Assembly: GCA_017514785.1 (NCBI GenBank)
Contig: JAFWIO010000046.1
Location: 1-59,183 of the forward strand
DNA length: 59,183 bases
Reading direction: 5' to 3'
Source: Eubacterium sp.
GTDB lineage: Bacteria; Bacillota; Clostridia; Lachnospirales; Lachnospiraceae
In this document: positions 1-59,183 of the stretch, piece by piece
How the letters are laid out: every line of letters begins with the position of its first letter
How positions within the stretch are numbered: position 1 is the first letter of the stretch
Program-made: the position numbers and the translations under genes
The notes under the pieces: generated by a model
The model's database searches: none
The model's input: only the letters and a program-made list of their open reading frames with translations
Told to the model about the DNA's origin: nothing

Positions 1-1
1 A

Positions 2-436
2 AAAGAAATCCAAGAAGTAATAGAGGGAATTGACCCATTAGACGGCGCCAAAGAATTCCTAGAAAAGCTAAAGGAAATCACACAGGTAATCATCATAAGT
101 GATACTTTTACACAGTTTGCAAAGCCACTTATGAAAAAGTTGGGATATCCTACACTTTTCTGTAATTCATTAGAGGTGGCGGAAGATGGAAAGATTCTAA
201 GCCACAAGATGAGATGTGAGAAGTCTAAACTTTCAACGGTTAAGGCTCTACAGTCTGTGGGATTTGAGACTATAGCAGCAGGCGATAGTTACAATGATAT
301 CGATATGATTCTAGCCAGCAAGGCAGGATTTTTATTCAGAACTACAGATCAACTAAAGAAAGACTATCCACAGTACGAGGCCTTCGAAGACTACGACAGT
401 TTCTTTGAAGCAATCAAAAAAGAACTTGATAAATAG
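2..436 (+). CDS. thrH: Phosphoserine phosphatase / homoserine phosphotransferase ThrH-like, 5'-truncated by window edge
   Basis: HAD-superfamily phosphatase of the ThrH type, which dephosphorylates phosphoserine and can move the phosphate to homoserine. The frame is open from base 2, so the first internal ATG (131) is not the start; the N-terminus with the DxD nucleophile motif lies outside the window. What is visible matches ThrH throughout: the motif II segment ISDTF near the start, then KPLMKKLGYPTLFCN, a basic KMRCEKSK stretch and the motif IV Mg-binding segment AAGDSYNDIDM. The C-terminus, ending in EAIKKELDK, is complete. Family assignment rests on this motif order and spacing; substrate preference cannot be read from the fragment. 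No gene for serine or threonine synthesis is seen beside it. Confidence 0.8.
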   Translation, partial: KEIQEVIEGIDPLDGAKEFLEKLKEITQVIIISDTFTQFAKPLMKKLGYPTLFCNSLEVAEDGKILSHKMRCEKSKLSTVKALQSVGFETIAAGDSYNDIDMILASKAGFLFRTTDQLKKDYPQYEAFEDYDSFFEAIKKELDK

Positions 437-514
437 CAAATTTTCATAAACTTTGTTATTTACAATATATATAGGCAGTTGTGAGGACGGACTTAAAGCA
501 AGGAGGACACCTAT

Positions 515-1678
515 ATGAAAAAATTATTACTATTGGTAGCGACATTAACATTTACACTTGGAATGAGTGCGATTGTTATGGCAGATACTCCATCTAACAT
601 TGATTACAAGAATATGCACATTGTATGGAGTGATGAGTTTAGTGGCAATACCTTGAACGAAAACTACTGGGAATACCAGACAGGCGACGGTAGCCAGTAT
701 GGAATCCCAGGCTGGGGTAATAACGAAAAGCAGTGGTACAGAGCTCAGAATGTAACAGTGGGCGATGGTATGCTTTCTATCACAGCTAAAAATGAAAACA
801 TAGCAGGAAAGAAATATACATCAGGCCGTATTAGAACTTGGGACGGAGATAATAACAAAGCAAAAGTATCTATCGGCAAAGGTTATGTGGAAGCTAGAAT
901 GAAGATCCCTTCAGCTAAAGGTATTTGGCCAGCATTTTGGATGCTTGGAAACAATGGCAAAACATGGCCAGCTTGTGGTGAGATTGACATAGAAGAATCA
1001 TTTAATATAGAAAGATTTGCACAGGCAACTATTCACTTCCCAGATAAAAACGGAGCAGATGTTTATCGATTTAACAAAACTCAACCAGAAGGATATGATA
1101 AGACAGGTTGGAATACATATGGCGTTTATCGAAATGGCGAAGAACTTAGTTTCTATCTAAATGGTAAAGAGTATGGATATTGGAAAACTCAAGACGACAA
1201 TGTTGGTAAGAAGTCAGTATTGAATGATGACTACCACATCCTACTTAACTTTGCCGTAGGCGGAAACTTAGCTGGTGGCGAGCCACCTTCAGGAACACTT
1301 CCTCTAACAATGAATGTAGATTACGTTCGTTACTATCAGGATGGAGCTCCAGCGCCTACAGTTAAACCAACAGTAAAACCAACTACAGTATCTAAGCCGG
1401 CAAAGGCAAAGATTAAATCGCTTAAGTATAAGAAGAAAAGAAAACTAATCGTAAAACTTAAAAAGATTAAAGGAGCAGCAGGATACCAGGTAAGATGGTG
1501 TGACAGCAAATCCTTTGACGGTTACGAGCAGAAGAATACAAAGAAACTAAAACTTACAATTAAAGGCCTAGAGAAACACACAAAGTATTGGGTAAAAGCT
1601 AGAGCATATAAGAAAGAAAATGGCGCAAAACTTTACGGTAAGTGGAGTGCTAAGAAGAGCAAAAAAGTTAAAAAATAA
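515..1678 (+). CDS. Secreted glycoside hydrolase family 16 beta-glucanase with basic Fn3-like C-terminal domain
   Basis: Exported endo-beta-glucanase (lichenase/laminarinase type) of 387 aa. Residues 1-23 form a signal peptide cleaved near VMA-DT. The GH16 beta-jelly-roll spans about 35-278, with the catalytic signature E156-I-D158-I-E160, where E156 is the expected nucleophile and E160 the acid/base, preceded by the family-typical WPAFWMLG. A Pro/Thr/Lys linker (about 279-297) leads to a lysine-rich Fn3-like domain ending WSAKKSKKVKK. That domain recurs in the transglutaminase-like protein at 3581-4831, suggesting a shared cell-surface retention module (inference). The ATG at 515 follows a good GGAGG. 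No terminator separates it from the TPR gene 21 bases downstream, so they may be co-transcribed. Exact glucan linkage cannot be told. Confidence 0.9.
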   Translation: MKKLLLLVATLTFTLGMSAIVMADTPSNIDYKNMHIVWSDEFSGNTLNENYWEYQTGDGSQYGIPGWGNNEKQWYRAQNVTVGDGMLSITAKNENIAGKKYTSGRIRTWDGDNNKAKVSIGKGYVEARMKIPSAKGIWPAFWMLGNNGKTWPACGEIDIEESFNIERFAQATIHFPDKNGADVYRFNKTQPEGYDKTGWNTYGVYRNGEELSFYLNGKEYGYWKTQDDNVGKKSVLNDDYHILLNFAVGGNLAGGEPPSGTLPLTMNVDYVRYYQDGAPAPTVKPTVKPTTVSKPAKAKIKSLKYKKKRKLIVKLKKIKGAAGYQVRWCDSKSFDGYEQKNTKKLKLTIKGLEKHTKYWVKARAYKKENGAKLYGKWSAKKSKKVKK

Positions 1679-1699
1679 ATTTTAAGGAAGTTTAGGAAA

Positions 1700-3505
1700 A
1701 TGAGTGATAAGAAAGAATCTAATTCAAAGAAAGAGGTAGACGAGAGTAGATATACTACCTTGATTGAACTCGAGCAGAATCTTTGGACATATGGCTCTCC
1801 AGTCATTGTGGAAAAAGGTATTTTGGAAAATGATAAGGTTAGCAACAAAAACAGAATTAACCTTAAGTTTAAGAATATTTTCCCAGAGGATATCAGAGAT
1901 GTATATCTAACAGTAATTGCCAAAGATCCAGAGGGCAGAGTGGATGAGATTGAACATTCATATAAAGCACTCGGACAAAAGTATCTAACTACAAAAGGCG
2001 TGGCAAAACTTACTATCGACAACAAAGACGCGAACGACTTTAAAGTTCGCTTGGATAGAGTTGTCTTTGAAGATGGCCGCGTGTGGGAAAAGGCTGATGC
2101 TATTCTAGAGTCTCAAGGTGAGATTGAAGATATGGAAGAGTTCGCCGAAGGAAACCTAAAAGAGTACGAAGATGCTTACAAGGCAGCTCTTAACTATGTG
2201 CAAGCAGACGGCACAGAGCATATCTCAGAAGGTATTACTATACTAGAGAAGATTCACTGGTACAAAGACTCTGATGATAGACTAAATGATGCATATAAAA
2301 AGTTTGAAGCTGCAAAGCAAAACGAAGAGAGAAAGAAGAGTAGAGAAGATTCTATAAAGAAACGTGAAGTACTAGTTAAGAAGAGATTTAAAATAGCAAT
2401 GGGCGTGGTAATTGCAGTTGTTATTTTGATTGTACTCTCAGTTGTTTCATTCTTTATTCCTAACATCCAATATGGAAAAGCAAAGAGATTATTAAAAGCA
2501 GAAAAGTATGTACAGGCCGCTAAGGAATTTGACGATCTAAACGGATTCCTAAAGAGCGAAGACTACGAAGCGGAATGTTATTACAATATCGGACTAGATT
2601 ATCTAAAGAAGAACGACGAAGAAAAAGCCAAAAAGAATTTCCAAAAGGCTTATGATGCTGATGCTAATTCAGAGTATGGCGAAGTAGCTAACTCATTCCT
2701 AGATTACTATAGAGGTGAGGAAGCATTAAAGGAAAATAAGATAGATGATGCTTACAACTACTTCAAAAAGAGCGCTGACTCTGCATCAGATATTAACCTA
2801 GCAAACAAAGCCAGTGCTGGTTTTGCACAAGTTTCCTTTGTAAAGGGCAAGTATAAAGAAGCTTGGGATTCTATTCAGAACGTTTACTCAAAAGATCCAC
2901 AGACATACCAAGCACAGTATGCACAGTACGGATACGAGTATGCTAAGCAACTTATTGGCAAAGAAAAATACAAAAAAGGTATTGAAGTATACAACAAGGT
3001 TGCGAAACTTTCAAAAGAACAGAATCTAAACGAAGTAATTTACAACAAAGCAAAAGCGATTGCGGCAAAGGGAAATATTGCTGCAGCATCTGACTTGCTA
3101 AGCAAGATAGCAAAGGGATATCCAAAAGCAGCTAGACTTAATGATAAGATGCTTAAGTTTGACCGCAAGGTTAAGACTTGGCTTGGACTATGGAAACACC
3201 ATGGCAAGGTTAAGGGCAAGAAGAAAACTTATCGTATTTATATCAAAGAAGTATTGTATAAAGGTGACATGTGTCTCAGCATAACTGATAAGAATAATAA
3301 AAAGTTGGGCTTCGATACAGTTATCAGTAGAAAGAATAGAGTAACACAGATTGAAGTAACTCCAAGTCATATCCACTTTAAACTTAAGAGATATGATGAC
3401 CAGAAATTTACATACAACAAGAAGGTTCCAAACAAGATGACAAGAATCTGGAAATATGGTGGAGAAAAATTCAAATCTAAGTATAAGAGAAAAGTAAAGA
3501 AATAA
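1700..3505 (+). CDS. Single-pass membrane protein with cytoplasmic beta-rich N-domain and extracellular TPR-like repeats
   Basis: Unrecognised 601-aa protein. Residues 1-20 are charged. Residues 21-135 look like a compact beta domain (FKNIFPEDIRDVYLTV, DRVVFEDGRVW). Residues 150-225 are helical and highly charged. Residues 231-254 are one strong transmembrane helix preceded by KKR, which predicts an inside N-terminus. Residues 256-490 hold helical TPR-like units (AAKEFDDL, YYNIGLDYLKK, ALKENKIDDAYNYFKKSA). A basic C-terminal domain follows and ends KYKRKVKK. It has no signal peptide and no enzymatic motif. It lies between two secreted enzymes that share a basic Fn3 domain, so a scaffold or surface-assembly role is possible but unproven. 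The start at 1700 has a moderate AAGGAAG site. Confidence 0.55.
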   Translation: MSDKKESNSKKEVDESRYTTLIELEQNLWTYGSPVIVEKGILENDKVSNKNRINLKFKNIFPEDIRDVYLTVIAKDPEGRVDEIEHSYKALGQKYLTTKGVAKLTIDNKDANDFKVRLDRVVFEDGRVWEKADAILESQGEIEDMEEFAEGNLKEYEDAYKAALNYVQADGTEHISEGITILEKIHWYKDSDDRLNDAYKKFEAAKQNEERKKSREDSIKKREVLVKKRFKIAMGVVIAVVILIVLSVVSFFIPNIQYGKAKRLLKAEKYVQAAKEFDDLNGFLKSEDYEAECYYNIGLDYLKKNDEEKAKKNFQKAYDADANSEYGEVANSFLDYYRGEEALKENKIDDAYNYFKKSADSASDINLANKASAGFAQVSFVKGKYKEAWDSIQNVYSKDPQTYQAQYAQYGYEYAKQLIGKEKYKKGIEVYNKVAKLSKEQNLNEVIYNKAKAIAAKGNIAAASDLLSKIAKGYPKAARLNDKMLKFDRKVKTWLGLWKHHGKVKGKKKTYRIYIKEVLYKGDMCLSITDKNNKKLGFDTVISRKNRVTQIEVTPSHIHFKLKRYDDQKFTYNKKVPNKMTRIWKYGGEKFKSKYKRKVKK

Positions 3506-3517
3506 TAACACAATAAA

Positions 3518-3555
3518 ATGAAGCTCTTTGAATTATTTCGAAGAGCTTCATATAT
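3518..3555 (+). terminator. Hairpin terminator after TPR protein gene
   Basis: A 13-bp stem (3518-3530 with 3539-3551, one G-U pair) with an 8-base AT loop lies 13 bases after the stop codon. The following T-run is weak, so termination may be partial. Confidence 0.7.
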
Positions 3556-3580
3556 GTTATTGGAAAGTTAAGGGGAAACC

Positions 3581-4831
3581 ATGTATAAGAAAATAGTAGC
3601 TTGTGTTTTGACGCTGACGATGATGCTGTCTGTATCACCGGTCCTGGCAAAACAGAAAAGCGAAACAGTAAAAAGTGGAACTGTAAACTCAATTACAAAT
3701 GAATACAAGAAAGCGACTCTCAAGGCTAATACTAAGCTAAACGCTTCTATTAGTAATAAGTCTGCTTACAAGAGTATTACAGAAGCTGGCACTACAGCTC
3801 GTAAGCAAGTGTACGATCACAAGGGAACAGTAGTAGTGAAACTTAAGAGCAAGAGCGCGGAGTATCAGAAGGTGTTTGAATCGCTAGAGAAAGTGATTTA
3901 CGCCGAGACTGCTAGTTCTAGCCAAGGTGATTTCATGAAATGGGATGTGGATGAAACAGAGACAGAGTTTTCTGCCAAAAAATCAGGTTCCTACTATTAC
4001 TATACATTCACAATGCATATTGATTACCTAACTACTTTGTCGGAGAGAAAGAAACTGGATGCTAAAGTAGATGAGGTAATTAGTAGTTTTAAATTTACAA
4101 ACAAGACATCTACACATGAAAAGATAAAGAAAGTGTATGATTACGTGTGCGAAAACGTTTCCTACGCCAAAAGTTCATCTAATGAAAAAGTGTACTCTGC
4201 ATACTCGGCCCTAATTAACAAAAAGGCTGTTTGCCAGGGATATGCCACACTTATCTACAAGATGTACAGAACTTTGGGCATTTCTACTAGAGTGATAGCC
4301 GGCAACTCTTCCTTTAGCGGGGACAACCACGGATGGAACATCGTAAAACTAGGAAGTTACTTCTATAATATAGACGCTACATGGGATTCTACTTTGAAAC
4401 ACGCCAATAAAAGTTATAACTACTTTTTAAAGGGCGACTCCTTCAAAGGACACACAAGATGGTCAGAATACAACACATATTCTTTCTATTACAACTATCC
4501 AATGGCAGCTAAGGCATATAGTTCGAAAGTAGCGGCAAAAGCCTGCAGCAAAACAAAGATTGCAAACTTTAAGAATAAAAAGCCTAAGTTCAAGAGTGTT
4601 TCTAGGAAGAAAGTAGTATTTAAGAAGATTAAAAATGCTACATACCAGTTTAAGTATTCAGGCGTTAATAATTTCAAGAAAAAATATACGATCACTGTAA
4701 ATACTAAAAAAACAAAGTATAAACTAAAGAAACTTAGAAAGGGAGTTACATACTGGGTGAAGTTTAGGACCCGCAAAAAGATAGGCTCCAAAAAGTATTA
4801 TTCGAAGTGGTCAGCCATAAAGGCAATTTAA
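3581..4831 (+). CDS. Secreted transglutaminase-like (papain-fold) protein with basic Fn3-like C-terminal domain
   Basis: 416-aa exported protein. The signal peptide (1-23) ends near VLA-KQ. Residues 30-175 are a lysine-rich, mainly helical region of unknown role. The transglutaminase-like core (about 178-275) has an intact catalytic triad: C218 in KAVCQGYA, H250 in DNHGWNIV and D265 in YNIDATWD. Such cores act as proteases, amidases or cross-linkers on cell-surface substrates; which one cannot be told. Residues about 330-416 form a lysine-rich Fn3-like domain ending YYSKWSAIKAI, matching the C-terminal domain of the GH16 enzyme at 515-1678. The gene has terminators on both sides, so it is probably a single transcription unit. 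Confidence 0.85.
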   Translation: MYKKIVACVLTLTMMLSVSPVLAKQKSETVKSGTVNSITNEYKKATLKANTKLNASISNKSAYKSITEAGTTARKQVYDHKGTVVVKLKSKSAEYQKVFESLEKVIYAETASSSQGDFMKWDVDETETEFSAKKSGSYYYYTFTMHIDYLTTLSERKKLDAKVDEVISSFKFTNKTSTHEKIKKVYDYVCENVSYAKSSSNEKVYSAYSALINKKAVCQGYATLIYKMYRTLGISTRVIAGNSSFSGDNHGWNIVKLGSYFYNIDATWDSTLKHANKSYNYFLKGDSFKGHTRWSEYNTYSFYYNYPMAAKAYSSKVAAKACSKTKIANFKNKKPKFKSVSRKKVVFKKIKNATYQFKYSGVNNFKKKYTITVNTKKTKYKLKKLRKGVTYWVKFRTRKKIGSKKYYSKWSAIKAI

Positions 4832-4846
4832 TTAATAATAAATAAT

Positions 4847-4886
4847 AAAACCTCGTTGTTTATAGAAAAACAGCGAGGTTTTTTCT
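4847..4886 (+). terminator. Rho-independent terminator after transglutaminase-like gene
   Basis: A 12-bp stem (4847-4858 with 4871-4882, one G-U) around the core CCTCG/CGAGG, followed by TTTTC. It separates the upstream surface genes from the first giant-protein cassette. Confidence 0.85.
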
Positions 4887-4944
4887 ATTTTATAGCGCTT
4901 TACCGCGTTGAAACAAAAAATGAAACCGACTAAAATATACGCAC

Positions 4945-4973
4945 TTCATATAAAAAAGATACTATCATATAAT
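4945..4973 (+). promoter_or_regulatory. Promoter of giant-protein cassette 1
   Basis: TTCATA at 4945-4950, a 17-base spacer and a perfect TATAAT at 4968-4973. The block aligns without gaps to the promoter of cassette 2 (14377-14405): both read GCACTT-Y-ATA, seven bases, GATACT, four bases, TATAAT. The shared non-consensus GATACT inside the spacer suggests a common regulator or common descent. Confidence 0.7.
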
Positions 4974-4998
4974 AAAATGTACAATACTAGAATGTATC

Positions 4999-5039
4999 AT
5001 TGGGTCTAGTGTGCCCTTTTGGTGATACTATGACCTAAT
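4999..5039 (+). promoter_or_regulatory. Leader hairpin in 5' UTR of giant gene 1
   Basis: A long imperfect hairpin: 4999-5006 pairs with 5032-5039 (one G-U), 5007-5012 with 5025-5030 (one G-U), with one bulged base at 5031. It lies between the predicted transcript start and the ribosome-binding site. It is not followed by a T-run, so an mRNA-stabilising or regulatory role is likelier than termination. Cassette 2 has a hairpin in the equivalent place. Confidence 0.55.
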
Positions 5040-5080
5040 ATGGGAACTAATATATTCATACTCGAAAGGAGAAAAATGAG

Positions 5081-8000
5081 ATGAAAAAGTACTTGAAAAG
5101 AGTTATTGCTATCGTGGCAGCGATCGCAATGACAGTGACAGGAATGACGTTTACACCGTCAAAGACAAGTGCTGCTACCGATTGGATTGATGTGGCGGAT
5201 TCTAGAATACCTACAGCAACATCTGGTTCAGCAGCTACAGTTGAAAGGTATACCCTTGGAACAGCGACAGATTTCGATGAGCAAGGTGTTTGGGACTTGC
5301 AATCTTCGCAAAACCAATGGGCTAACTGGCATGGTAGATATAAAAATGCCGATGATTATGAAGGGTTTACAGTCCACAACCAAGTTTATCAAAACAGAGG
5401 TGGTATTTATGTTTGGACTCACGACTTGAAACCTCAGTCTGCATTTAATCTACAGCAAGGTAAAACATACCATTTAACAGTTACGGTTGATTTTACTGGA
5501 GTTAATGCAGATCAGCCTACCCAGATGGTTACAGAGGGTGGAGATACTAATATGGATGTGTCTAAAACTGCGACAGCAGGCGCTAGCACACAGACATACG
5601 AAGCAGATGTAGTGCCAGGTAGTGGTGAATTTAACTTGAAGTTCTGCTATACAAAGAACTATCAAACTTGTGAAGTTGGTACATTTACATTTACAAGTAT
5701 TGTATTTGAAGAAGCAGATACATTTATACCGCTAGCTAATGCTACAATTACACAACCTAGTGGTACACCTTGGACGCTTTTTGCAGAGACAAATGGCGAT
5801 AATAAATGGGGTCGAATGTCTTATGACATAGATGGAACAGCGGCCAATGTTAACGGAACTAACATAAGAGTAGACAATGGCTCTGGATGGATGGAAGCAT
5901 GGGCTACATATGCTAAATTACTTAATTATGGAGCTATTGCTAAAGATACAGATAATCATTCGCTTGTAGATGGAAACTTCTATGAAGCTACTATAAATTA
6001 TAGTGTTAGTCAGACTACACCTACACCAGTGTCAGGAGAACCTAGAATGCTAGGAGTTAACTTCTTTGGACAGGGCGTGGAGGAATATGAAGTAGATTCG
6101 TTAACTAATAATATAACTATTGAAGATTTCCAATATGATGCAAGTAACGATGATATTATTTTCTGGCTTGATGAAATAAAAGCCGGAACAGAATTTAGAG
6201 TAGATTCTATTACATTCACACCAGTTGAAAGTGGATGGGGAATGGTACCTGTAAGAGCAACAGATACTGATCCTAAATTTACACCTACTGGCACACCATG
6301 GACTATTAATGTACTTAGAAATGAACAAGAAACAGACGGAACTTGGGGTCAGATGAAGTACAAAGTAGATGGTGATGCATCTGCTATTGGTAGTACAAAG
6401 ATGAGACTACTTAGCACATCAGGTGTTAAGTCTAACTGGTGGAATTCAGCTGCATTGGTAGATTATGCTACAACAGCTGGATTAGAAGAAGACTTTACTT
6501 ATACAGGTACTATTACATTTAATAGTACAAATGCTACAGAAAGTGGCAAGAAACTATATGTATATTTCCAAGGTAATGAGTACGCATTCTCACTTAACTC
6601 AGGAAATACTACATTAAATATACCTTCTTTCGTTTATGATTCAGGTGCTTCTAAAGATATCGAATTTAACTTTGAGGAGATACCTAATAATACAGATGTT
6701 TATGTAAATGATATTACATTTACAAAAGCACAAGATGAACAAGACTTTGTTGTAGTACCACATAGTGTGGATCATATTGCAACAAAGAATAATATTAATA
6801 CACCATGGACTTTACATGCTGAATACAATGGTGTTCCAGAGACTGGTACATGGGGCAAACTATGGTACAAAGTAGCTGGTACTACTCAGGCTCAGATTCA
6901 GGATATGGGAAGTACTACTATTAGAGTAGTAAACAATGCTGCAGCAGAGCAGTGGGTAAGTGCTAAACTTGCAAACTACACTGTTGGAAAGATGACAGCA
7001 GGACACTCATATACATGTACAGTTACATGGGATTACGAAGATAATTCTAATAAGTCAGGCGCTTCAGGCGATATCCTAAGTATGGCTATCCCTGGTGCTG
7101 AAGATGGAAACAATACATTTAACATGGACGCAGATGATGAAACATTCACTACTCCAGAGTTTGAATTTAATGGTTCAAGTTCAGATGTTGTTTTCGCATT
7201 AGATAAGTTAAGAAAAGGAAGTGACATTTCAATTAAGAGTGTTACTTTTGAACAGACTGATGATGATTTTACTGTATTAACAAATGACGGTGAGTATTAT
7301 GCTATCAGTGGTACACCATGGAAGTTAAGAGCAAACGGAACAGGCGATTCACATGGTGCTATGAAATATAAAGTTGATAGTCCTGCAGCTACTATTGGCA
7401 ACACTACTATGAGACTTACAGCAACAGGTGAGAACAAACAGTGGTGGTGGTTATCAGCAAAATTAGAAGATTATGCTACAACAGCAGGATTAATTGAAGA
7501 CTTTACATATAGTGGAAGCGTGGTTGTTAATGTTAGCCAGGCAGTTCCAGCACAGGCATTAGATATTGTATTTAATAATCATACATTTACAAATGCTAGC
7601 GCATTAACAGCAGGAACAAACACAATTCCATTGAGTCAGTTTGTATACACTCCAGCTGAATCTAAAGATATTGAATTCAACTTGGGTGGAATGCCAAACA
7701 AGACTGACTTCTCAGTTTCAAGCATTACATTTACAGCAGTTAACCCTGAAGGCTGGATTCCAGCAGCTCAGAACACTGATGTAACAGCAGGCGTATGGAC
7801 ACTACATTCACAGTACGATGGACAACCTACAGGAACATGGGGAAGAATGTGGTATAAGACATCTGGATCAGATTTAGATGACACTACTGTTAAGGTAATG
7901 GGACCAGGTGGAGAATACGTTTGGAACACAGCTACATTAACAGACTATTTGGCAAGTAGAATGTCAGCAGGTCATACATATGCAGTTGATATTGACTACA

Positions 8001-11000
8001 CTATTGCTAACGCTACAGCAGGTGATACAGTAACTATTACGGTTGGAAATAACCCTGGTTCAGTAGAGTCTGTTGCTAACGGATTAAACGCATATAGTAT
8101 TGAGTCATTTGAATATGACGGTACTAATGAAGATATTCAATTCATTCCAGACGGACTCACAAAGGGAGCTGAATTTACAGTTACTGGAATTACAATTGAA
8201 CAGTTGGATGCTGGATTTGAAAATGTACCATCAAATAATGAAAACTTTAAACCAGCAGCAAATAACCCATGGACATTGTTCGCAGCATATAATGCAAGCA
8301 CAAATACATGGGGTGCTATGAAGTATAAAGTAGAAGGAACAGGAGAAGATGTTTCTGATACTACAATGCGTCTAGTGACAAACAGTCAGTCAGATGACTA
8401 TAACTGGACAATAGGAACATTAAAGAACTATGCTACTACAGCAGGTCTTGATACAGACTTTGCATACACAGGAGCAATAGTAATTAATGATGAAGCTGAA
8501 GGAACAATTAAAGTAGTAGTAGACGGAACAGAATATACTCAAGATTTGAGTCAGAGTCATACTATTGCAATTCCTCAGTTTACATTTACTGGAGCATCTA
8601 ATGACATTACATTCTTCTTCAATAATATGGAAGATGGAACAGACTTTAATGTAGAAAGCATCACATTTACAAGAGTGGATGCAGGATGGCAGAAGGTTCC
8701 AGCAAACAATGAAACATTTAAACCATCACAGGAAAACCCATGGACATTGACTACTATCAATGATGGCGTTAATACATGGGGTAAGATGCAGTATAAGGTA
8801 GATGGAACTGCATCAGCAGTAAATGGAACAACTATTAAGGTTGTAAATGCTGGCGGAACAGAAGAGTGGAACTTTGCTAAGTTAAAGAACTACTTAACAA
8901 GTGAAATGTCAGCAGGACATACATATTCATTTGATATGACATACACAATTGCAGGCGCATCAGCAAATGATAAGATGACAATTGCAGTTGCAAACAACCC
9001 AGGCTCATTAGAGACAGTATCAAATGGAACAAACACATACAGTATTGAGTCATTTGACTATGATGGAACAAATAGTGACATCGTATTTATGCTAGATAAG
9101 CTATCAAATGGCACAACACTAAAAGTGAATAGTATTACAATTACACAGTTAGATGCTGGATTTGAAAATGTACCAGCAAACGTAACTGGCGGATATAATC
9201 CAGATGGAACCCCATGGTACTTAACAGTAACTTATGGTGGAAATTCATGGGGAGCAATGAAGTACAAGGTAGAAGATCCATCTTCTGCACTAGGAAACAC
9301 AACACTTAGACTAGTTAACAACAGTCAAACAACAGAATATTCATGGACAAGTGCTGCGTTACCTAACTACGCTACTACAGCAGGATTAGAGAGTGACTTT
9401 GATTACACAGGATCAATCATTATTGATTCAGCAGCAGAAGGAATTCTAAAAGTAGTAGTAGATGGAACAGAGTATACATTAGATCTAAGCCAGAGTCATA
9501 CATTATCAATTCCTCAGTTCACATTTAGAGGAGCTGCTAATGGTGGATCAGATGATATTGTATTCATGTTTGATCAGATGGAAAACGGCACAGACTTTAG
9601 TGTAGTAAGCATGTCATTCCCAAGAGTAGATAATGGATGGCAGAAGGTTCCAGCAAACAATGAAACATTTAAACCATCACAGGATAACCCATGGACATTA
9701 ACCACTATCAATGATGGCGTTAATACATGGGGTAAGATGCAGTATAAGGTAGATGGAACTGCATCAGCAGTAAACGGAACAACTATTAAGGTTGTGAACG
9801 CTGGCGGAACAGAAGAGTGGAACTTTGCTAAGTTAAAGAACTACTTAACAAGTGAGATGTCAGCAGGACATACATATTCATTTGATATGACATACACAAT
9901 TGCAGGCGCATCAGCAAATGATAAGGTGACAATTGCAGTTGCAAACAACCCAGGCTCATTAGAGACAGTATCAAATGGAACAAACACATATAGTATTGAG
10001 TCATTTGACTATGATGGAACAAATAGTGACATCGTATTTATGCTAGATAAGCTATCAAATGGCACAACACTAAAAGTAAATAGTATTACAATCCAACAGT
10101 TAGACGCTGGATACGAAAACGTACCAGCCAATGTTCAAGCCGGATATAATCCAACTGGAACACCATGGTACTTGACTGTTACAAATGATGGCTCATCATC
10201 ATGGGGAGCAATGAAGTATAAAGTAGATGGTCAATCAGGAGTGGTTGGTGATACTTCATTCATACTTACAAATAACAGTGGTACAACAGATTACTCATGG
10301 ACAAGTGCTACATTGAAGAATTATGCTCCTACAGCAGGATTGGAAAGTGACTTCGCATATACAGGTTCAATTCAATTCAACCCAGAAGCTGAAGGAACAG
10401 TTTCAGTAACATTCAATGGCACAACATATACAAAGACATTCTCAAATGCAGAAGGCGGACACACACTTACAATCCCAGAATTCACATATCGTGGAGCTGA
10501 TTACGGTGAGAGTGATGACTTCGTATTCAACTTTGACCTAATGACAAATGGTACAGAGTTTGCAGTTGAGAATATGACATTTGTAAGAGTTGAACCAGAA
10601 TGGATTAAGGTTCCTGGAACAGAAGGCGGCGTAAGCCCTACTGGTACTCCATGGACACTAAAATCATTCAATAACAAATCAACTACATGGGGCAGAATGC
10701 AGTATAAGGTAGATAGCCCTGCATCAGATATTGGTAACACAACTATGAGACTAATCAATATGGGTGGTGACAACGAATGGAACTTCGCCGTATTGGAAGG
10801 TTATGCAGCATCTAATATGTCAGTTGGCAAATTCTATACAGCAACTGTTCAATATCAGTATGATGATAATGGATTTGGCAAGTCAGGAGCTGCAGGAGAC
10901 GAATTAACAATGTCTCTAAACGGAACATCTTATGACTTAGATGTAGATGAGACTTCATTTACAACAGAAGAGTTTAACTATACAGGTAGTGATTCAGATG

Positions 11001-14000
11001 TAACATTCTTCTTGGATAAACTATCTAACGGTGGTGAACTAAAAGTAACAAGTGTTACATTTACACCACAAGGTAACTGGACAAGAGTACCAGATAATAC
11101 ACCTACATTTAAGATAAGTGATATTCCATATGATTATGCATTTAGAAATAAAGATGGATCATTCGACCCAACTCACGTGACAGGAACTCGTGACTGGTAT
11201 GTATTTGCCGGCGAGTGGAATAACCCACAAGATCCAAGCATTATTGAAGGATGTATACTATATTATGATCAGGATTTCACAAAGACTGGTCAGCCAATGG
11301 TTAAGATTGGTGAAGGTAACAGAGGAGACCCTGCATGTGCTCAGGTTAAAGTACATAACGATGAAGCATATCAGGATCTAGATGACTATACAAACTACTA
11401 TATGACATATACATTCTACTCATCAGAAGAAGGTGATGTTCATATTACACACGAAGGATACGAGCCTAATGCCCCTGAAAAATTCCATGTTCAGAAGGGT
11501 ATGAACACTTACAGAAAGATACTAACAATCCTTCCAGAAAGTAGAACAACTGAAAACAGCATCTACATGAGCTTAACAGCCAGCACTTATGGTCCTGGTG
11601 GAGAAGTAATACCAGACGGTACTCCACTTCCAGTAGGAACAGAGTTATACGGATTCAAGGTAGAATACCAGAGAACAGATGCTGATCTATTTACACTAAT
11701 TACAGATAGTAGAGATGGTACAGCACATTATGACCCTATCGTTAAAGATAACGATAATAGAGGACTTCTAAATGGTTACACTAACTCATTCTACGGTGGA
11801 AGAATGAGCTATAAGGAAGGAGCTTATGCAGAAGGCGAAGATGATATCGCTAAGATGACAGTTCGTCTTGATGCAACAAGTGGAAACTTTGGACCACTAG
11901 ACAGTCTAACTGCTCCTTGGCCATGTCATTTGCGTATTCCAAATGATTACTTCTATGGAAGAACAGATACTGATGGAAATGCTTTAGTAAAAGACAAGAC
12001 ATATAAGTTGAGATTCTTCTATAATGTAGACCTTACAAACGCTGAGAGCGAAATAGCTGATGGCAAAGGTCTAGTAATGGTTAGACAGGGCTATGATAAC
12101 TGGGTACCAGCTAGATATGAAACTAGCGGTGGTCTAAACATGGCTAACGGCACAATTACTGCTAAGAACGGATACACAAGTCACGATAACTATAATAAGA
12201 CAGGCGGTATTGATATGGTTTATAATCCAGATGCAACAATACCTACTGAATATGTACAGTTTGACTTTAGTGAGATTCCAGCAGGTGCAGAAATTTCAGA
12301 TATTAGTTGGGAATTCTGGGCACCAAAATATGATGTATATATTGACGGAGTGAAGAATACTGCAAGTCCTATCACTGAAGATGAGGGATCTAATGTATAC
12401 ACATTCCCTACAAATGAGACTCAAGGATTTGAGAATGTTGCTTACTTCGAAGATGGCGATGGAAACCAATATGCTCCAGGATCAACAGTTCCATTTGCAA
12501 CATTTAATGATATCATCCAGGGAGACTTATATGTAACAGCAGTTAGAAACCATACTGTAACAATAGTTGATGCTGATCATCCTTCAGTAGAAATTCAAAC
12601 AGCAAGTGTTGAACACGGTGATAACTATACACTTCCAACTATATCAGGAGTTGAGTACTATACTTATGATAATGTTGATTACGATCCAGGCGATGTTATT
12701 GGACCAATCGAGGATGACGAAACAGTATATGCTCATCTAGCACAGAATACTCATACAGTTATTATTCTAAATCCTGATGGAACTAACTATAGTACAACAG
12801 TTGTGGCGGATGGTGATCCGTTCACATTCCCATCTGGACAGGACTTGGATAACATTAAGAACTTTGTTAATACAAGTGATCCTACAGATACTAAGACTAA
12901 GGGTACACAGATTTCAGTAACTTCAGATTTGACATATCAGATGGTACCTTATAACTACTACACAATTACAATTGATGGTACAGTAGATCAGACAGTGAGA
13001 GAGGATCAGACATACACATGGCCAACAGGTAGTCACGTGATAGGATATGATGATAAAGGCTCACAAGAAAGATATAATCCTGGCTCTACATTTACTCCGG
13101 CTAGAGATTATGATGTAACAACTGTATATGGCTACTCAGTAACTATCGTAGATGAAAATGGAGATGTTCTATATGAAGAGGACGACATTGAATCAGGTGA
13201 GTCGTTCACATTGTTTGATGAGACAGAACCTGGATACGAAAACATTGACCACTACGAAGGCGTTGAAGGTACAACAGGTACATATCAGCCAGGAGAAGCA
13301 GTTGAGATTCAAGATTCTGACTTAACTTTCAAGGCTATCATGAAAGCCCCTGTAACTACATACACATGGACAGTAGACGGACAGCCGGGTGGAACAGTTG
13401 CAGCAGGAACAGAGATTACTCTTCCTTCAACAGCTACAGTTGGTTACTTACTAGAGTACAAAGATGGACAAGATCAAGGTGCAACAGATGATCTTTACAA
13501 ACCAGCTAGTACTTATGTAGTAAATAGAAATGTAAACTTCATTTCAATTAACTCAGTAGCTCTTAACCCTATACCAGGTGCTGCGATGAGATTTGAAGGA
13601 GATTCTAGTGAAACAGCTAAGGATGCTAGAGGTATTGCATTTGCAGCTACACTTACTGTAAACGGTGGAACAAATGAAAATATTCTAAGTTCTGATGCAT
13701 TCCAGACAGGTATGATTATTACTTCACTTGATGCATTTACAGATATCTTTGAAGAAGATATTACAATCGAGAAAGTGGCAGCTGATACAACAGGTTCAGC
13801 AGTTGATATCCAGAATACTGGAAAAGATGCTGAGAAATGGACAACAGGACAGCCTGGTAATTACCGTTGCGGAATTACTCATATGAAGGATGCTAACATC
13901 GCTAGAGATTTCGTTGCTAGAGGATATACAAAGATAACATTCGTAGACGGATCTACATATGATACAATTTACGCTGATAATCCTAGTAGCCAGACAGCAA

Positions 14001-14107
14001 GAAACATTAAGCAAATAGCAACATTAATCTACACAGAACATTATGATTACTATGCTACATTGCCAAAGGCATGGCAAGAAATGGTTCTTGAATGTATGGA
14101 ACACTAA
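5081..14107 (+). CDS. Giant secreted modular surface protein (3008 aa) with eleven alternating beta-sandwich-like repeats
   Basis: Unnamed exported protein. The signal peptide (about 1-31) ends TSA-ATDW. Residues 32-227 are a divergent first module. Eleven ~157-176-aa modules follow, starting near residues 228, 404, 573, 744, 904, 1061, 1219, 1376, 1536, 1693 and 1855. Each begins with a PW[TKY]L segment and WG-x-M-x-YKV and ends in a SITF strand. They alternate strictly between type A (SAGHTY) and type B (ATTAGL). Residues 2000-2205 and 2205-2420 are two domains shared with the paralogue at 14497-18540. Six ~60-70-aa beta repeats (TVTI, TFP, PG motifs) span 2420-2815, and a conserved ~190-aa terminal domain spans 2821-3008. 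No LPXTG, transmembrane anchor, SLH or dockerin motif is visible. The modules resemble carbohydrate-binding beta-sandwiches (CBM4/9/22-like) in layout; this is inference. A tiny gene follows 19 bases later. Confidence 0.85.
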   Translation: MKKYLKRVIAIVAAIAMTVTGMTFTPSKTSAATDWIDVADSRIPTATSGSAATVERYTLGTATDFDEQGVWDLQSSQNQWANWHGRYKNADDYEGFTVHNQVYQNRGGIYVWTHDLKPQSAFNLQQGKTYHLTVTVDFTGVNADQPTQMVTEGGDTNMDVSKTATAGASTQTYEADVVPGSGEFNLKFCYTKNYQTCEVGTFTFTSIVFEEADTFIPLANATITQPSGTPWTLFAETNGDNKWGRMSYDIDGTAANVNGTNIRVDNGSGWMEAWATYAKLLNYGAIAKDTDNHSLVDGNFYEATINYSVSQTTPTPVSGEPRMLGVNFFGQGVEEYEVDSLTNNITIEDFQYDASNDDIIFWLDEIKAGTEFRVDSITFTPVESGWGMVPVRATDTDPKFTPTGTPWTINVLRNEQETDGTWGQMKYKVDGDASAIGSTKMRLLSTSGVKSNWWNSAALVDYATTAGLEEDFTYTGTITFNSTNATESGKKLYVYFQGNEYAFSLNSGNTTLNIPSFVYDSGASKDIEFNFEEIPNNTDVYVNDITFTKAQDEQDFVVVPHSVDHIATKNNINTPWTLHAEYNGVPETGTWGKLWYKVAGTTQAQIQDMGSTTIRVVNNAAAEQWVSAKLANYTVGKMTAGHSYTCTVTWDYEDNSNKSGASGDILSMAIPGAEDGNNTFNMDADDETFTTPEFEFNGSSSDVVFALDKLRKGSDISIKSVTFEQTDDDFTVLTNDGEYYAISGTPWKLRANGTGDSHGAMKYKVDSPAATIGNTTMRLTATGENKQWWWLSAKLEDYATTAGLIEDFTYSGSVVVNVSQAVPAQALDIVFNNHTFTNASALTAGTNTIPLSQFVYTPAESKDIEFNLGGMPNKTDFSVSSITFTAVNPEGWIPAAQNTDVTAGVWTLHSQYDGQPTGTWGRMWYKTSGSDLDDTTVKVMGPGGEYVWNTATLTDYLASRMSAGHTYAVDIDYTIANATAGDTVTITVGNNPGSVESVANGLNAYSIESFEYDGTNEDIQFIPDGLTKGAEFTVTGITIEQLDAGFENVPSNNENFKPAANNPWTLFAAYNASTNTWGAMKYKVEGTGEDVSDTTMRLVTNSQSDDYNWTIGTLKNYATTAGLDTDFAYTGAIVINDEAEGTIKVVVDGTEYTQDLSQSHTIAIPQFTFTGASNDITFFFNNMEDGTDFNVESITFTRVDAGWQKVPANNETFKPSQENPWTLTTINDGVNTWGKMQYKVDGTASAVNGTTIKVVNAGGTEEWNFAKLKNYLTSEMSAGHTYSFDMTYTIAGASANDKMTIAVANNPGSLETVSNGTNTYSIESFDYDGTNSDIVFMLDKLSNGTTLKVNSITITQLDAGFENVPANVTGGYNPDGTPWYLTVTYGGNSWGAMKYKVEDPSSALGNTTLRLVNNSQTTEYSWTSAALPNYATTAGLESDFDYTGSIIIDSAAEGILKVVVDGTEYTLDLSQSHTLSIPQFTFRGAANGGSDDIVFMFDQMENGTDFSVVSMSFPRVDNGWQKVPANNETFKPSQDNPWTLTTINDGVNTWGKMQYKVDGTASAVNGTTIKVVNAGGTEEWNFAKLKNYLTSEMSAGHTYSFDMTYTIAGASANDKVTIAVANNPGSLETVSNGTNTYSIESFDYDGTNSDIVFMLDKLSNGTTLKVNSITIQQLDAGYENVPANVQAGYNPTGTPWYLTVTNDGSSSWGAMKYKVDGQSGVVGDTSFILTNNSGTTDYSWTSATLKNYAPTAGLESDFAYTGSIQFNPEAEGTVSVTFNGTTYTKTFSNAEGGHTLTIPEFTYRGADYGESDDFVFNFDLMTNGTEFAVENMTFVRVEPEWIKVPGTEGGVSPTGTPWTLKSFNNKSTTWGRMQYKVDSPASDIGNTTMRLINMGGDNEWNFAVLEGYAASNMSVGKFYTATVQYQYDDNGFGKSGAAGDELTMSLNGTSYDLDVDETSFTTEEFNYTGSDSDVTFFLDKLSNGGELKVTSVTFTPQGNWTRVPDNTPTFKISDIPYDYAFRNKDGSFDPTHVTGTRDWYVFAGEWNNPQDPSIIEGCILYYDQDFTKTGQPMVKIGEGNRGDPACAQVKVHNDEAYQDLDDYTNYYMTYTFYSSEEGDVHITHEGYEPNAPEKFHVQKGMNTYRKILTILPESRTTENSIYMSLTASTYGPGGEVIPDGTPLPVGTELYGFKVEYQRTDADLFTLITDSRDGTAHYDPIVKDNDNRGLLNGYTNSFYGGRMSYKEGAYAEGEDDIAKMTVRLDATSGNFGPLDSLTAPWPCHLRIPNDYFYGRTDTDGNALVKDKTYKLRFFYNVDLTNAESEIADGKGLVMVRQGYDNWVPARYETSGGLNMANGTITAKNGYTSHDNYNKTGGIDMVYNPDATIPTEYVQFDFSEIPAGAEISDISWEFWAPKYDVYIDGVKNTASPITEDEGSNVYTFPTNETQGFENVAYFEDGDGNQYAPGSTVPFATFNDIIQGDLYVTAVRNHTVTIVDADHPSVEIQTASVEHGDNYTLPTISGVEYYTYDNVDYDPGDVIGPIEDDETVYAHLAQNTHTVIILNPDGTNYSTTVVADGDPFTFPSGQDLDNIKNFVNTSDPTDTKTKGTQISVTSDLTYQMVPYNYYTITIDGTVDQTVREDQTYTWPTGSHVIGYDDKGSQERYNPGSTFTPARDYDVTTVYGYSVTIVDENGDVLYEEDDIESGESFTLFDETEPGYENIDHYEGVEGTTGTYQPGEAVEIQDSDLTFKAIMKAPVTTYTWTVDGQPGGTVAAGTEITLPSTATVGYLLEYKDGQDQGATDDLYKPASTYVVNRNVNFISINSVALNPIPGAAMRFEGDSSETAKDARGIAFAATLTVNGGTNENILSSDAFQTGMIITSLDAFTDIFEEDITIEKVAADTTGSAVDIQNTGKDAEKWTTGQPGNYRCGITHMKDANIARDFVARGYTKITFVDGSTYDTIYADNPSSQTARNIKQIATLIYTEHYDYYATLPKAWQEMVLECMEH
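8684..9178 (+). repeat. Near-identical higher-order repeat, copy 1
   Basis: About 495 bases encoding one type A module that recur 951 bases downstream with only scattered substitutions. The offset is exactly 317 codons. Confidence 0.9.
9635..10129 (+). repeat. Near-identical higher-order repeat, copy 2
   Basis: Second copy of the 8684-9178 segment at an offset of 951 bases. Divergence rises towards the end (FENVPANV versus YENVPANV). This points to recent duplication or gene conversion of an A-B pair. Confidence 0.9.
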
Positions 14108-14126
14108 TTGAAGGGAGGAAGCTAAG

Positions 14127-14264
14127 ATGAAAGATTTGTATATTAAACCAGAAGTAGAATTAAAAGAATTCAATATAGTTGATGTTATTACCGGCAGTGG
14201 TCAAGAAGAACAGACACAGAAGTCGGGAGACAGTAATGAACCAGGATGGTCAATCATTGTCTAA
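14127..14264 (+). CDS. Tiny conserved partner protein of giant protein 1 (45 aa)
   Basis: Short gene of unknown function with a strong ribosome-binding site (GGGAGG at 14113-14118, 8-base spacer), 19 bases after the giant gene and before its terminator. It starts MKDLYIKPEVELKEF and continues NIVDVI; a variable Gly/Ser/Gln/Glu-rich stretch follows, and it ends GWSIIV. A paralogue (18555-18704) sits in the same place after the second giant gene: 16 of the first 21 or so residues are identical and both end in W-S-I plus two residues. It has no signal peptide, membrane segment or cysteine. Conserved start, variable middle and conserved end recall a leader/core precursor peptide, but no modifying enzyme is visible nearby. 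A co-translated export or assembly partner is equally possible. Confidence 0.75.
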   Translation: MKDLYIKPEVELKEFNIVDVITGSGQEEQTQKSGDSNEPGWSIIV

Positions 14265-14278
14265 TAGCATTAAATAAA

Positions 14279-14314
14279 GAAACCCTCGGACTTATGTCCG
14301 AGGGTTTTCTTTTG
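14279..14314 (+). terminator. Rho-independent terminator of cassette 1
   Basis: An 11-12-bp GC-rich stem (14280-14291 with 14296-14307), a TTAT loop and a T-rich tail. It lies directly after the tiny gene, so giant and tiny gene form one unit. Confidence 0.95.
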
Positions 14315-14376
14315 TTCTGTCTAAACTATAAAACAAACTACCTTTCTAAAAATGATACTGTTTTGAATACATGCAC

Positions 14377-14405
14377 TTTATAAATTTTTGATACTTGTTT
14401 ATAAT
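14377..14405 (+). promoter_or_regulatory. Promoter of giant-protein cassette 2
   Basis: TTTATA at 14377-14382, a 17-base spacer and a perfect TATAAT at 14400-14405. It is homologous base for base in layout to the cassette 1 promoter (4945-4973), including GCACTT overlapping the -35 and GATACT in the spacer. Similarity continues upstream at constant spacing. Confidence 0.7.
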
Positions 14406-14417
14406 TAATATACTAAG

Positions 14418-14449
14418 ATGGCATAACTGTCTTTGGGTTTTTGTGCCAT
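14418..14449 (+). promoter_or_regulatory. Leader hairpin in 5' UTR of giant gene 2
   Basis: A 9-bp stem (14418-14426 with 14441-14449, one G-U) right at the predicted 5' end of the transcript. Its position matches the hairpin at 4999-5039 though its sequence differs. Confidence 0.5.
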
Positions 14450-14496
14450 TTAATATTTTATTGTAACTAAAAGGTTTTTACGAGAGGAGAAAAACA

Positions 14497-17400
14497 ATGA
14501 AAAAGCAATTGAGAAAGGCTCTAGCAATTTTAAGTGCAGTAGCGTTTGCTTTTACTAGCATTACATTTGGCCCAGCCAATGTAAGTGCGGCAGACACTTG
14601 GACACATTGTCAAGCATCAGCGAGCGGAACTACTACACAACCTAGTGGAACTCCATGGACTTTTGTTTCAACAAACAATAAGAGTTCTACATGGGGAAAT
14701 ATGGATTATTGTATTACAGATCCATCAGACCCATCAGATGTAAGCAGTTTAAAATTTAGAAAGAACTATAGTGGAATCGGAGGAAATGGAAAGCCTCTTG
14801 TTTTCTCATGGTTTTGGGATGCTGCTAAGTTAGAAGGATATGGTAACGATGTTCTTAATATGGAAAGTGATGTTAAGTATACAGGAACTATTCATATTAA
14901 TGCATCAAAAGCCACTGAAACTACTCAAAGTGGTGAACAGTGTAAGTTCAGAATTATACCTTTTGGACAGACAGAAATTGATACTACTTTAGCAGTAGGT
15001 GATAACGAAGTAGAAATTCCTGCATTTACTTATAGTGCAGGCAGTCCTGATATTGTATTTAACTTAATACAATTACCAAACGCAGGCGAAATCACAATCG
15101 CAAGTATTGAGGTTCAAAAAGTAACAGATGGTTATACAGATGTGCCAATCAATGAAGATTATAATCCAGATGATGACACAGATAACCCTTGGACTTTGAA
15201 AGTTCAGCGTTCACAATCAGATGATACTTGGGGAAAAATGAGCTACAAGATAGATGAAACTGGCTCTACATTACTAGATTCTACATATCTAAGAGCAGAT
15301 GTTGTTGGACATGATGATGCAAGCACTGGCGTAGATCAGGATGACCCACAAGCATGGTGGTGGTGGAATAGTGGAAAACTAGATAAATATGCTGATGATT
15401 CTGGAATGTCAGAAGGTAAATCATATGAAGGAACAGTTCATTTTGAGTATACTGCTCCAGATCCAGCAACAGGATATTCACCACAAATCAGAATGATTGT
15501 TAACGGTAACGTTCAGACTATCGCTCTAGATGAAGGCGATAACGAACTTCCTATACCAGAGTTTGAGTACGGAAGTGCTCTACCAACTATTGAGTTTAAC
15601 TTTGACTTACTTGAGACTGGTGCAGTCTTTAGAGTAACTGAAGTTGAGTTAACACAAGTAGGTGGAAACTGGGTAAGAGTACCTGAAGTGGAAGAAGGAG
15701 TACCATATGGCGTGGTAGTTCCTGTAGAGTATAATAGTTCAATGACACAATCAGGTGTTGTACTCCATAACTGGCAACTATTTAACGGATACTGGGGCGG
15801 TGAAGGATGTAAGTTATATTATGATAATGACTTAGAGAATCCTAGAGACCCATTGAAGATTAAGATAGGTGCTGGTAATAGATGGGAACCAGCAAGTGCA
15901 CAGGTTAAACTTACAAACACTGATGCATATCAGGAACTAGAAGATTATACAAACTATTATATGTACTATACATTTACTTCTACTCAGAAGGGTACAGTAC
16001 ATATTAACCAAGAAGGATATGATCCTGAAGGTTTAGAGAGAGTAGATATTACAGATGATGACTATGATTCTTCGGATGGACTTTATCATGTGACATTTAA
16101 GAAGATCTTTACAGTTCTTCCTGAAAGCACAGGAAACTTAACAATGTTCTGTACAGGTACAACATATGGACCTGGTGGAGTTGTTTTGGAAGATGGAGAT
16201 CCAGTACCAGAAGGAACTATTTTCTCAGACTTTAAGATTACTTATAGTAGACAGGACGCTGAAGGATGGACACTAGTTACAGATAGTAGACATCAAGATC
16301 ATCAGAATATTGACAATATAGTTGTTGATTCACAGCAGAATCCACTTCTTAGAGCTTATGCTAACTCTTATAACAAGGGTAGATTAAGCTATAAGGCTGG
16401 ATATAATGCAGATGGTGCTAATGACGTCGCTAAGATGGGACTTCGTCTTGACCAGACAGCTGGTTCAGAGATTGAAGATTATTCATTTGACGAGTCATGG
16501 GGCGCTAACTATCAGATTCCAAATGCAGCATTCTATAATAGAAATGATACAAATGGAAATCCTCTTGTAGATGGAAAATCATATAAATTAAGATTCTACC
16601 TATATGTAGATCTACCAGCTAACACAACTATGCCTACAGATACTAGTGGTATCATCTTTGTACAGCAAGGCTATAGATCAGATCAGTGGGCTAGATACAA
16701 TATAGGTTCAACTACTGGAACTAAGATTACAAAAGATGGCTTCTATATGGTAAATGGTTCATTCACTAAGAAGAATGGCGGAGACCCATATATCGCATAC
16801 GAGGGCGACAAAGAAGGCGGAATTGATTTCGTTTATGATTCACAGTGGAACACTGGAACTCGTAGCTATGACAACGAGCCATACAGTGTAATGTTAGACT
16901 TCAGTGAGTTCCCAGAAGGAACAATTATTAGTGGAGTAGATTGGGAATTCTATGCACCAGGATATAACGTATATATCGATGGTACAAAGAACAACACTGA
17001 CCCAATCATTGAAGATGTAGGACATAACACATATACATTCCCAAGCAACCAGACTCAAGGATTTGAGAATGTAGTTAAATATGTAGATACTACAGATCCT
17101 ACAAAAGAATATACACCAGGTCAGACTATTACATTTAATGACTTTAATGGTGCAGATATTAGAGTAACTGCTGTTAGACAGCATGAGGTTACAATAGACG
17201 GTGAACATAATGCATATGTTATTGACGGTGAGAACTATACATTCCCAACAAATGACACACCAGGATTTGAGAATGTAAAAGAATTCACAGACGGAGTTAA
17301 TACATATCAGCCAGGCCAGACTATTGGACCAGTGGAAGAAGACTTAGCATTTGAGTCAGTTCCATATGCTTCAACAAAAGTATATATTAGAGAAGGAAGT

Positions 17401-18540
17401 ACTACAGGACCTCTTCTAGTTACAGGTAATGTACCAGAGGGACAGCAGTATCAACTTCCTACAATTTCAGGAATTCAAAACTATACATATAACGGACAGA
17501 CATACAACGCAGGCGATAAGATTGGACCATTTACAGAAGATGTTACTGTAGTGGCTAATCCTACACCTACACACACAATTACAATTGTAAATGCTGATGA
17601 TCCATCAGAGACTCTATTGACAGTTACTGATTTCCCACATGGAGATTATTATGAATTGCCAGACCTATCACCAGATTATGATGTAGATTACTATGAATAT
17701 GATGGTGAGCCATGGACAATTGGCGAGTCTATTGGACCTATCAACGGAAACACAGTAGTAGAGGCTGTACTAGTTGAATATCACACAATTACTATTGATG
17801 GTGACTTCTACGCATCAGTTAGAGATGGCGGAAGCTTCACATTCCCTGATGGAGCTACAGCAGCTAAGATTGGTTATATCGAGGTAGAAGGTTCAGATGT
17901 CTTTGACCCAGGCACAGAAGTTACTGGCATTTATGAAGATAGAGATTATCTATCAATCGATGAAATGCAGATAACTCCTAAGCCAGGTGCTTGTATTTAT
18001 CTAAACGATAAAGACAAAGTAAACAGAAGAGGTATCGCATTTGGTGCAGAGTTCAGATTGTTATCACAAAGTGGTGAGATAATCAATTACCAAGAATATG
18101 AAAATGTTTACAAGTCAGATGCATTCAAACTTGGTACAATGATCACTACAGAAGACTTGCTATATGACTTCTTCGACGGAGACTTGGATCTAAGTTCAGT
18201 TCAGAAGGCACAGGATGCTGGACATCCAGAGTACATCAAGAACATTGCAAATGATTACTCATTCTGTGATGTAGAAGATCCTACACAGAACTTTGCTGAA
18301 TATCGTGCTGGTATTATCAATCTAAATGATTATAATATTACTAGAAACTTTATTGCTAAGTCATATGGTTATGTTGAAACAGCAAGTGGTAAGACTATTG
18401 ACGTTGTATATGCTGACTTAACACAGCCAAGATCAATTAAGCAAGTTGCTATTAACTTAAAGGCAGTTCCTTCATACTATAATAACCTTCCTCAGTGGAA
18501 GAAAGATATTATAGATGAGTGCGCAGCTTACTTAGACTAA
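14497..18540 (+). CDS. Large secreted modular surface protein (1347 aa), paralogue of giant protein 1
   Basis: Exported protein with a signal peptide (1-31, ending VSA-ADTW). It has the same architecture as the 3008-aa neighbour but only two PW/WG beta-sandwich-like modules (from residues 51 and 229). The two shared middle domains follow (about 409-590, with CKLYYD and GAGNR, and 590-828, with TDSR and GRLSYK). Five ~60-70-aa beta repeats span 829-1150 and resemble the Listeria-Bacteroides/InlB B-repeat style (inference). The conserved terminal domain is about 1150-1347, with PKPGA, RGIAF, SDAFKLG, YRAGI, YADL and SIKQVA segments. No cell-wall sorting signal is visible. The ribosome-binding region matches that of giant gene 1. 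A tiny partner gene follows after 14 bases. The two proteins probably arose by duplication of a whole cassette with later change in repeat number. Confidence 0.85.
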   Translation: MKKQLRKALAILSAVAFAFTSITFGPANVSAADTWTHCQASASGTTTQPSGTPWTFVSTNNKSSTWGNMDYCITDPSDPSDVSSLKFRKNYSGIGGNGKPLVFSWFWDAAKLEGYGNDVLNMESDVKYTGTIHINASKATETTQSGEQCKFRIIPFGQTEIDTTLAVGDNEVEIPAFTYSAGSPDIVFNLIQLPNAGEITIASIEVQKVTDGYTDVPINEDYNPDDDTDNPWTLKVQRSQSDDTWGKMSYKIDETGSTLLDSTYLRADVVGHDDASTGVDQDDPQAWWWWNSGKLDKYADDSGMSEGKSYEGTVHFEYTAPDPATGYSPQIRMIVNGNVQTIALDEGDNELPIPEFEYGSALPTIEFNFDLLETGAVFRVTEVELTQVGGNWVRVPEVEEGVPYGVVVPVEYNSSMTQSGVVLHNWQLFNGYWGGEGCKLYYDNDLENPRDPLKIKIGAGNRWEPASAQVKLTNTDAYQELEDYTNYYMYYTFTSTQKGTVHINQEGYDPEGLERVDITDDDYDSSDGLYHVTFKKIFTVLPESTGNLTMFCTGTTYGPGGVVLEDGDPVPEGTIFSDFKITYSRQDAEGWTLVTDSRHQDHQNIDNIVVDSQQNPLLRAYANSYNKGRLSYKAGYNADGANDVAKMGLRLDQTAGSEIEDYSFDESWGANYQIPNAAFYNRNDTNGNPLVDGKSYKLRFYLYVDLPANTTMPTDTSGIIFVQQGYRSDQWARYNIGSTTGTKITKDGFYMVNGSFTKKNGGDPYIAYEGDKEGGIDFVYDSQWNTGTRSYDNEPYSVMLDFSEFPEGTIISGVDWEFYAPGYNVYIDGTKNNTDPIIEDVGHNTYTFPSNQTQGFENVVKYVDTTDPTKEYTPGQTITFNDFNGADIRVTAVRQHEVTIDGEHNAYVIDGENYTFPTNDTPGFENVKEFTDGVNTYQPGQTIGPVEEDLAFESVPYASTKVYIREGSTTGPLLVTGNVPEGQQYQLPTISGIQNYTYNGQTYNAGDKIGPFTEDVTVVANPTPTHTITIVNADDPSETLLTVTDFPHGDYYELPDLSPDYDVDYYEYDGEPWTIGESIGPINGNTVVEAVLVEYHTITIDGDFYASVRDGGSFTFPDGATAAKIGYIEVEGSDVFDPGTEVTGIYEDRDYLSIDEMQITPKPGACIYLNDKDKVNRRGIAFGAEFRLLSQSGEIINYQEYENVYKSDAFKLGTMITTEDLLYDFFDGDLDLSSVQKAQDAGHPEYIKNIANDYSFCDVEDPTQNFAEYRAGIINLNDYNITRNFIAKSYGYVETASGKTIDVVYADLTQPRSIKQVAINLKAVPSYYNNLPQWKKDIIDECAAYLD

Positions 18541-18554
18541 GGAGGTACGGTATG

Positions 18555-18704
18555 ATGAAAGATTTATATTTAAAACCAGAAGTAGAATTAAAGAAATTCG
18601 ATACTGTTGATGTCATTAAGTGTAGCGACGGACCAAATAATGGTGAAGGCGTTGTAGCTAATGAAGATCCAACAGGTAAGGTTGATTGGTCGATCTATGG
18701 ATAA
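18555..18704 (+). CDS. Tiny conserved partner protein of giant protein 2 (49 aa)
   Basis: Paralogue of the 45-aa protein at 14127-14264. It begins MKDLYLKPEVELKKF, continues DTVDVI, has a variable Gly/Asn/Asp-rich middle with one cysteine, and ends DWSIYG. The ATG at 18555 (9 bases after GGAGG at 18541-18545) is chosen because it matches the paralogue; an ATG three bases earlier is also possible. A longer reading from 18519 would overlap the giant gene and is unlikely. The repeated arrangement of giant gene, tiny gene and terminator indicates a functional link. No known family is assigned. Confidence 0.75.
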   Translation: MKDLYLKPEVELKKFDTVDVIKCSDGPNNGEGVVANEDPTGKVDWSIYG

Positions 18705-18725
18705 AAAATTACTTTAAAGTAATAC

Positions 18726-18765
18726 GAAAAGGCTCAAGTATATTGCTTGAGCCTTTTCTTTTTTT
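18726..18765 (+). terminator. Rho-independent terminator of cassette 2
   Basis: A 13-bp perfect stem (18726-18738 with 18746-18758), a 7-base loop and a run of Ts. Confidence 0.95.
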
Positions 18766-18836
18766 GTCGTTCCGTTTTTATGTTTACCAAATGGCCGTTT
18801 TTTTAGTAAAAAAACACTGTTTTTGTTCGTTGTTTA

Positions 18837-18865
18837 TTTACAAACATTTTTAATTGATTTATAAT
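18837..18865 (+). promoter_or_regulatory. Promoter of nucleoside ABC transporter operon
   Basis: TTTACA at 18837-18842, a 17-base spacer and TATAAT at 18860-18865. The leader is only about 50 bases, too short for a purine riboswitch, and none is seen. Confidence 0.8.
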
Positions 18866-18919
18866 TTTATTTGTGTTCAAGTTCGGACATTAAATTGAAT
18901 ATTTTGGAGGAAAAATCAA

Positions 18920-20242
18920 ATGAAGAAACTATTAAGTTTAGTACTTGCAGTAGTCCTTGTTGTTTCTGCATTCACTTTTGTAGGATGTGGCAGCAAAGAC
19001 TCAGGAAAAGCTGACAGTGACCTTAAAGTAGGTTGTATCATGGTTGGTTCTGCACAGGAGACTTATACAAAGGCTCATATTGACGGAATCATTGAGGCAG
19101 CTAAAAAGGTTGGAATCAAAGAAACAAACCTTATTTGGAAATACGACGTTAAAGAAGATGACAGCTGTGCAAAGGCTGCAAAAGAATTGATCGGTAATGG
19201 TTGTTCTTTGATTATCGCAAACAGTTACGGACACCAGGATTATATAGCAAAGGTTGCTAAAGAAAATCCTAAAGTAGACTTTGTATCTATGACTGGTGAT
19301 TTTGCATCAATTTCAAAACTTGACAATTTATATAATGCTTTCACAAACATTTATGAAGCAAGATTTGTATCAGGTGTAGTTGCTGGTATGAAGATTAAAG
19401 AATTAGCAGAGGCTAAGAAGATTCCTGCTAAATCTTATAATAAAGATAAGAAAGTTAAAGTTGGATATATTGGTGCTTTCCCATATGCAGAGGTAGTTTC
19501 AGGATATACAGCATTCTACCTAGGAATCAAATCAGTTTATGAAGATGTGGCTATGGATGTTACTTATACTAATTCATGGTTTGACCCTAAAAAAGAAGCA
19601 GCAGCAGCTGATAAGTTTATGAAAGATAACTGTATTGTTATTGGACAGCATGCAGACTCAACAGGTGCTCCAAGTACAATACAGAAGGCTAAAGACAATG
19701 GTGCTTTAGTTTACTCAGTTGGATATAACATTGACATGTTAGATGTTGCTAAGACAGCAGCTTTAACTAGTCCTCTAAACAACTGGGGAGTATATTATAC
19801 AGATTTGTTCCAGGCAGCAGTGGACGGCAAAGACCTTCCTCAGGATTGGGCAGAAGGATATGCTAAAGGAGCTGTATCTATTTCTAAGCTAGGACCTGAA
19901 GCAGCTAAGGGAACAGATGCTAAGGTAGCAGAAGTAGAAAAAGGAATCAAAGACGGTTCTATCAAGGTATTTGATACAAAATCATTCACAATCACTGGTG
20001 ATAGTGTTAAGGCTACAAAGGACCCTACAAAGGGTGGCATCATTGATCTAGGATTAGACAAAGGTGTAGTTACAAAGGCCACAAAAGATTTCTCATATAT
20101 GGATTTCTCAGCTACTCCACCTAAAGTAGTTTACAAAGGAGAAGTTCTAGATACTATTAAAGACGGTGAGTTTAGTGAATCTACACTTCGTTCTGCTCCA
20201 TATTTCTCATTGAGAATTGATGGAATTACAGAAATTGACTAA
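18920..20242 (+). CDS. BMP-family ABC transporter substrate-binding lipoprotein
   Basis: Extracellular substrate-binding lipoprotein of the basic membrane protein/PnrA family (440 aa), members of which usually bind purine nucleosides. It has an N-terminal lipobox with acylated C23 in FTFVGCGSK. The periplasmic-binding fold follows, with VGCIMVG at its first strand and VGYIGAFPYAEVVSGYTAFYLG at the second lobe, and family segments such as GQHADSTGAPS and NNWGVYYTDL. The C-terminus is some 60-80 residues longer than typical. It is followed by an ATPase and two permeases that complete the importer. An intervening hairpin at 20260-20293 probably lets the binding protein be made in excess. Nucleoside specificity is inferred from family and operon. 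Confidence 0.88.
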   Translation: MKKLLSLVLAVVLVVSAFTFVGCGSKDSGKADSDLKVGCIMVGSAQETYTKAHIDGIIEAAKKVGIKETNLIWKYDVKEDDSCAKAAKELIGNGCSLIIANSYGHQDYIAKVAKENPKVDFVSMTGDFASISKLDNLYNAFTNIYEARFVSGVVAGMKIKELAEAKKIPAKSYNKDKKVKVGYIGAFPYAEVVSGYTAFYLGIKSVYEDVAMDVTYTNSWFDPKKEAAAADKFMKDNCIVIGQHADSTGAPSTIQKAKDNGALVYSVGYNIDMLDVAKTAALTSPLNNWGVYYTDLFQAAVDGKDLPQDWAEGYAKGAVSISKLGPEAAKGTDAKVAEVEKGIKDGSIKVFDTKSFTITGDSVKATKDPTKGGIIDLGLDKGVVTKATKDFSYMDFSATPPKVVYKGEVLDTIKDGEFSESTLRSAPYFSLRIDGITEID

Positions 20243-20259
20243 TATTAATTGATTTATTT

Positions 20260-20300
20260 CAAGGGAAGTTACAGATTACTGCAACTTCCCTTGTTTTACT
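20260..20300 (+). terminator. Intra-operon partial terminator after binding-protein gene
   Basis: An 11-bp perfect stem (20260-20270 with 20283-20293) and a short TTTT run between the lipoprotein and ATPase genes. No clear promoter follows, so read-through likely feeds the downstream genes at lower level. Confidence 0.75.
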
Positions 20301-20322
20301 TATAAAAGAAGGAGAAAGTAAA

Positions 20323-21858
20323 TTGGAAAAGTATGCTGTTTCAATGAGAGGCATCACAAAAGCATTTGGAACAAAAGTAGTGGCCAATAAAAACGTTGAT
20401 TTCGATTTGAAATACGGAACCATTGTTTCTTTGCTTGGGGAGAATGGTAGTGGTAAAACTACCCTAATGAATATGCTTTCAGGTATTTATTTCCCTGACA
20501 AAGGAACTATTTCTATTGACGGCAAAGAAGTGATGATTAAATCACCACATGATGCTATGGCTTTAGGAGTAGGAATGGTTCATCAGCATTTCAAATTGAT
20601 AGATGTTTTTACTGCGGCAGAAAACATTGTTCTAGGACTTGAAGACAAAGTCAAAATGGATGTGGTGGCAGCAAGAATCAAAGAAATATGTGATAAGTAC
20701 GGATTTGTAGTGGACCCAGATCAAAAAGTTTACTCTATGTCAGTTGCTGAGAAGCAGACATTAGAGATTGTTAAGGTGCTTTATCGAGGTGCAAATGTTT
20801 TGATTTTGGATGAGCCTACAGCAGTTCTTACTCCGCAGGAGACAAAGAAACTGTTTAACGTAATGCGTAATATGAAAAAGGATGGAAAATCTATAATTAT
20901 TATTACTCATAAGTTAAACGAAGTACTTGAGATATCAGATGAGATTGCAGTGCTTAGAAAAGGTGAGTTTGTAGGCAACGTAAAGAGCAGCGAAGCTACA
21001 GAAGCAAGCCTAACTGAATTGATGGTGGGCGATACTGTAGAGCTTGATATCAAGAGAACTGAGCCTAAAAATCCGGAAATTAGATTGGATGTACAAAATC
21101 TATCTGTAACTGATGCTGAGGGTGTAAAAATACTAGATGATGTATCTTTTAAGGCTTACAGCGGCGAAATTTTGGGCATAGCGGGCATTTCTGGCTCTGG
21201 ACAGAAGGAACTTCTAGAATCAATAGCAGGATTGGTTAAAACTGAAGAAAATAGTAGTGTTATTTTCACTCCAAACAAAGAAGAAACAGAGCAGTTGATA
21301 GGTAAAAGCCCTAAAAAGATTAGAGAATGCGGTGTAGAACTTTCATTTATACCGGAAGACAGACTTGGAATGGGTCTAGTTGGTTCGATGGGTATGCCTG
21401 GAAATATGATGCTTCGAAGTTATACAGATGGTAATACACCTTTTATTAAGAGAAAGAAACCTAGACGTTTGTCTAAAAAGATAAAAAAAGAATTGGAAGT
21501 AAAGACACCTGGCATCAATACACCAGTGCGCAAGCTTTCTGGTGGTAATGTGCAAAAGGTTTTGGTGGGACGTGAGATTGCAAACGCTCCATCGGTTCTT
21601 TTGACGGCGTATGCTGTTAGAGGACTAGATATTCACACATCGTATACCATTTACAATCTTTTGAATACACAAAAGGAAGAAGGCGTGGCAGTAGTTTATG
21701 TGGGCGAAGACTTAGATGTTTTGCTCGCGCTATCTGACAAGATCCTTGTTCTTTGTGGCGGAAAAGTAAGTGGTGTTTTGGATGCGAGAACTACTACCAA
21801 AGAAGAAGTTGGTCTGCTTATGACTAACCTAAAGCAAGGAGGTGGAACAAATGAGTGA
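20323..21858 (+). CDS. Nucleoside-type ABC transporter ATP-binding protein (duplicated ATPase)
   Basis: 511-aa protein with two fused nucleotide-binding domains, as in YufO/NupO and ribose-type importers. Domain 1 has a canonical Walker A (GENGSGKTT), a signature-like MSVAEKQ and Walker B (VLILDEPTAVL). Domain 2 has the degenerate Walker A typical of this family (GISGSGQKEL), LSGGNVQK and a diverged Walker B region (LLTAYAVRGLD, where relatives mostly have PTRGLD). The start is a TTG at 20323 with a good AAGGAG upstream; no nearby ATG fits. The gene overlaps the permease start by 17 bases, indicating translational coupling. Confidence 0.9.
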   Translation: MEKYAVSMRGITKAFGTKVVANKNVDFDLKYGTIVSLLGENGSGKTTLMNMLSGIYFPDKGTISIDGKEVMIKSPHDAMALGVGMVHQHFKLIDVFTAAENIVLGLEDKVKMDVVAARIKEICDKYGFVVDPDQKVYSMSVAEKQTLEIVKVLYRGANVLILDEPTAVLTPQETKKLFNVMRNMKKDGKSIIIITHKLNEVLEISDEIAVLRKGEFVGNVKSSEATEASLTELMVGDTVELDIKRTEPKNPEIRLDVQNLSVTDAEGVKILDDVSFKAYSGEILGIAGISGSGQKELLESIAGLVKTEENSSVIFTPNKEETEQLIGKSPKKIRECGVELSFIPEDRLGMGLVGSMGMPGNMMLRSYTDGNTPFIKRKKPRRLSKKIKKELEVKTPGINTPVRKLSGGNVQKVLVGREIANAPSVLLTAYAVRGLDIHTSYTIYNLLNTQKEEGVAVVYVGEDLDVLLALSDKILVLCGGKVSGVLDARTTTKEEVGLLMTNLKQGGGTNE

Positions 21859-22963
21859 TAATGTTAATGTAGCTCATGTGAAGCAGCCATTTGTTAGGGT
21901 AGTTAGAAGAGATAAACTTCCTATGTGGCAAAGTTGGTTGTATAGATTGATAGCTATTATCTTGGCAATGGGATTGGTGGATGTATTTGTCTACTCAATC
22001 ACAGGGCTAAATCCAATTGATACATTAATTACTATGTGGAATGGATCATTTGGAAATATCGTTTGTACGGAAGCCTCAGTTGTTCTTATATGTAAGTTGC
22101 TTTTGATTGCGGTTGCTTTGGCGCCGGCGTTCAAGATGCAGTTTTGGAATATCGGAGCCGAGGGACAAGTGCTAGCGGGTGCTTTGGCAACAGCCATGGT
22201 TATGGTGTATGCAAACGGATTGCCAAACTCGCTACTTATTCCACTTATGGCTGTAACAGCTATTTTGGCTGGTGGCCTTTGGGGATTGATACCCGCCCTC
22301 TTCAAAGCAAAATGGGGTGTAAACGAAACTCTATTTACTTTGATGATGAATTATGTGGCGATGAGTTTTGTAGACTTTTTCGTTAACCAGAACAAGGGCG
22401 AGAAGGCTTCTATCGGAACAATCAACGTTGACACGCAAAAAGGTTGGTTGCCACAAATGGGCGACAGCATAAACTGGACTGTAGTTATAATTGTTCTTGT
22501 CATTACAGTTCTTATGTTTGTTTATTTAAAATATACAAAACAAGGTTACGAAATAGCAGTGGTAGGTGAATCTGTTAATACTGCAAAGTATGCCGGCATT
22601 AGTGTTAAGAAGACTATCATTAGAACAATGATAATCTCTGGTGCTATATGTGGTGTTTGTGGATTCCTAACCGTGGCCGGCGAAGACCAAACAATTTCGA
22701 ACGGCACGGCAGGAGGCTATGGATTTACGGCTATCATAGTTGCGTGGCTAGGTAAATTTAACACGCTATTTATGATTGGAATATCTGCTTTCATAATCTT
22801 CTTAGAACAAGGTACAAAAGCTATCTCGGATGCATACTCACTAGTTGGATTTGATCAGAGTGCGTCAAAGATAGTGGTAGGTTTAGTGTTATTCTTTGTA
22901 ATCGGATGCGAGTTCTTTATTAACTATAGACTTACATTTAGATTCAGCAGAAAGGAGAAATAA
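21842..22963 (+). CDS. Nucleoside-type ABC transporter permease 1
   Basis: 373-aa inner-membrane permease of the branched-chain/nucleoside BPD2 class (NupP/YufP-like). A ~30-residue cytoplasmic N-terminus is followed by about ten hydrophobic segments. Family hallmarks include FWNIGAEGQ, KAKWGVNETLFTLMMNYVA, VGESVNTAKYAGI and GGYGFTAIIVAWLGKF. It overlaps the ATPase gene and ends two bases before permease 2. Confidence 0.88.
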   Translation: MEQMSDNVNVAHVKQPFVRVVRRDKLPMWQSWLYRLIAIILAMGLVDVFVYSITGLNPIDTLITMWNGSFGNIVCTEASVVLICKLLLIAVALAPAFKMQFWNIGAEGQVLAGALATAMVMVYANGLPNSLLIPLMAVTAILAGGLWGLIPALFKAKWGVNETLFTLMMNYVAMSFVDFFVNQNKGEKASIGTINVDTQKGWLPQMGDSINWTVVIIVLVITVLMFVYLKYTKQGYEIAVVGESVNTAKYAGISVKKTIIRTMIISGAICGVCGFLTVAGEDQTISNGTAGGYGFTAIIVAWLGKFNTLFMIGISAFIIFLEQGTKAISDAYSLVGFDQSASKIVVGLVLFFVIGCEFFINYRLTFRFSRKEK

Positions 22964-22965
22964 TT

Positions 22966-23958
22966 ATGGCAATGATAGTTGGATGGATTGTGATGTCTGT
23001 ATCTTTTGGCACAGTTATTCTCTTTGGTGCTGTAGGAGAGACTATCACAGAAAAAGCAGGAAACTTAAATCTGGGTACACCAGGTATCATGTGTATGGGT
23101 GGAGCATTTGGCTTTGCCGGTGCCTGCATATACGAGACAAATGTAGATAAGCCAAACGCTGCGCTATGTATTTTGATTGCTATGTCATCAGCGTTCATTA
23201 TGGCGATGTTGGGTGGACTCATCTTTTCATTCCTAACTACTACACTTAGAGTTAACCAGAACGTAGTTGGTTTGACCCTTACAATCTTTGGCGTGGGCTT
23301 AAGTAAGTTTGTGGCAAAATTCGTTCTTCCTAAGAATGGTTTGGTAGTTAAGGTGGATTTTGCACAGAAAGTATTTAGTAAAAAGATTCCTTGGCTTAGT
23401 TCGCATCTAGGCCCAGTGGGAGATTTGCTTTTCTCATATGGATTTATGGTTTATTTGGGAATTATTATAGCGATTGTGTCTACTATTTTCCTAAAGAAAA
23501 CTAGAACAGGCCTTAACCTAAGAGCAGTGGGAGAAAGCCCTGCCACAGCGGATGCGGCCGGTATCAAAGTTTCTAAGTATAAATATTTGGCGACATGTAT
23601 AGGTGCTGGTATAACAGGTCTTGGAGGCTTGTATTATATTTTGGATTTCAACAATGGTACTTGGGCTACAGCTGATGGTGATGCCATATCGGCAGTTGCT
23701 TGGCTTTCAGTAGCACTAGTTATCTTTATTAGATGGAAACCTATTAATGCTATTTGGGGAGCTTACTTGTTTGGTATTTGTTACTGGGCATATAACTACT
23801 TCCCAAAGATTACAGGAATCAAGGTAAATACAGATCTTACTATGATGCTTCCTTATGTAGTAACAATTATTGTGCTTATTATTACAAGTATTAAGCAAAA
23901 GAGAGACAGTCAGGCTCCAGCCAGTCTGGGACTTTCATACTTCAGGGAAGACAGATAG
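22966..23958 (+). CDS. Nucleoside-type ABC transporter permease 2
   Basis: 330-aa permease of the same class (NupQ/YufQ-like). Hallmarks include TITEKAGNLNLGTPGIMCMG, VNQNVVGLTLTIFGVG, LRAVGESPATADAAGI and WLSVALVIFIRWKP. It would form the membrane heterodimer with the preceding permease. It is the last gene of the operon; no strong terminator is seen before proB. Confidence 0.88.
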   Translation: MAMIVGWIVMSVSFGTVILFGAVGETITEKAGNLNLGTPGIMCMGGAFGFAGACIYETNVDKPNAALCILIAMSSAFIMAMLGGLIFSFLTTTLRVNQNVVGLTLTIFGVGLSKFVAKFVLPKNGLVVKVDFAQKVFSKKIPWLSSHLGPVGDLLFSYGFMVYLGIIIAIVSTIFLKKTRTGLNLRAVGESPATADAAGIKVSKYKYLATCIGAGITGLGGLYYILDFNNGTWATADGDAISAVAWLSVALVIFIRWKPINAIWGAYLFGICYWAYNYFPKITGIKVNTDLTMMLPYVVTIIVLIITSIKQKRDSQAPASLGLSYFREDR

Positions 23959-23995
23959 TATTTGCAAATATGTGCTTTTTGCATATAGATAATGA

Positions 23996-24024
23996 TTGCA
24001 AAATAGGGGATAAACTAGTATCAT
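23996..24024 (+). promoter_or_regulatory. Possible proBA promoter
   Basis: TTGCAA at 23996-24001, a 17-base spacer and TATCAT at 24019-24024, 36 bases before proB. The match is moderate. No T-box or other leader structure is evident. Confidence 0.4.
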
Positions 24025-24059
24025 ATTTACTAATATGAGTATGAAACAAAGGACATATT

Positions 24060-24842
24060 ATGGATAACAAAGAATTTAAACGTATCGTGGTGAAAGTGGG
24101 AACATCCACTCTCACACACGATACAGGAAAAACAAATATTCGTCAGATGAAGAAACTAGTGGCAGTGCTTTCTGATATCGTAAATTCAGGTATCGAGGTA
24201 GCGCTGGTATCCTCTGGTTCTATTGGCGTAGGCGCTGGTAAGATTGGCTTGGAGAAAAGACCAAACGATACTACTAGCAAACAGGCGCTTTCCACTATCG
24301 GTCAGTGCGAGCTAATGTTTATGTACGACAAAATGTTTAGCGAGTACGGACATTCAGTGGGACAGGTTCTTGTCACAAAGAGAAATGTGGAACAGGAGGA
24401 GACTAGAAAGAATCTTATAAACACATTTGAGAAGTTGTTTGAATATGGCGTTGTTCCAATCATCAATGAGAATGATGCTATTGCTATAGAAGAGATTGTC
24501 TTTGGCGACAACGACACACTATCGGCCATTGTGGCAAAACTAGTGGGAGCAGATGCGTTAATGATTCTTACAGACACTGATGGTTTGTACGACAAAGACC
24601 CTAGCGAGGAAGGTGCAAAGGTTATTCCAGTAGTCGACACTATTACAGAGTCATTGTTTGAAGTGGCTGGCGGTAGAGGTTCTAAGTTTGGAACGGGCGG
24701 TATGATTACCAAACTCCAGGCGGCGCAGATAGCTACAGAGGCTGGCATCGATACAGTAGTTTGTAGCGGAGACAAGCCAGAGAACTTGTACAAAGTGTTA
24801 GAAGGCAAACAAGTTGGAACGTTATTTAAGAAAAAAGATTAA
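24060..24842 (+). CDS. proB: Glutamate 5-kinase, short form without PUA domain
   Basis: First step of proline synthesis: ATP-dependent phosphorylation of glutamate. The amino-acid-kinase fold is complete, with VVKVGTSTL, the VSSGSIGVG substrate loop, NENDAIA, FGDNDTLSA, LTDTDGLY and the GTGGMITKLQAA segment. At 260 aa it lacks the C-terminal RNA-binding-like PUA domain present in the ~370-aa E. coli-type enzyme. PUA-less forms occur and are catalytically competent, with altered proline feedback (family knowledge). It is followed by proA 54 bases downstream. Confidence 0.93.
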   Translation: MDNKEFKRIVVKVGTSTLTHDTGKTNIRQMKKLVAVLSDIVNSGIEVALVSSGSIGVGAGKIGLEKRPNDTTSKQALSTIGQCELMFMYDKMFSEYGHSVGQVLVTKRNVEQEETRKNLINTFEKLFEYGVVPIINENDAIAIEEIVFGDNDTLSAIVAKLVGADALMILTDTDGLYDKDPSEEGAKVIPVVDTITESLFEVAGGRGSKFGTGGMITKLQAAQIATEAGIDTVVCSGDKPENLYKVLEGKQVGTLFKKKD

Positions 24843-24847
24843 TTGTT

Positions 24848-24869
24848 AGGGCATCATTTCATTGGTGCC
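24848..24869 (+). promoter_or_regulatory. Hairpin between proB and proA
   Basis: An 8-bp stem GGGCATCA/TGGTGCCC (one G-U) with a 6-base loop and no T-run. It may be an mRNA-processing or stability element that adjusts proA relative to proB. Confidence 0.4.
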
Positions 24870-24896
24870 CAAAATAATATAAAGAGGAAGAAAGTT

Positions 24897-26162
24897 ATGT
24901 TAGAAGAATTAGGAATTAGAGCAAAAGAAGCGGAAAAAGAGCTTATGGTGGCTAGCACCATTGATAAGAACAATGCATTGAAGACTATTGCTGAAGCGTT
25001 AGTTTTGTGTGCAGATGAGATAATAGAAGCCAACGCCAAAGATATCCAAAACGGTATCGATAATGGCATGAGCAAAGCTTTGCTTGATAGACTTAAACTT
25101 GACCGCGAGAGAATAGAGGGGATGGCTCAGGGTGTTAAGGATGTGATATCACTTCCAGACCCTGTTGGAAGAGTGCTTAATTCTTTTACTAGACCAAACG
25201 GTCTAAAGATTGAGAAGGTTTCAACACCACTTGGCGTGATTGGAGTTATCTTTGAAGCTCGCCCTAATGTAACTTCTGATGCAGCAGCGCTAGCGCTTAA
25301 GTCTGGTAATGCTGTAATTCTTCGTGGCGGCAAAGAAGCGATTAATTCAAATACAAAGATTGCTCAGGTTATGAGAGCAGCAGTGAAAGAGTCTGGAATG
25401 AATGAAGATGTCATCCAGCTAGTTGAAAATACTACTCGTGAGAGTTCAACAGCGCTTATGACTTTGAATGAGTATGTGGACGTTTTGATTCCACGTGGTG
25501 GCGCTGGACTTATCCAGGCGGTAGTTAAGAATGCTACAGTTCCTGTTATTGAGACTGGTGTTGGAAACTGTCACGTGTATGTAGATAGAGATGCCGATAT
25601 TGATATGGCAGTAGAGATTGTGTTCAATGCAAAGACTAATCGTCCATCAGTTTGTAATGCGGCTGAAAGTCTTCTAATCCACAAGGATGTGGCAAAGGAA
25701 GCGCTAGTTAAGATCAAGAATAAACTAGATGAGAAGGAAGTAGAATTAGTGGGCGACAAAGAAGCCATTGATATTCTAAAGAATTCCGACGAAGTAACTG
25801 ATGGTTTTGATATAGAAGAAGCTACAGACGATGACTGGGCTACAGAATACTTAGATTACAAGATGAGTGTAAAGATTGTGGATACTTTGGAGGAAGCGAT
25901 CGAGCATATTTATCAGTACAGCACAGGTCACAGTGAGTGTATCGTGACTGAAAGTATAGACAGAGCGAACGAGTTTATGGATAGAGTGGACTCAGCAGCA
26001 GTTTACGTGAATGCTAGTACTAGATTTACAGATGGTGGCGAGTTTGGCTTTGGCGCAGAGATAGGAATTTCGACGCAGAAGCTCCATGCTAGAGGCCCAA
26101 TCGGCTTGCCAGAACTACAATCATTCAAATATAAGATATATGGAAACGGACAAATCAGATAG
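24897..26162 (+). CDS. proA: Gamma-glutamyl phosphate reductase
   Basis: Second enzyme of proline synthesis: NADPH-dependent reduction of glutamyl-5-phosphate to the semialdehyde. 421 aa in the aldehyde-dehydrogenase fold. Visible marks are PLGVIGVIFEARPNVT, ALKSGNAVILRGGKEA, IPRGGAGLI, the catalytic cysteine in NRPSVCNAAES and FGFGAEIGISTQKLHARGP near the C-terminus. The ATG at 24897 is preferred: it has an AGAGGAAG site and begins MLEELG as in the family, whereas the TTG at 24843 would add 18 non-homologous residues and remove the intergenic hairpin. Confidence 0.94.
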   Translation: MLEELGIRAKEAEKELMVASTIDKNNALKTIAEALVLCADEIIEANAKDIQNGIDNGMSKALLDRLKLDRERIEGMAQGVKDVISLPDPVGRVLNSFTRPNGLKIEKVSTPLGVIGVIFEARPNVTSDAAALALKSGNAVILRGGKEAINSNTKIAQVMRAAVKESGMNEDVIQLVENTTRESSTALMTLNEYVDVLIPRGGAGLIQAVVKNATVPVIETGVGNCHVYVDRDADIDMAVEIVFNAKTNRPSVCNAAESLLIHKDVAKEALVKIKNKLDEKEVELVGDKEAIDILKNSDEVTDGFDIEEATDDDWATEYLDYKMSVKIVDTLEEAIEHIYQYSTGHSECIVTESIDRANEFMDRVDSAAVYVNASTRFTDGGEFGFGAEIGISTQKLHARGPIGLPELQSFKYKIYGNGQIR

Positions 26163-26205
26163 TTTACATAAAGGTATATATTTATGTAAACTAAAGGCGT
26201 TTTTA
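26160..26205 (+). terminator. Terminator of proBA
   Basis: A 13-bp perfect stem (26160-26172 with 26181-26193) that begins in the proA stop codon, with a GTTTTTATTT tail a few bases later. Confidence 0.8.
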
Positions 26206-26206
26206 T

Positions 26207-26235
26207 TTGATAAAAATGCTTAAAAATGGTAAAAT
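26207..26235 (+). promoter_or_regulatory. Promoter of lipid kinase gene
   Basis: TTGATA at 26207-26212, a 17-base spacer and TAAAAT at 26230-26235, directly after the proBA terminator. Confidence 0.7.
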
Positions 26236-26249
26236 ATCTTCAGTGACTT

Positions 26250-26280
26250 AAAAGACAGTACTATTACAGTATTGTCTTTT
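26250..26280 (+). promoter_or_regulatory. 5'-end hairpin or attenuator ahead of lipid kinase gene
   Basis: A 13-bp stem (26250-26262 with 26268-26280, one G-U), a 5-base loop and TTTT at the end of the 3' arm. It starts about 8 bases after the predicted transcript start, so it may be a constitutive attenuator or a 5' stabiliser. Confidence 0.5.
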
Positions 26281-26323
26281 GTATTTGAATATTAGTTTTA
26301 TCAAAACAAAAGAAGGAATTATC

Positions 26324-27202
26324 ATGAAAAAACTACTATTTATTATCAATCCTAGAGCGGGTTTAAAAAAGAATCCAGGCTTTATTGACGAAGCTGTTGA
26401 AGTATTTGAGCAGGCTGGCTATAAAGTTGGAAAGAAATTTACTAAGAAGAGAGCAGATGCTACTGAAATTGCAAGAGACCACGGAAATGACGTAGATCTT
26501 ATTGTATGTATGGGTGGCGACGGCACTCTAAATGAGGTATTTGAAGGAATGATGGAAGGTGAAGTTAGAACACCTATTGGATACATTCCTGCAGGATCTA
26601 CCAATGATTTTGCAAACAGCCTAGGACTAGAGACAAAACCGGAGGAAGCAGCTAAGTTTATCGTTAGCCACAAGCCAAGAAAATTGGATATGGGTGAGTT
26701 TAACGGCAGAGCTTTTGCATACACAGCTTCATGCGGTATCTTTACAAAAACTTCATACGCTACATCTCAAAAGCTTAAAAATAAATTGGGACACGCAGCA
26801 TATGTTTTGTCAGCGTCAAAGGAAATATTCCACGTTAAGAAGTTAAAGATGAAAGTGGAATTGCCAAATGAGGTGATTGAGGGCAACTATATCTTTGCCG
26901 CAATCAACAACGCTACAAAAGTGGGAGGAGTGATGAAGCTAGACGAGAACATGGTAGAGTTTAACGACGGATTGTTCGAGTTGATGCTAATTGAGTATCC
27001 AAAGAACCCAGTTGATTTGGCTAAGCTTGTTGGAAAAGTAGCTAAACAGAGATTTACAGGAAAGATTACACTTATCCAGATTGACCAAGCAAAGATTACT
27101 ATCGACTCAGATGTTGATTGGTCACTAGATGGTGAGAAAGAAAAGGGACAAAGTTACATATCATTTAGGGTTATCCCTGATGCTATAAACTTCATATATT
27201 AA
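26324..27202 (+). CDS. Diacylglycerol kinase-family lipid kinase (YegS/DagK-like)
   Basis: Cytosolic lipid kinase of 292 aa that phosphorylates diacylglycerol or a related lipid, likely recycling lipid from envelope polymer synthesis. It has the N-terminal INPRAG motif, the nucleotide-binding GGDGTLNE, IPAGSTNDFANSLG and a C-terminal beta-sandwich with NNATKVGG and DSDVDWSLDGE. The start at 26324 (MKKLLFIINPRAG, with AGAAGGA upstream) is preferred to the in-frame ATG at 26279, which lies inside the leader hairpin. Exact lipid substrate is unknown. Confidence 0.88.
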   Translation: MKKLLFIINPRAGLKKNPGFIDEAVEVFEQAGYKVGKKFTKKRADATEIARDHGNDVDLIVCMGGDGTLNEVFEGMMEGEVRTPIGYIPAGSTNDFANSLGLETKPEEAAKFIVSHKPRKLDMGEFNGRAFAYTASCGIFTKTSYATSQKLKNKLGHAAYVLSASKEIFHVKKLKMKVELPNEVIEGNYIFAAINNATKVGGVMKLDENMVEFNDGLFELMLIEYPKNPVDLAKLVGKVAKQRFTGKITLIQIDQAKITIDSDVDWSLDGEKEKGQSYISFRVIPDAINFIY

Positions 27203-27210
27203 GCGGGCGT

Positions 27211-27234
27211 CTTTGTCGCCTGCGGGCGACAGAG
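27211..27234 (+). promoter_or_regulatory. GC-rich hairpin adjoining the citrate synthase ribosome-binding site
   Basis: A 10-bp stem (27211-27220 with 27225-27234, one G-U) and a TGCG loop. The 3' arm takes in the first bases of the AGGAGG (27233-27238), so the hairpin could limit ribosome access. It is GC-rich in an AT-rich setting. Confidence 0.5.
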
Positions 27235-27246
27235 GAGGAAGTATAT

Positions 27247-28602
27247 ATGTTAAGAAAAAGCGATTTAGAAATAATTGAAAAGTACGCAGGATTTGCACAG
27301 GAAAACGATCAAGTAGATAAAGATTTGTTTACTCAGTTCGGTGTTAAGCGTGGACTTCGTGACATCAACGGCAAGGGCGTGGTTACGGGTATCACAAATA
27401 TTTCTCGTGTGGAATCTACAGAAGAAGTGGATGGCAAGATTGTGCCATGCGCTGGTAAGTTATACTTCAGAGGCTACAACGTCAAAGACCTAGCAGCAGG
27501 ACTAAAAGAGTCTGGCAGATTTGGTTTTGAAGAGATTGCATATTTGCTTTTATTTGGCGAACTTCCTACTAACGACCAGCTAAAAGAGTTTGAGGGAGTG
27601 CTTGCAAGTTGCAGACATCTTCCAACAAACTTTGTAAGAGACGTAATTTTGAAAGCGCCTAGTAAGGACGTTATGAACTCGGTTACACGTTCAGTCCTAA
27701 CTTTGGCATCATACGATAAAGACATGTCAGATACATCCGTAGATAATGTTTTAAGACAGTGTATCGAGCTTATTGCCACACTTCCAATGCTTGCAGTTTA
27801 CGGATATCACGCATTTAACCATTACAAGAGAAATAAGAGTTTGTATATTCACAGACCTAGCGCAAAACTTTCAACTAGTGAAAACTTCTTGAGAATGCTT
27901 CGTCCAAATATGCATTATACGAAGCTAGAAGCCAAGGTTTTGGATTTACTTCTTATTTTGCATATGGAGCACGGTGGTGGAAACAACTCTACATTTACAA
28001 CACGTGTAGTTACATCATCTGGTTCAGATACATACTCAACTATTGCAGCGGCTTTGTCGTCTTTGAAGGGACCAAAGCATGGTGGAGCTAATATCAAAGT
28101 AGTTCAGATGTTTAAAGACATTAAAAAGAACTGTGGCGATTACAAAGATCCAGAGCAAGTTAAAGAGTATTTGAGAAAAATTTTGAACAAAGAAACTTTC
28201 GATCAGAAAGGTCTTATATATGGAATGGGCCACGCTATTTATTCAGTGTCTGACCCAAGAGCAGAAATCTTCAAAGAGGAAGTTGAAAAGCTAGCCATCG
28301 AGAAAGGCAAAGAAGAAGACTTCGCACTATACAGCTTAATTGAGAACTTGGCTCCAGAGGTTATTGCCGAGGAGAGAAAGATTTACAAGGGCGTAAGTGC
28401 AAATGTGGATTTCTTCAGCGGACTTCTTTACAGCATGCTAGACATTCCAGAAGAGTTATACACACCAATGTTTGCGATAGCAAGAATTGTTGGATGGAGT
28501 GCTCATAGAGTGGAAGAGTTAGTGGCAGCTGATAAGATTATGAGACCAGCGTATGTGAGCGTTTGCCCATATAATGAATATAAAGATATAAATGATAGAT
28601 AA
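27247..28602 (+). CDS. Citrate synthase
   Basis: Condenses acetyl-CoA with oxaloacetate to citrate, the entry to the oxidative branch leading to glutamate. 451 aa with the classical catalytic residues in context: the first His in HMEHGGGN, the second in GPKHGGANIK and the Asp in SANVDFFSG. LYFRGYNVKDLA, GMGHAIYSVSDPRAE and the C-terminal SAHRVEEL helix are family typical. The N-terminal ~60 residues are a longer lead than in the E. coli enzyme. A methylcitrate synthase cannot be excluded, but no prp genes are nearby. The hairpin over its ribosome-binding site hints at translational control. Confidence 0.92.
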   Translation: MLRKSDLEIIEKYAGFAQENDQVDKDLFTQFGVKRGLRDINGKGVVTGITNISRVESTEEVDGKIVPCAGKLYFRGYNVKDLAAGLKESGRFGFEEIAYLLLFGELPTNDQLKEFEGVLASCRHLPTNFVRDVILKAPSKDVMNSVTRSVLTLASYDKDMSDTSVDNVLRQCIELIATLPMLAVYGYHAFNHYKRNKSLYIHRPSAKLSTSENFLRMLRPNMHYTKLEAKVLDLLLILHMEHGGGNNSTFTTRVVTSSGSDTYSTIAAALSSLKGPKHGGANIKVVQMFKDIKKNCGDYKDPEQVKEYLRKILNKETFDQKGLIYGMGHAIYSVSDPRAEIFKEEVEKLAIEKGKEEDFALYSLIENLAPEVIAEERKIYKGVSANVDFFSGLLYSMLDIPEELYTPMFAIARIVGWSAHRVEELVAADKIMRPAYVSVCPYNEYKDINDR

Positions 28603-28605
28603 AAA

Positions 28606-28640
28606 TATACCAGACTCGTAACTGAGTCTGGTATAATACT
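28606..28640 (+). terminator. Hairpin terminator after citrate synthase
   Basis: A 12-bp perfect stem (28606-28617 with 28624-28635) and a 6-base loop. There is no strong T-run on the + strand. Confidence 0.65.
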
Positions 28641-28675
28641 ATCTAGGGAAAAGTTCGGATTATTGGGAGATTAAT

Positions 28676-29662
28676 ATGGCAAAATCAGAGAAACAGAAAT
28701 TGAAAACGATGGCGGTTCTAGACATCCTTCGTGAAAACACGGATGATGAGCACGGAATTACTATGCCAGAGATTATTGAGAAGCTTGATGCTAAGGGAAT
28801 TTCAGCGGAGCGAAAGTCTGTGTATAAAGACGTGGAAGAATTACAAGACTATGGTTACGAGATTTCAAAAGAGAAAGAGGGCGGAAAGTTTAAGTATTAT
28901 CTTTTGGATAGAGATTTCGAATTGCCAGAGTTAAAACTTTTGGTGGATGCTGTTCAGGCTTCTAAGTTTATCAGTGAGAAAAGATCAAATGAGCTTATCT
29001 CAAAAATTGAGAAACAGGCATCCAAGCATCAGGCAAAGGAACTTCACCGACAGGTTTATGTTACTAACCGCGTGAAGACAGATTACGAGAGTGTTTATTA
29101 CAATATTGATGATATAAATTTAGCTATTAACGAAGATAGCCAAATAGAGTTCGACTACTACGAATGGAACATGGACAAAGAAATGGCTATCCGCGAGAAC
29201 GGCCACAAAGAGAAAATTAGTCCATGGGCTTTGATGTGGGATGATGAAAATTATTACATGGTGGCCTTTGACGGCGAAAGTGAGATTATAAAGCACTACC
29301 GCGTGGATAAGATTCGTCATATCAATTTGACTGGCGAGCACAGAGATGGAAAGTTGGAGTTTGACGGCTTCGATATGGCATCCTACGCCAAAGAAACATT
29401 CGGTATGTTTACGGGTGAACCTGAAAACGTGGAGCTAGAGTTTGACAACAACTTTATTGGCGTTGTTCTTGATAGATTTGGAAAAGACATAATGATCATG
29501 AACAAGGGCGACAAATTTAGAGTGCACGTAGATGTAAATTTGAGTGATCAGTTTTTTGGATGGATTTTGGGATTAAGCGGCGGAGTAAAGATTGTGGGTC
29601 CTGAAAATGTGGTAGAGGCTTACAAGGAGACTTTGGCGAAGGAAACAAAGAAGTATAAATAA
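28676..29662 (+). CDS. WYL-domain transcriptional regulator (HTH plus WYL)
   Basis: 328-aa DNA-binding regulator. Residues about 8-65 are a winged helix (KLKTMAVLDILREN, SAERKSVYKDVEELQDYGYEI). Residues about 140-225 form the WYL domain with SPWALMWDDENYYMVAFD and KHYRVDKI, a fold that senses nucleic acid or nucleotide ligands in characterised members. A WCX-type C-terminal region (about 240-328) includes FGMFTGEPENVELEF. The gene precedes a KdpD-N-like protein and a peptidase with close spacing. Target and ligand are unknown. Confidence 0.88.
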   Translation: MAKSEKQKLKTMAVLDILRENTDDEHGITMPEIIEKLDAKGISAERKSVYKDVEELQDYGYEISKEKEGGKFKYYLLDRDFELPELKLLVDAVQASKFISEKRSNELISKIEKQASKHQAKELHRQVYVTNRVKTDYESVYYNIDDINLAINEDSQIEFDYYEWNMDKEMAIRENGHKEKISPWALMWDDENYYMVAFDGESEIIKHYRVDKIRHINLTGEHRDGKLEFDGFDMASYAKETFGMFTGEPENVELEFDNNFIGVVLDRFGKDIMIMNKGDKFRVHVDVNLSDQFFGWILGLSGGVKIVGPENVVEAYKETLAKETKKYK

Positions 29663-29707
29663 TTGAGTGTGCGAGATTTACAAAAAGGGGCATTGACAGG
29701 AAATAAT

Positions 29708-30427
29708 ATGAGCGAGAATAAAAAAGGAAAACTTTATATCTTTACTAGTTACACACCGGGCGCAGGCAAGAGCTATCGAATGGTGGCTACGGCTTGCGAG
29801 CAGGAAGAGCATGTGATGGTGGGTTTTCTTAATTCTGCTCACAGAGATATGGCGAAACTTTTGGATGACTACGATGTAGCGATAGGAGACTTTTCAAAGT
29901 ATTCTGTTTTTGGGATTATTAATGAGAGTCCCGATGCAGTGATCTTTGACGAGCTCGGAATGATTAGTCGCAACAAAGACTCAAGAAGACTTCGCAAAAA
30001 ACACGGCCACAAAGAAAAGAAGCATGAGACTTTTATTTACAATGATATAGATACCATTTTGGATGCGGGCATAAATGTGTATGCGTCTGCTAACTTGAAA
30101 CGTTTCGAGAGTGCGAATCCAGTTTTCAAAGCGATTACTGGTATTGGCGTTAAGACAAAGGTGCCGGATGAGTATTTGGAGAAGGCTGATAAGATTATCT
30201 TTATCGACCGCGAGCCAGATTTGATGATTGCGGACTATGAAGATGGAAAGTTGTTTGTGGATAAGTATATGAAGTCAAAGATTATGCAGAAAAATTTTCT
30301 GCCAGAGACTTTAATTAAGTATAGAGAGGCTAGTTTGAAATATCTAGAACAGTACGGCGACAAAGTGGAAGTAGTTTTTAGAAGCGGCGAAGGAAAAGAA
30401 TTAAAAGACGAGGAACAAGAAGATTAG
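29708..30427 (+). CDS. Stand-alone KdpD N-terminal (sensor) domain protein
   Basis: 239-aa protein matching the cytoplasmic N-terminal domain of KdpD. It has a Walker-A-like TPGAGKS at residues 16-22, Walker-B-like IFDELGM, DIDTILDAGINVYASANLKRFES and TGIGVKTKVPDEYLEKADKIIFID, which parallel KdpD's DIEELLEAGIDVFTT...TVPD segments. It has no USP domain, transmembrane helices or histidine kinase, and no kdpFABC or response regulator is in the window. The ATG at 29708, with an AGGA six bases upstream, is chosen over a TTG at 29663 without a site. It ends one base before the peptidase start. ATPase activity or ligand sensing is inferred only from homology. Confidence 0.75.
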   Translation: MSENKKGKLYIFTSYTPGAGKSYRMVATACEQEEHVMVGFLNSAHRDMAKLLDDYDVAIGDFSKYSVFGIINESPDAVIFDELGMISRNKDSRRLRKKHGHKEKKHETFIYNDIDTILDAGINVYASANLKRFESANPVFKAITGIGVKTKVPDEYLEKADKIIFIDREPDLMIADYEDGKLFVDKYMKSKIMQKNFLPETLIKYREASLKYLEQYGDKVEVVFRSGEGKELKDEEQED

Positions 30428-30428
30428 G

Positions 30429-31658
30429 ATGAGTGAGATTTTTATATACGATACAAAATATGAAGGCGAAGATGCCAAGAGCAAAATCGCGAGAGTAAGA
30501 AGTCAGATGCTAGAGAGAGGTGTGGATGTTTTAAAAACATTTGTGCCAGAAGAAGCAGCGTGGCTTCTTAATTTACGTGGAAGTGGAGCAGGGGAAGAGT
30601 ATGCGGATGATTTGAAGAAGTTTACTCCAGTGTTTCTTTGCGAGTTAGAAATGACTGAAGATAACATCACACTTTATGTAAACCAAGAGATTTCTGAAGA
30701 AGTGAGTGGATATTTGGCTGATTTGGGAGTCTCGGTTAAACAAAAAGAATTGGAAGAACGAGATATTAATATAGAAGAAGACAAGACTCTTATTTCTGAT
30801 CTTATGATGATAAAGAATGATGTTCAGATTAAGAATATGAAGGATGTGTTCTTTGACGATGGCTTGGTTTGGATGAAGTTTATTAGATGGATTAAAAAAG
30901 AAGCGAAGTCAGGGTCTTTGACGGAGATAGATGTTAAGAAAAAGATGGAAGAGTTGAGACGTGAAGTGGCAGACTACGTGATGCCAAGTTTTGAAACTAT
31001 TCCAGCGTACAATGAGAGCGCGGCTGACATTCACTACCATGTGACGGAGGAGTCTAACAAGGTTATTAAGCCAGAGGGTTTGATTATGGTAGACACCGGC
31101 GGACAGTATTTGAGGGGAACCACAGATACTACAAGAACTATCGCGCTAGGCCCAGTCACTGATAAGATGAAAGAAATGTATACTGCAGTATTGAAAGGTC
31201 ATATAGATGTGGCGCTGGCGAAAGTGGAAGAGGGAACTACTGGTGATGTGCTAGATGATATTGCTAGAAAATATATTAGGGAAAAAGGTTTGGATTACAA
31301 GCACGGAACCGGACATGGGCTTGGACATTTTCTAAATGTTCACGAGTACCCAAGGCGTGTGTTTAACGAAAACACAAAGATATATGAGAATATGTCTTTC
31401 TCGAATGAGCCAGGTGTATATTTGGAAGGCGAGTTCGGCGTTAGGATTGAAAATGTAGTTCGTACTGTTAAAAAGAACAGCGAGATTTGTCTTGAAAACT
31501 TTACACTAGTGCCTTATGAAACGGAATTAATACTAGTGGAAGAATTGAGCGAGGACGAGAAGGAGTACTTAAGAGATTATCATGACAATCTATTACGAGT
31601 TTTCAAAGATCATTTGAATGATGAAGAATATAAATGGTTAGAAGCTCAAAAAATATAA
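30429..31658 (+). CDS. M24-family aminopeptidase P-like metallopeptidase lacking the first creatinase-like domain
   Basis: 409-aa Xaa-Pro aminopeptidase-like enzyme. The pita-bread M24 domain (about 120-409) has the full dimetal ligand set: D222, D233 (DTGGQYLRGTTDTTRT), H296 (GTGHGLGH), E327 (NEPGVY) and E341 (GVRIENV). The N-terminal ~115 residues (KIARVRSQMLERGVD, AAWLLNLRG) match the second creatinase-type domain of the ~590-aa long-form enzyme; the usual first domain is absent and is not encoded just upstream. The gene starts one base after the KdpD-like gene. Activity is likely retained, but dimerisation and substrate length limits may differ. Confidence 0.85.
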   Translation: MSEIFIYDTKYEGEDAKSKIARVRSQMLERGVDVLKTFVPEEAAWLLNLRGSGAGEEYADDLKKFTPVFLCELEMTEDNITLYVNQEISEEVSGYLADLGVSVKQKELEERDINIEEDKTLISDLMMIKNDVQIKNMKDVFFDDGLVWMKFIRWIKKEAKSGSLTEIDVKKKMEELRREVADYVMPSFETIPAYNESAADIHYHVTEESNKVIKPEGLIMVDTGGQYLRGTTDTTRTIALGPVTDKMKEMYTAVLKGHIDVALAKVEEGTTGDVLDDIARKYIREKGLDYKHGTGHGLGHFLNVHEYPRRVFNENTKIYENMSFSNEPGVYLEGEFGVRIENVVRTVKKNSEICLENFTLVPYETELILVEELSEDEKEYLRDYHDNLLRVFKDHLNDEEYKWLEAQKI

Positions 31659-31677
31659 AAATCACATAGAGAATATG

Positions 31678-31705
31678 TTGACAAAACAAAGAGAAGTGGT
31701 ATCCT
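31678..31705 (+). promoter_or_regulatory. Promoter with overlapping palindrome ahead of orphan gene
   Basis: TTGACA at 31678-31683, a 16-base spacer and TATCCT at 31700-31705. A perfect 12-base palindrome (CTAG-AATT-CTAG, 31704-31715) overlaps the -10 and start region and could be a repressor operator. Confidence 0.6.
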
Positions 31706-31754
31706 AGAATTCTAGTATTTTTACAAAGTAAAATTTGTAAGATAGGGGGATTGT

Positions 31755-32501
31755 ATGGATATCATTTTTGATAAAACCACATCTTTAGAAATATTGTTTT
31801 CAGAACAATATTTCACTCATAAGCTTCAGTTGTATGAAAACTATTTAAAAAGACAAAGATTTGTTCATATGAACAAGTCTTTGTCTTCTATTGATTATGA
31901 AAAAGTTACAACAAGTGCAATTTTGAATAATTTTTATGAAGTAGCTGTAATGGAGGTTGTGAAAACGGTTAAGGAAGATGCTATTGGAAAATACCAAGGA
32001 AAAAACCTAACAGAAAAGATAAAAGGATATTTTCACTCCTTTGATCAAACTCTCTTCAACGATGAGTATGGGGAATTCCTATTAAGTAATTCTTCAGCAA
32101 AGAGTATTGTGCATCATAGCTTTAATAAAGTTAAAGGGTATGCATTGAATGCAGTGAAAGAGGTATTGCAAAGCGGGAAGGCAATTTTTTATAAACAAAA
32201 TTATAAGAATAATAAAGACAGAATGTTGATTGTTGCCCCTATAGAAATATGCATAGGAAAAAATCAAGGAAAATATATGATGGGGGTGTCTGTTGAAGTG
32301 ACACATAACAACAATAGTGTTGAATTGATAGAAGTTGTCATTGAAAAAGGAGAGTCAACGGACAGCTTCGATACAATAGTATCATCCCCTGTTAATAATG
32401 ACTCTCCTTCTATACTCACATTACTACAACAAGTAATAGATGTCAAGAATGGCAAACTATCTTTAGACAAAGTTACTGCAATTGGAATAGATAGCGAATA
32501 A
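31755..32501 (+). CDS. Orphan hypothetical protein, possibly phage or mobile-element derived
   Basis: 248-aa protein without signal peptide or membrane helix; no family recognised with confidence. Composition and codons (tta/ttg/ttt, AAT-rich) differ from neighbours, which favour cta and ctt for Leu. The C-terminal half (GKAIFYKQNYKNNKDRMLIVAPIEI, KYMMGVSVEV, SPSILTLLQQVIDVKNGKLSL) reminds me of C-terminal domains of phage MuF-like and polyvalent proteins; this is a weak recollection, not a call. It has its own promoter and terminator and no partner gene, and is followed by tandem hairpins, consistent with a small acquired cargo. Confidence 0.55.
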   Translation: MDIIFDKTTSLEILFSEQYFTHKLQLYENYLKRQRFVHMNKSLSSIDYEKVTTSAILNNFYEVAVMEVVKTVKEDAIGKYQGKNLTEKIKGYFHSFDQTLFNDEYGEFLLSNSSAKSIVHHSFNKVKGYALNAVKEVLQSGKAIFYKQNYKNNKDRMLIVAPIEICIGKNQGKYMMGVSVEVTHNNNSVELIEVVIEKGESTDSFDTIVSSPVNNDSPSILTLLQQVIDVKNGKLSLDKVTAIGIDSE

Positions 32502-32505
32502 AAAA

Positions 32506-32532
32506 GCTCCACCAATAGGTGGAGCATTATTT
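32506..32532 (+). terminator. Terminator after orphan gene
   Basis: An 8-bp perfect stem (32506-32513 with 32518-32525), an AATA loop and an ATTATTTT tail. Confidence 0.85.
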
Positions 32533-32539
32533 TCGGGGG

Positions 32540-32633
32540 ACCTAGGGGAATCTCACCCCTAGGTTGAGTATGAAAAACTTAATACATCATTTAAATGATG
32601 TATTTAAATTTAATGTATCATTAAAAATGATAC
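32540..32633. repeat. Three tandem perfect inverted repeats
   Basis: Stem 1 is 9 bp (32540-32548 with 32556-32564). Next is a perfect 24-base palindrome (32581-32604). Stem 3 is 8 bp with a 3-base loop (32615-32622 with 32626-32633). Repeats 2 and 3 share the TCATT core. They may be remnants of a mobile element or clustered protein-binding sites. Confidence 0.65.
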
Positions 32634-32734
32634 GGTGATAGTATAGCCCAAATATTAAAAAAAGTAAATAAAAATTTAACAATAATTATTTGCCAAAAAA
32701 TAGTGAAATATGTAAAAACTGTCCAAATATAGTC

Positions 32735-32763
32735 TTTAAATTTATAGCGAAAACAGTTATAAT
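32735..32763 (+). promoter_or_regulatory. Promoter of MreB-family gene
   Basis: TTTAAA at 32735-32740, a 17-base spacer and TATAAT at 32758-32763. The leader is about 55 bases to the GTG start. Confidence 0.75.
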
Positions 32764-32823
32764 GTTAGCAGTGTAAATTAAAAAATGTGCAGTGTTTTTT
32801 CAAACTGCATAGGAGGAATTAAA

Positions 32824-33831
32824 GTGTTTGAGACAGATATTGGTATTGATTTAGGTACTTCGAGCATATTAGTTTATATAAAAGGTAAAGGCGTGGTTTT
32901 GAAGGAGCCTTGTGTGGTTGCGCTAGATCGCGACACTGATAAGATTGTGGCAGTGGGAGAAGAAGCTAGACTTATGATTGGTAGAACTCCTGGCAACATC
33001 GTTTCAGTTCATCCTATTAAGCAGGGCGTAATTTCAGACTACTCTATTACAGAGCAGATGATTCGTTACTTCATCCAGAAGGCTGTGGGTAAGCGCTCTT
33101 TTAGAAAGCCAAGAGTTTGCGTTAGTATCCCAAGTGGAGCTACTGAGGTGGAGACAAAGGCTGTAATGGATGCTACATTCCAGGCCGGCGCTAGAGAAGT
33201 GTTTATAGTTAAAGCACCTTTGGCGGCTGCTATAGGAGCAGGTATCGATGTAAACTTGCCATTCGGTAACTTGATAGTAGATATCGGTGGTGGTACTACA
33301 GACTTAGCTGTTATTTCACTAGGCGGAATCGTAGTAAGTTCATCACTAAAGTTGGCCGGTGAAGACTTTGACGAAGCCATCGTTAAATACATGAGAAAGA
33401 AACATAATCTTTTGATTGGAGATAGAACTGCCGAGGAGATTAAAGTGGGAATTGGTTCTTGCTTTAACGAGGCGGAGAAAACTTCTATGGAAGTGAGCGG
33501 TCGAAACCTTGTGACTGGTCTTCCAAAAGTTTTGGAGGTGACATCAGCCGAGACTGAAGAAGCATTGAGAGATGTTTCAGACACTATGGTGGAAGAAATC
33601 CACAAAGTGCTTACAGAAACTCCACCGGAGTTAGCGGCAGATATCGCAGAGAGAGGAATTGTTCTGACAGGAGGTGGATGCTTACTTCACGGAATTGATG
33701 AGTTGATCGAATCCAAGACGGGCATTAACACAATGACTGCAGAAGATCCAATGACAGCTGTGGCCATAGGAACTGGTCAGTATCTAGATTTCCTAGATGA
33801 GGCTGCTAAGGAAAACAAAACAATAGATTAA
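32824..33831 (+). CDS. MreB/Mbl-family rod-shape-determining protein
   Basis: 335-aa bacterial actin that forms membrane-associated filaments guiding lateral wall synthesis. The actin-fold motifs are intact: phosphate 1 (GIDLGTSSILVYI), phosphate 2 (VDIGGGTTDLAVI) and the adenosine loop (VLTGGGCLLHGID). The start is a GTG at 32824, seven bases after AGGAGG (32811-32816); the translation then begins MFETDIGIDLG as in the family. An upstream ATG at 32785 would overlap the leader. No mreCD follows, so it is a solitary paralogue (MreB, Mbl or MreBH type); which one cannot be decided from sequence alone. Confidence 0.9.
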   Translation: MFETDIGIDLGTSSILVYIKGKGVVLKEPCVVALDRDTDKIVAVGEEARLMIGRTPGNIVSVHPIKQGVISDYSITEQMIRYFIQKAVGKRSFRKPRVCVSIPSGATEVETKAVMDATFQAGAREVFIVKAPLAAAIGAGIDVNLPFGNLIVDIGGGTTDLAVISLGGIVVSSSLKLAGEDFDEAIVKYMRKKHNLLIGDRTAEEIKVGIGSCFNEAEKTSMEVSGRNLVTGLPKVLEVTSAETEEALRDVSDTMVEEIHKVLTETPPELAADIAERGIVLTGGGCLLHGIDELIESKTGINTMTAEDPMTAVAIGTGQYLDFLDEAAKENKTID

Positions 33832-33836
33832 AATAA

Positions 33837-33875
33837 AAGCTGTCCCAATTCCAAGGGGCAGCTTACATTTTGTTT
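33837..33875 (+). terminator. Terminator after MreB-family gene
   Basis: A 10-bp stem (33837-33846 with 33855-33864, one G-U), an 8-base loop and a T-rich tail. Confidence 0.85.
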
Positions 33876-33946
33876 AAAAGTCACTTAAATGCTAGTGCGA
33901 CAAAGAAAGTACATAAATTTTAGTAACATTTAAAAGAAAGGTTAAC

Positions 33947-36208
33947 ATGATAACTGTAACTGGTTTTGTAGAAAACATTTTATATCAAAACCCAGACAAC
34001 GGCTATGCAGTTCTGATACTGTCTGAGGACACAAACGAGTACACATGTACTGGTGTATTTGGCTATGTGGGCGAGGGCGAGTATTTAGAAGTTGAGGGTG
34101 AAGAAGTTTTCCATGATGTATATGGAGAACAAATTAAGATGCATTCTTATCGCATGGTGCCAGCTACTGATGAGCAAGCGATGAAAAAGTACCTTGGCTC
34201 CGGAGCTATTAAGGGAATTGGTCCTGCATTGGCTGAGCGCATTGTTAACCGTTTCCAGGACGATACTTTTAGAATTATTGACGAAGAGCCAGAGATGCTA
34301 GCAGAAGTGAAGGGCATTTCTATCCGCAAGGCTATGGAGATTTGCAATCAGATTGAGTCTATGCGTGAGATGAGAGATGTTATGATGTTTTTGCAGGACT
34401 ACGGCATTTCTCCAGCGCTCTCGACCAAGATATATAAATCATACGGCAACAGTGTGTATGATGTTATAAAGACTAACCCATACAGATTGGCTGACGATGT
34501 GGTGGGCATTGGATTCAAACGTGCCGATGAGATTGCTAGACGTGCTGGCGTGGAAGTGCATGCTGCCATTCGAATCAAGAGTGGAATGGTGTATGCTTTG
34601 CAGGAGGCTGCAAACATGGAAGGCCACACATATCTTCCAAAGGAAAAGATGGTGGAAGCTACAGTAAATATGCTAGGACTTCGCGACCAGTTCCAGACAT
34701 CTGATGGCAGTTTCAATATGGAACTTCTAGATCAATGCTACACTGAACTTCTTTTGGAAAAGAGACTGGTCAAGAAAGAGATAGAAGGGGAGGAAGCTGT
34801 TTTTGCTATGCCTTTCTGGAATGCCGAGCGAACTATTGCAAACAAGTTGGAAGACTTAAATATAGATACACCCGAAGATGATTATATGATGGGTGTTAAG
34901 TTGGATACGATTGAGAAGTTGACAAACATTTCTTTGGACGAACTTCAAAGGAATGCAATTATTGCAACACAAAACCACGGTGTGTCAGTTATCACTGGTG
35001 GACCAGGTACTGGAAAGACTACCACTATCAATGCGATTATAAAAATGTTTGAAAGCGATGGGCTAGAGGTATCTTTGGCGGCGCCTACTGGGCGTGCGGC
35101 AAAGAGAATGACAGAAGCCACAGGACATGATGCTATGACTATCCACAGGATGCTTGAGGTGGTGGGCGATGAAACTGAGACAGAATACCAGGCAACATTT
35201 GGACACAACGAGCAAAATCCATTAGAGACTGATGTCATAATAGTGGACGAAGTTTCTATGGTTGATACATTTTTAATATGTGCGCTACTTCGTGCGATGC
35301 TTCCAGGTACCAAGCTAGTTTTGGTGGGAGATGTGAATCAGCTTCCAAGCGTGGGCCCGGGTAATGTACTTAAGGATATTATTGCATCTGAAAAATTCGA
35401 GACAACATTCCTCACAAAGGTTTATCGTCAGGAGGGCAAGAGTGGAATAGTTACAAATGCCCACAAGATTAACAACGGCGAGGAAGTAGAACTAGATAAC
35501 AGCGAGAAAGACTTCTTATATATAGAAAGAAACGATGTGCAGTCTGCAAAGAATGCCACTATCGGACTTATCACGCAAAAGTTACCTGAGTTTGTAGGGA
35601 GCGATATGCTAGACATTCAAGTTCTTACTCCAATGCGCAAAGGAAACATTGGTGTGGAGGTTCTAAACAAAGACCTTCAAAGATATATTAATCCACCTTC
35701 AAAGGCTAAAAAGGAGCAAGTGGTAAATGGCGCGGTCTTTCGCGAGGGCGACAAAGTAATGCAGATTAAAAACAACTACGATCAGAAGTGGCTCATCAAA
35801 GCGAAGAATGGAATGACTGTGGAAAGTGGCACTGGAATCTTTAACGGAGATATCGGAATCATTACATCCATTAACACAACCACTCATTATATAGAAGTAA
35901 AGTTTGACGATGACAAGTATTCGGTTTACGATTCGAATGAGGCTGAGCAGTTGGAGCTTGCGTATGCCATTACGGTTCACAAGTCACAGGGTTCTGAATA
36001 CCCAGCAGTGATTATGCCACTTGTTATTGGAAATAATCGTTTGATGACAAGGAACCTTCTATACACGGGAATCACGAGAGCGATGAAGTGCGTTTGTATA
36101 GTTGGTAGAAAAGAAATCTTCGATGGCATGATTAAAAATGTGGATGAGCATAAAAGATATTCAGGACTTAAGTGGCAGCTGACTGAACAAGAAGAAGAGC
36201 AGGCATAA
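33947..36208 (+). CDS. recD2: RecD2-type SF1B DNA helicase
   Basis: 753-aa 5'-3' helicase of the RecD2/YrrC type, which acts without RecBC in repair and fork maintenance. It has an N-terminal OB-like domain (VTGFVENILYQNPDNGYAV), tandem helix-hairpin-helix segments (about 85-190: GSGAIKGIGPALAERIV, VVGIGFKRADEIA), Walker A (GGPGTGKTTTIN), Walker B/motif II (VIIVDEVSMVD), motif III (LVGDVNQLPSVGPG), an SH3-like insert (about 600-660) and motif VI (YAITVHKSQGSEY). The length is normal for the family. ComF follows 37 bases later, grouping two DNA-processing genes. Confidence 0.93.
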   Translation: MITVTGFVENILYQNPDNGYAVLILSEDTNEYTCTGVFGYVGEGEYLEVEGEEVFHDVYGEQIKMHSYRMVPATDEQAMKKYLGSGAIKGIGPALAERIVNRFQDDTFRIIDEEPEMLAEVKGISIRKAMEICNQIESMREMRDVMMFLQDYGISPALSTKIYKSYGNSVYDVIKTNPYRLADDVVGIGFKRADEIARRAGVEVHAAIRIKSGMVYALQEAANMEGHTYLPKEKMVEATVNMLGLRDQFQTSDGSFNMELLDQCYTELLLEKRLVKKEIEGEEAVFAMPFWNAERTIANKLEDLNIDTPEDDYMMGVKLDTIEKLTNISLDELQRNAIIATQNHGVSVITGGPGTGKTTTINAIIKMFESDGLEVSLAAPTGRAAKRMTEATGHDAMTIHRMLEVVGDETETEYQATFGHNEQNPLETDVIIVDEVSMVDTFLICALLRAMLPGTKLVLVGDVNQLPSVGPGNVLKDIIASEKFETTFLTKVYRQEGKSGIVTNAHKINNGEEVELDNSEKDFLYIERNDVQSAKNATIGLITQKLPEFVGSDMLDIQVLTPMRKGNIGVEVLNKDLQRYINPPSKAKKEQVVNGAVFREGDKVMQIKNNYDQKWLIKAKNGMTVESGTGIFNGDIGIITSINTTTHYIEVKFDDDKYSVYDSNEAEQLELAYAITVHKSQGSEYPAVIMPLVIGNNRLMTRNLLYTGITRAMKCVCIVGRKEIFDGMIKNVDEHKRYSGLKWQLTEQEEEQA

Positions 36209-36245
36209 CTATAGGTGGCCAATCAAAATTAAATAGGGGGAAGAG

Positions 36246-36935
36246 ATGAAGAGATTAATTAAGGCGTTTTATCCGGACGTTTGTCCAAACTGCGACAAAG
36301 TAATAGGAAGGGTAGGTTTATGCGAAGACTGCAAAGGTGCATTTAGAGTATTGAAGCAACCTATTTGTGGAGTATGCGGAAGGACAATGAGCGAGGATGG
36401 TTTCTCGTGTGAAGAATGTAAAAGGATAAAGCACTACTTTAAAAGAAATGTATCTGTGTTTGAATACAGAGGAGATATAAAGGAGAGCATCTATAGATTT
36501 AAATATGGCAATATGAGATGCTACGCCGAATTCTTTGCCGCGGAAGCTGTGAAAAGGTATGGGAAACTTCTTAAGACATGGAAGATAGATGCGATAGTTC
36601 CAGTTCCTATGTATAAACCTAAGCAGAGGAAACGTGGGTACAACCAGGCGGAGGAGTTTGCGAGGTCTTTGGCGAAGGCATGCGGTATCAAGATGGATAA
36701 TAAGCTGCTGGTGCGCTTAAAAGATACTTTGCCAATGAAGACTCTCAGTAAGCAGCAAAGATATGAGAATCTAAAGAAAGCATTCATTGTTAATAAGAAG
36801 AGACAAAAGTACAAGCGAGTGTTAATAGTGGATGATATTTTTACGACGGGAAGCACATTAGATGCGTGCGCAAGAGTTTTAAGGAAAAATGGCGTGGAAG
36901 TGGTGTATGGAATGTGCATTTCGAGCGGTTCATAG
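36246..36935 (+). CDS. comF: ComF-family phosphoribosyltransferase-like competence protein
   Basis: 229-aa cytosolic protein. An N-terminal four-cysteine zinc module (C13, C16, C26, C29) and a second cysteine pair set (CGVCGRT, CEEC) precede the PRTase fold with a PRPP-binding VLIVDDIFTTGST. VPVPMYKPKQRKRGYNQAEEFA is the family hallmark. ComF works with ComFA helicase in DNA uptake; comFA is not next to it here, recD2 is. It ends just before a hairpin and the promoter for the ribosomal/secretion genes. Confidence 0.92.
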   Translation: MKRLIKAFYPDVCPNCDKVIGRVGLCEDCKGAFRVLKQPICGVCGRTMSEDGFSCEECKRIKHYFKRNVSVFEYRGDIKESIYRFKYGNMRCYAEFFAAEAVKRYGKLLKTWKIDAIVPVPMYKPKQRKRGYNQAEEFARSLAKACGIKMDNKLLVRLKDTLPMKTLSKQQRYENLKKAFIVNKKRQKYKRVLIVDDIFTTGSTLDACARVLRKNGVEVVYGMCISSGS

Positions 36936-36964
36936 ACCACAAGATATAGATTAAAACTTGTGGT
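36936..36964 (+). terminator. Hairpin after comF
   Basis: An 8-bp perfect stem (36936-36943 with 36957-36964) directly after the stop codon, without a T-run. It may act with the element at 36970-37022. Confidence 0.5.
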
Positions 36965-36992
36965 TGACGAAGACCTTTTATTCTGTTATATT
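36964..36992 (+). promoter_or_regulatory. Promoter of rpmG-secE-nusG transcription unit
   Basis: TTGACG at 36964-36969, a 17-base spacer and TATATT at 36987-36992. Confidence 0.8.
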
Positions 36993-37022
36993 ATTTAGGC
37001 AGAGACGAGAGGTCTTTTTTTT
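36970..37022 (+). terminator. Read-through terminator overlapping the rpmG promoter
   Basis: AAGACCT (36970-36976) pairs with AGGTCTT (37010-37016), followed by eight Ts. The 5' arm lies in the promoter spacer, so only transcripts entering from comF contain the full stem. Transcripts starting at this promoter escape it, keeping only a 4-bp remnant stem. Confidence 0.5.
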
Positions 37023-37116
37023 GTGCTGAAAATATAGGTATTTATTTGACGCATAATCTTAAGGAAAACTCGATAAATAAAGGGATTTGACCCTTAAAAA
37101 TAGGAAGGTGGATCTT

Positions 37117-37266
37117 ATGAGAACAAAGATTACATTAGAATGTACAGAGTGCAAACAGAGAAACTATGATACTACAAAAGATAAGCAGGCTCATCCAGAC
37201 AGAGTTGAGACTAAAAAATATTGCAAGTTCTGTAAAAAGCACACATTGCACAAAGAGACTAAGTAA
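37117..37266 (+). CDS. rpmG: 50S ribosomal protein L33
   Basis: 49-aa protein with a zinc-ribbon cysteine set C9, C12, C36 and C39 (ECTEC and YCKFC), the zinc-containing C+ form. It starts MRTKITLEC as in the family, with an AGGAAGG site upstream. The order rpmG-secE-nusG is standard in Firmicutes. Confidence 0.93.
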
Positions 37267-37286
37267 TTATTTTTTGGAGGTTTATC

Positions 37287-37655
37287 ATGGCTAAAGATAA
37301 TAAAGGACAAGGTAAATTCAAGACTTGGTGGACAGGACTAAAGTCTGAATTTTCAAAAATTATATGGCTCAATCGCAAAACTGTTATTAAGCAGACAGTT
37401 ATTGTTATTGTGGTAACTATTATTGTTGGTATTCTAATCACAGTTATTGACTTCTACAGTCAGCTAGGTTTAAAGCAAGTAGTTAGTAAAGCTATGAAGC
37501 AGGATACTACTACAGCAGCTGCTGCACAGCAACAGCCAGTTAGCCAGCAGGCAGTTAAAGAGACTGTAGCTAAGGCACAGAAAGCTAACAAAGCTAAGAA
37601 AGCTGATAACAAGAAAGCAGACACAAAGACAAAGACTACTAAGAAAGCTAATTAA
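37287..37655 (+). CDS. secE: Preprotein translocase subunit SecE with long lysine/alanine/glutamine-rich C-terminal tail
   Basis: Essential SecYEG clamp subunit. Residues 10-34 are the amphipathic helix (FKTWWTGLKSEFSKIIW) and 35-55 the single transmembrane helix, then DFYSQLGLKQVVS. Gram-positive SecE usually ends about here (60-70 aa). This one continues to 122 aa with a low-complexity tail of Thr/Ala, then Gln/Pro, then repeated Lys-Ala. By the normal topology the tail would be on the outer face of the membrane. There is no frameshift: the tail is in frame, uses normal codons and ends before a proper nusG ribosome-binding site. Confidence 0.93.
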   Translation: MAKDNKGQGKFKTWWTGLKSEFSKIIWLNRKTVIKQTVIVIVVTIIVGILITVIDFYSQLGLKQVVSKAMKQDTTTAAAAQQQPVSQQAVKETVAKAQKANKAKKADNKKADTKTKTTKKAN

Positions 37656-37678
37656 TAAGCGATTAAAGGAGCAATAAA

Positions 37679-38200
37679 ATGGCGGAAGCAAGATGGTACG
37701 TTGTTCATACCTATTCAGGATATGAAAACAAAGTAAAAGCTAATATCGAGCAGTCTATCGAGAATAGAAAATTGCACGATACTATATTAGAAGTATCAGT
37801 TCCGACTCAGGAAGTAGTAGAAACTAAGAATGGTAAGACAAAGGTTTCTGAAAAGAAATTGTTACCAGGTTACGTTCTTATAAATATGGTAATGAATGAT
37901 GAGACATGGTACATCGTTAGAAATACTAGAGGTGTTACAGGTTTCGTTGGACCAGGAAGTAAACCAGTTCCACTTTCAGAGGACGAAATGAAGAACTTAG
38001 GCGTTAAGCAGACTGAGAAGATCAACGCTGACTTTGAGATTGGCGATATGGTTGCTGCTATCGACGGTGTTTGGAACGGCACAGCAGGTGTTGTTAAGAG
38101 AATTGACGAAGGTAAGCAGACAGTTACTATTAACGTGGATATGTTTGGTAGAGAGACTCCTGTTGAACTTAAGTTCGCAGAAGTTAAGAAGATGAGATAG
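37679..38200 (+). CDS. nusG: Transcription termination/antitermination protein NusG
   Basis: 173-aa RNA polymerase-associated factor. The NGN domain (ARWYVVHTYSGYENKVKANIE, LLPGYVLINM, GFVGPGSKPVPL) is followed by the KOW domain (FEIGDMVAAIDGVWNGTAGVVKRID). The length is normal and nothing is missing. It is the last gene before the L1-site-controlled rplK-rplA unit. Confidence 0.96.
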   Translation: MAEARWYVVHTYSGYENKVKANIEQSIENRKLHDTILEVSVPTQEVVETKNGKTKVSEKKLLPGYVLINMVMNDETWYIVRNTRGVTGFVGPGSKPVPLSEDEMKNLGVKQTEKINADFEIGDMVAAIDGVWNGTAGVVKRIDEGKQTVTINVDMFGRETPVELKFAEVKKMR

Positions 38201-38256
38201 TTATAACGAGAAATCGTTTTATACTAGATGAATGTCATACACTGACACGTATGGCA

Positions 38257-38283
38257 GTGGGAGGGGTCCCCCGATAATACCAC
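38257..38283 (+). promoter_or_regulatory. L1-binding-type regulatory site upstream of rplK
   Basis: The mRNA pattern GTGGGAGG, a short internal loop, CCG-ATAAT-ACCAC (38257-38260 pairs with 38280-38283) matches the known ribosomal protein L1 target that mimics its 23S rRNA site. It lies 21 bases ahead of the rplK start. Confidence 0.75.
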
Positions 38284-38304
38284 GAATTTTTAGGAGGTGC
38301 CAAA

Positions 38305-38730
38305 ATGGCAAAGAAAGTAGAAGGTTATATCAAATTACAGATTGAAGCTGGAAAAGCTACTCCAGCACCACCTGTAGGACCAGCGTTAGGACAGTATGGA
38401 CTTAACATTGCACAGTTCACAAAAGACTTCAACGCTAGAACTCAGGATCAACCAGGAATGATTATTCCTGTAGTTATCACTGTATACCAAGATAAGAGTT
38501 TCAGTTTTATTACTAAGACTCCACCAGCAGCAGTTCTTCTAAAGAAGGCAGCTAAGATTGGTAAGGGTGCAGGTAACTCACTTACAGAAACTGTAGCAAC
38601 AGTTACTAGAGCAGACCTAGAATCTATTGCAGAGATAAAGATGAAAGACCTTAATGCCGCTAACATGGACACAGCTTGCAGCATGATTGCTGGTACAGCT
38701 CGTAGCATGGGTATCAAGGTAGAAGACTAA
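38305..38730 (+). CDS. rplK: 50S ribosomal protein L11
   Basis: 141-aa protein of the GTPase-associated centre. [31 protein letters not shown] and the C-terminal rRNA-binding [12 protein letters not shown] are invariant features. It has a strong AGGAGG site. Expression is probably under L1 feedback through the site just upstream. Confidence 0.97.
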
Positions 38731-38762
38731 TAGGAAGTCAAAAGTAATATTATTTGATAAAA

Positions 38763-38790
38763 AGTGGGAGGTTTATCCGTTATTACCACT
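38763..38790 (+). promoter_or_regulatory. Second L1-binding-type site, upstream of rplA
   Basis: AGTGGGAGG, a short loop, TCCGTTATT, then ACCACT (38763-38767 pairs with 38786-38790). It is the same motif as at 38257-38283, here immediately before the AGGAGG of rplA. Confidence 0.8.
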
Positions 38791-38801
38791 AGGAGGTATT
38801 T

Positions 38802-39494
38802 ATGAGAGGAAAGAATTACGTAGATTCAGCAAAAGAAATCGATAGAGATAAAAAATACGATATCGAAGAAGCTGTATCTTTAGTTAAAAAAAGCGCAAAA
38901 GCTAAATTTGATGAGACAGTAGAACTACACATCAGAACTGGTTGTGATGGACGTCACGCTGAACAGCAGATCCGTGGTGCCGTAGTATTACCAAACGGTA
39001 CAGGTAAAGATGTTAAGGTTTTAGTATTTGCTAAAGGACCTAAGGCTGACGAAGCTGAAGCAGCTGGTGCAGATTATGTAGGTGCAGATGATCTTGTAAC
39101 AAAGATTACATCTGAAAACTGGTTCGACTATGATGTAGTAATTGCTACACCAGATATGATGGGTGTTGTTGGTAAACTTGGTCGTGTATTTGGACCAAAA
39201 GGTTTAATGCCTAACCCAAAAGCTGGTACAGTTACAATGGACATCACAAAAGCAGTGGAAGAAGCAAAGGCTGGTAAGATCGAGTACAGACTTGATAAGG
39301 CTAATATCATCCACGTACCTGTTGGTAAGGCTTCATTCTCAGAGGACGCTTTAGTTCAAAACTACAACGCTCTTCTAGAGGCAATCAACAAAGCTAAGCC
39401 AGCATCACTTAAGGGAACTTACCTTAAGACAATTACATTGACATCAACTATGGGACCTGGTGTAAGAGTTAAGGCCGACAAAGTAGAAGAATAA
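38802..39494 (+). CDS. rplA: 50S ribosomal protein L1
   Basis: 230-aa L1-stalk protein and translational autoregulator. Family segments include [23 protein letters not shown], the hinge [21 protein letters not shown] and [17 protein letters not shown]. The two L1-type mRNA sites around rplK imply feedback on both genes. Confidence 0.97.
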
Positions 39495-39505
39495 TCAGAC
39501 CCAAG

Positions 39506-39534
39506 TTGACAATAAATTTCAAGTGTGATATATT
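39506..39534 (+). promoter_or_regulatory. Promoter of rplJ-rplL
   Basis: Consensus TTGACA at 39506-39511, a 17-base spacer and TATATT at 39529-39534, located after rplA. Confidence 0.9.
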
Positions 39535-39539
39535 TTCAC

Positions 39540-39680
39540 ACGATGGTTATATACCAAATGCCGAAGACAGTAGGTGTCGTAAGACGTAAACGTAGTGCCT
39601 ACCGAGGATTTAGTAAAGACTATTTAATTTTAGACTTTATACCTCTCTGTCTTTGGATGGAGAGGTTTTTCTTATATAAA
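39540..39680 (+). ncRNA. L10-type ribosomal leader with attenuator
   Basis: Structured leader upstream of rplJ. It contains the hallmark CCGAAGACAGTAGGTG (about 39559-39574) and the complementary CCTACCGAGG (about 39598-39607), typical of the Firmicute L10 leader bound by L10-(L12)4. A terminator hairpin follows (39641-39647 with 39660-39666, then TTTTTC). Autogenous attenuation of rplJL is inferred from this arrangement. Confidence 0.85.
39641..39672 (+). terminator. Attenuator terminator of L10 leader
   Basis: ACCTCTC/GAGAGGT stem, a 12-base loop and a T-run, 60 bases ahead of rplJ. Confidence 0.8.
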
Positions 39681-39731
39681 GCCTCAAAAGCATATGGTGT
39701 AAACCGAAAAATAATTATAAGGAGGCAGAAG

Positions 39732-40505
39732 ATGGCAAAAGTAGAATTAAAGCAACCTGTTATTGATGAGATTTCAGAGTTAATCGATGGTGCTGCTACA
39801 GTTGTACTTGCTGACTACCGTGGACTTACTGTTGCAGAAGATACAGATCTTCGTAGACAGCTAAGAGAAGCTGGTGTTACATACAAAGTATACAAGAACA
39901 GCATGATGAACTTTGCTTTCAAAGACACAGAGTTTGCTGATTTGTCACAGCATCTAGCAGGCCCAACAGCTATCGCAGTTTGTAAGGAAGATGCCACAGC
40001 AGCAGCTAGAATCCTAGCTAAGTTCGCTAAGAACGCTGAGGCACTTGAAATCAAAGGCGGTGTAGTAGAAGGTGTTTACTATGATGCAGCTGGTATTGGT
40101 ACTATTGCAAGTATTCCTGCAAGAGACGAGTTACTCGCTACATTGCTTGGATCACTCAAGTCACCAATGGCAGACTTCGCTCGTGTTATTAAGCAGATTG
40201 CTGAAAAAGACGGCGAAGAAGTAGCTGAAGAAGCAGAAGAAGCTAAGACTGAAGAGGCTCCTGCAGAGGAAGCAGCTGAAGAAAAAGCTGATGATGCAAA
40301 GGAAGAAGCTACAGAGGAAAAGGCTGAGGAAGCTCCTGCAGAGGAAGCCCAAGAAGAAGAGGCTCCAGCAGAAGAAGAGAAAGCCGAGGAAGCAACTGAA
40401 GAGGAAGCTCCAGCCGAAGAAGCAGAAGAAGCTGCTGAGGAAGCTGAAGAAACTCCAGCCGAAGAAGAGGCTGAAGAAGAAGCTCCTGCTGAAGATGCAG
40501 AATAA
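39732..40505 (+). CDS. rplJ: 50S ribosomal protein L10 with ~97-residue acidic C-terminal extension
   Basis: Base of the L7/L12 stalk. Residues 1-160 are a normal L10 (VVLADYRGLTVAEDTDLRRQLREAG, YKNSMMNFAF, SPMADFARVIKQIAEK). Residues 161-257 form an extra tail almost entirely of Glu, Ala, Pro, Lys and Thr in EEAPAEEAxEE-like units, with no aromatic residue. L10 usually ends near 165-175. The tail follows directly on the helix that binds L12 dimers. The start at 39732 has AAGGAGG; the open frame running back to 39525 is just the leader RNA. A shorter [10 protein letters not shown]-like end also occurs on RpoC. Confidence 0.95.
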   Translation: MAKVELKQPVIDEISELIDGAATVVLADYRGLTVAEDTDLRRQLREAGVTYKVYKNSMMNFAFKDTEFADLSQHLAGPTAIAVCKEDATAAARILAKFAKNAEALEIKGGVVEGVYYDAAGIGTIASIPARDELLATLLGSLKSPMADFARVIKQIAEKDGEEVAEEAEEAKTEEAPAEEAAEEKADDAKEEATEEKAEEAPAEEAQEEEAPAEEEKAEEATEEEAPAEEAEEAAEEAEETPAEEEAEEEAPAEDAE

Positions 40506-40543
40506 TCAATTTAGAAAAAGAAATTTAATTGGAGGATTTTAAA

Positions 40544-40912
40544 ATGACTACAGAAGAAATTATTGAAGTTATAAAAGGTTTATCAGTATTAGAATTAAAC
40601 GACCTTGTAAAAGCTTGTGAAGAAGAGTTTGGTGTATCTGCAGCAGCAGGTGTTGTTATGGCTGGTGGTGCAGCAGGCGGAGACGCTGGCGCAGCTGACA
40701 AGGACGAGTTTGACGTAGAGCTAACAGAAGTTGGTGATCAGAAGGTTAAGGTTATCAAGGCTGTTAAGGATGCTACAGGTCTAGGACTTAAGGAAGCTAA
40801 GGAATTAGTTGATGGCGCTCCTAAGGTTATCAAAGAGGGTGCTCCTAAGGAAGAAGCTGAAGCTCTTAAGACTCAGATCGAGGAAGTTGGCGCTACAGTT
40901 ACTCTTAAATAA
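40544..40912 (+). CDS. rplL: 50S ribosomal protein L7/L12
   Basis: 122-aa stalk protein that recruits translation factors. The N-terminal dimerisation region ([31 protein letters not shown]), a flexible Ala/Gly hinge and the C-terminal domain with [29 protein letters not shown] are all normal. The ATG at 40544 follows GGAGG; the TTG at 40529 is within that site. Confidence 0.97.
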
Positions 40913-40931
40913 TCGAATACTATTTAAAATT

Positions 40932-40968
40932 AAAAGAGTTTGGATTTGTTTCCAAACTCTTTTTTTAT
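40932..40968 (+). terminator. Strong terminator after rplL
   Basis: A 13-bp perfect stem (40932-40944 with 40951-40963), a 6-base loop and seven or more Ts. Confidence 0.95.
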
Positions 40969-40985
40969 GCAATAAATTATTTTTC

Positions 40986-41014
40986 TTGACTTTACAAGTC
41001 CTATTTGTTACAAT
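40986..41014 (+). promoter_or_regulatory. Promoter of rpoBC
   Basis: TTGACT at 40986-40991, a 17-base spacer and TACAAT at 41009-41014. The leader of about 130 bases to rpoB contains only weak hairpins. Confidence 0.85.
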
Positions 41015-41150
41015 GAAAGTCGCTGTTTATGCGGCCTTTTATTTTTGCGCCCAAAAACCCCTATTTTAAAGGGATTCTGAGCAAAAAACTAATAAAATTA
41101 AGTATAAATAGCAGAAACTTTATTTAATTAACTTTAAAGGAGAAATGTCA

Positions 41151-44100
41151 ATGGAGAAGAACAGAATTCGTCCTGTGAAAGCAGGAAAAGGAATGAGAAT
41201 GAGCTATTCTAGACAAAAAGATGTGCTAGACATTCCTAATTTGATCGAAGTTCAGAGAGATTCATATGACTGGTTCTGCACAGAAGGCCTAAGAGAAGTG
41301 CTTGATAGTGTATCTCCAATCGAGAGTCACGATCAAAACTTGAGCTTAGAGTTTATTGACTTCGAAGTGTGTGAAGACGAGAAGAAGTACTCTATCGAAG
41401 AGTGTAAAGAAAGAGATGCTACTTACTCAGCTCCACTTCGTGTTAAAGTGCGCCTTCATAATAAGGAAACAGGTGAAATCACTGAACACACAATTTTTAT
41501 GGGTGACTTACCACTCATGACAAAGACAGGTACTTTCGTAATTAACGGTGCTGAGCGTGTAATCGTTTCTCAGCTAGTTAGATCACCAGGTATCTACTTT
41601 GACGTAGAAAACGATAAGATTGGTAAAGAACTTTACTCATCACAGATTATACCTATTAGAGGTGCGTGGTTAGAATATGAAACAGATTCTAACGACATCT
41701 TTAACGTGCGTGTAGATAGAGCTAGAAAAGTTCCTGTAACTACACTTGTTAGAGCGCTAGGTGTTTCAACAGATGAAGAAATCCTAGAGATGTTTGGCGA
41801 TGAGGCAAAGATCAAAGCTACATTAGAAAAGGATAACACTGAGGACTACGAGAGTGGTCTTAAAGAAGTGTATGCAAAGATTCGTCCGGGCGAGCCTTTC
41901 AGTAAGGAAAGTGCTGAGAACATTATTGGAAATATGTTCTTTGACGATCACAGATATGATTTAGCTAGAGTTGGTAGATATAAGTACAATAAGAAGCTTG
42001 CTTACAAGAATCGTATTGTAGGATTTACTTTGGCTGAGTCAGTAGTAGATCAGAGCACTGGCGAGATTATTGCTAGAAAAGGAAAGACTGTGGATGAGGA
42101 ACTTGCTATCAAGATTCAGAACGCAGCTGTTCCTTCAGTTACAGTTGAAATAGAAGTTCAAGGCGAGAACGGACCAGAGAAGTCTACAGAAAAAGTTATG
42201 TCTAACATGGCTGTAGATATTCAAAACTATGTGAAGTTCGACGCTTCTGAATATGGTATTAACGAGGATGTTTACTATCCAGCATTGATGGAACTTATGG
42301 CTGAGAATAAAAAGGTTGCTGACCTTAAGGAAGCTATTAAGAAGAACACTGCTAAGTTGATGCCTAAACATATTACAAAAGAAGATATTTTTGCATCTAT
42401 TAACTATTGTATGAATATCGAAAAAGGTATTGGTACTACAGATGACATCGACCACTTAGGAAACAGACGTATCCGTGCGGTTGGTGAGCTACTTCAGAAC
42501 CAGTATCGTATCGGTTTCTCAAGAATGGAAAGAGTCGTTAAAGAAAGAATGACTAACCAGGATTTGGAAACTGTATCTCCACAGACATTAATTAATATTA
42601 AACCTGTAACAGCTGCTGTTAAGGAATTCTTCGGAGGTTCACAGTTGTCACAGTTTATGGACCAAAACAACCCACTTGGTGAGTTGACACACAAGAGACG
42701 TCTATCAGCCCTAGGTCCTGGTGGTCTTTCAAGAGACCGTGCCGGATTTGAGGTCCGTGACGTTCACTATACTCACTACGGAAGAATGTGTCCTATCGAG
42801 ACACCTGAAGGACCAAACATCGGTCTTATCAACTCATTTGCTACATACGCTAGACTAAATGAGTACGGTTTTGTTGAGGCTCCATATAGAGTAGTAGATA
42901 AAAAGAATAAGAATAACCCTGTAGTTACAGATGAAGTTGTTTACTTGGCAGCAGACGAGGAAGATAACTACACAGTAGCACAGGCTAACGAACCTTTGGA
43001 CGACAAAGGACACTTCGTTAACAATAACGTATCAGGTCGTTACAGAGAGGAAATTTCACAGTTCCCTAAATCAAGAATTGATTTGATGGACGTTTCACCT
43101 AAGATGGTATTCTCAATTGCCACATCAATGATTCCTTTCTTGCAGAACGACGACGCCAACCGTGCGCTAATGGGATCAAACATGCAGCGTCAGGCAGTGC
43201 CTCTAATGACTACTGAAGCTCCAGTAATCGGTACAGGTATGGAAGCAAAGGCTGCTGTAGACTCAGGTGTGTGCGTAGTGGCAGAACATCCGGGTGAAGT
43301 TATCAGATCTTCATCAGAAGAAATCACTATCAAGAATAGTGATAACAAAGAAGAGCAGACATACAAACTACTTAAGTTTGCTAGAAGTAACCAGTCAAAC
43401 TGCTACAACCAGAGACCAATCGTTTCAATTGGCGATAAGGTAGAGGCCGGCGAAGTTATTGCCGATGGTGCATCTACATCAAACGGTGAGATTGCCCTAG
43501 GTAAGAACCCACTAATCGGTTTCATGACTTGGGAAGGTTACAACTACGAGGATGCTGTACTTCTAAGTGAAAGACTAGTTCAGGATGATGTTTACACATC
43601 TATTCATATAGAAGAATACGAAACTGAAGCTAGAGATACAAAGCTAGGACCAGAAGAAATCACAAACGATGTAGCTGGTGTTGGTGAAGAAGCTAGAAAG
43701 AACTTGGACGAGAGAGGAATTATCAGAATCGGTGCTGAAGTAAGAGCCGGTGATATCCTTGTTGGTAAGGTTACTCCTAAGGGAGAAACTGAACTTACTC
43801 CAGAAGAGAGACTTCTTCGTGCTATCTTTGGTGAGAAGGCTAGAGAGGTTAGAGATACATCTCTTAAAGTACCTCATGGTCAGTCAGGTATCGTAGTGGA
43901 TACAAAGGTATTTGAGAGAAAGGCTGGAGACGAGCTTCCACCTGGAGTGAACGAATCAGTTCGCATCTATGTTGCTCAGAAGAGAAAGATCTCTGTTGGT
44001 GATAAGATGGCTGGTCGTCACGGTAACAAGGGTGTAGTTTCTCGTGTACTTCCTGTAGAGGATATGCCATTCCTACCAAACGGTCGTCCACTTGATATCG

Positions 44101-44981
44101 TACTTAACCCATTGGGCGTGCCTTCACGTATGAACATTGGACAGGTACTAGAAATCCACTTGTCACTTGCTGCTAAGGTGCTAGGATTTAACATCGCTAC
44201 ACCAGTATTTGACGGAGCAGACGAGAATGACATCATGGATACACTAGAGCTTGCTAATGATTATGCAAACATGGAATTCAAGGACTTCAAAGCTAAGTAC
44301 AATGGCGTGCTAGTGAAAGAAGTTATGAAATACTTAGAGGATAACCAAGCTCACAGAGATGAGTGGAAAGGTGTTCCTATCAGAAGAGATGGTAAGGTAT
44401 TACTTCGTGATGGTAGAACTGGTGATTACTTTGACAACCCAGTTACAATCGGTTTCATGCACTACTTGAAACTTCACCACTTAGTAGACGATAAGATTCA
44501 TGCTCGTTCAACTGGTCCTTACTCACTTGTTACTCAGCAGCCACTTGGTGGTAAAGCTCAGTTCGGTGGACAGAGATTTGGTGAGATGGAAGTTTGGGCA
44601 CTTGAAGCTTACGGTGCATCTTACACACTTCAAGAAATCCTTACAGTTAAGTCTGATGATGTGGTTGGTCGTGTTAAGACATACGAAGCTATTATCAATG
44701 GCAAGAGTATTCCACAGGCTGGTATTCCAGAGTCCTTCAAGGTACTTATTAAGGAACTTCAGTCACTATCACTTGACGTTAAGGTGCTAGACGAGAACGA
44801 CAAAGAAGTTGAAATTAGAGAGAGCCAGGATTACGGCGATACATCTTTCAACTCAATCTTGAATAGCGATAAAAACTACGGCAAAAAAGAAACTATGAGT
44901 GATATGCAAAAAGCAGGATTCAGCGCAGACGAGGGCGTAGATAAGAACCTTGATGTGATGGATGCTGAGGATGCAGAATAA
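41151..44981 (+). CDS. rpoB: DNA-directed RNA polymerase subunit beta
   Basis: 1276-aa catalytic subunit. The rifampicin-binding region reads [45 protein letters not shown]. The active-site [10 protein letters not shown] and the C-terminal [24 protein letters not shown] are present. The ATG at 41151, eight bases after AAAGGAG, is preferred; the ATG at 41145 is only two bases from that site. The C-terminus ends in acidic DVMDAEDAE. rpoC follows after 17 bases. Confidence 0.97.
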
Positions 44982-44998
44982 GGAAGGAGGAGATTAAA

Positions 44999-47900
44999 AT
45001 GGCAGATAACAAAGCAAAAGAACAAATCATTTTTGATAAAGTAAAAATCGGTCTAGCTTCTCCTGAGAAGATTCGTGAGTGGTCAAGAGGTGAGGTTACA
45101 AAACCTGAGACTATTAACTATAGAACTCTTAAACCAGAAAAAGACGGATTGTTCTGCGAGAAGATATTTGGACCTAGCAAAGACTGGGAGTGTCACTGTG
45201 GTAAGTATAAGAAACAACGTTTCAAAGGCATGATCTGTGACCGATGCGGCGTTGAGGTTACTCGTTCAAGCGTTCGTCGTGAGCGCATGGGTAGTATCGA
45301 ACTTGCTACACCAGTTTCACACATTTGGTACTTCAAGGGTGTTCCATCAAGAATGGGACTTGTACTTGATATGTCACCAAGAGTACTAGAGAAAGTACTA
45401 TACTTTGCTTCATACATCGTGTTGGATCCAAAGGATACTCCACTTGAGTATAAGCAAGTTTTAACTGAGAGAGAATACAGAGAAGCCAGAGAAGAGTATG
45501 GCGATGAGTTTACAGTAGGCATGGGTGCTGAAGCAATCAAGCAGATTCTAGAGGCAATCGACATCGACGAAGAACTTGAAACTCTAAAAGAAGAACTTGA
45601 GAGCGCTACAGGCCAGAAGAAGACAAAACTTCTAAAGAGACTTGATGTATTCGAAGCTTTCAGAACTTCAGAAAACAAACCTGAGTGGATGGTAATGGAC
45701 GTTGTTCCAGTTATCCCACCAGAACTAAGACCTATGGTTCAGCTAGATGGTGGTAGATTTGCCACATCTGACTTGAACGACTTATACAGAAGAATTATCA
45801 ACAGAAACAACCGTTTGAACAAGCTACTTGATCAGATGGCACCTGAAATCATCGTTCGTAACGAGAAGAGAATGCTTCAGGAAGCTGTTGATGCTCTAAT
45901 CGATAACGGTAGACGTGGTAGAGCAGTGACTGGCCCTGGTAACAGAGCTCTTAAGTCACTATCAGACATGCTTAAGGGTAAGCAGGGACGTTTCCGTCAA
46001 AACTTACTAGGTAAGCGTGTTGACTACTCAGGACGTTCAGTTATCGTGGTAGGACCAGAACTAAAGATTTATCAGTGTGGTCTACCAAAAGAAATGGCTA
46101 TCGAGCTATTTAAACCTTTCGTAATGAAAGAGTTAGTTAAACAAGAAAAGGCACACAATGTTAAGAGTGCTAAGAAGATGGTCGAAAGACTTGAGAATGA
46201 TGTATGGGATATCTTAGAAGAGGTTATCAAAGAGCATCCAGTTATGCTTAACCGTGCCCCTACACTTCATAGACTTGGTATTCAGGCATTTGAGCCTATC
46301 CTAGTAGAAGGTAAAGCTATTAGACTTCACCCATTAGTATGTGCGGCCTTCAACGCCGACTTCGACGGTGACCAAATGGCTGTTCACCTTCCATTGTCAG
46401 AGGAAGCTCAAGCAGAATGTAGATTCTTGCTACTTTCTCCAAACAACCTACTAAAACCTTCAGATGGTGAGCCAGTGGCAGTTCCATCACAGGATATGGT
46501 TTTAGGTATCTACTATTTGACAATGTCAAAGCCAGTAGACTACACAGGAACTGAGAGAGAGAAAGAACTTCCAAAGAATGCTAAGACATATAACACAGAG
46601 GACGAAATCAGAGCTGACCTTGATAAGAAGAAGATTAAGGCAACAGATTTGATTAAGTTCAACTACGTTCACGTAATGAGCGCAAATGAAGAAGAGATTC
46701 AGGAAATCATTTGTACTCCAGAAGACGTATTTGGTAAATCATTCAGTAGTCCAAACCAGGCTATTCTTGCTTACGACAATAAGGAAATCACTCTTCACGA
46801 GAAGATTAACGTTAGAAGAACAGTTCTTAACGGCAAAGGCAAAGAAATCACTGGTATGGTTAAGACTACAGTTGGTCGTATCATCTTCAACGAAGCTATC
46901 CCACAGGATATCGGAATGATTGAGAGAAAGACTGACGCTGATTACCTAAGATATGAAGTTGAGCATCGTCTAGAGAAGAAACCTTTGGCTCCTATGATCA
47001 AGAAGATTATTGATATCCACGGTGCTACTAAGGCAGCAGAAGTGCTAGATAAGATCAAAGCACTTGGATATAAGTACTCTACTATAGCAGCCCTAACTGT
47101 TTCTGTAGCTGACATGACAATTCCTGCTTCAAAGCAAGAGAAGATTGCAGAGGCCGACGAATTAGTTGCTAGAGCTCAGACTCAGTATGAGAGAGGTTTG
47201 ATGACAGACGAAGAGAGATATAAGTCTGTAATCAAGATTTGGGAAGACACAGATAACAGTGTTAAGAAAGACCTACTAGAAGGTCTAGATAGATTTAACA
47301 ACCTAAGAATTATGTGGAAGTCTGGAGCCCGTGGTTCTGACGATCAGATTAAACAGCTAGCTGGTATGCGTGGTTTGATGGCCGATACATCAGGTAAATC
47401 TATCGAACTTCCAATCAAGTCAAGTTTCCGTGAAGGTCTAGACGTTTTGGAATACTTCATTTCAGCACACGGTGCTAGAAAGGGTCTTTCAGATACAGCG
47501 CTTAGAACAGCCGATTCAGGATATTTGACAAGACGTTTGGTTGACGTTTCACAAGGTCTAATCATTCGTGAAGTTGACTGTTGTGAAGGAAAAGACGACA
47601 TCCCATTCATCGAAGTTGAACCTTTGATGAGAAAGGGTAAAGTAATAGAATCTCTTGAAGAGAGAATTACAGGTAGAACCGCAGCTGAGACATACAACGA
47701 CAAGAAGGGTAACATGATCGTTAAGAAGAATCACGTAATTTACCCTGAAAGAGCTAAGAAGTTAGTAGCAGCTGGATACAAATCAATTAAGATTAGAACA
47801 GTTCTAACATGTAAATCACACCTTGGTATTTGTGCTAAGTGTTATGGTACAAACCTTGCTACTGGTAAGACAGTTCAGGTTGGTGAGGCAGTAGGTATTA

Positions 47901-48778
47901 TCGCTGCTCAGTCAATCGGTGAGCCAGGTACACAGCTTACAATGAGAACTTTCCATACTGGTGGTGTGGCCGGCGACGATATCACACAGGGTCTTCCTCG
48001 TGTGGAAGAGTTGTTCGAGGCTAGAAAGCCAAAGGGTGTTGCTATCGTGACAGAAATCGATGGTAAAGCTAAGATTCATAGAGAAGAACTTAAGACAGAA
48101 GTAGAAGTTACAAATAAAGAAACTGGTGAGAGCAAGACTTACCTAATTCCTTACGGAATGAGACTAATTGATGACCTAACAAGAAAGAACTTGAAGGCCG
48201 GAGATAAGTTGACAGAAGGTAACATCAACCCTCACGACATTCTTGCAATCAAGGATGTAAGAGCAGTTCAAGATTACATCTTATCAGAAGTAATCAACGT
48301 ATATAACTCACAGGGTGTAGGAATTAATGACAAGCACTTAGAGATTATCGTACGTCAGATGCTTAAGAAGATTACTGTGGAAGATGCAGGCGATTCAGAT
48401 TTTGTACCAGGTACAAATGTAGAAGCTATCGAGTTCAACGAAGTTAACGAACAACTTGAGGCTGAAGGCAAGAAACCTGCTACAGGTAAGCAAGTACTTC
48501 TAGGTATCACAAAGGCTTCACTTGCTACAGATTCATTCTTAGCAGCAGCTTCATTCCAGGAGACTACAAAGAACCTTACAGAAGCAGCTATCAAAGGTAG
48601 AATCGACCCACTTAACGGAATCAAAGAAAACGTACTTATTGGTAAGTTGATTCCAGCTGGTACAGGTATGAAGATTTACAACAGAGTAAAACTTAATACT
48701 GACGAGACTATCGCAGAAGCTGTTCAGGAAGCAGTAGAAGCACCTGCAGAAGAAGCTAAGGCTGAAGAAGCAGAATAA
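44999..48778 (+). CDS. rpoC: DNA-directed RNA polymerase subunit beta'
   Basis: 1259-aa subunit. The N-terminal zinc-binding [23 protein letters not shown], the catalytic Mg site [12 protein letters not shown], the bridge-helix region [26 protein letters not shown] and the second Zn site ([13 protein letters not shown]) are intact. The last ~25 residues form an Ala/Glu-rich tail ([16 protein letters not shown]) resembling the long tail on L10. It is encoded directly after rpoB in one operon. Confidence 0.97.
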
Positions 48779-48791
48779 TTTAATAAATCAT

Positions 48792-48819
48792 TTTGGGACA
48801 GGTGAATGCCTGTCCCAAA
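48792..48819 (+). terminator. Hairpin after rpoC
   Basis: An 11-bp perfect stem (48792-48802 with 48809-48819) and a 6-base loop. The T-run is poor, so read-through into the following leader is possible. Confidence 0.65.
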
Positions 48820-48827
48820 TAATGATA

Positions 48828-48922
48828 AGACAGTTCGAAACCATCCTGTCTATAAACAAAACTACGGGACCAAACATACGAAAGTATGTTTATAAAAAGA
48901 TGCCGTAGAGCATCTTTTTTAT
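48828..48922 (+). promoter_or_regulatory. Candidate preQ1-I-like riboswitch with terminator platform
   Basis: AGACAG (48828-48833) pairs with CTGTCT (48846-48851) around a 12-base loop beginning TTC. An A-rich tail (48852-48861) ends in CTACGG (48862-48867), close in layout to preQ1-I aptamers. CTACGG is complementary to CCGTAG (48903-48908), which lies in a terminator (48894-48903 with 48910-48919, then Ts). An antiterminator can therefore form in competition. The downstream gene belongs to the queuosine-precursor transporter family. The loop-tail pseudoknot is only partly supported (UCG with CGG). Confidence 0.5.
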
Positions 48923-48948
48923 TTGTCCTTGGATAAAGGAGATAAGAC

Positions 48949-49674
48949 ATGAATGAATTACTATTAATCGGATCAATTTTTGTGATCTTTGGCGCAGAGT
49001 TAGCTTTCTATAAGCTCTTTGCAAAAAGTGGACTATATGTGTTCACGGCAATTGCAACTATTGCAGCAAACATCGAGGTTTTGATTTTCATAAAAGCATT
49101 TGGCCTTGATATGACACTGGGAAATGTATTGTTTGCAGCGACATTCCTCTGTACAGATATTATCAGTGAAGTATATGGTGCTAGGGAAGCTAGAAAAGCT
49201 GTAACAATAGGTATTATTACAAACATTACTTTCGTAATCTTTGCACAGTATTGGCTATTATACACACCTTCAAAGATTGATACAGTAATGCCACACATGC
49301 ATGGAGTATTTGATCAAGTACCTAGAATAATGATTGCAAGTTTGGTAGTTTATATTATCGTACAGTACTTGGATGTATTCCTATATCACAAGTGGTGGAA
49401 GCTAACCGATAAAAAGTTTGGTAATCACAGAAAGTATTTGTGGTTCAGAAACAATGCATCAACACTAGTTTCACAGTTCTTAAACACAGTATTGTTTAAC
49501 GTATTTGCATTCTACGGAACTGTAAGCACAGGAGAGTTGATGAGTTTCATTTTCGTAGGATATATAATCTTTGTGGTAACATCTTTGGCGGATACGCCGT
49601 TTGTGTATATTGCTAGAAAGATTTCCGACAGCGGCAAATTTGTAATGGTATCAGATCCAGATGCAAGAAATTAA
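48949..49674 (+). CDS. yhhQ: YhhQ/VUT-family queuosine precursor transporter
   Basis: 241-aa membrane protein with about six transmembrane helices. Family signatures are NVLFAATFLCTDIISEVYGAREARKAV near residues 60-90 and NNASTLVSQFLNTVLFNVFAFYG around 170-195, including the conserved internal Asp/Glu and Arg residues. YhhQ proteins import preQ0/preQ1 for queuosine tRNA modification. The structured, attenuator-like leader upstream fits preQ1 control. It has a good AAAGGAG site and its own terminator. Confidence 0.85.
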   Translation: MNELLLIGSIFVIFGAELAFYKLFAKSGLYVFTAIATIAANIEVLIFIKAFGLDMTLGNVLFAATFLCTDIISEVYGAREARKAVTIGIITNITFVIFAQYWLLYTPSKIDTVMPHMHGVFDQVPRIMIASLVVYIIVQYLDVFLYHKWWKLTDKKFGNHRKYLWFRNNASTLVSQFLNTVLFNVFAFYGTVSTGELMSFIFVGYIIFVVTSLADTPFVYIARKISDSGKFVMVSDPDARN

Positions 49675-49680
49675 TATAAT

Positions 49681-49714
49681 AAAAGGTCTAAACTTAAGGT
49701 TTAGGCCTTTTTTC
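49681..49714 (+). terminator. Terminator after queuosine transporter gene
   Basis: A 13-bp stem (49681-49693 with 49699-49711, one G-U), a 5-base loop and six Ts. Confidence 0.95.
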
Positions 49715-49821
49715 TTGACCACAAATCTGGTTATATTAAAAAAACAAAAATTGAATATATCAATAATACCAATATTTGATACAATATCTCCAATGCAAAA
49801 AACTGTTAGGAGGAATGTACT

Positions 49822-50343
49822 ATGAATACTAAACTTACAAGGATAGTCTTAACATCTGTATTCGCAGCTATTGTATTTGTGGGAACATACGTAATTCACA
49901 TTACAATTCCGGCAACAGGTGGATATATAAATATAGGAGATGCAGCCATTTTGCTAGCTGCTTGGTGTTTGGGCGGAATGTACGCTGGACTAGCGGCAGG
50001 AATAGGTGCAGGATTAGTTGATCTTATGATAGGACCAGCTTATGTGCCTGGAACTATTGTTATCAAGTTCTTAATGGCAGTGGTAGCTTCACTCATTTTT
50101 GTCGCGCTAAACTCTAAAGGACTTAAGAAGAGTGGATATGTGTTAGGTGCCTTTGTAGCGGAAGCGATTATGGTGCTTGGATACCTAGTTTATGAGGGAG
50201 TGTTCCTAGGTCTAGGCTGGGGCGCTTTGGCAGGAGTGTATGGAAACGTAATCCAAGGTGTGGCTAGCATAGTGATAAGCGTGGTGGCTGTAGAAGTTTT
50301 GGAGAAAGCCAAAGTACTAAAAAAGATTAAATCGTATGTGTAG
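49822..50343 (+). CDS. ECF transporter substrate-binding S component (substrate unknown)
   Basis: 173-aa integral membrane protein with about five to six helices. TKLTRIVLTSVFAAIVFVGTYVI, NIGDAAILLAAWCLGGMYAGLAAGIGAGLVDLM and ALAGVYGNVIQGVASIV are typical of the riboflavin-like ECF S component group formerly called DUF1393. It would work with an EcfAA'T module encoded elsewhere. It is followed nine bases later by a YwlG-type gene, likely the same operon. The neighbouring queuosine transporter makes a vitamin- or precursor-like substrate attractive, but it is not QueT by sequence pattern. Confidence 0.8.
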   Translation: MNTKLTRIVLTSVFAAIVFVGTYVIHITIPATGGYINIGDAAILLAAWCLGGMYAGLAAGIGAGLVDLMIGPAYVPGTIVIKFLMAVVASLIFVALNSKGLKKSGYVLGAFVAEAIMVLGYLVYEGVFLGLGWGALAGVYGNVIQGVASIVISVVAVEVLEKAKVLKKIKSYV

Positions 50344-50352
50344 GAGAGAGAC

Positions 50353-50901
50353 ATGAGTATTAGAGAAGAAGCAAAGGCGGTAGCCAAAGAAGTAATAGAA
50401 AAAGGAAATTTGTCTGAGGGACAGATTTTGGTTGTTGGATGTTCGAGCAGTGCAGTGGGCGGAAGCCTTGTTGGAACTGATTCAAATGTAGATACAGCAG
50501 CCGAGGTATTTGACGCAGTCTATGAAGAAGCCCGCGCCAAAGGAATCATTTTAGCAACGCAGTGTTGCGAGCATTTAAACAGAGCTATTATAGTGGATGA
50601 AGAAGAGGTGAAAAATCATCCGCTGGGCGCAGTTATCTTGCAAGAAAAGGTGAGCGTAGTGCCAAAGCCAAAGGCGGGTGGATCGTTCTCGACAAAGGCA
50701 TATGAGACATTTGAAAAACCGGTGGCACTAGAGCATATAAAAGCAGACGCAGGAATAGATATAGGCGGAGTGCTAATAGGAATGCACTTAAAAGAAGTGG
50801 CAGTTCCAATCAAGTTAGAGCAGAACAAAATAGGTGAAGCTATAGTTTTAGCGGCATATACTAGACCAAAATATATTGGTGGAGAAAGAGCTCATTACTA
50901 G
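50353..50901 (+). CDS. YwlG/DUF436 (TIGR01440-type) family protein
   Basis: 182-aa conserved cytosolic protein of unknown function. Family features include ILVVGCSSSAVGG, ATQCCEHLNRAIIVDEE, VPKPKAGGSFSTKAYETF and a C-terminal GIDIGGVLIGMHLK segment. Conserved cysteines (VGCSSS, QCCEH) suggest a metal or catalytic role (inference). Its pairing with an ECF S component gene at nine bases may be a functional clue. The 3' end forms part of its own terminator. Confidence 0.85.
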   Translation: MSIREEAKAVAKEVIEKGNLSEGQILVVGCSSSAVGGSLVGTDSNVDTAAEVFDAVYEEARAKGIILATQCCEHLNRAIIVDEEEVKNHPLGAVILQEKVSVVPKPKAGGSFSTKAYETFEKPVALEHIKADAGIDIGGVLIGMHLKEVAVPIKLEQNKIGEAIVLAAYTRPKYIGGERAHY

Positions 50902-50915
50902 AGCTCTTTTTCTTT
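50884..50915 (+). terminator. Terminator overlapping the end of the YwlG-type gene
   Basis: A 10-bp stem (50884-50893 with 50901-50910) whose 5' arm is inside the coding sequence, followed by TTCTTTG. Confidence 0.9.
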
Positions 50916-50954
50916 GTTAAGACACGCTTACATCTTCCTTTTTATCGTGATTTT

Positions 50955-50963
50955 TGCTATAAT
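50955..50963 (+). promoter_or_regulatory. Extended -10 promoter of por operon
   Basis: TGC directly followed by TATAAT at 50958-50963, a classic extended -10. The -35 region (TTCCTT, 17 bases upstream) is poor. Confidence 0.7.
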
Positions 50964-51010
50964 ATTCGTTGACTCTGAAATCAGATATTATAAAAAAGAG
51001 GGATTTTTAA

Positions 51011-51583
51011 ATGAGTAAAACACTAGAAATTAGATGGCATGGTCGAGGAGGCCAGGGAGCCAAAACAGCAGCGTTACTATTAGCGGAAGTTGCCTTCAAA
51101 GTAGGCAAATGTGCTCAAGGTTTCCCAGAATACGGACCAGAGAGAATGGGTGCGCCTATCACTGCGTATGACAGAATAAGCGACACTCCTATTCGCGTAC
51201 ATTCAAATATCTACGAGCCAGAGTATGTGGTAGTGGTAGATGAGACATTACTAGAGTGCGTGGATGTAACGAAGGGCTTAAAGGAAGACGGAGCCATCTT
51301 GATAAATACAGCAAAAGATAAAGATGAGATTATGCAACACCTTAATGGATATAAGGGCAAGGTATATACAGTAGATGCTAGAAGCATAGCAATGGAGTGT
51401 CTAGGAAAGAACTTCCCTAACACACCTATGCTTTCAGCTATTGTAAAAGTTACTGGAGCTTTGGAGGAGAATACTTTCTTCGAAGAGATGGAAGGATCAT
51501 TCAAACATAAATTTGCGAAGAAGCCAGAAGTGGTGGACGGCAATATGAAGGCTCTAAAAAAAGCGTTTGAGGAGGTTAAGTAA
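51011..51583 (+). CDS. porG: 2-oxoacid:ferredoxin oxidoreductase gamma subunit
   Basis: 190-aa gamma subunit of a four-subunit pyruvate (or related 2-oxoacid):ferredoxin oxidoreductase. [22 protein letters not shown] and [21 protein letters not shown] are diagnostic. It is the first gene of the operon and overlaps porD by one base. The complex makes acetyl-CoA, CO2 and reduced ferredoxin. Pyruvate is the default substrate; a branched-chain 2-oxoacid cannot be excluded. Confidence 0.92.
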
Positions 51584-51894
51584 TGGCTAAGTCAGATTTG
51601 AAAAAATTAGGTCAGGACGTTGCTTGGCAAGATGTTACTCGCGGAAACACTATCGTAGGTAGTGGAACTACTAGAGAGTTTAATACGGGTGACTGGACAA
51701 ACGTAGCGCCAGTGATAGATGAAGAAAAATGTAAACAATGTTTGCTTTGTGTACCTGTCTGCCCAGACAGTTGTATCGCAGTAAAAGAGAACAAGAGACA
51801 ACCTATAGATTTAGACCACTGCAAAGGCTGCGGCATTTGCGTGAAGGCTTGTCCATTTAATGCTATAACGATGGAGGTGAAGTCTAATGAGTAA
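51583..51894 (+). CDS. porD: 2-oxoacid:ferredoxin oxidoreductase delta subunit (2[4Fe-4S] ferredoxin)
   Basis: 103-aa electron-transfer subunit with two CxxCxxCxxxC clusters, [15 protein letters not shown] and [15 protein letters not shown]. The ~45-residue N-terminal extension is usual for PorD. It overlaps porG by one base and porA by eight bases, so translation is coupled. Confidence 0.93.
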
Positions 51895-53080
51895 GAAGGC
51901 ATTTATGTCAGGTAACGAGGCTGTTGCTACAGCTCTTCGCCAAATTAATCCTGACGTATTTCCAGCTTTTCCTATCACACCATCTACAGAAGTGCCTCAG
52001 TACTTCTCAAACTACGTGGCAAATGGATTAGTGGATACAGAGTTTATTACAGTGGAAAGTGAGCACAGTTCAATGAGTGCGGCCATGGGTGCATCAGCAG
52101 CAGGAGCGAGAGCTCTTACAGCTACATCATCTGCAGGTCTTGCATTTATGTGGGAAGTGTTAGGTGTTGCTGCATCTAGTAGACTTCCAGTTGGACTAGC
52201 AGCAGTTTGTCGTGCACTTACTGGACCGCTTAACATTAACTGCGACCATTCAGATACAATGGGCGCTAGAGATTCAGGTTGGATTCAGCTATACGCAGAG
52301 GACAACCAGGAAGCTTATGACAATATGGTTATGGCATTTAATATTGCGGAGCACAAAGATGTTATGCTTCCAATTATGATCTGCCAGGATGGATTTATCA
52401 CAAGTCACGCTGTTAACGATATGGAATTGTTAGAAGACGATGTGGTTAAGAAATTCGTGGGTGAGAGAGAAGCATCAGAGTACTTGCTAAACCCTGACGA
52501 GAAGTTTGCCGTAGGCCCATATGCTGTTTCGGATTACTATATGGAATCTAGAAAAGCGCAGGCTCACGCTATGGAAAATGCAAAGCAAGTAATCATGGAT
52601 GTGGCAAAAGATTTTGAAAAGATTTCAGGCCGTAAGTATGGTTTGATTGAAGAATATAAGATGGACGATGCAGAGTATGCGATTGTTATTATCGGCTCAG
52701 CAGCGGGTACGTCAAAGGAAGCAATAGACCAGATGAGAGAGAATGGCGACAAAGTTGGTCTAGTAAAGGTAAGATCATTTAGACCTTTCCCAGCAGAAGA
52801 GATTGGAAATGCTCTTAAGGGATGCAAGGCTGTAGCTGTTATGGATCGAAGTGAAGCATTCTCTACAAATGGTGGACCTTTGGGTGCAGAAACTATGCAG
52901 GCTATGTATCAGTATGGTTGCGACGCACTTGCTATCGATATTATGTATGGTATCGGTGGACGTGATGTGAAAGTAGAAGATATTAAGGGTGTTTACGAGA
53001 CACTTAAAGATATTGCGAAGACTGGCGATAGAGGAGAGATTTATCGCTACATGGGATTACGTGATAAGGAGGCAAAATAA
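51887..53080 (+). CDS. porA: 2-oxoacid:ferredoxin oxidoreductase alpha subunit
   Basis: 397-aa alpha subunit. [70 protein letters not shown] and [18 protein letters not shown] are family hallmarks of the TPP pyrimidine-binding region; [14 protein letters not shown] marks the C-terminal domain. It overlaps porB by one base. Confidence 0.94.
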
Positions 53081-54015
53081 TGGGTTATAATTTTAGAGAA
53101 ACAATGAATAAACCTGAACGTTTTGCGCCAGGTCACAGAATGTGTGCGGGTTGTGGAGCAACAATCTGTGCAAGGAATGTCCTTCGTGGACTAAAACCAG
53201 AAGACAAAGCAGTTATCGGCTGTGCTACAGGATGTCTTAATGTATCATCATTCCAGTATCCATATGTAGCATGGGAAGATAGCTATATCCATAGTGCGTT
53301 TGAAAATGCCAGCTCAACAATGAGTGGTGTTGTAGGTGCATATGAAGCAATGAAACGCAAAGGTAAGATTAATGAAGATTACAAATTCATTGTCTTTGGC
53401 GGTGACGGCGGTACTTATGATATTGGTATTCAGTCTTTGTCGGGCGCGATGGAGCGTGGAACAGACTACACATACGTTTGTTACGACAACGGCGCATATA
53501 TGAACACAGGTACACAGCGTTCATCAGCTACACCAATGTATGCAGATACCACAACTACACCAGTTGGTAGCGAGTCAGTTGGTAAGACACAGTACAGAAA
53601 AGATTTGTCAGACATTTTGGTAGCGCACAATATTCCATATGTAGCACAGACTACATTCTTTAATGGCTTGAAGGATCTTCATACAAAGTCTGAGCGTGCG
53701 ATTTATACAAAGGGACCAGCATTCCTTAATGTAATGGCACCATGTCCAACAGGTTGGAAGTATCAGACAGATGACATTATGGAGATTTGTCGTTTGGCAG
53801 TAGAGACAAATTACTGGCCACTATACGAAGTGGTAGATGGCAAGTGGATTTTAAGTTACGAACCAAAGAATAGACTTCCTATTGAGGAATTCCTACGTAC
53901 TCAGGGTAGATTCAAACACCTATTTACTCCAGAGAACGAGCACTTACTAGAAGAGTACCAGAGAGAAGTAGATAGAAGATGGGAAGACTTGATGTTTAAG
54001 GCAAGTAGAGGATAA
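53080..54015 (+). CDS. porB: 2-oxoacid:ferredoxin oxidoreductase beta subunit
   Basis: 311-aa TPP- and [4Fe-4S]-binding subunit. Cluster cysteines appear in GHRMCAGCGATIC and further on in CATGC. The TPP/Mg motif is GGDGGTYDIGIQSLSGAMERG followed by YDNGAYMNTGTQRSS. The C-terminal RFKHLF segment is normal. It completes the gamma-delta-alpha-beta enzyme encoded in one tightly overlapping operon. Confidence 0.94.
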   Translation: MGYNFRETMNKPERFAPGHRMCAGCGATICARNVLRGLKPEDKAVIGCATGCLNVSSFQYPYVAWEDSYIHSAFENASSTMSGVVGAYEAMKRKGKINEDYKFIVFGGDGGTYDIGIQSLSGAMERGTDYTYVCYDNGAYMNTGTQRSSATPMYADTTTTPVGSESVGKTQYRKDLSDILVAHNIPYVAQTTFFNGLKDLHTKSERAIYTKGPAFLNVMAPCPTGWKYQTDDIMEICRLAVETNYWPLYEVVDGKWILSYEPKNRLPIEEFLRTQGRFKHLFTPENEHLLEEYQREVDRRWEDLMFKASRG

Positions 54016-54016
54016 G

Positions 54017-54442
54017 ATGTTAAGTTTCGAGTATCAAAACGATAAAGAAAAATTCAAAAACGCTATTACTAGACAGGGTGAAAAAGAAGGTTTCATTGTA
54101 ACCAAGGATAACGATAACTATTCTTTGGCATTTAACCTAGATCACGAGAAGGGTAAAAAATATTATCCTATTGGATTTAAAGGAACTGTTGAAGAGAAGG
54201 ATGGAAAGACTTCTTTAGTTGGTAAAGTAAGCTTCGGTATTTATCTTTATATAATAGCAGCAGTTCTTTATGCGTTAATTATTGCTAGGTTAGTATTTTC
54301 TGTAGTTAATAACCAACAGAAGAATACTATTATAGCTTTAGTAGCATTTGCCATTGCGGTGTTCATTACCGTGTATATGATACTGAAGATAAGAAAATCG
54401 AAGAGTAGAATAGTTGAATTCTTAACGAATTTGAATGTATAA
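54017..54442 (+). CDS. Small two-helix membrane protein of unknown function
   Basis: 141-aa protein with a soluble ~70-residue N-terminal region (MLSFEYQNDKEKFKNAITRQGEKEGF, a beta-type FKGTVEEKDGKTSLVGKV) and two transmembrane helices at about 73-96 and 103-123, ending in a basic IRKSKSRIVEFL segment. It starts one base after the porB stop and precedes the operon terminator, so it is co-transcribed with porGDAB. No ribosome-binding site is evident apart from AGAGGA inside porB. No family is recognised; a link to the enzyme is unproven. Confidence 0.7.
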   Translation: MLSFEYQNDKEKFKNAITRQGEKEGFIVTKDNDNYSLAFNLDHEKGKKYYPIGFKGTVEEKDGKTSLVGKVSFGIYLYIIAAVLYALIIARLVFSVVNNQQKNTIIALVAFAIAVFITVYMILKIRKSKSRIVEFLTNLNV

Positions 54443-54470
54443 AAAATCAGCACAATGTGCTGATTTTTTT
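54441..54470 (+). terminator. Strong terminator of por operon
   Basis: A 13-bp perfect stem (54441-54453 with 54457-54469), an AAT loop and a T-run. It is A-rich upstream and so potentially bidirectional. Confidence 0.95.
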
Positions 54471-54528
54471 GTAATGTCACATATTTACTTAATAAAAAAA
54501 GGTATTTAAGTGACATTCGGTATATTTA

Positions 54529-54556
54529 TTGCATTGTATAAAAGCAAGTATATAAT
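54529..54556 (+). promoter_or_regulatory. Promoter of toxin mRNA
   Basis: TTGCAT at 54529-54534, a 16-base spacer and TATAAT at 54551-54556. The predicted transcript begins at about 54563 with GGGTGCTAC, the sequence that pairs with the 3' end of the same RNA. Confidence 0.75.
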
Positions 54557-54564
54557 AAGGTTTG

Positions 54565-54766
54565 GGTGCTACACGAACGGTGGCGGTTAGTCCTTCTTTT
54601 GCAGATTATTATTTGCAGAAAGGAGGTGGTGCCGATGACGGATTTTGAATTGTTGATGTTGATATTAACTTTTCTGCTGATTGTCAGGGACATAAAAAAG
54701 TAATCGCCAGTTGTCCTAGCGATTACTTAATGTAACTCGTAAAGGGCTAACCGTCACGGTAGCACC
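54565..54766 (+). repeat. Long-range inverted repeat at the two ends of the toxin mRNA
   Basis: 54565-54572 pairs with 54759-54766 (8 bp) and 54580-54593 with 54744-54757 (14 bp, two G-U). The 22 bp join the 5' and 3' ends of one ~210-base transcript, as in type I toxin mRNAs where such folding masks the ribosome-binding site. Confidence 0.8.
54635..54703 (+). CDS. 22-aa hydrophobic holin-like peptide, probable type I toxin
   Basis: Reads MTDFELLMLILTFLLIVRDIKK: a short acidic start, a hydrophobic span of about 12 residues and a basic end. This is the pattern of Hol_Tox-like/TxpA-type membrane toxins (consensus of the kind M-x-x-FE-x-L-x-LM). It has a very strong AGGAGG (54621-54626) at 8 bases. 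The sequence sits inside a self-complementary mRNA with an antisense RNA overlapping its 3' end. The coding sequence is too short for routine gene finders. Toxicity itself is inferred. Confidence 0.75.
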   Translation: MTDFELLMLILTFLLIVRDIKK

Positions 54767-54772
54767 TTTTGT
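54692..54772 (-). ncRNA. Predicted antisense antitoxin RNA (~80 nt)
   Basis: On the minus strand, the promoter at 54807-54779 is followed by a short transcribed stretch. It ends in a 10-bp hairpin (54728-54719 with 54707-54698), then six Ts (plus-strand A-run 54694-54699). It is fully complementary to the 3' part of the toxin mRNA, including the 3' arm of the long-range pairing and the last codons. This matches the convergent layout of TxpA/RatA and BsrG/SR4. Confidence 0.7.
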
Positions 54773-54778
54773 ATTTAT

Positions 54779-54807
54779 AAAATAGCACAACAGTATTGGA
54801 ATTGCAA
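54779..54807 (-). promoter_or_regulatory. Promoter of antisense RNA
   Basis: Minus-strand TTGCAA at 54807-54802, a 17-base spacer and TATTTT at 54784-54779. It lies immediately after the XRE gene's stop codon. Confidence 0.6.
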
Positions 54808-54809
54808 TA

Positions 54810-55127
54810 CTATTTATTATTTTCCACAATAGCTTTAACAATCTTCTCTATAGTATCAAGCTGTTCTTGTGTTAACTCTTTTAGATAAGGGATCATTCGA
54901 TTCATCATTTCTGGGTATCTAGTCTCTGTGTCAAAAAAATCAACTGGTGTTATGCTCAACTCATCACATATCTTGAAAAACACATCCATAGAAGGGTAGG
55001 CTTTTTCATTTAGAATACTGTTAATATATCCTGAATTCTGTCCAATGTTCAAACTAACATCTCTAGCAGTTCTGTTGTTTTCTGCCATGACATCGCTTAA
55101 TCTGTTCGCAAATTCCGTCTTATTCAT
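54810..55127 (-). CDS. XRE-family HTH transcriptional regulator
   Basis: 105-aa protein. The HTH_3 domain occupies about residues 5-62 (NRLSDVMAENNRTARDVSLNIGQNSGYINSILNEKAYPSMDVFFKICDEL) and is followed by a short helical tail (LTQEQLDTIEKIVKAIVENNK) that could dimerise. It is encoded on the minus strand between the antisense RNA and rpsL, with a GGAGGAAC site before the ATG at 55127. Two direct repeats in its upstream region may be its own operators. It may control the adjoining toxin/antisense pair (inference). Confidence 0.85.
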   Translation of the reverse strand: MNKTEFANRLSDVMAENNRTARDVSLNIGQNSGYINSILNEKAYPSMDVFFKICDELSITPVDFFDTETRYPEMMNRMIPYLKELTQEQLDTIEKIVKAIVENNK

Positions 55128-55148
55128 GATATGTTCCTCCGTTTTTCC

Positions 55149-55188
55149 CTGTATGTATCAACATATCTTATATTTGAACTGTATGTAT
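55149..55188. promoter_or_regulatory. Pair of direct repeats, candidate XRE operators
   Basis: CTGTATGTAT occurs at 55149-55158 and again at 55179-55188, exactly 30 bases apart (about three helical turns). They flank a minus-strand -10-like TATAAG (55172-55167). Confidence 0.55.
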
Positions 55189-55334
55189 TGCATTGAATGT
55201 ATTATTTTAGCAGATATATCGTAATATATACTACATATAGGCGAAAATGACGCATTTATTAACATATAGTGTTGGATTAGGTCAAAACTTGTTGAATAGC
55301 CCATAAATACTAGAAAAATCGCATCATTTTTTGC

Positions 55335-55363
55335 TTGACATCAATTCCCCCTTTAACTATAAT
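55335..55363 (+). promoter_or_regulatory. Consensus promoter of rpsL-rpsG-fusA
   Basis: TTGACA at 55335-55340, a 17-base spacer and TATAAT at 55358-55363: a perfect sigma-A promoter. Confidence 0.95.
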
Positions 55364-55437
55364 AATATGGCGTGTTTATAGGGGTAAGTGCGCCCTAAAT
55401 TAAGTATAAACATAGTTCTAATAAGGAGGTAAAACGG

Positions 55438-55848
55438 ATGCCAACATTTAACCAATTGGTAAGAAAAGGACGTAAGACATCTACAAAGAAGTCAACTGCT
55501 CCAGCTCTTTTAAAGACTTACAACTCTTTAAATAAGAGAATGACAGATACAGCTTCTCCACAGAAGCGTGGTGTTTGTACAGCAGTTAAGACAGCTACAC
55601 CTAAGAAGCCTAATTCAGCTCTTAGAAAGATTGCCAGAGTTCGTCTATCTAATGGTATTGAGGTAACAAGCTATATCCCTGGTGAAGGTCACAACCTTCA
55701 GGAGCATAGTGTTGTTATGATTCGTGGTGGAAGGGTAAAAGACTTACCTGGTACAAGATACCACATCATTAGAGGAACACTTGATACGGCCGGCGTAGCA
55801 AACAGACGTCAAGCACGTTCAAAGTATGGTGCTAAGAGACCTAAATAA
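55438..55848 (+). CDS. rpsL: 30S ribosomal protein S12
   Basis: 136-aa decoding-centre protein. The [11 protein letters not shown] loop carries the lysine where streptomycin resistance arises (Lys at residue 57), and [13 protein letters not shown] is intact. The sequence keeps wild-type residues at these sites, so it looks streptomycin-sensitive. It has AAGGAGG upstream. Confidence 0.97.
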
Positions 55849-56052
55849 TTTTAGGTAGACTACATCACAGGTTGAATGATTTGTTTCGGTTATTAGAATT
55901 ATGAAGCGGAGTTCCCGCCCATATATGAGTTGTCTAATACCGGCAAAACACAACTAAGTGAGTACCGTAGATCTAATCGCATGGAAACATGCAACTGAGT
56001 TTCTTCTATATAAAGAAGAGATTCTAAAAAAATGATTAAGGAGGGAAGTATT
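55849..56052 (+). promoter_or_regulatory. Long structured rpsL-rpsG intercistronic region
   Basis: A 204-base gap within the str operon containing short hairpins (for example 55906-55909 with 55915-55918, and 56001-56007 with 56014-56020). No promoter or ORF is convincing. In other bacteria this interval is where S7 binds to regulate translation; that role here is inference. Confidence 0.4.
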
Positions 56053-56523
56053 ATGCCACGTAAAGGACATACTCAAAAAAGAGAGGTTTTAGCTGACCCT
56101 ATGTACAACAGCATAATCGTTACTAAGCTTATTAATAACATTATGCTAGATGGTAAAAAGGGTGTTGCGCAGAAGATTGTTTACGGAGCATTCGATAGAG
56201 TTGCTCAGGAAACTGGCAAAAATGCTTTAGAAGTATTTGAAGAAGCTATGAACAATGTAATGCCAGCATTAGAAGTTAAAGCTAGAAGAATTGGTGGTGC
56301 CACATATCAGGTACCTATCGAGGTAAGACCTGCTAGAAGACAGGCACTTGGACTTCGTTGGATCACAGAGTATTCTCGTGCACGTAGCGAAAAGACAATG
56401 GAAGAAAGACTTGCAAATGAAATTCTTGACGCTGCTAACGAGACAGGTGCTTCAGTGAAGAAACGTGAGGATATGCATAAGATGGCTGAAGCTAATAAAG
56501 CTTTCGCTCACTACAGATTCTAA
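56053..56523 (+). CDS. rpsG: 30S ribosomal protein S7
   Basis: 156-aa head protein ([60 protein letters not shown]). The ATG at 56053 with AAGGAGGG is chosen; the ATG at 56032 would place the ribosome-binding site inside the gene. Confidence 0.97.
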
Positions 56524-56606
56524 TCACGTTAGAATAATTAAGAAAATGTTTTGTCTTCGACGAAGACAAATTATCAAATTAAATTTCGTATAAGGAGGAA
56601 AGAGCT

Positions 56607-58724
56607 TTGGCTGGAAGAGAATATCCACTAGAGAGAACTAGAAACATCGGTATTATGGCTCATATTGATGCCGGTAAGACTACACTTACAGAGCGTATTC
56701 TTTACTATACTGGTGTTAACTATAAAATCGGTGATACTCATGAAGGTACTGCTACTATGGACTGGATGGAACAAGAGCAGGAGCGTGGTATCACAATTAC
56801 ATCAGCTGCTACTACATGTCATTGGACAAAGCAGAAGGATAACAAGCCAGCACCTGGTGAGTTAGAACATCGTATTAACATTATCGATACTCCAGGTCAC
56901 GTGGACTTTACCGTAGAGGTTGAGCGTTCACTTCGTGTACTTGATGGTGCTGTTGGTGTGTTCTGTGCTAAGGGTGGTGTTGAGCCTCAGTCTGAAAACG
57001 TTTGGAGACAGGCTGATACATACAACGTACCACGTATGGCGTTCATTAATAAGATGGACATCTTAGGTGCAGACTTCTTTAACGCAGTTGAACAAATTAG
57101 GGAGAGACTTGGCAAGAATGCTATAGTTACACAGCTTCCTATCGGAAAAGAAGATGATTTCAAAGGTATTATTGATCTATTTGAAATGAAAGCTTACATC
57201 TACAATGACGACAAGGGTGAAGATATCAGTATCGAAGACATCCCTGCCGACATGAAAGATCAAGCTGATCAATACAGAGATGAGCTACTTGAGAAGATTT
57301 GTGAATTAGACGAAGATTTGATGATGGCTTATCTAGAAGGTGAAGAGCCTTCAGAAGAGGAACTTAAGAAAGTTCTTAGAACAGCTACTTGTGAATGTAC
57401 TGCAGTACCAGTTTGCTGTGGTTCAGCTTACAAGAACAAAGGTGTTCAAAAACTATTAGACTCAATCGTTGAGTTTATGCCAGCACCAACAGATATCGAA
57501 GCTATCAAGGGTGTTGACATGGATGGTAACGAAGTTGAAAGACACGCATCAGATGATGAGCCTTTCAGTGCGTTAGCATTTAAGATCATGGCTGACCCAT
57601 TCGTTGGTAAGCTTGCATTCTTTAGAGTTTACTCAGGTACAATGAACTCAGGTTCTTACGTACTTAACGCTACTAAAGAGAAGAAGGAGAGAGTTGGTCG
57701 TATCCTTCAGATGCACGCTAACAGTCGTGAAGAGTTAGACAAGGTTTATTCTGGAGATATCGCAGCAGCCGTAGGTTTCAAACTTACAGCAACTGGTGAT
57801 ACAATCTGTGACGAGCAGCATCCAGTTATCCTTGAATCAATGGAATTCCCAGAACCTGTTATCGAGCTCGCTATCGAGCCAAAGACAAAAGCAGGTCAGG
57901 GCAAAATGGGTGAAGCTTTGGCTAAGTTAGCTGAAGAAGATCCAACATTTAGAGCTCATACTAATGAAGAAACAGGCCAGACAATTATCGCTGGTATGGG
58001 AGAGCTTCACTTAGAGATTATCGTAGATAGACTTCTTCGTGAGTTCAAGGTAGAGGCTAATGTTGGTGCACCTCAGGTTGCATATAAAGAGACATTTACT
58101 AAGGAAGTAGATGTAGACAGCAAATATGCTAAGCAGTCTGGTGGTCGTGGACAGTACGGTCACTGTAAAGTTAAATTTGAGCCTATGGATCCAAACGGAG
58201 AGGAAACATTCTCATTTGAATCTACAGTCGTAGGTGGTAACATTCCTAAGGAATACATCCCAGCCGTCGGCGAAGGTATCGAAGAAGCTGCACAGACTGG
58301 TATTATCGCAGGATTCCCAGTGCTTGGTGTTAAGGCTACAGTTTATGATGGTTCATACCACGAAGTCGATTCATCAGAAATGGCATTCCACATCGCTGGT
58401 TCAATGGCGTTCAAGGATGCTATGCAGAAGGGTGGAGCAGTGCTTCTAGAGCCAATCATGAGAGTCGAAGTAACAATGCCTGAAGAGTACATGGGCGACG
58501 TTATCGGAGACATCAATGGTCGTCGTGGTCGTATCGAGAGCATGGATGATCTAGGCGGTGGTAAAATCGTTAGAGGTTTCGTTCCACTAGCTGAAATGTT
58601 TGGATATTCTACAGACCTAAGATCTCGTACACAGGGACGTGGTAACTACTCAATGTTCTTTGAGAAGTATGAGCAGGCACCTAAGTCTATACAAGAGAAG
58701 GTTGTGTCAGATACATCCAAATAA
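56607..58724 (+). CDS. fusA: Elongation factor G
   Basis: 705-aa translocase GTPase. It has G1 AHIDAGKTT, switch [12 protein letters not shown]4 NKMD, domain II ([19 protein letters not shown]), domain IV ([15 protein letters not shown]) and the C-terminal RGRIESMDD region. The start is a TTG at 56607, eight bases after AAGGAGG; the next residues [20 protein letters not shown] match the family, and no ATG fits. Confidence 0.97.
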
Positions 58725-58761
58725 TTAGTTTAAAACAAGGGCGTCAAAGCCCATAAATAGC

Positions 58762-58797
58762 CGTTATTTGCTAAAGGTTTTGCCTTAAAAAATAACG
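58762..58797 (+). other. Hairpin between fusA and tuf
   Basis: CGTTATTT (58762-58769) pairs with AAATAACG (58790-58797), with an inner AAGG/CCTT. No T-run follows. It may be a weak terminator or mRNA 3' stabiliser. Confidence 0.4.
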
Positions 58798-58807
58798 AAA
58801 AATATAC

Positions 58808-58836
58808 TTGAAAATGTTTCTATTATTGAATATAAT
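58808..58836 (+). promoter_or_regulatory. Promoter of tuf
   Basis: TTGAAA at 58808-58813, a 17-base spacer and TATAAT at 58831-58836. Confidence 0.88.
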
Positions 58837-58899
58837 GGTATTTAGTTTTCGAGATAAAAGATACAAAATATTTTTTAGTTAATCAGGAGGAAATTAAAA

Positions 58900-59183
58900 A
58901 TGGCTAAAGAAAAATTTGAGAGAACCAAACCGCATTGTAATATCGGTACAATTGGTCACGTTGACCACGGTAAAACAACATTAACAGCTGCAATTACTAA
59001 AGTACTTTCAGAGAGAGTATCAGGTAACCAGGCTACAGATTTTGAGAACATCGATAAGGCTCCAGAAGAGAGAGAGCGTGGAATCACTATCTCAACTGCT
59101 CACGTAGAGTATGAGACAGAGAAGAGACACTATGCTCACGTTGACTGTCCAGGTCACGCCGATTATGTAAAGAACATGATCAC
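58900..59183 (+). CDS. tuf: Elongation factor Tu, 3'-truncated by window edge
   Basis: The first 94 codons are visible: [29 protein letters not shown] with the G1 loop GHVDHGKT, the switch I effector segment [10 protein letters not shown] and switch [16 protein letters not shown]. The ATG at 58900 follows AGGAGG. The remainder lies beyond the window. Confidence 0.97.

Follow-up and report, generated by a model that had tools for sequence, protein, structure and literature searches.

What is made by a very small gene that stands directly behind the gene for a giant surface protein, twice in succession in one stretch of DNA? This question is raised by a contig of Eubacterium sp., the whole of which (59,183 nucleotides, about 59 kb) is here called the window. 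A first-pass annotation had proposed that the tiny protein is a dedicated partner of the giant, acting as an export escort, an assembly factor or a processed peptide, and that no described system is known to have this make-up. The comparisons presented below indicate that the tiny genes are probably RiPP precursors of the linear polyphosphorylated peptide (LPP) type, coupled to giant surface proteins and processed in trans. The RiPP-precursor half of this reading is based on the leader, the serine register, the enzyme set and their co-occurrence, and the dedication to the giants is based on gene pairing.

Organization of the duplicated cassette

Two adjacent transcription units lie on the forward strand of the window, each leading from a promoter through a giant gene and a tiny gene to a terminator. 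In the first unit, a promoter-like block (GCACTT-C-ATA, 7, GATACT, 4, TATAAT; 4941..4973) precedes the gene of giant secreted protein 1 (5081..14107), which comprises 3008 aa and has an N-terminal signal sequence, as judged by eye. Alignment delimits 11 tandem PW/WG modules of about 155–175 aa each (5714..11095), and profile and alignment together delimit the C-terminal domain that is linked to tiny genes (13493..14104). Tiny gene 1 (14127..14264; 45 aa), read from the sequence and supported by selection measured in relatives, follows after 19 nt, and an intrinsic terminator (14279..14308) closes the unit. The second unit, on the same strand, consists of a promoter-like block (14373..14405), the open reading frame of giant secreted protein 2 (14497..18540; 1347 aa) with two PW/WG modules (14599-15690, by alignment) and a C-terminal domain (17914..18537, by profile and alignment), tiny gene 2 (18555..18704; 49 aa, with an alternative ATG at 18552) after a gap of 14 nt, and an intrinsic terminator (18726..18758). 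The duplication that had been annotated was confirmed for the giant, tiny and terminator parts of both units, including the size of the tiny proteins (45–49 aa) and their distance of 14–19 nt 3' of the giants, and the arrangement recurs in the genus.

Both terminator hairpins fold well beyond chance when compared with shuffled sequences (z −6.75 in unit 1 and −6.64 in unit 2). A leader hairpin, also claimed for both units, is better than shuffles in unit 1 (z −2.56) and no better in unit 2 (z −0.65), so that the claim holds for the first unit only. No Rfam family matches the cassette at gathering scores. The common promoter spacing, GCACTT-Y-ATA-7-GATACT-4-TATAAT, was found base for base as annotated. 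Each block agrees with a sigma-70-like promoter at 10 of 12 positions with a 17-nt spacer; in the cassette region, sites of this kind are no more frequent (46) than expected from shuffles (52.8). In related loci, the region preceding the giants can be aligned with the block in four cases (L048, L050, L051 and L052), and the block is not clear in a fifth, L053. This cross-locus alignment is better support for the promoters than the motif score.

Among the parts that the two giants had been said to share, the PW/WG modules (13 aligned) and the terminal domain (32% identity) were recovered. Giant 1 reaches no Pfam or NCBIfam family above cut-off, and neither the modules nor the terminal domain have a Pfam family above cut-off or a convincing solved-structure match. 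By impression from their sequence, the modules may have a carbohydrate-binding fold. In scans of named genome contigs, giant 2 had no match, and the terminal domain of a relative identified three loci assigned to Eubacteriaceae or uncultured Eubacterium. Upstream of the cassette, the window encodes a GH16-like protein and a secreted protein that resembles transglutaminases, together with a TPR-like protein whose match is below the curated cut-off.

Pairing of tiny genes with giant proteins in the genus

A search of 23 genomes of the genus with a profile of the tiny protein (E ≤ 1e-7) returned 51 confident matches, 41 of which lie directly 3' of a same-strand protein carrying the giants' terminal domain. 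The intergenic gaps are mostly 10–19 nt, and several relatives have similar neighborhoods with tandem giant–tiny pairs. Five of the remaining ten matches stand at contig ends (two in G007 and one each in G008, G014 and G015). The other five form a second class, which ends in the tail IDWF. Its neighbors are a membrane protein and a large secreted protein; the secreted protein is complete in three of the loci and there measures about 900 aa. Tiny homologues located mostly away from giants, an outcome that would have spoken against partnership, were not seen within the genus. As had been proposed, the tiny protein is genetically dedicated to the giant, and the converse fails: a tiny gene accompanies 44 of the 69 matches of the terminal domain and is lacking in the other 25. 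These 25 include at least one match cut at a contig end (G016:C34), a few partial ones, and an orthologous group in which a protein of about 842 aa is followed by one of 232 aa, with no tiny gene in any of the five genomes read.

The tiny genes are under purifying selection, with dN of 0.04–0.19 and dS of 0.33–1.26 in pairs of relatives with dS above 0.3. Because dN/dS is 0.06–0.27 in these pairs, the selection test indicates translation, and they are counted as translated genes.

Leader and serine register of the tiny peptides

The tiny proteins have no Pfam match and only chance-level NCBIfam matches. Their first 25 residues are conserved, with a YxxPx[VAIL] motif at the start, and the remainder is variable, although 24 of 31 have W-[ST] among their last 14 residues. 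The main peptide set contains 75 distinct sequences, of which 33 come from the genus and 42 from other genera, including two of an order-level relative. Proline stands at Y+3 in 33/33 genus peptides and 32/42 of the others, and serine stands at Y+19, counted from the aromatic residue, in 72 of the 75, with threonine in none; the profiles reward Ser and YxxP, so the conservation of these positions is partly built in by match selection. In 20 further genus peptides outside this set, one stand-alone (L073) and the rest mostly within HprK clusters, proline is at Y+3 in all 20; one has its serine at Y+19, and the other 19 have it at Y+20 or Y+21.

If the conserved serine is taken as core residue 3, the leaders in the window have 21 residues, with Y at −17, P at −14 and x at −12. 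The same register is given in the available text on the lasso precursor BsfA, in which the cognate kinase phosphorylates Ser3 (PMC10368454). With the register described in the accessible parts of PMC10368454 and PMC13381572, tiny protein 1 is predicted to have a leader of residues 1–21 (Y5xxP8) and a core of residues 22–45, in which Ser24 would be the Ser3 phospho-acceptor; Ser24 of tiny protein 2 is in the same register. The cleavage site itself is a prediction from this register.

Candidate processing enzymes in the genus and in the genome of the window

The enzyme set was drawn from the genomes before it was compared with the LPP literature. A PqqD-type protein (RRE; PF05402, above cut-off) is present in 23/23 genomes of the genus and in 3/14 control genomes, and a nucleotidyltransferase (NTP_transf_5, PF14907) in 23/23 and 2/14, respectively. 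An HprK-like kinase occurs in 22/23 genus genomes and at three places in the genome of the window. Since these proteins are near-universal in the genus, their presence cannot be correlated with that of tiny genes there. The window, that is, the whole contig, contains no PqqD, HprK-like or NTP_transf_5 match.

The genes are found elsewhere in the same genome. Contig 28 (L104) carries the order NTase-HprK-PqqD-protease-ABC, with the ABC exporter assigned by length and position. On contig 34, HprK, PqqD and the protease are accompanied by two leader peptides, a lipoprotein and three secreted-looking proteins, and another NTase lies further along. In L113, the order is CpsB-Wzz-Wze-NTase-HprK-PqqD-protease-ABC, and the only solved-structure matches of its PqqD protein are the lasso RREs TfuB1 and TbiB1. 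The protease matches signal peptidase I, and its residues S30, H68 and D83 are invariant in all 12 of the cluster copies chosen for alignment, two of which belong to the genome of the window. The exporter is identified through Pfam ABC domains in L113, L127, L068 and L156, and by length and position only in L104, L110, L111 and L157. Precursor genes lie within the enzyme clusters in L103-type clusters and in L157; those of the window do not.

Leader peptides beyond the genus

In a family survey of 298 genomes, the leader profile matched 26 and the HprK profile 72, with at most eight HprK candidates scored per genome. After removal of the genus and of the four weakest matches, HprK is found in 20/20 leader genomes and in 50/276 others (Fisher 3e-14), by a profile that was built from loci found via tiny genes and therefore favors that subfamily. 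When the weak matches are kept and the genus is left out, the counts are 23/24 and 47/272. For only those genomes that were unseen at profile making, being first found by a second profile, HprK is present in 10/10 (p 9e-8).

Two genomes illustrate how the leader peptides are placed. In L157 (genome G226), two secreted proteins are each followed by an identical tiny gene, in the same gene run as a TM protein and the full enzyme set (HprK, PqqD, protease, ABC and NTase); the leader matches of this genome are weak (E 0.008). L157 is the arrangement of the window joined to the machinery. G265 has 12 tiny matches, and in 10/10 fetched loci the tiny gene lies 13–52 nt 3' of a protein of 406–565 aa; 7/9 of the upstream proteins scored pass the signal-peptide rule. 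In this genome, HprK, PqqD and ABC occur together on another contig. Over all non-genus leader peptides examined, the share is lower: under a strict rule, 18/42 have a secreted protein of at least 300 aa within 260 nt upstream, compared with 24/287 background genes (9.6e-8), and four more are cut at the 5' side. In the order-level relative G045, tiny homologues lie 9–12 nt 3' of secreted-looking proteins of 2093 and 1424 aa. The terminal domain of the window was not found upstream of tiny genes in the loci examined from other genera, and the partner is thus not one single domain.

Relation to described peptide systems

The closest described system is that of the linear polyphosphorylated peptides (LppA, K, B, S, D and N; Popov et al. 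2026, PMC13381572). According to the available text of that paper, the core set consists of a YxxP precursor, a signal-peptidase-like protease of the SipW/archaeal type, a discrete RRE, an HprK-like kinase, an NTP transferase and an MsbA-like ABC exporter, with no macrolactam cyclase. In Bacillus subtilis, the LPP kinase was shown to polyphosphorylate Ser3 and the protease to remove the leader; the kinase acts on Ser3 of LppA, and an S3T change is not accepted. Translation and pull-down assays showed that leader cleavage needs the RRE, and LppS needs the Ser, His and Asp residue types that are kept in the cluster proteases described here (PMC13381572).

As far as that text allows a comparison, the present system shares with LPP the YxxP leader, the variable C-terminus, a serine near the kinase position, the protease, the discrete RRE, the HprK-like kinase, the NTP transferase and the ABC exporter, and some clusters of both lie beside capsule genes. 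The two differ in the leader after YxxP (DVITTS-type here, VLxHQxIxFETxxS in the Bacilli) and in the distance from Y to Ser, which is 19 here (20–21 in cluster-resident genus peptides) and 18 in the printed LppA motif. Unlike the precursors of the published system, those described here are mostly located outside the cluster, number up to twelve per genome and stand 3' of a large secreted protein; additionally, their tails recur on exported proteins. Leader and enzyme set would place the tiny genes in the LPP family, and their location would not. What appears to be new is that precursors stand apart from the enzyme cluster, as many as twelve in one genome, each 3' of a large secreted protein, in at least two genera. 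The main text of PMC13381572, in the form available, makes no mention of surface, secreted, adhesin, Clostridia, Lachnospiraceae, Eubacterium, orphan or lipoprotein, and no account of tiny–giant pairing appeared among the papers listed by literature searches. The earlier statement that no described system has this make-up is thus retained for the giant pairing, which is absent from the accessible LPP account, and is superseded for the processing machinery, which is that of the LPP family.

A lesser likeness is that to the SynChlorMet cassette. Three of four stand-alone HprK-like proteins scanned match ScmC (NCBIfam) best, with E from 1e-7 to 3e-11, but these matches are far below the curated 125-bit cut-off, and no cassette member reached its cut-off.

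C-terminal tails shared with exported proteins

Also present in many clusters is a Sec-exported-looking protein that combines one membrane anchor or lipobox with a hydrophilic linker and a short tail at its C-terminus. In several of them, the tail is common to the leader peptide and the exported protein (GFGPLIDG, WGPLE, IDWF, YELPFIP and GW[ST]GYY). For 20 clusters, the score of the true pairs is 516, re-paired clusters average 333, and 0 of 20000 re-pairings reach the true value; with orthologous repeats removed (16 clusters), the corresponding scores are 382 and 257, and again 0 of 20000 reach the former. The own partner ranks 1–3 in 8/16 clusters and lower in the other eight, so that the signal comes from about half. 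A Sec-exported protein bearing the tail of the peptide in about half of the clusters tested appears to be a second new feature.

The cassettes of the window have no adjacent tail-sharing partner. On another contig of the same genome, a membrane protein ends in ...DEGWSPIVSPDDLKKNK, close to the tail PGWSIIV, and may be considered as a tail partner, as a lead only; a similar membrane protein in G008 does not track the GWTGLY tail of that genome. No anchored protein with an exact GWTGL[YF] tail was found among 21 genus matches, the 20 examined being tiny genes.

Proposed role of the tiny peptides and alternative explanations

From these comparisons we infer both the biochemical steps in this organism and the function outside the cell. 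The giant and the tiny peptide would be made from one mRNA. A PqqD-type RRE whose gene lies in another part of the genome would bind the YxxP leader, the HprK-like kinase would phosphorylate or polyphosphorylate Ser24 (core Ser3), and the NTP transferase may add more. The Ser/His signal-peptidase-like protease would then cut off residues 1–21, after Ile21, and the core of 24–28 aa would be released by the ABC exporter, with the giant exported by Sec. Outside, the aromatic C-terminal tail of the core may act for the giant, most likely by helping to attach it to the surface or to assemble it; membrane-anchored proteins that carry a tail of this type would compete or exchange with the core. Of the three roles named by the first-pass annotation, the processed peptide fits best, and the export escort has no specific support. 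Likely LPP precursors that are wired one-to-one to giant surface proteins would offer a testable clue to the role of LPP, and precursors outside gene clusters would escape cluster-based mining.

A more specific version of this reading, which is speculative and on present grounds rather doubtful, is that the modified peptide, instead of being a natural product for release, is a structural cofactor dedicated to its own giant, the tail of which peptide fills a site on the giant or on a shared scaffold until anchored proteins with the same tail take over. If so, the RiPP pathway would control the mounting of adhesins and capsule-associated proteins on the cell.

It is unlikely that the tiny protein is an unmodified partner, that is, a cytoplasmic escort or assembly factor that acts on the terminal domain before export, with YxxP as a relic or fold element. 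The tight pairing with the terminal domain in the genus and the short gaps would suit such a role, and the varying serine distance in the 20 further genus peptides makes the phosphorylation argument slightly weaker. However, other genera carry the leader 3' of secreted proteins that lack the terminal domain, and also within enzyme clusters, and an unmodified partner would leave both the co-occurrence of leader and HprK and the near-fixed distance from YxxP to Ser unexplained.

Another improbable explanation is that the tiny peptide, of the LPP type, is secreted as a signal or antimicrobial, hitch-hikes on the expression of the surface protein and has no physical role in it. This would be compatible with an outer function that is itself deduced, and with the biological role of LPP peptides, which is stated to be unknown in the available text of PMC13381572. 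Against it, such peptides are paired in at least two genera with large secreted proteins whose C-termini are unrelated, and the tails recur on membrane-anchored proteins, which points to a role at the cell surface.

That the peptides are true lasso peptides, with the core threaded into a lariat, is highly implausible: the YxxPxL motif, a PqqD-type B1, the HprK-like kinase, the NTase and the ABC exporter are common to paeninodin/Bsf-type phosphorylated lasso clusters (as given in the accessible parts of PMC8498205, PMC10368454 and PMC7533575), but the cores lack a lasso ring signature, the protease is signal-peptidase-like and not a B2 peptidase, and no cyclase or B2 peptidase was recognized among the cluster proteins scanned. 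With the core starting after the conserved serine, an acidic residue occurs at positions 7–9 in 13/31, compared with 15.9 in shuffled sequences, and Gly1 together with an acid in 8/31. With the core counted from two residues before the serine, the first residue is Thr, Lys, Val or Leu in 22/22 and Gly in 0/22, and Asp or Glu stands at positions 7–9 in 17/22, the latter as a bare count.

C-terminal tails and an isolated leader peptide

Some of the YxxP-leader peptides related to the tiny genes, which are read as precursors of the linear polyphosphorylated peptide (LPP) type, share short C-terminal tails with some exported-looking proteins, among loci (L-numbers) fetched from genomes of the window's genus or its relatives. 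In the window's own genome, a second leader peptide ending in GDGDDIGDL... (L103, 11828-11968) resembles the end, GDGDDIGDLINKP, of a secreted-looking protein of 191 aa encoded on another contig (L046, 12903-13478), and this likeness recurs less exactly in two further genomes (L141/L149 and L114/L148). A membrane-anchored protein found in three genomes of the genus (L046, 2901-3317; L148, 9315-9749; L158, 5649-6080) carries the tail EGWSPIV, which resembles the window tail PGWSIIV; in L046 and L148 it adjoins a gene that we take to be rpoD-like. Leader-type peptides also occur away from giant proteins, as on contig 12 of the window's genome, where an isolated peptide of 46 aa with C-terminal GGGW (L073, 7018-7158, minus strand) lies between genes presumed to be trmD-like and rplS-like.

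Variant enzyme arrangements

An ABC exporter, assigned by its Pfam domains (L156, 2905-5190), bears an N-terminal extension that by eye resembles a signal-peptidase-like protease, so that, compared with the LPP system, its sequence reads as if the protease LppS and the exporter LppD were one protein. Radical SAM proteins adjoin leader peptides (L077, 695-2560; L155, 3710-5575; L079, 7867-8976), with fusion to an HprK-like domain in two genomes, and these loci are possibly LPP-like clusters with an extra modification. A further HprK-PqqD set adjoins an AAA protein (L107, 9515-11538; L112, 8843-11697; L143, 6081-9595), a DUF815 protein by Pfam in L107, and no leader peptide was recognised near these three loci.

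Upstream regions and Rfam content of the window

Alignment of upstream regions revealed a stretch, AAAAATGAtACcG..TTTtgAAT.., which precedes the promoter hexamers and is kept in both window units (4910-4950 and 14335-14380) and in four related loci. Its conservation in the alignment is such as a shared operator would display. At gathering thresholds, the sole Rfam match within the window is the ribosomal protein L10 leader (RF00557, 39543-39680, plus strand, 88 bits).
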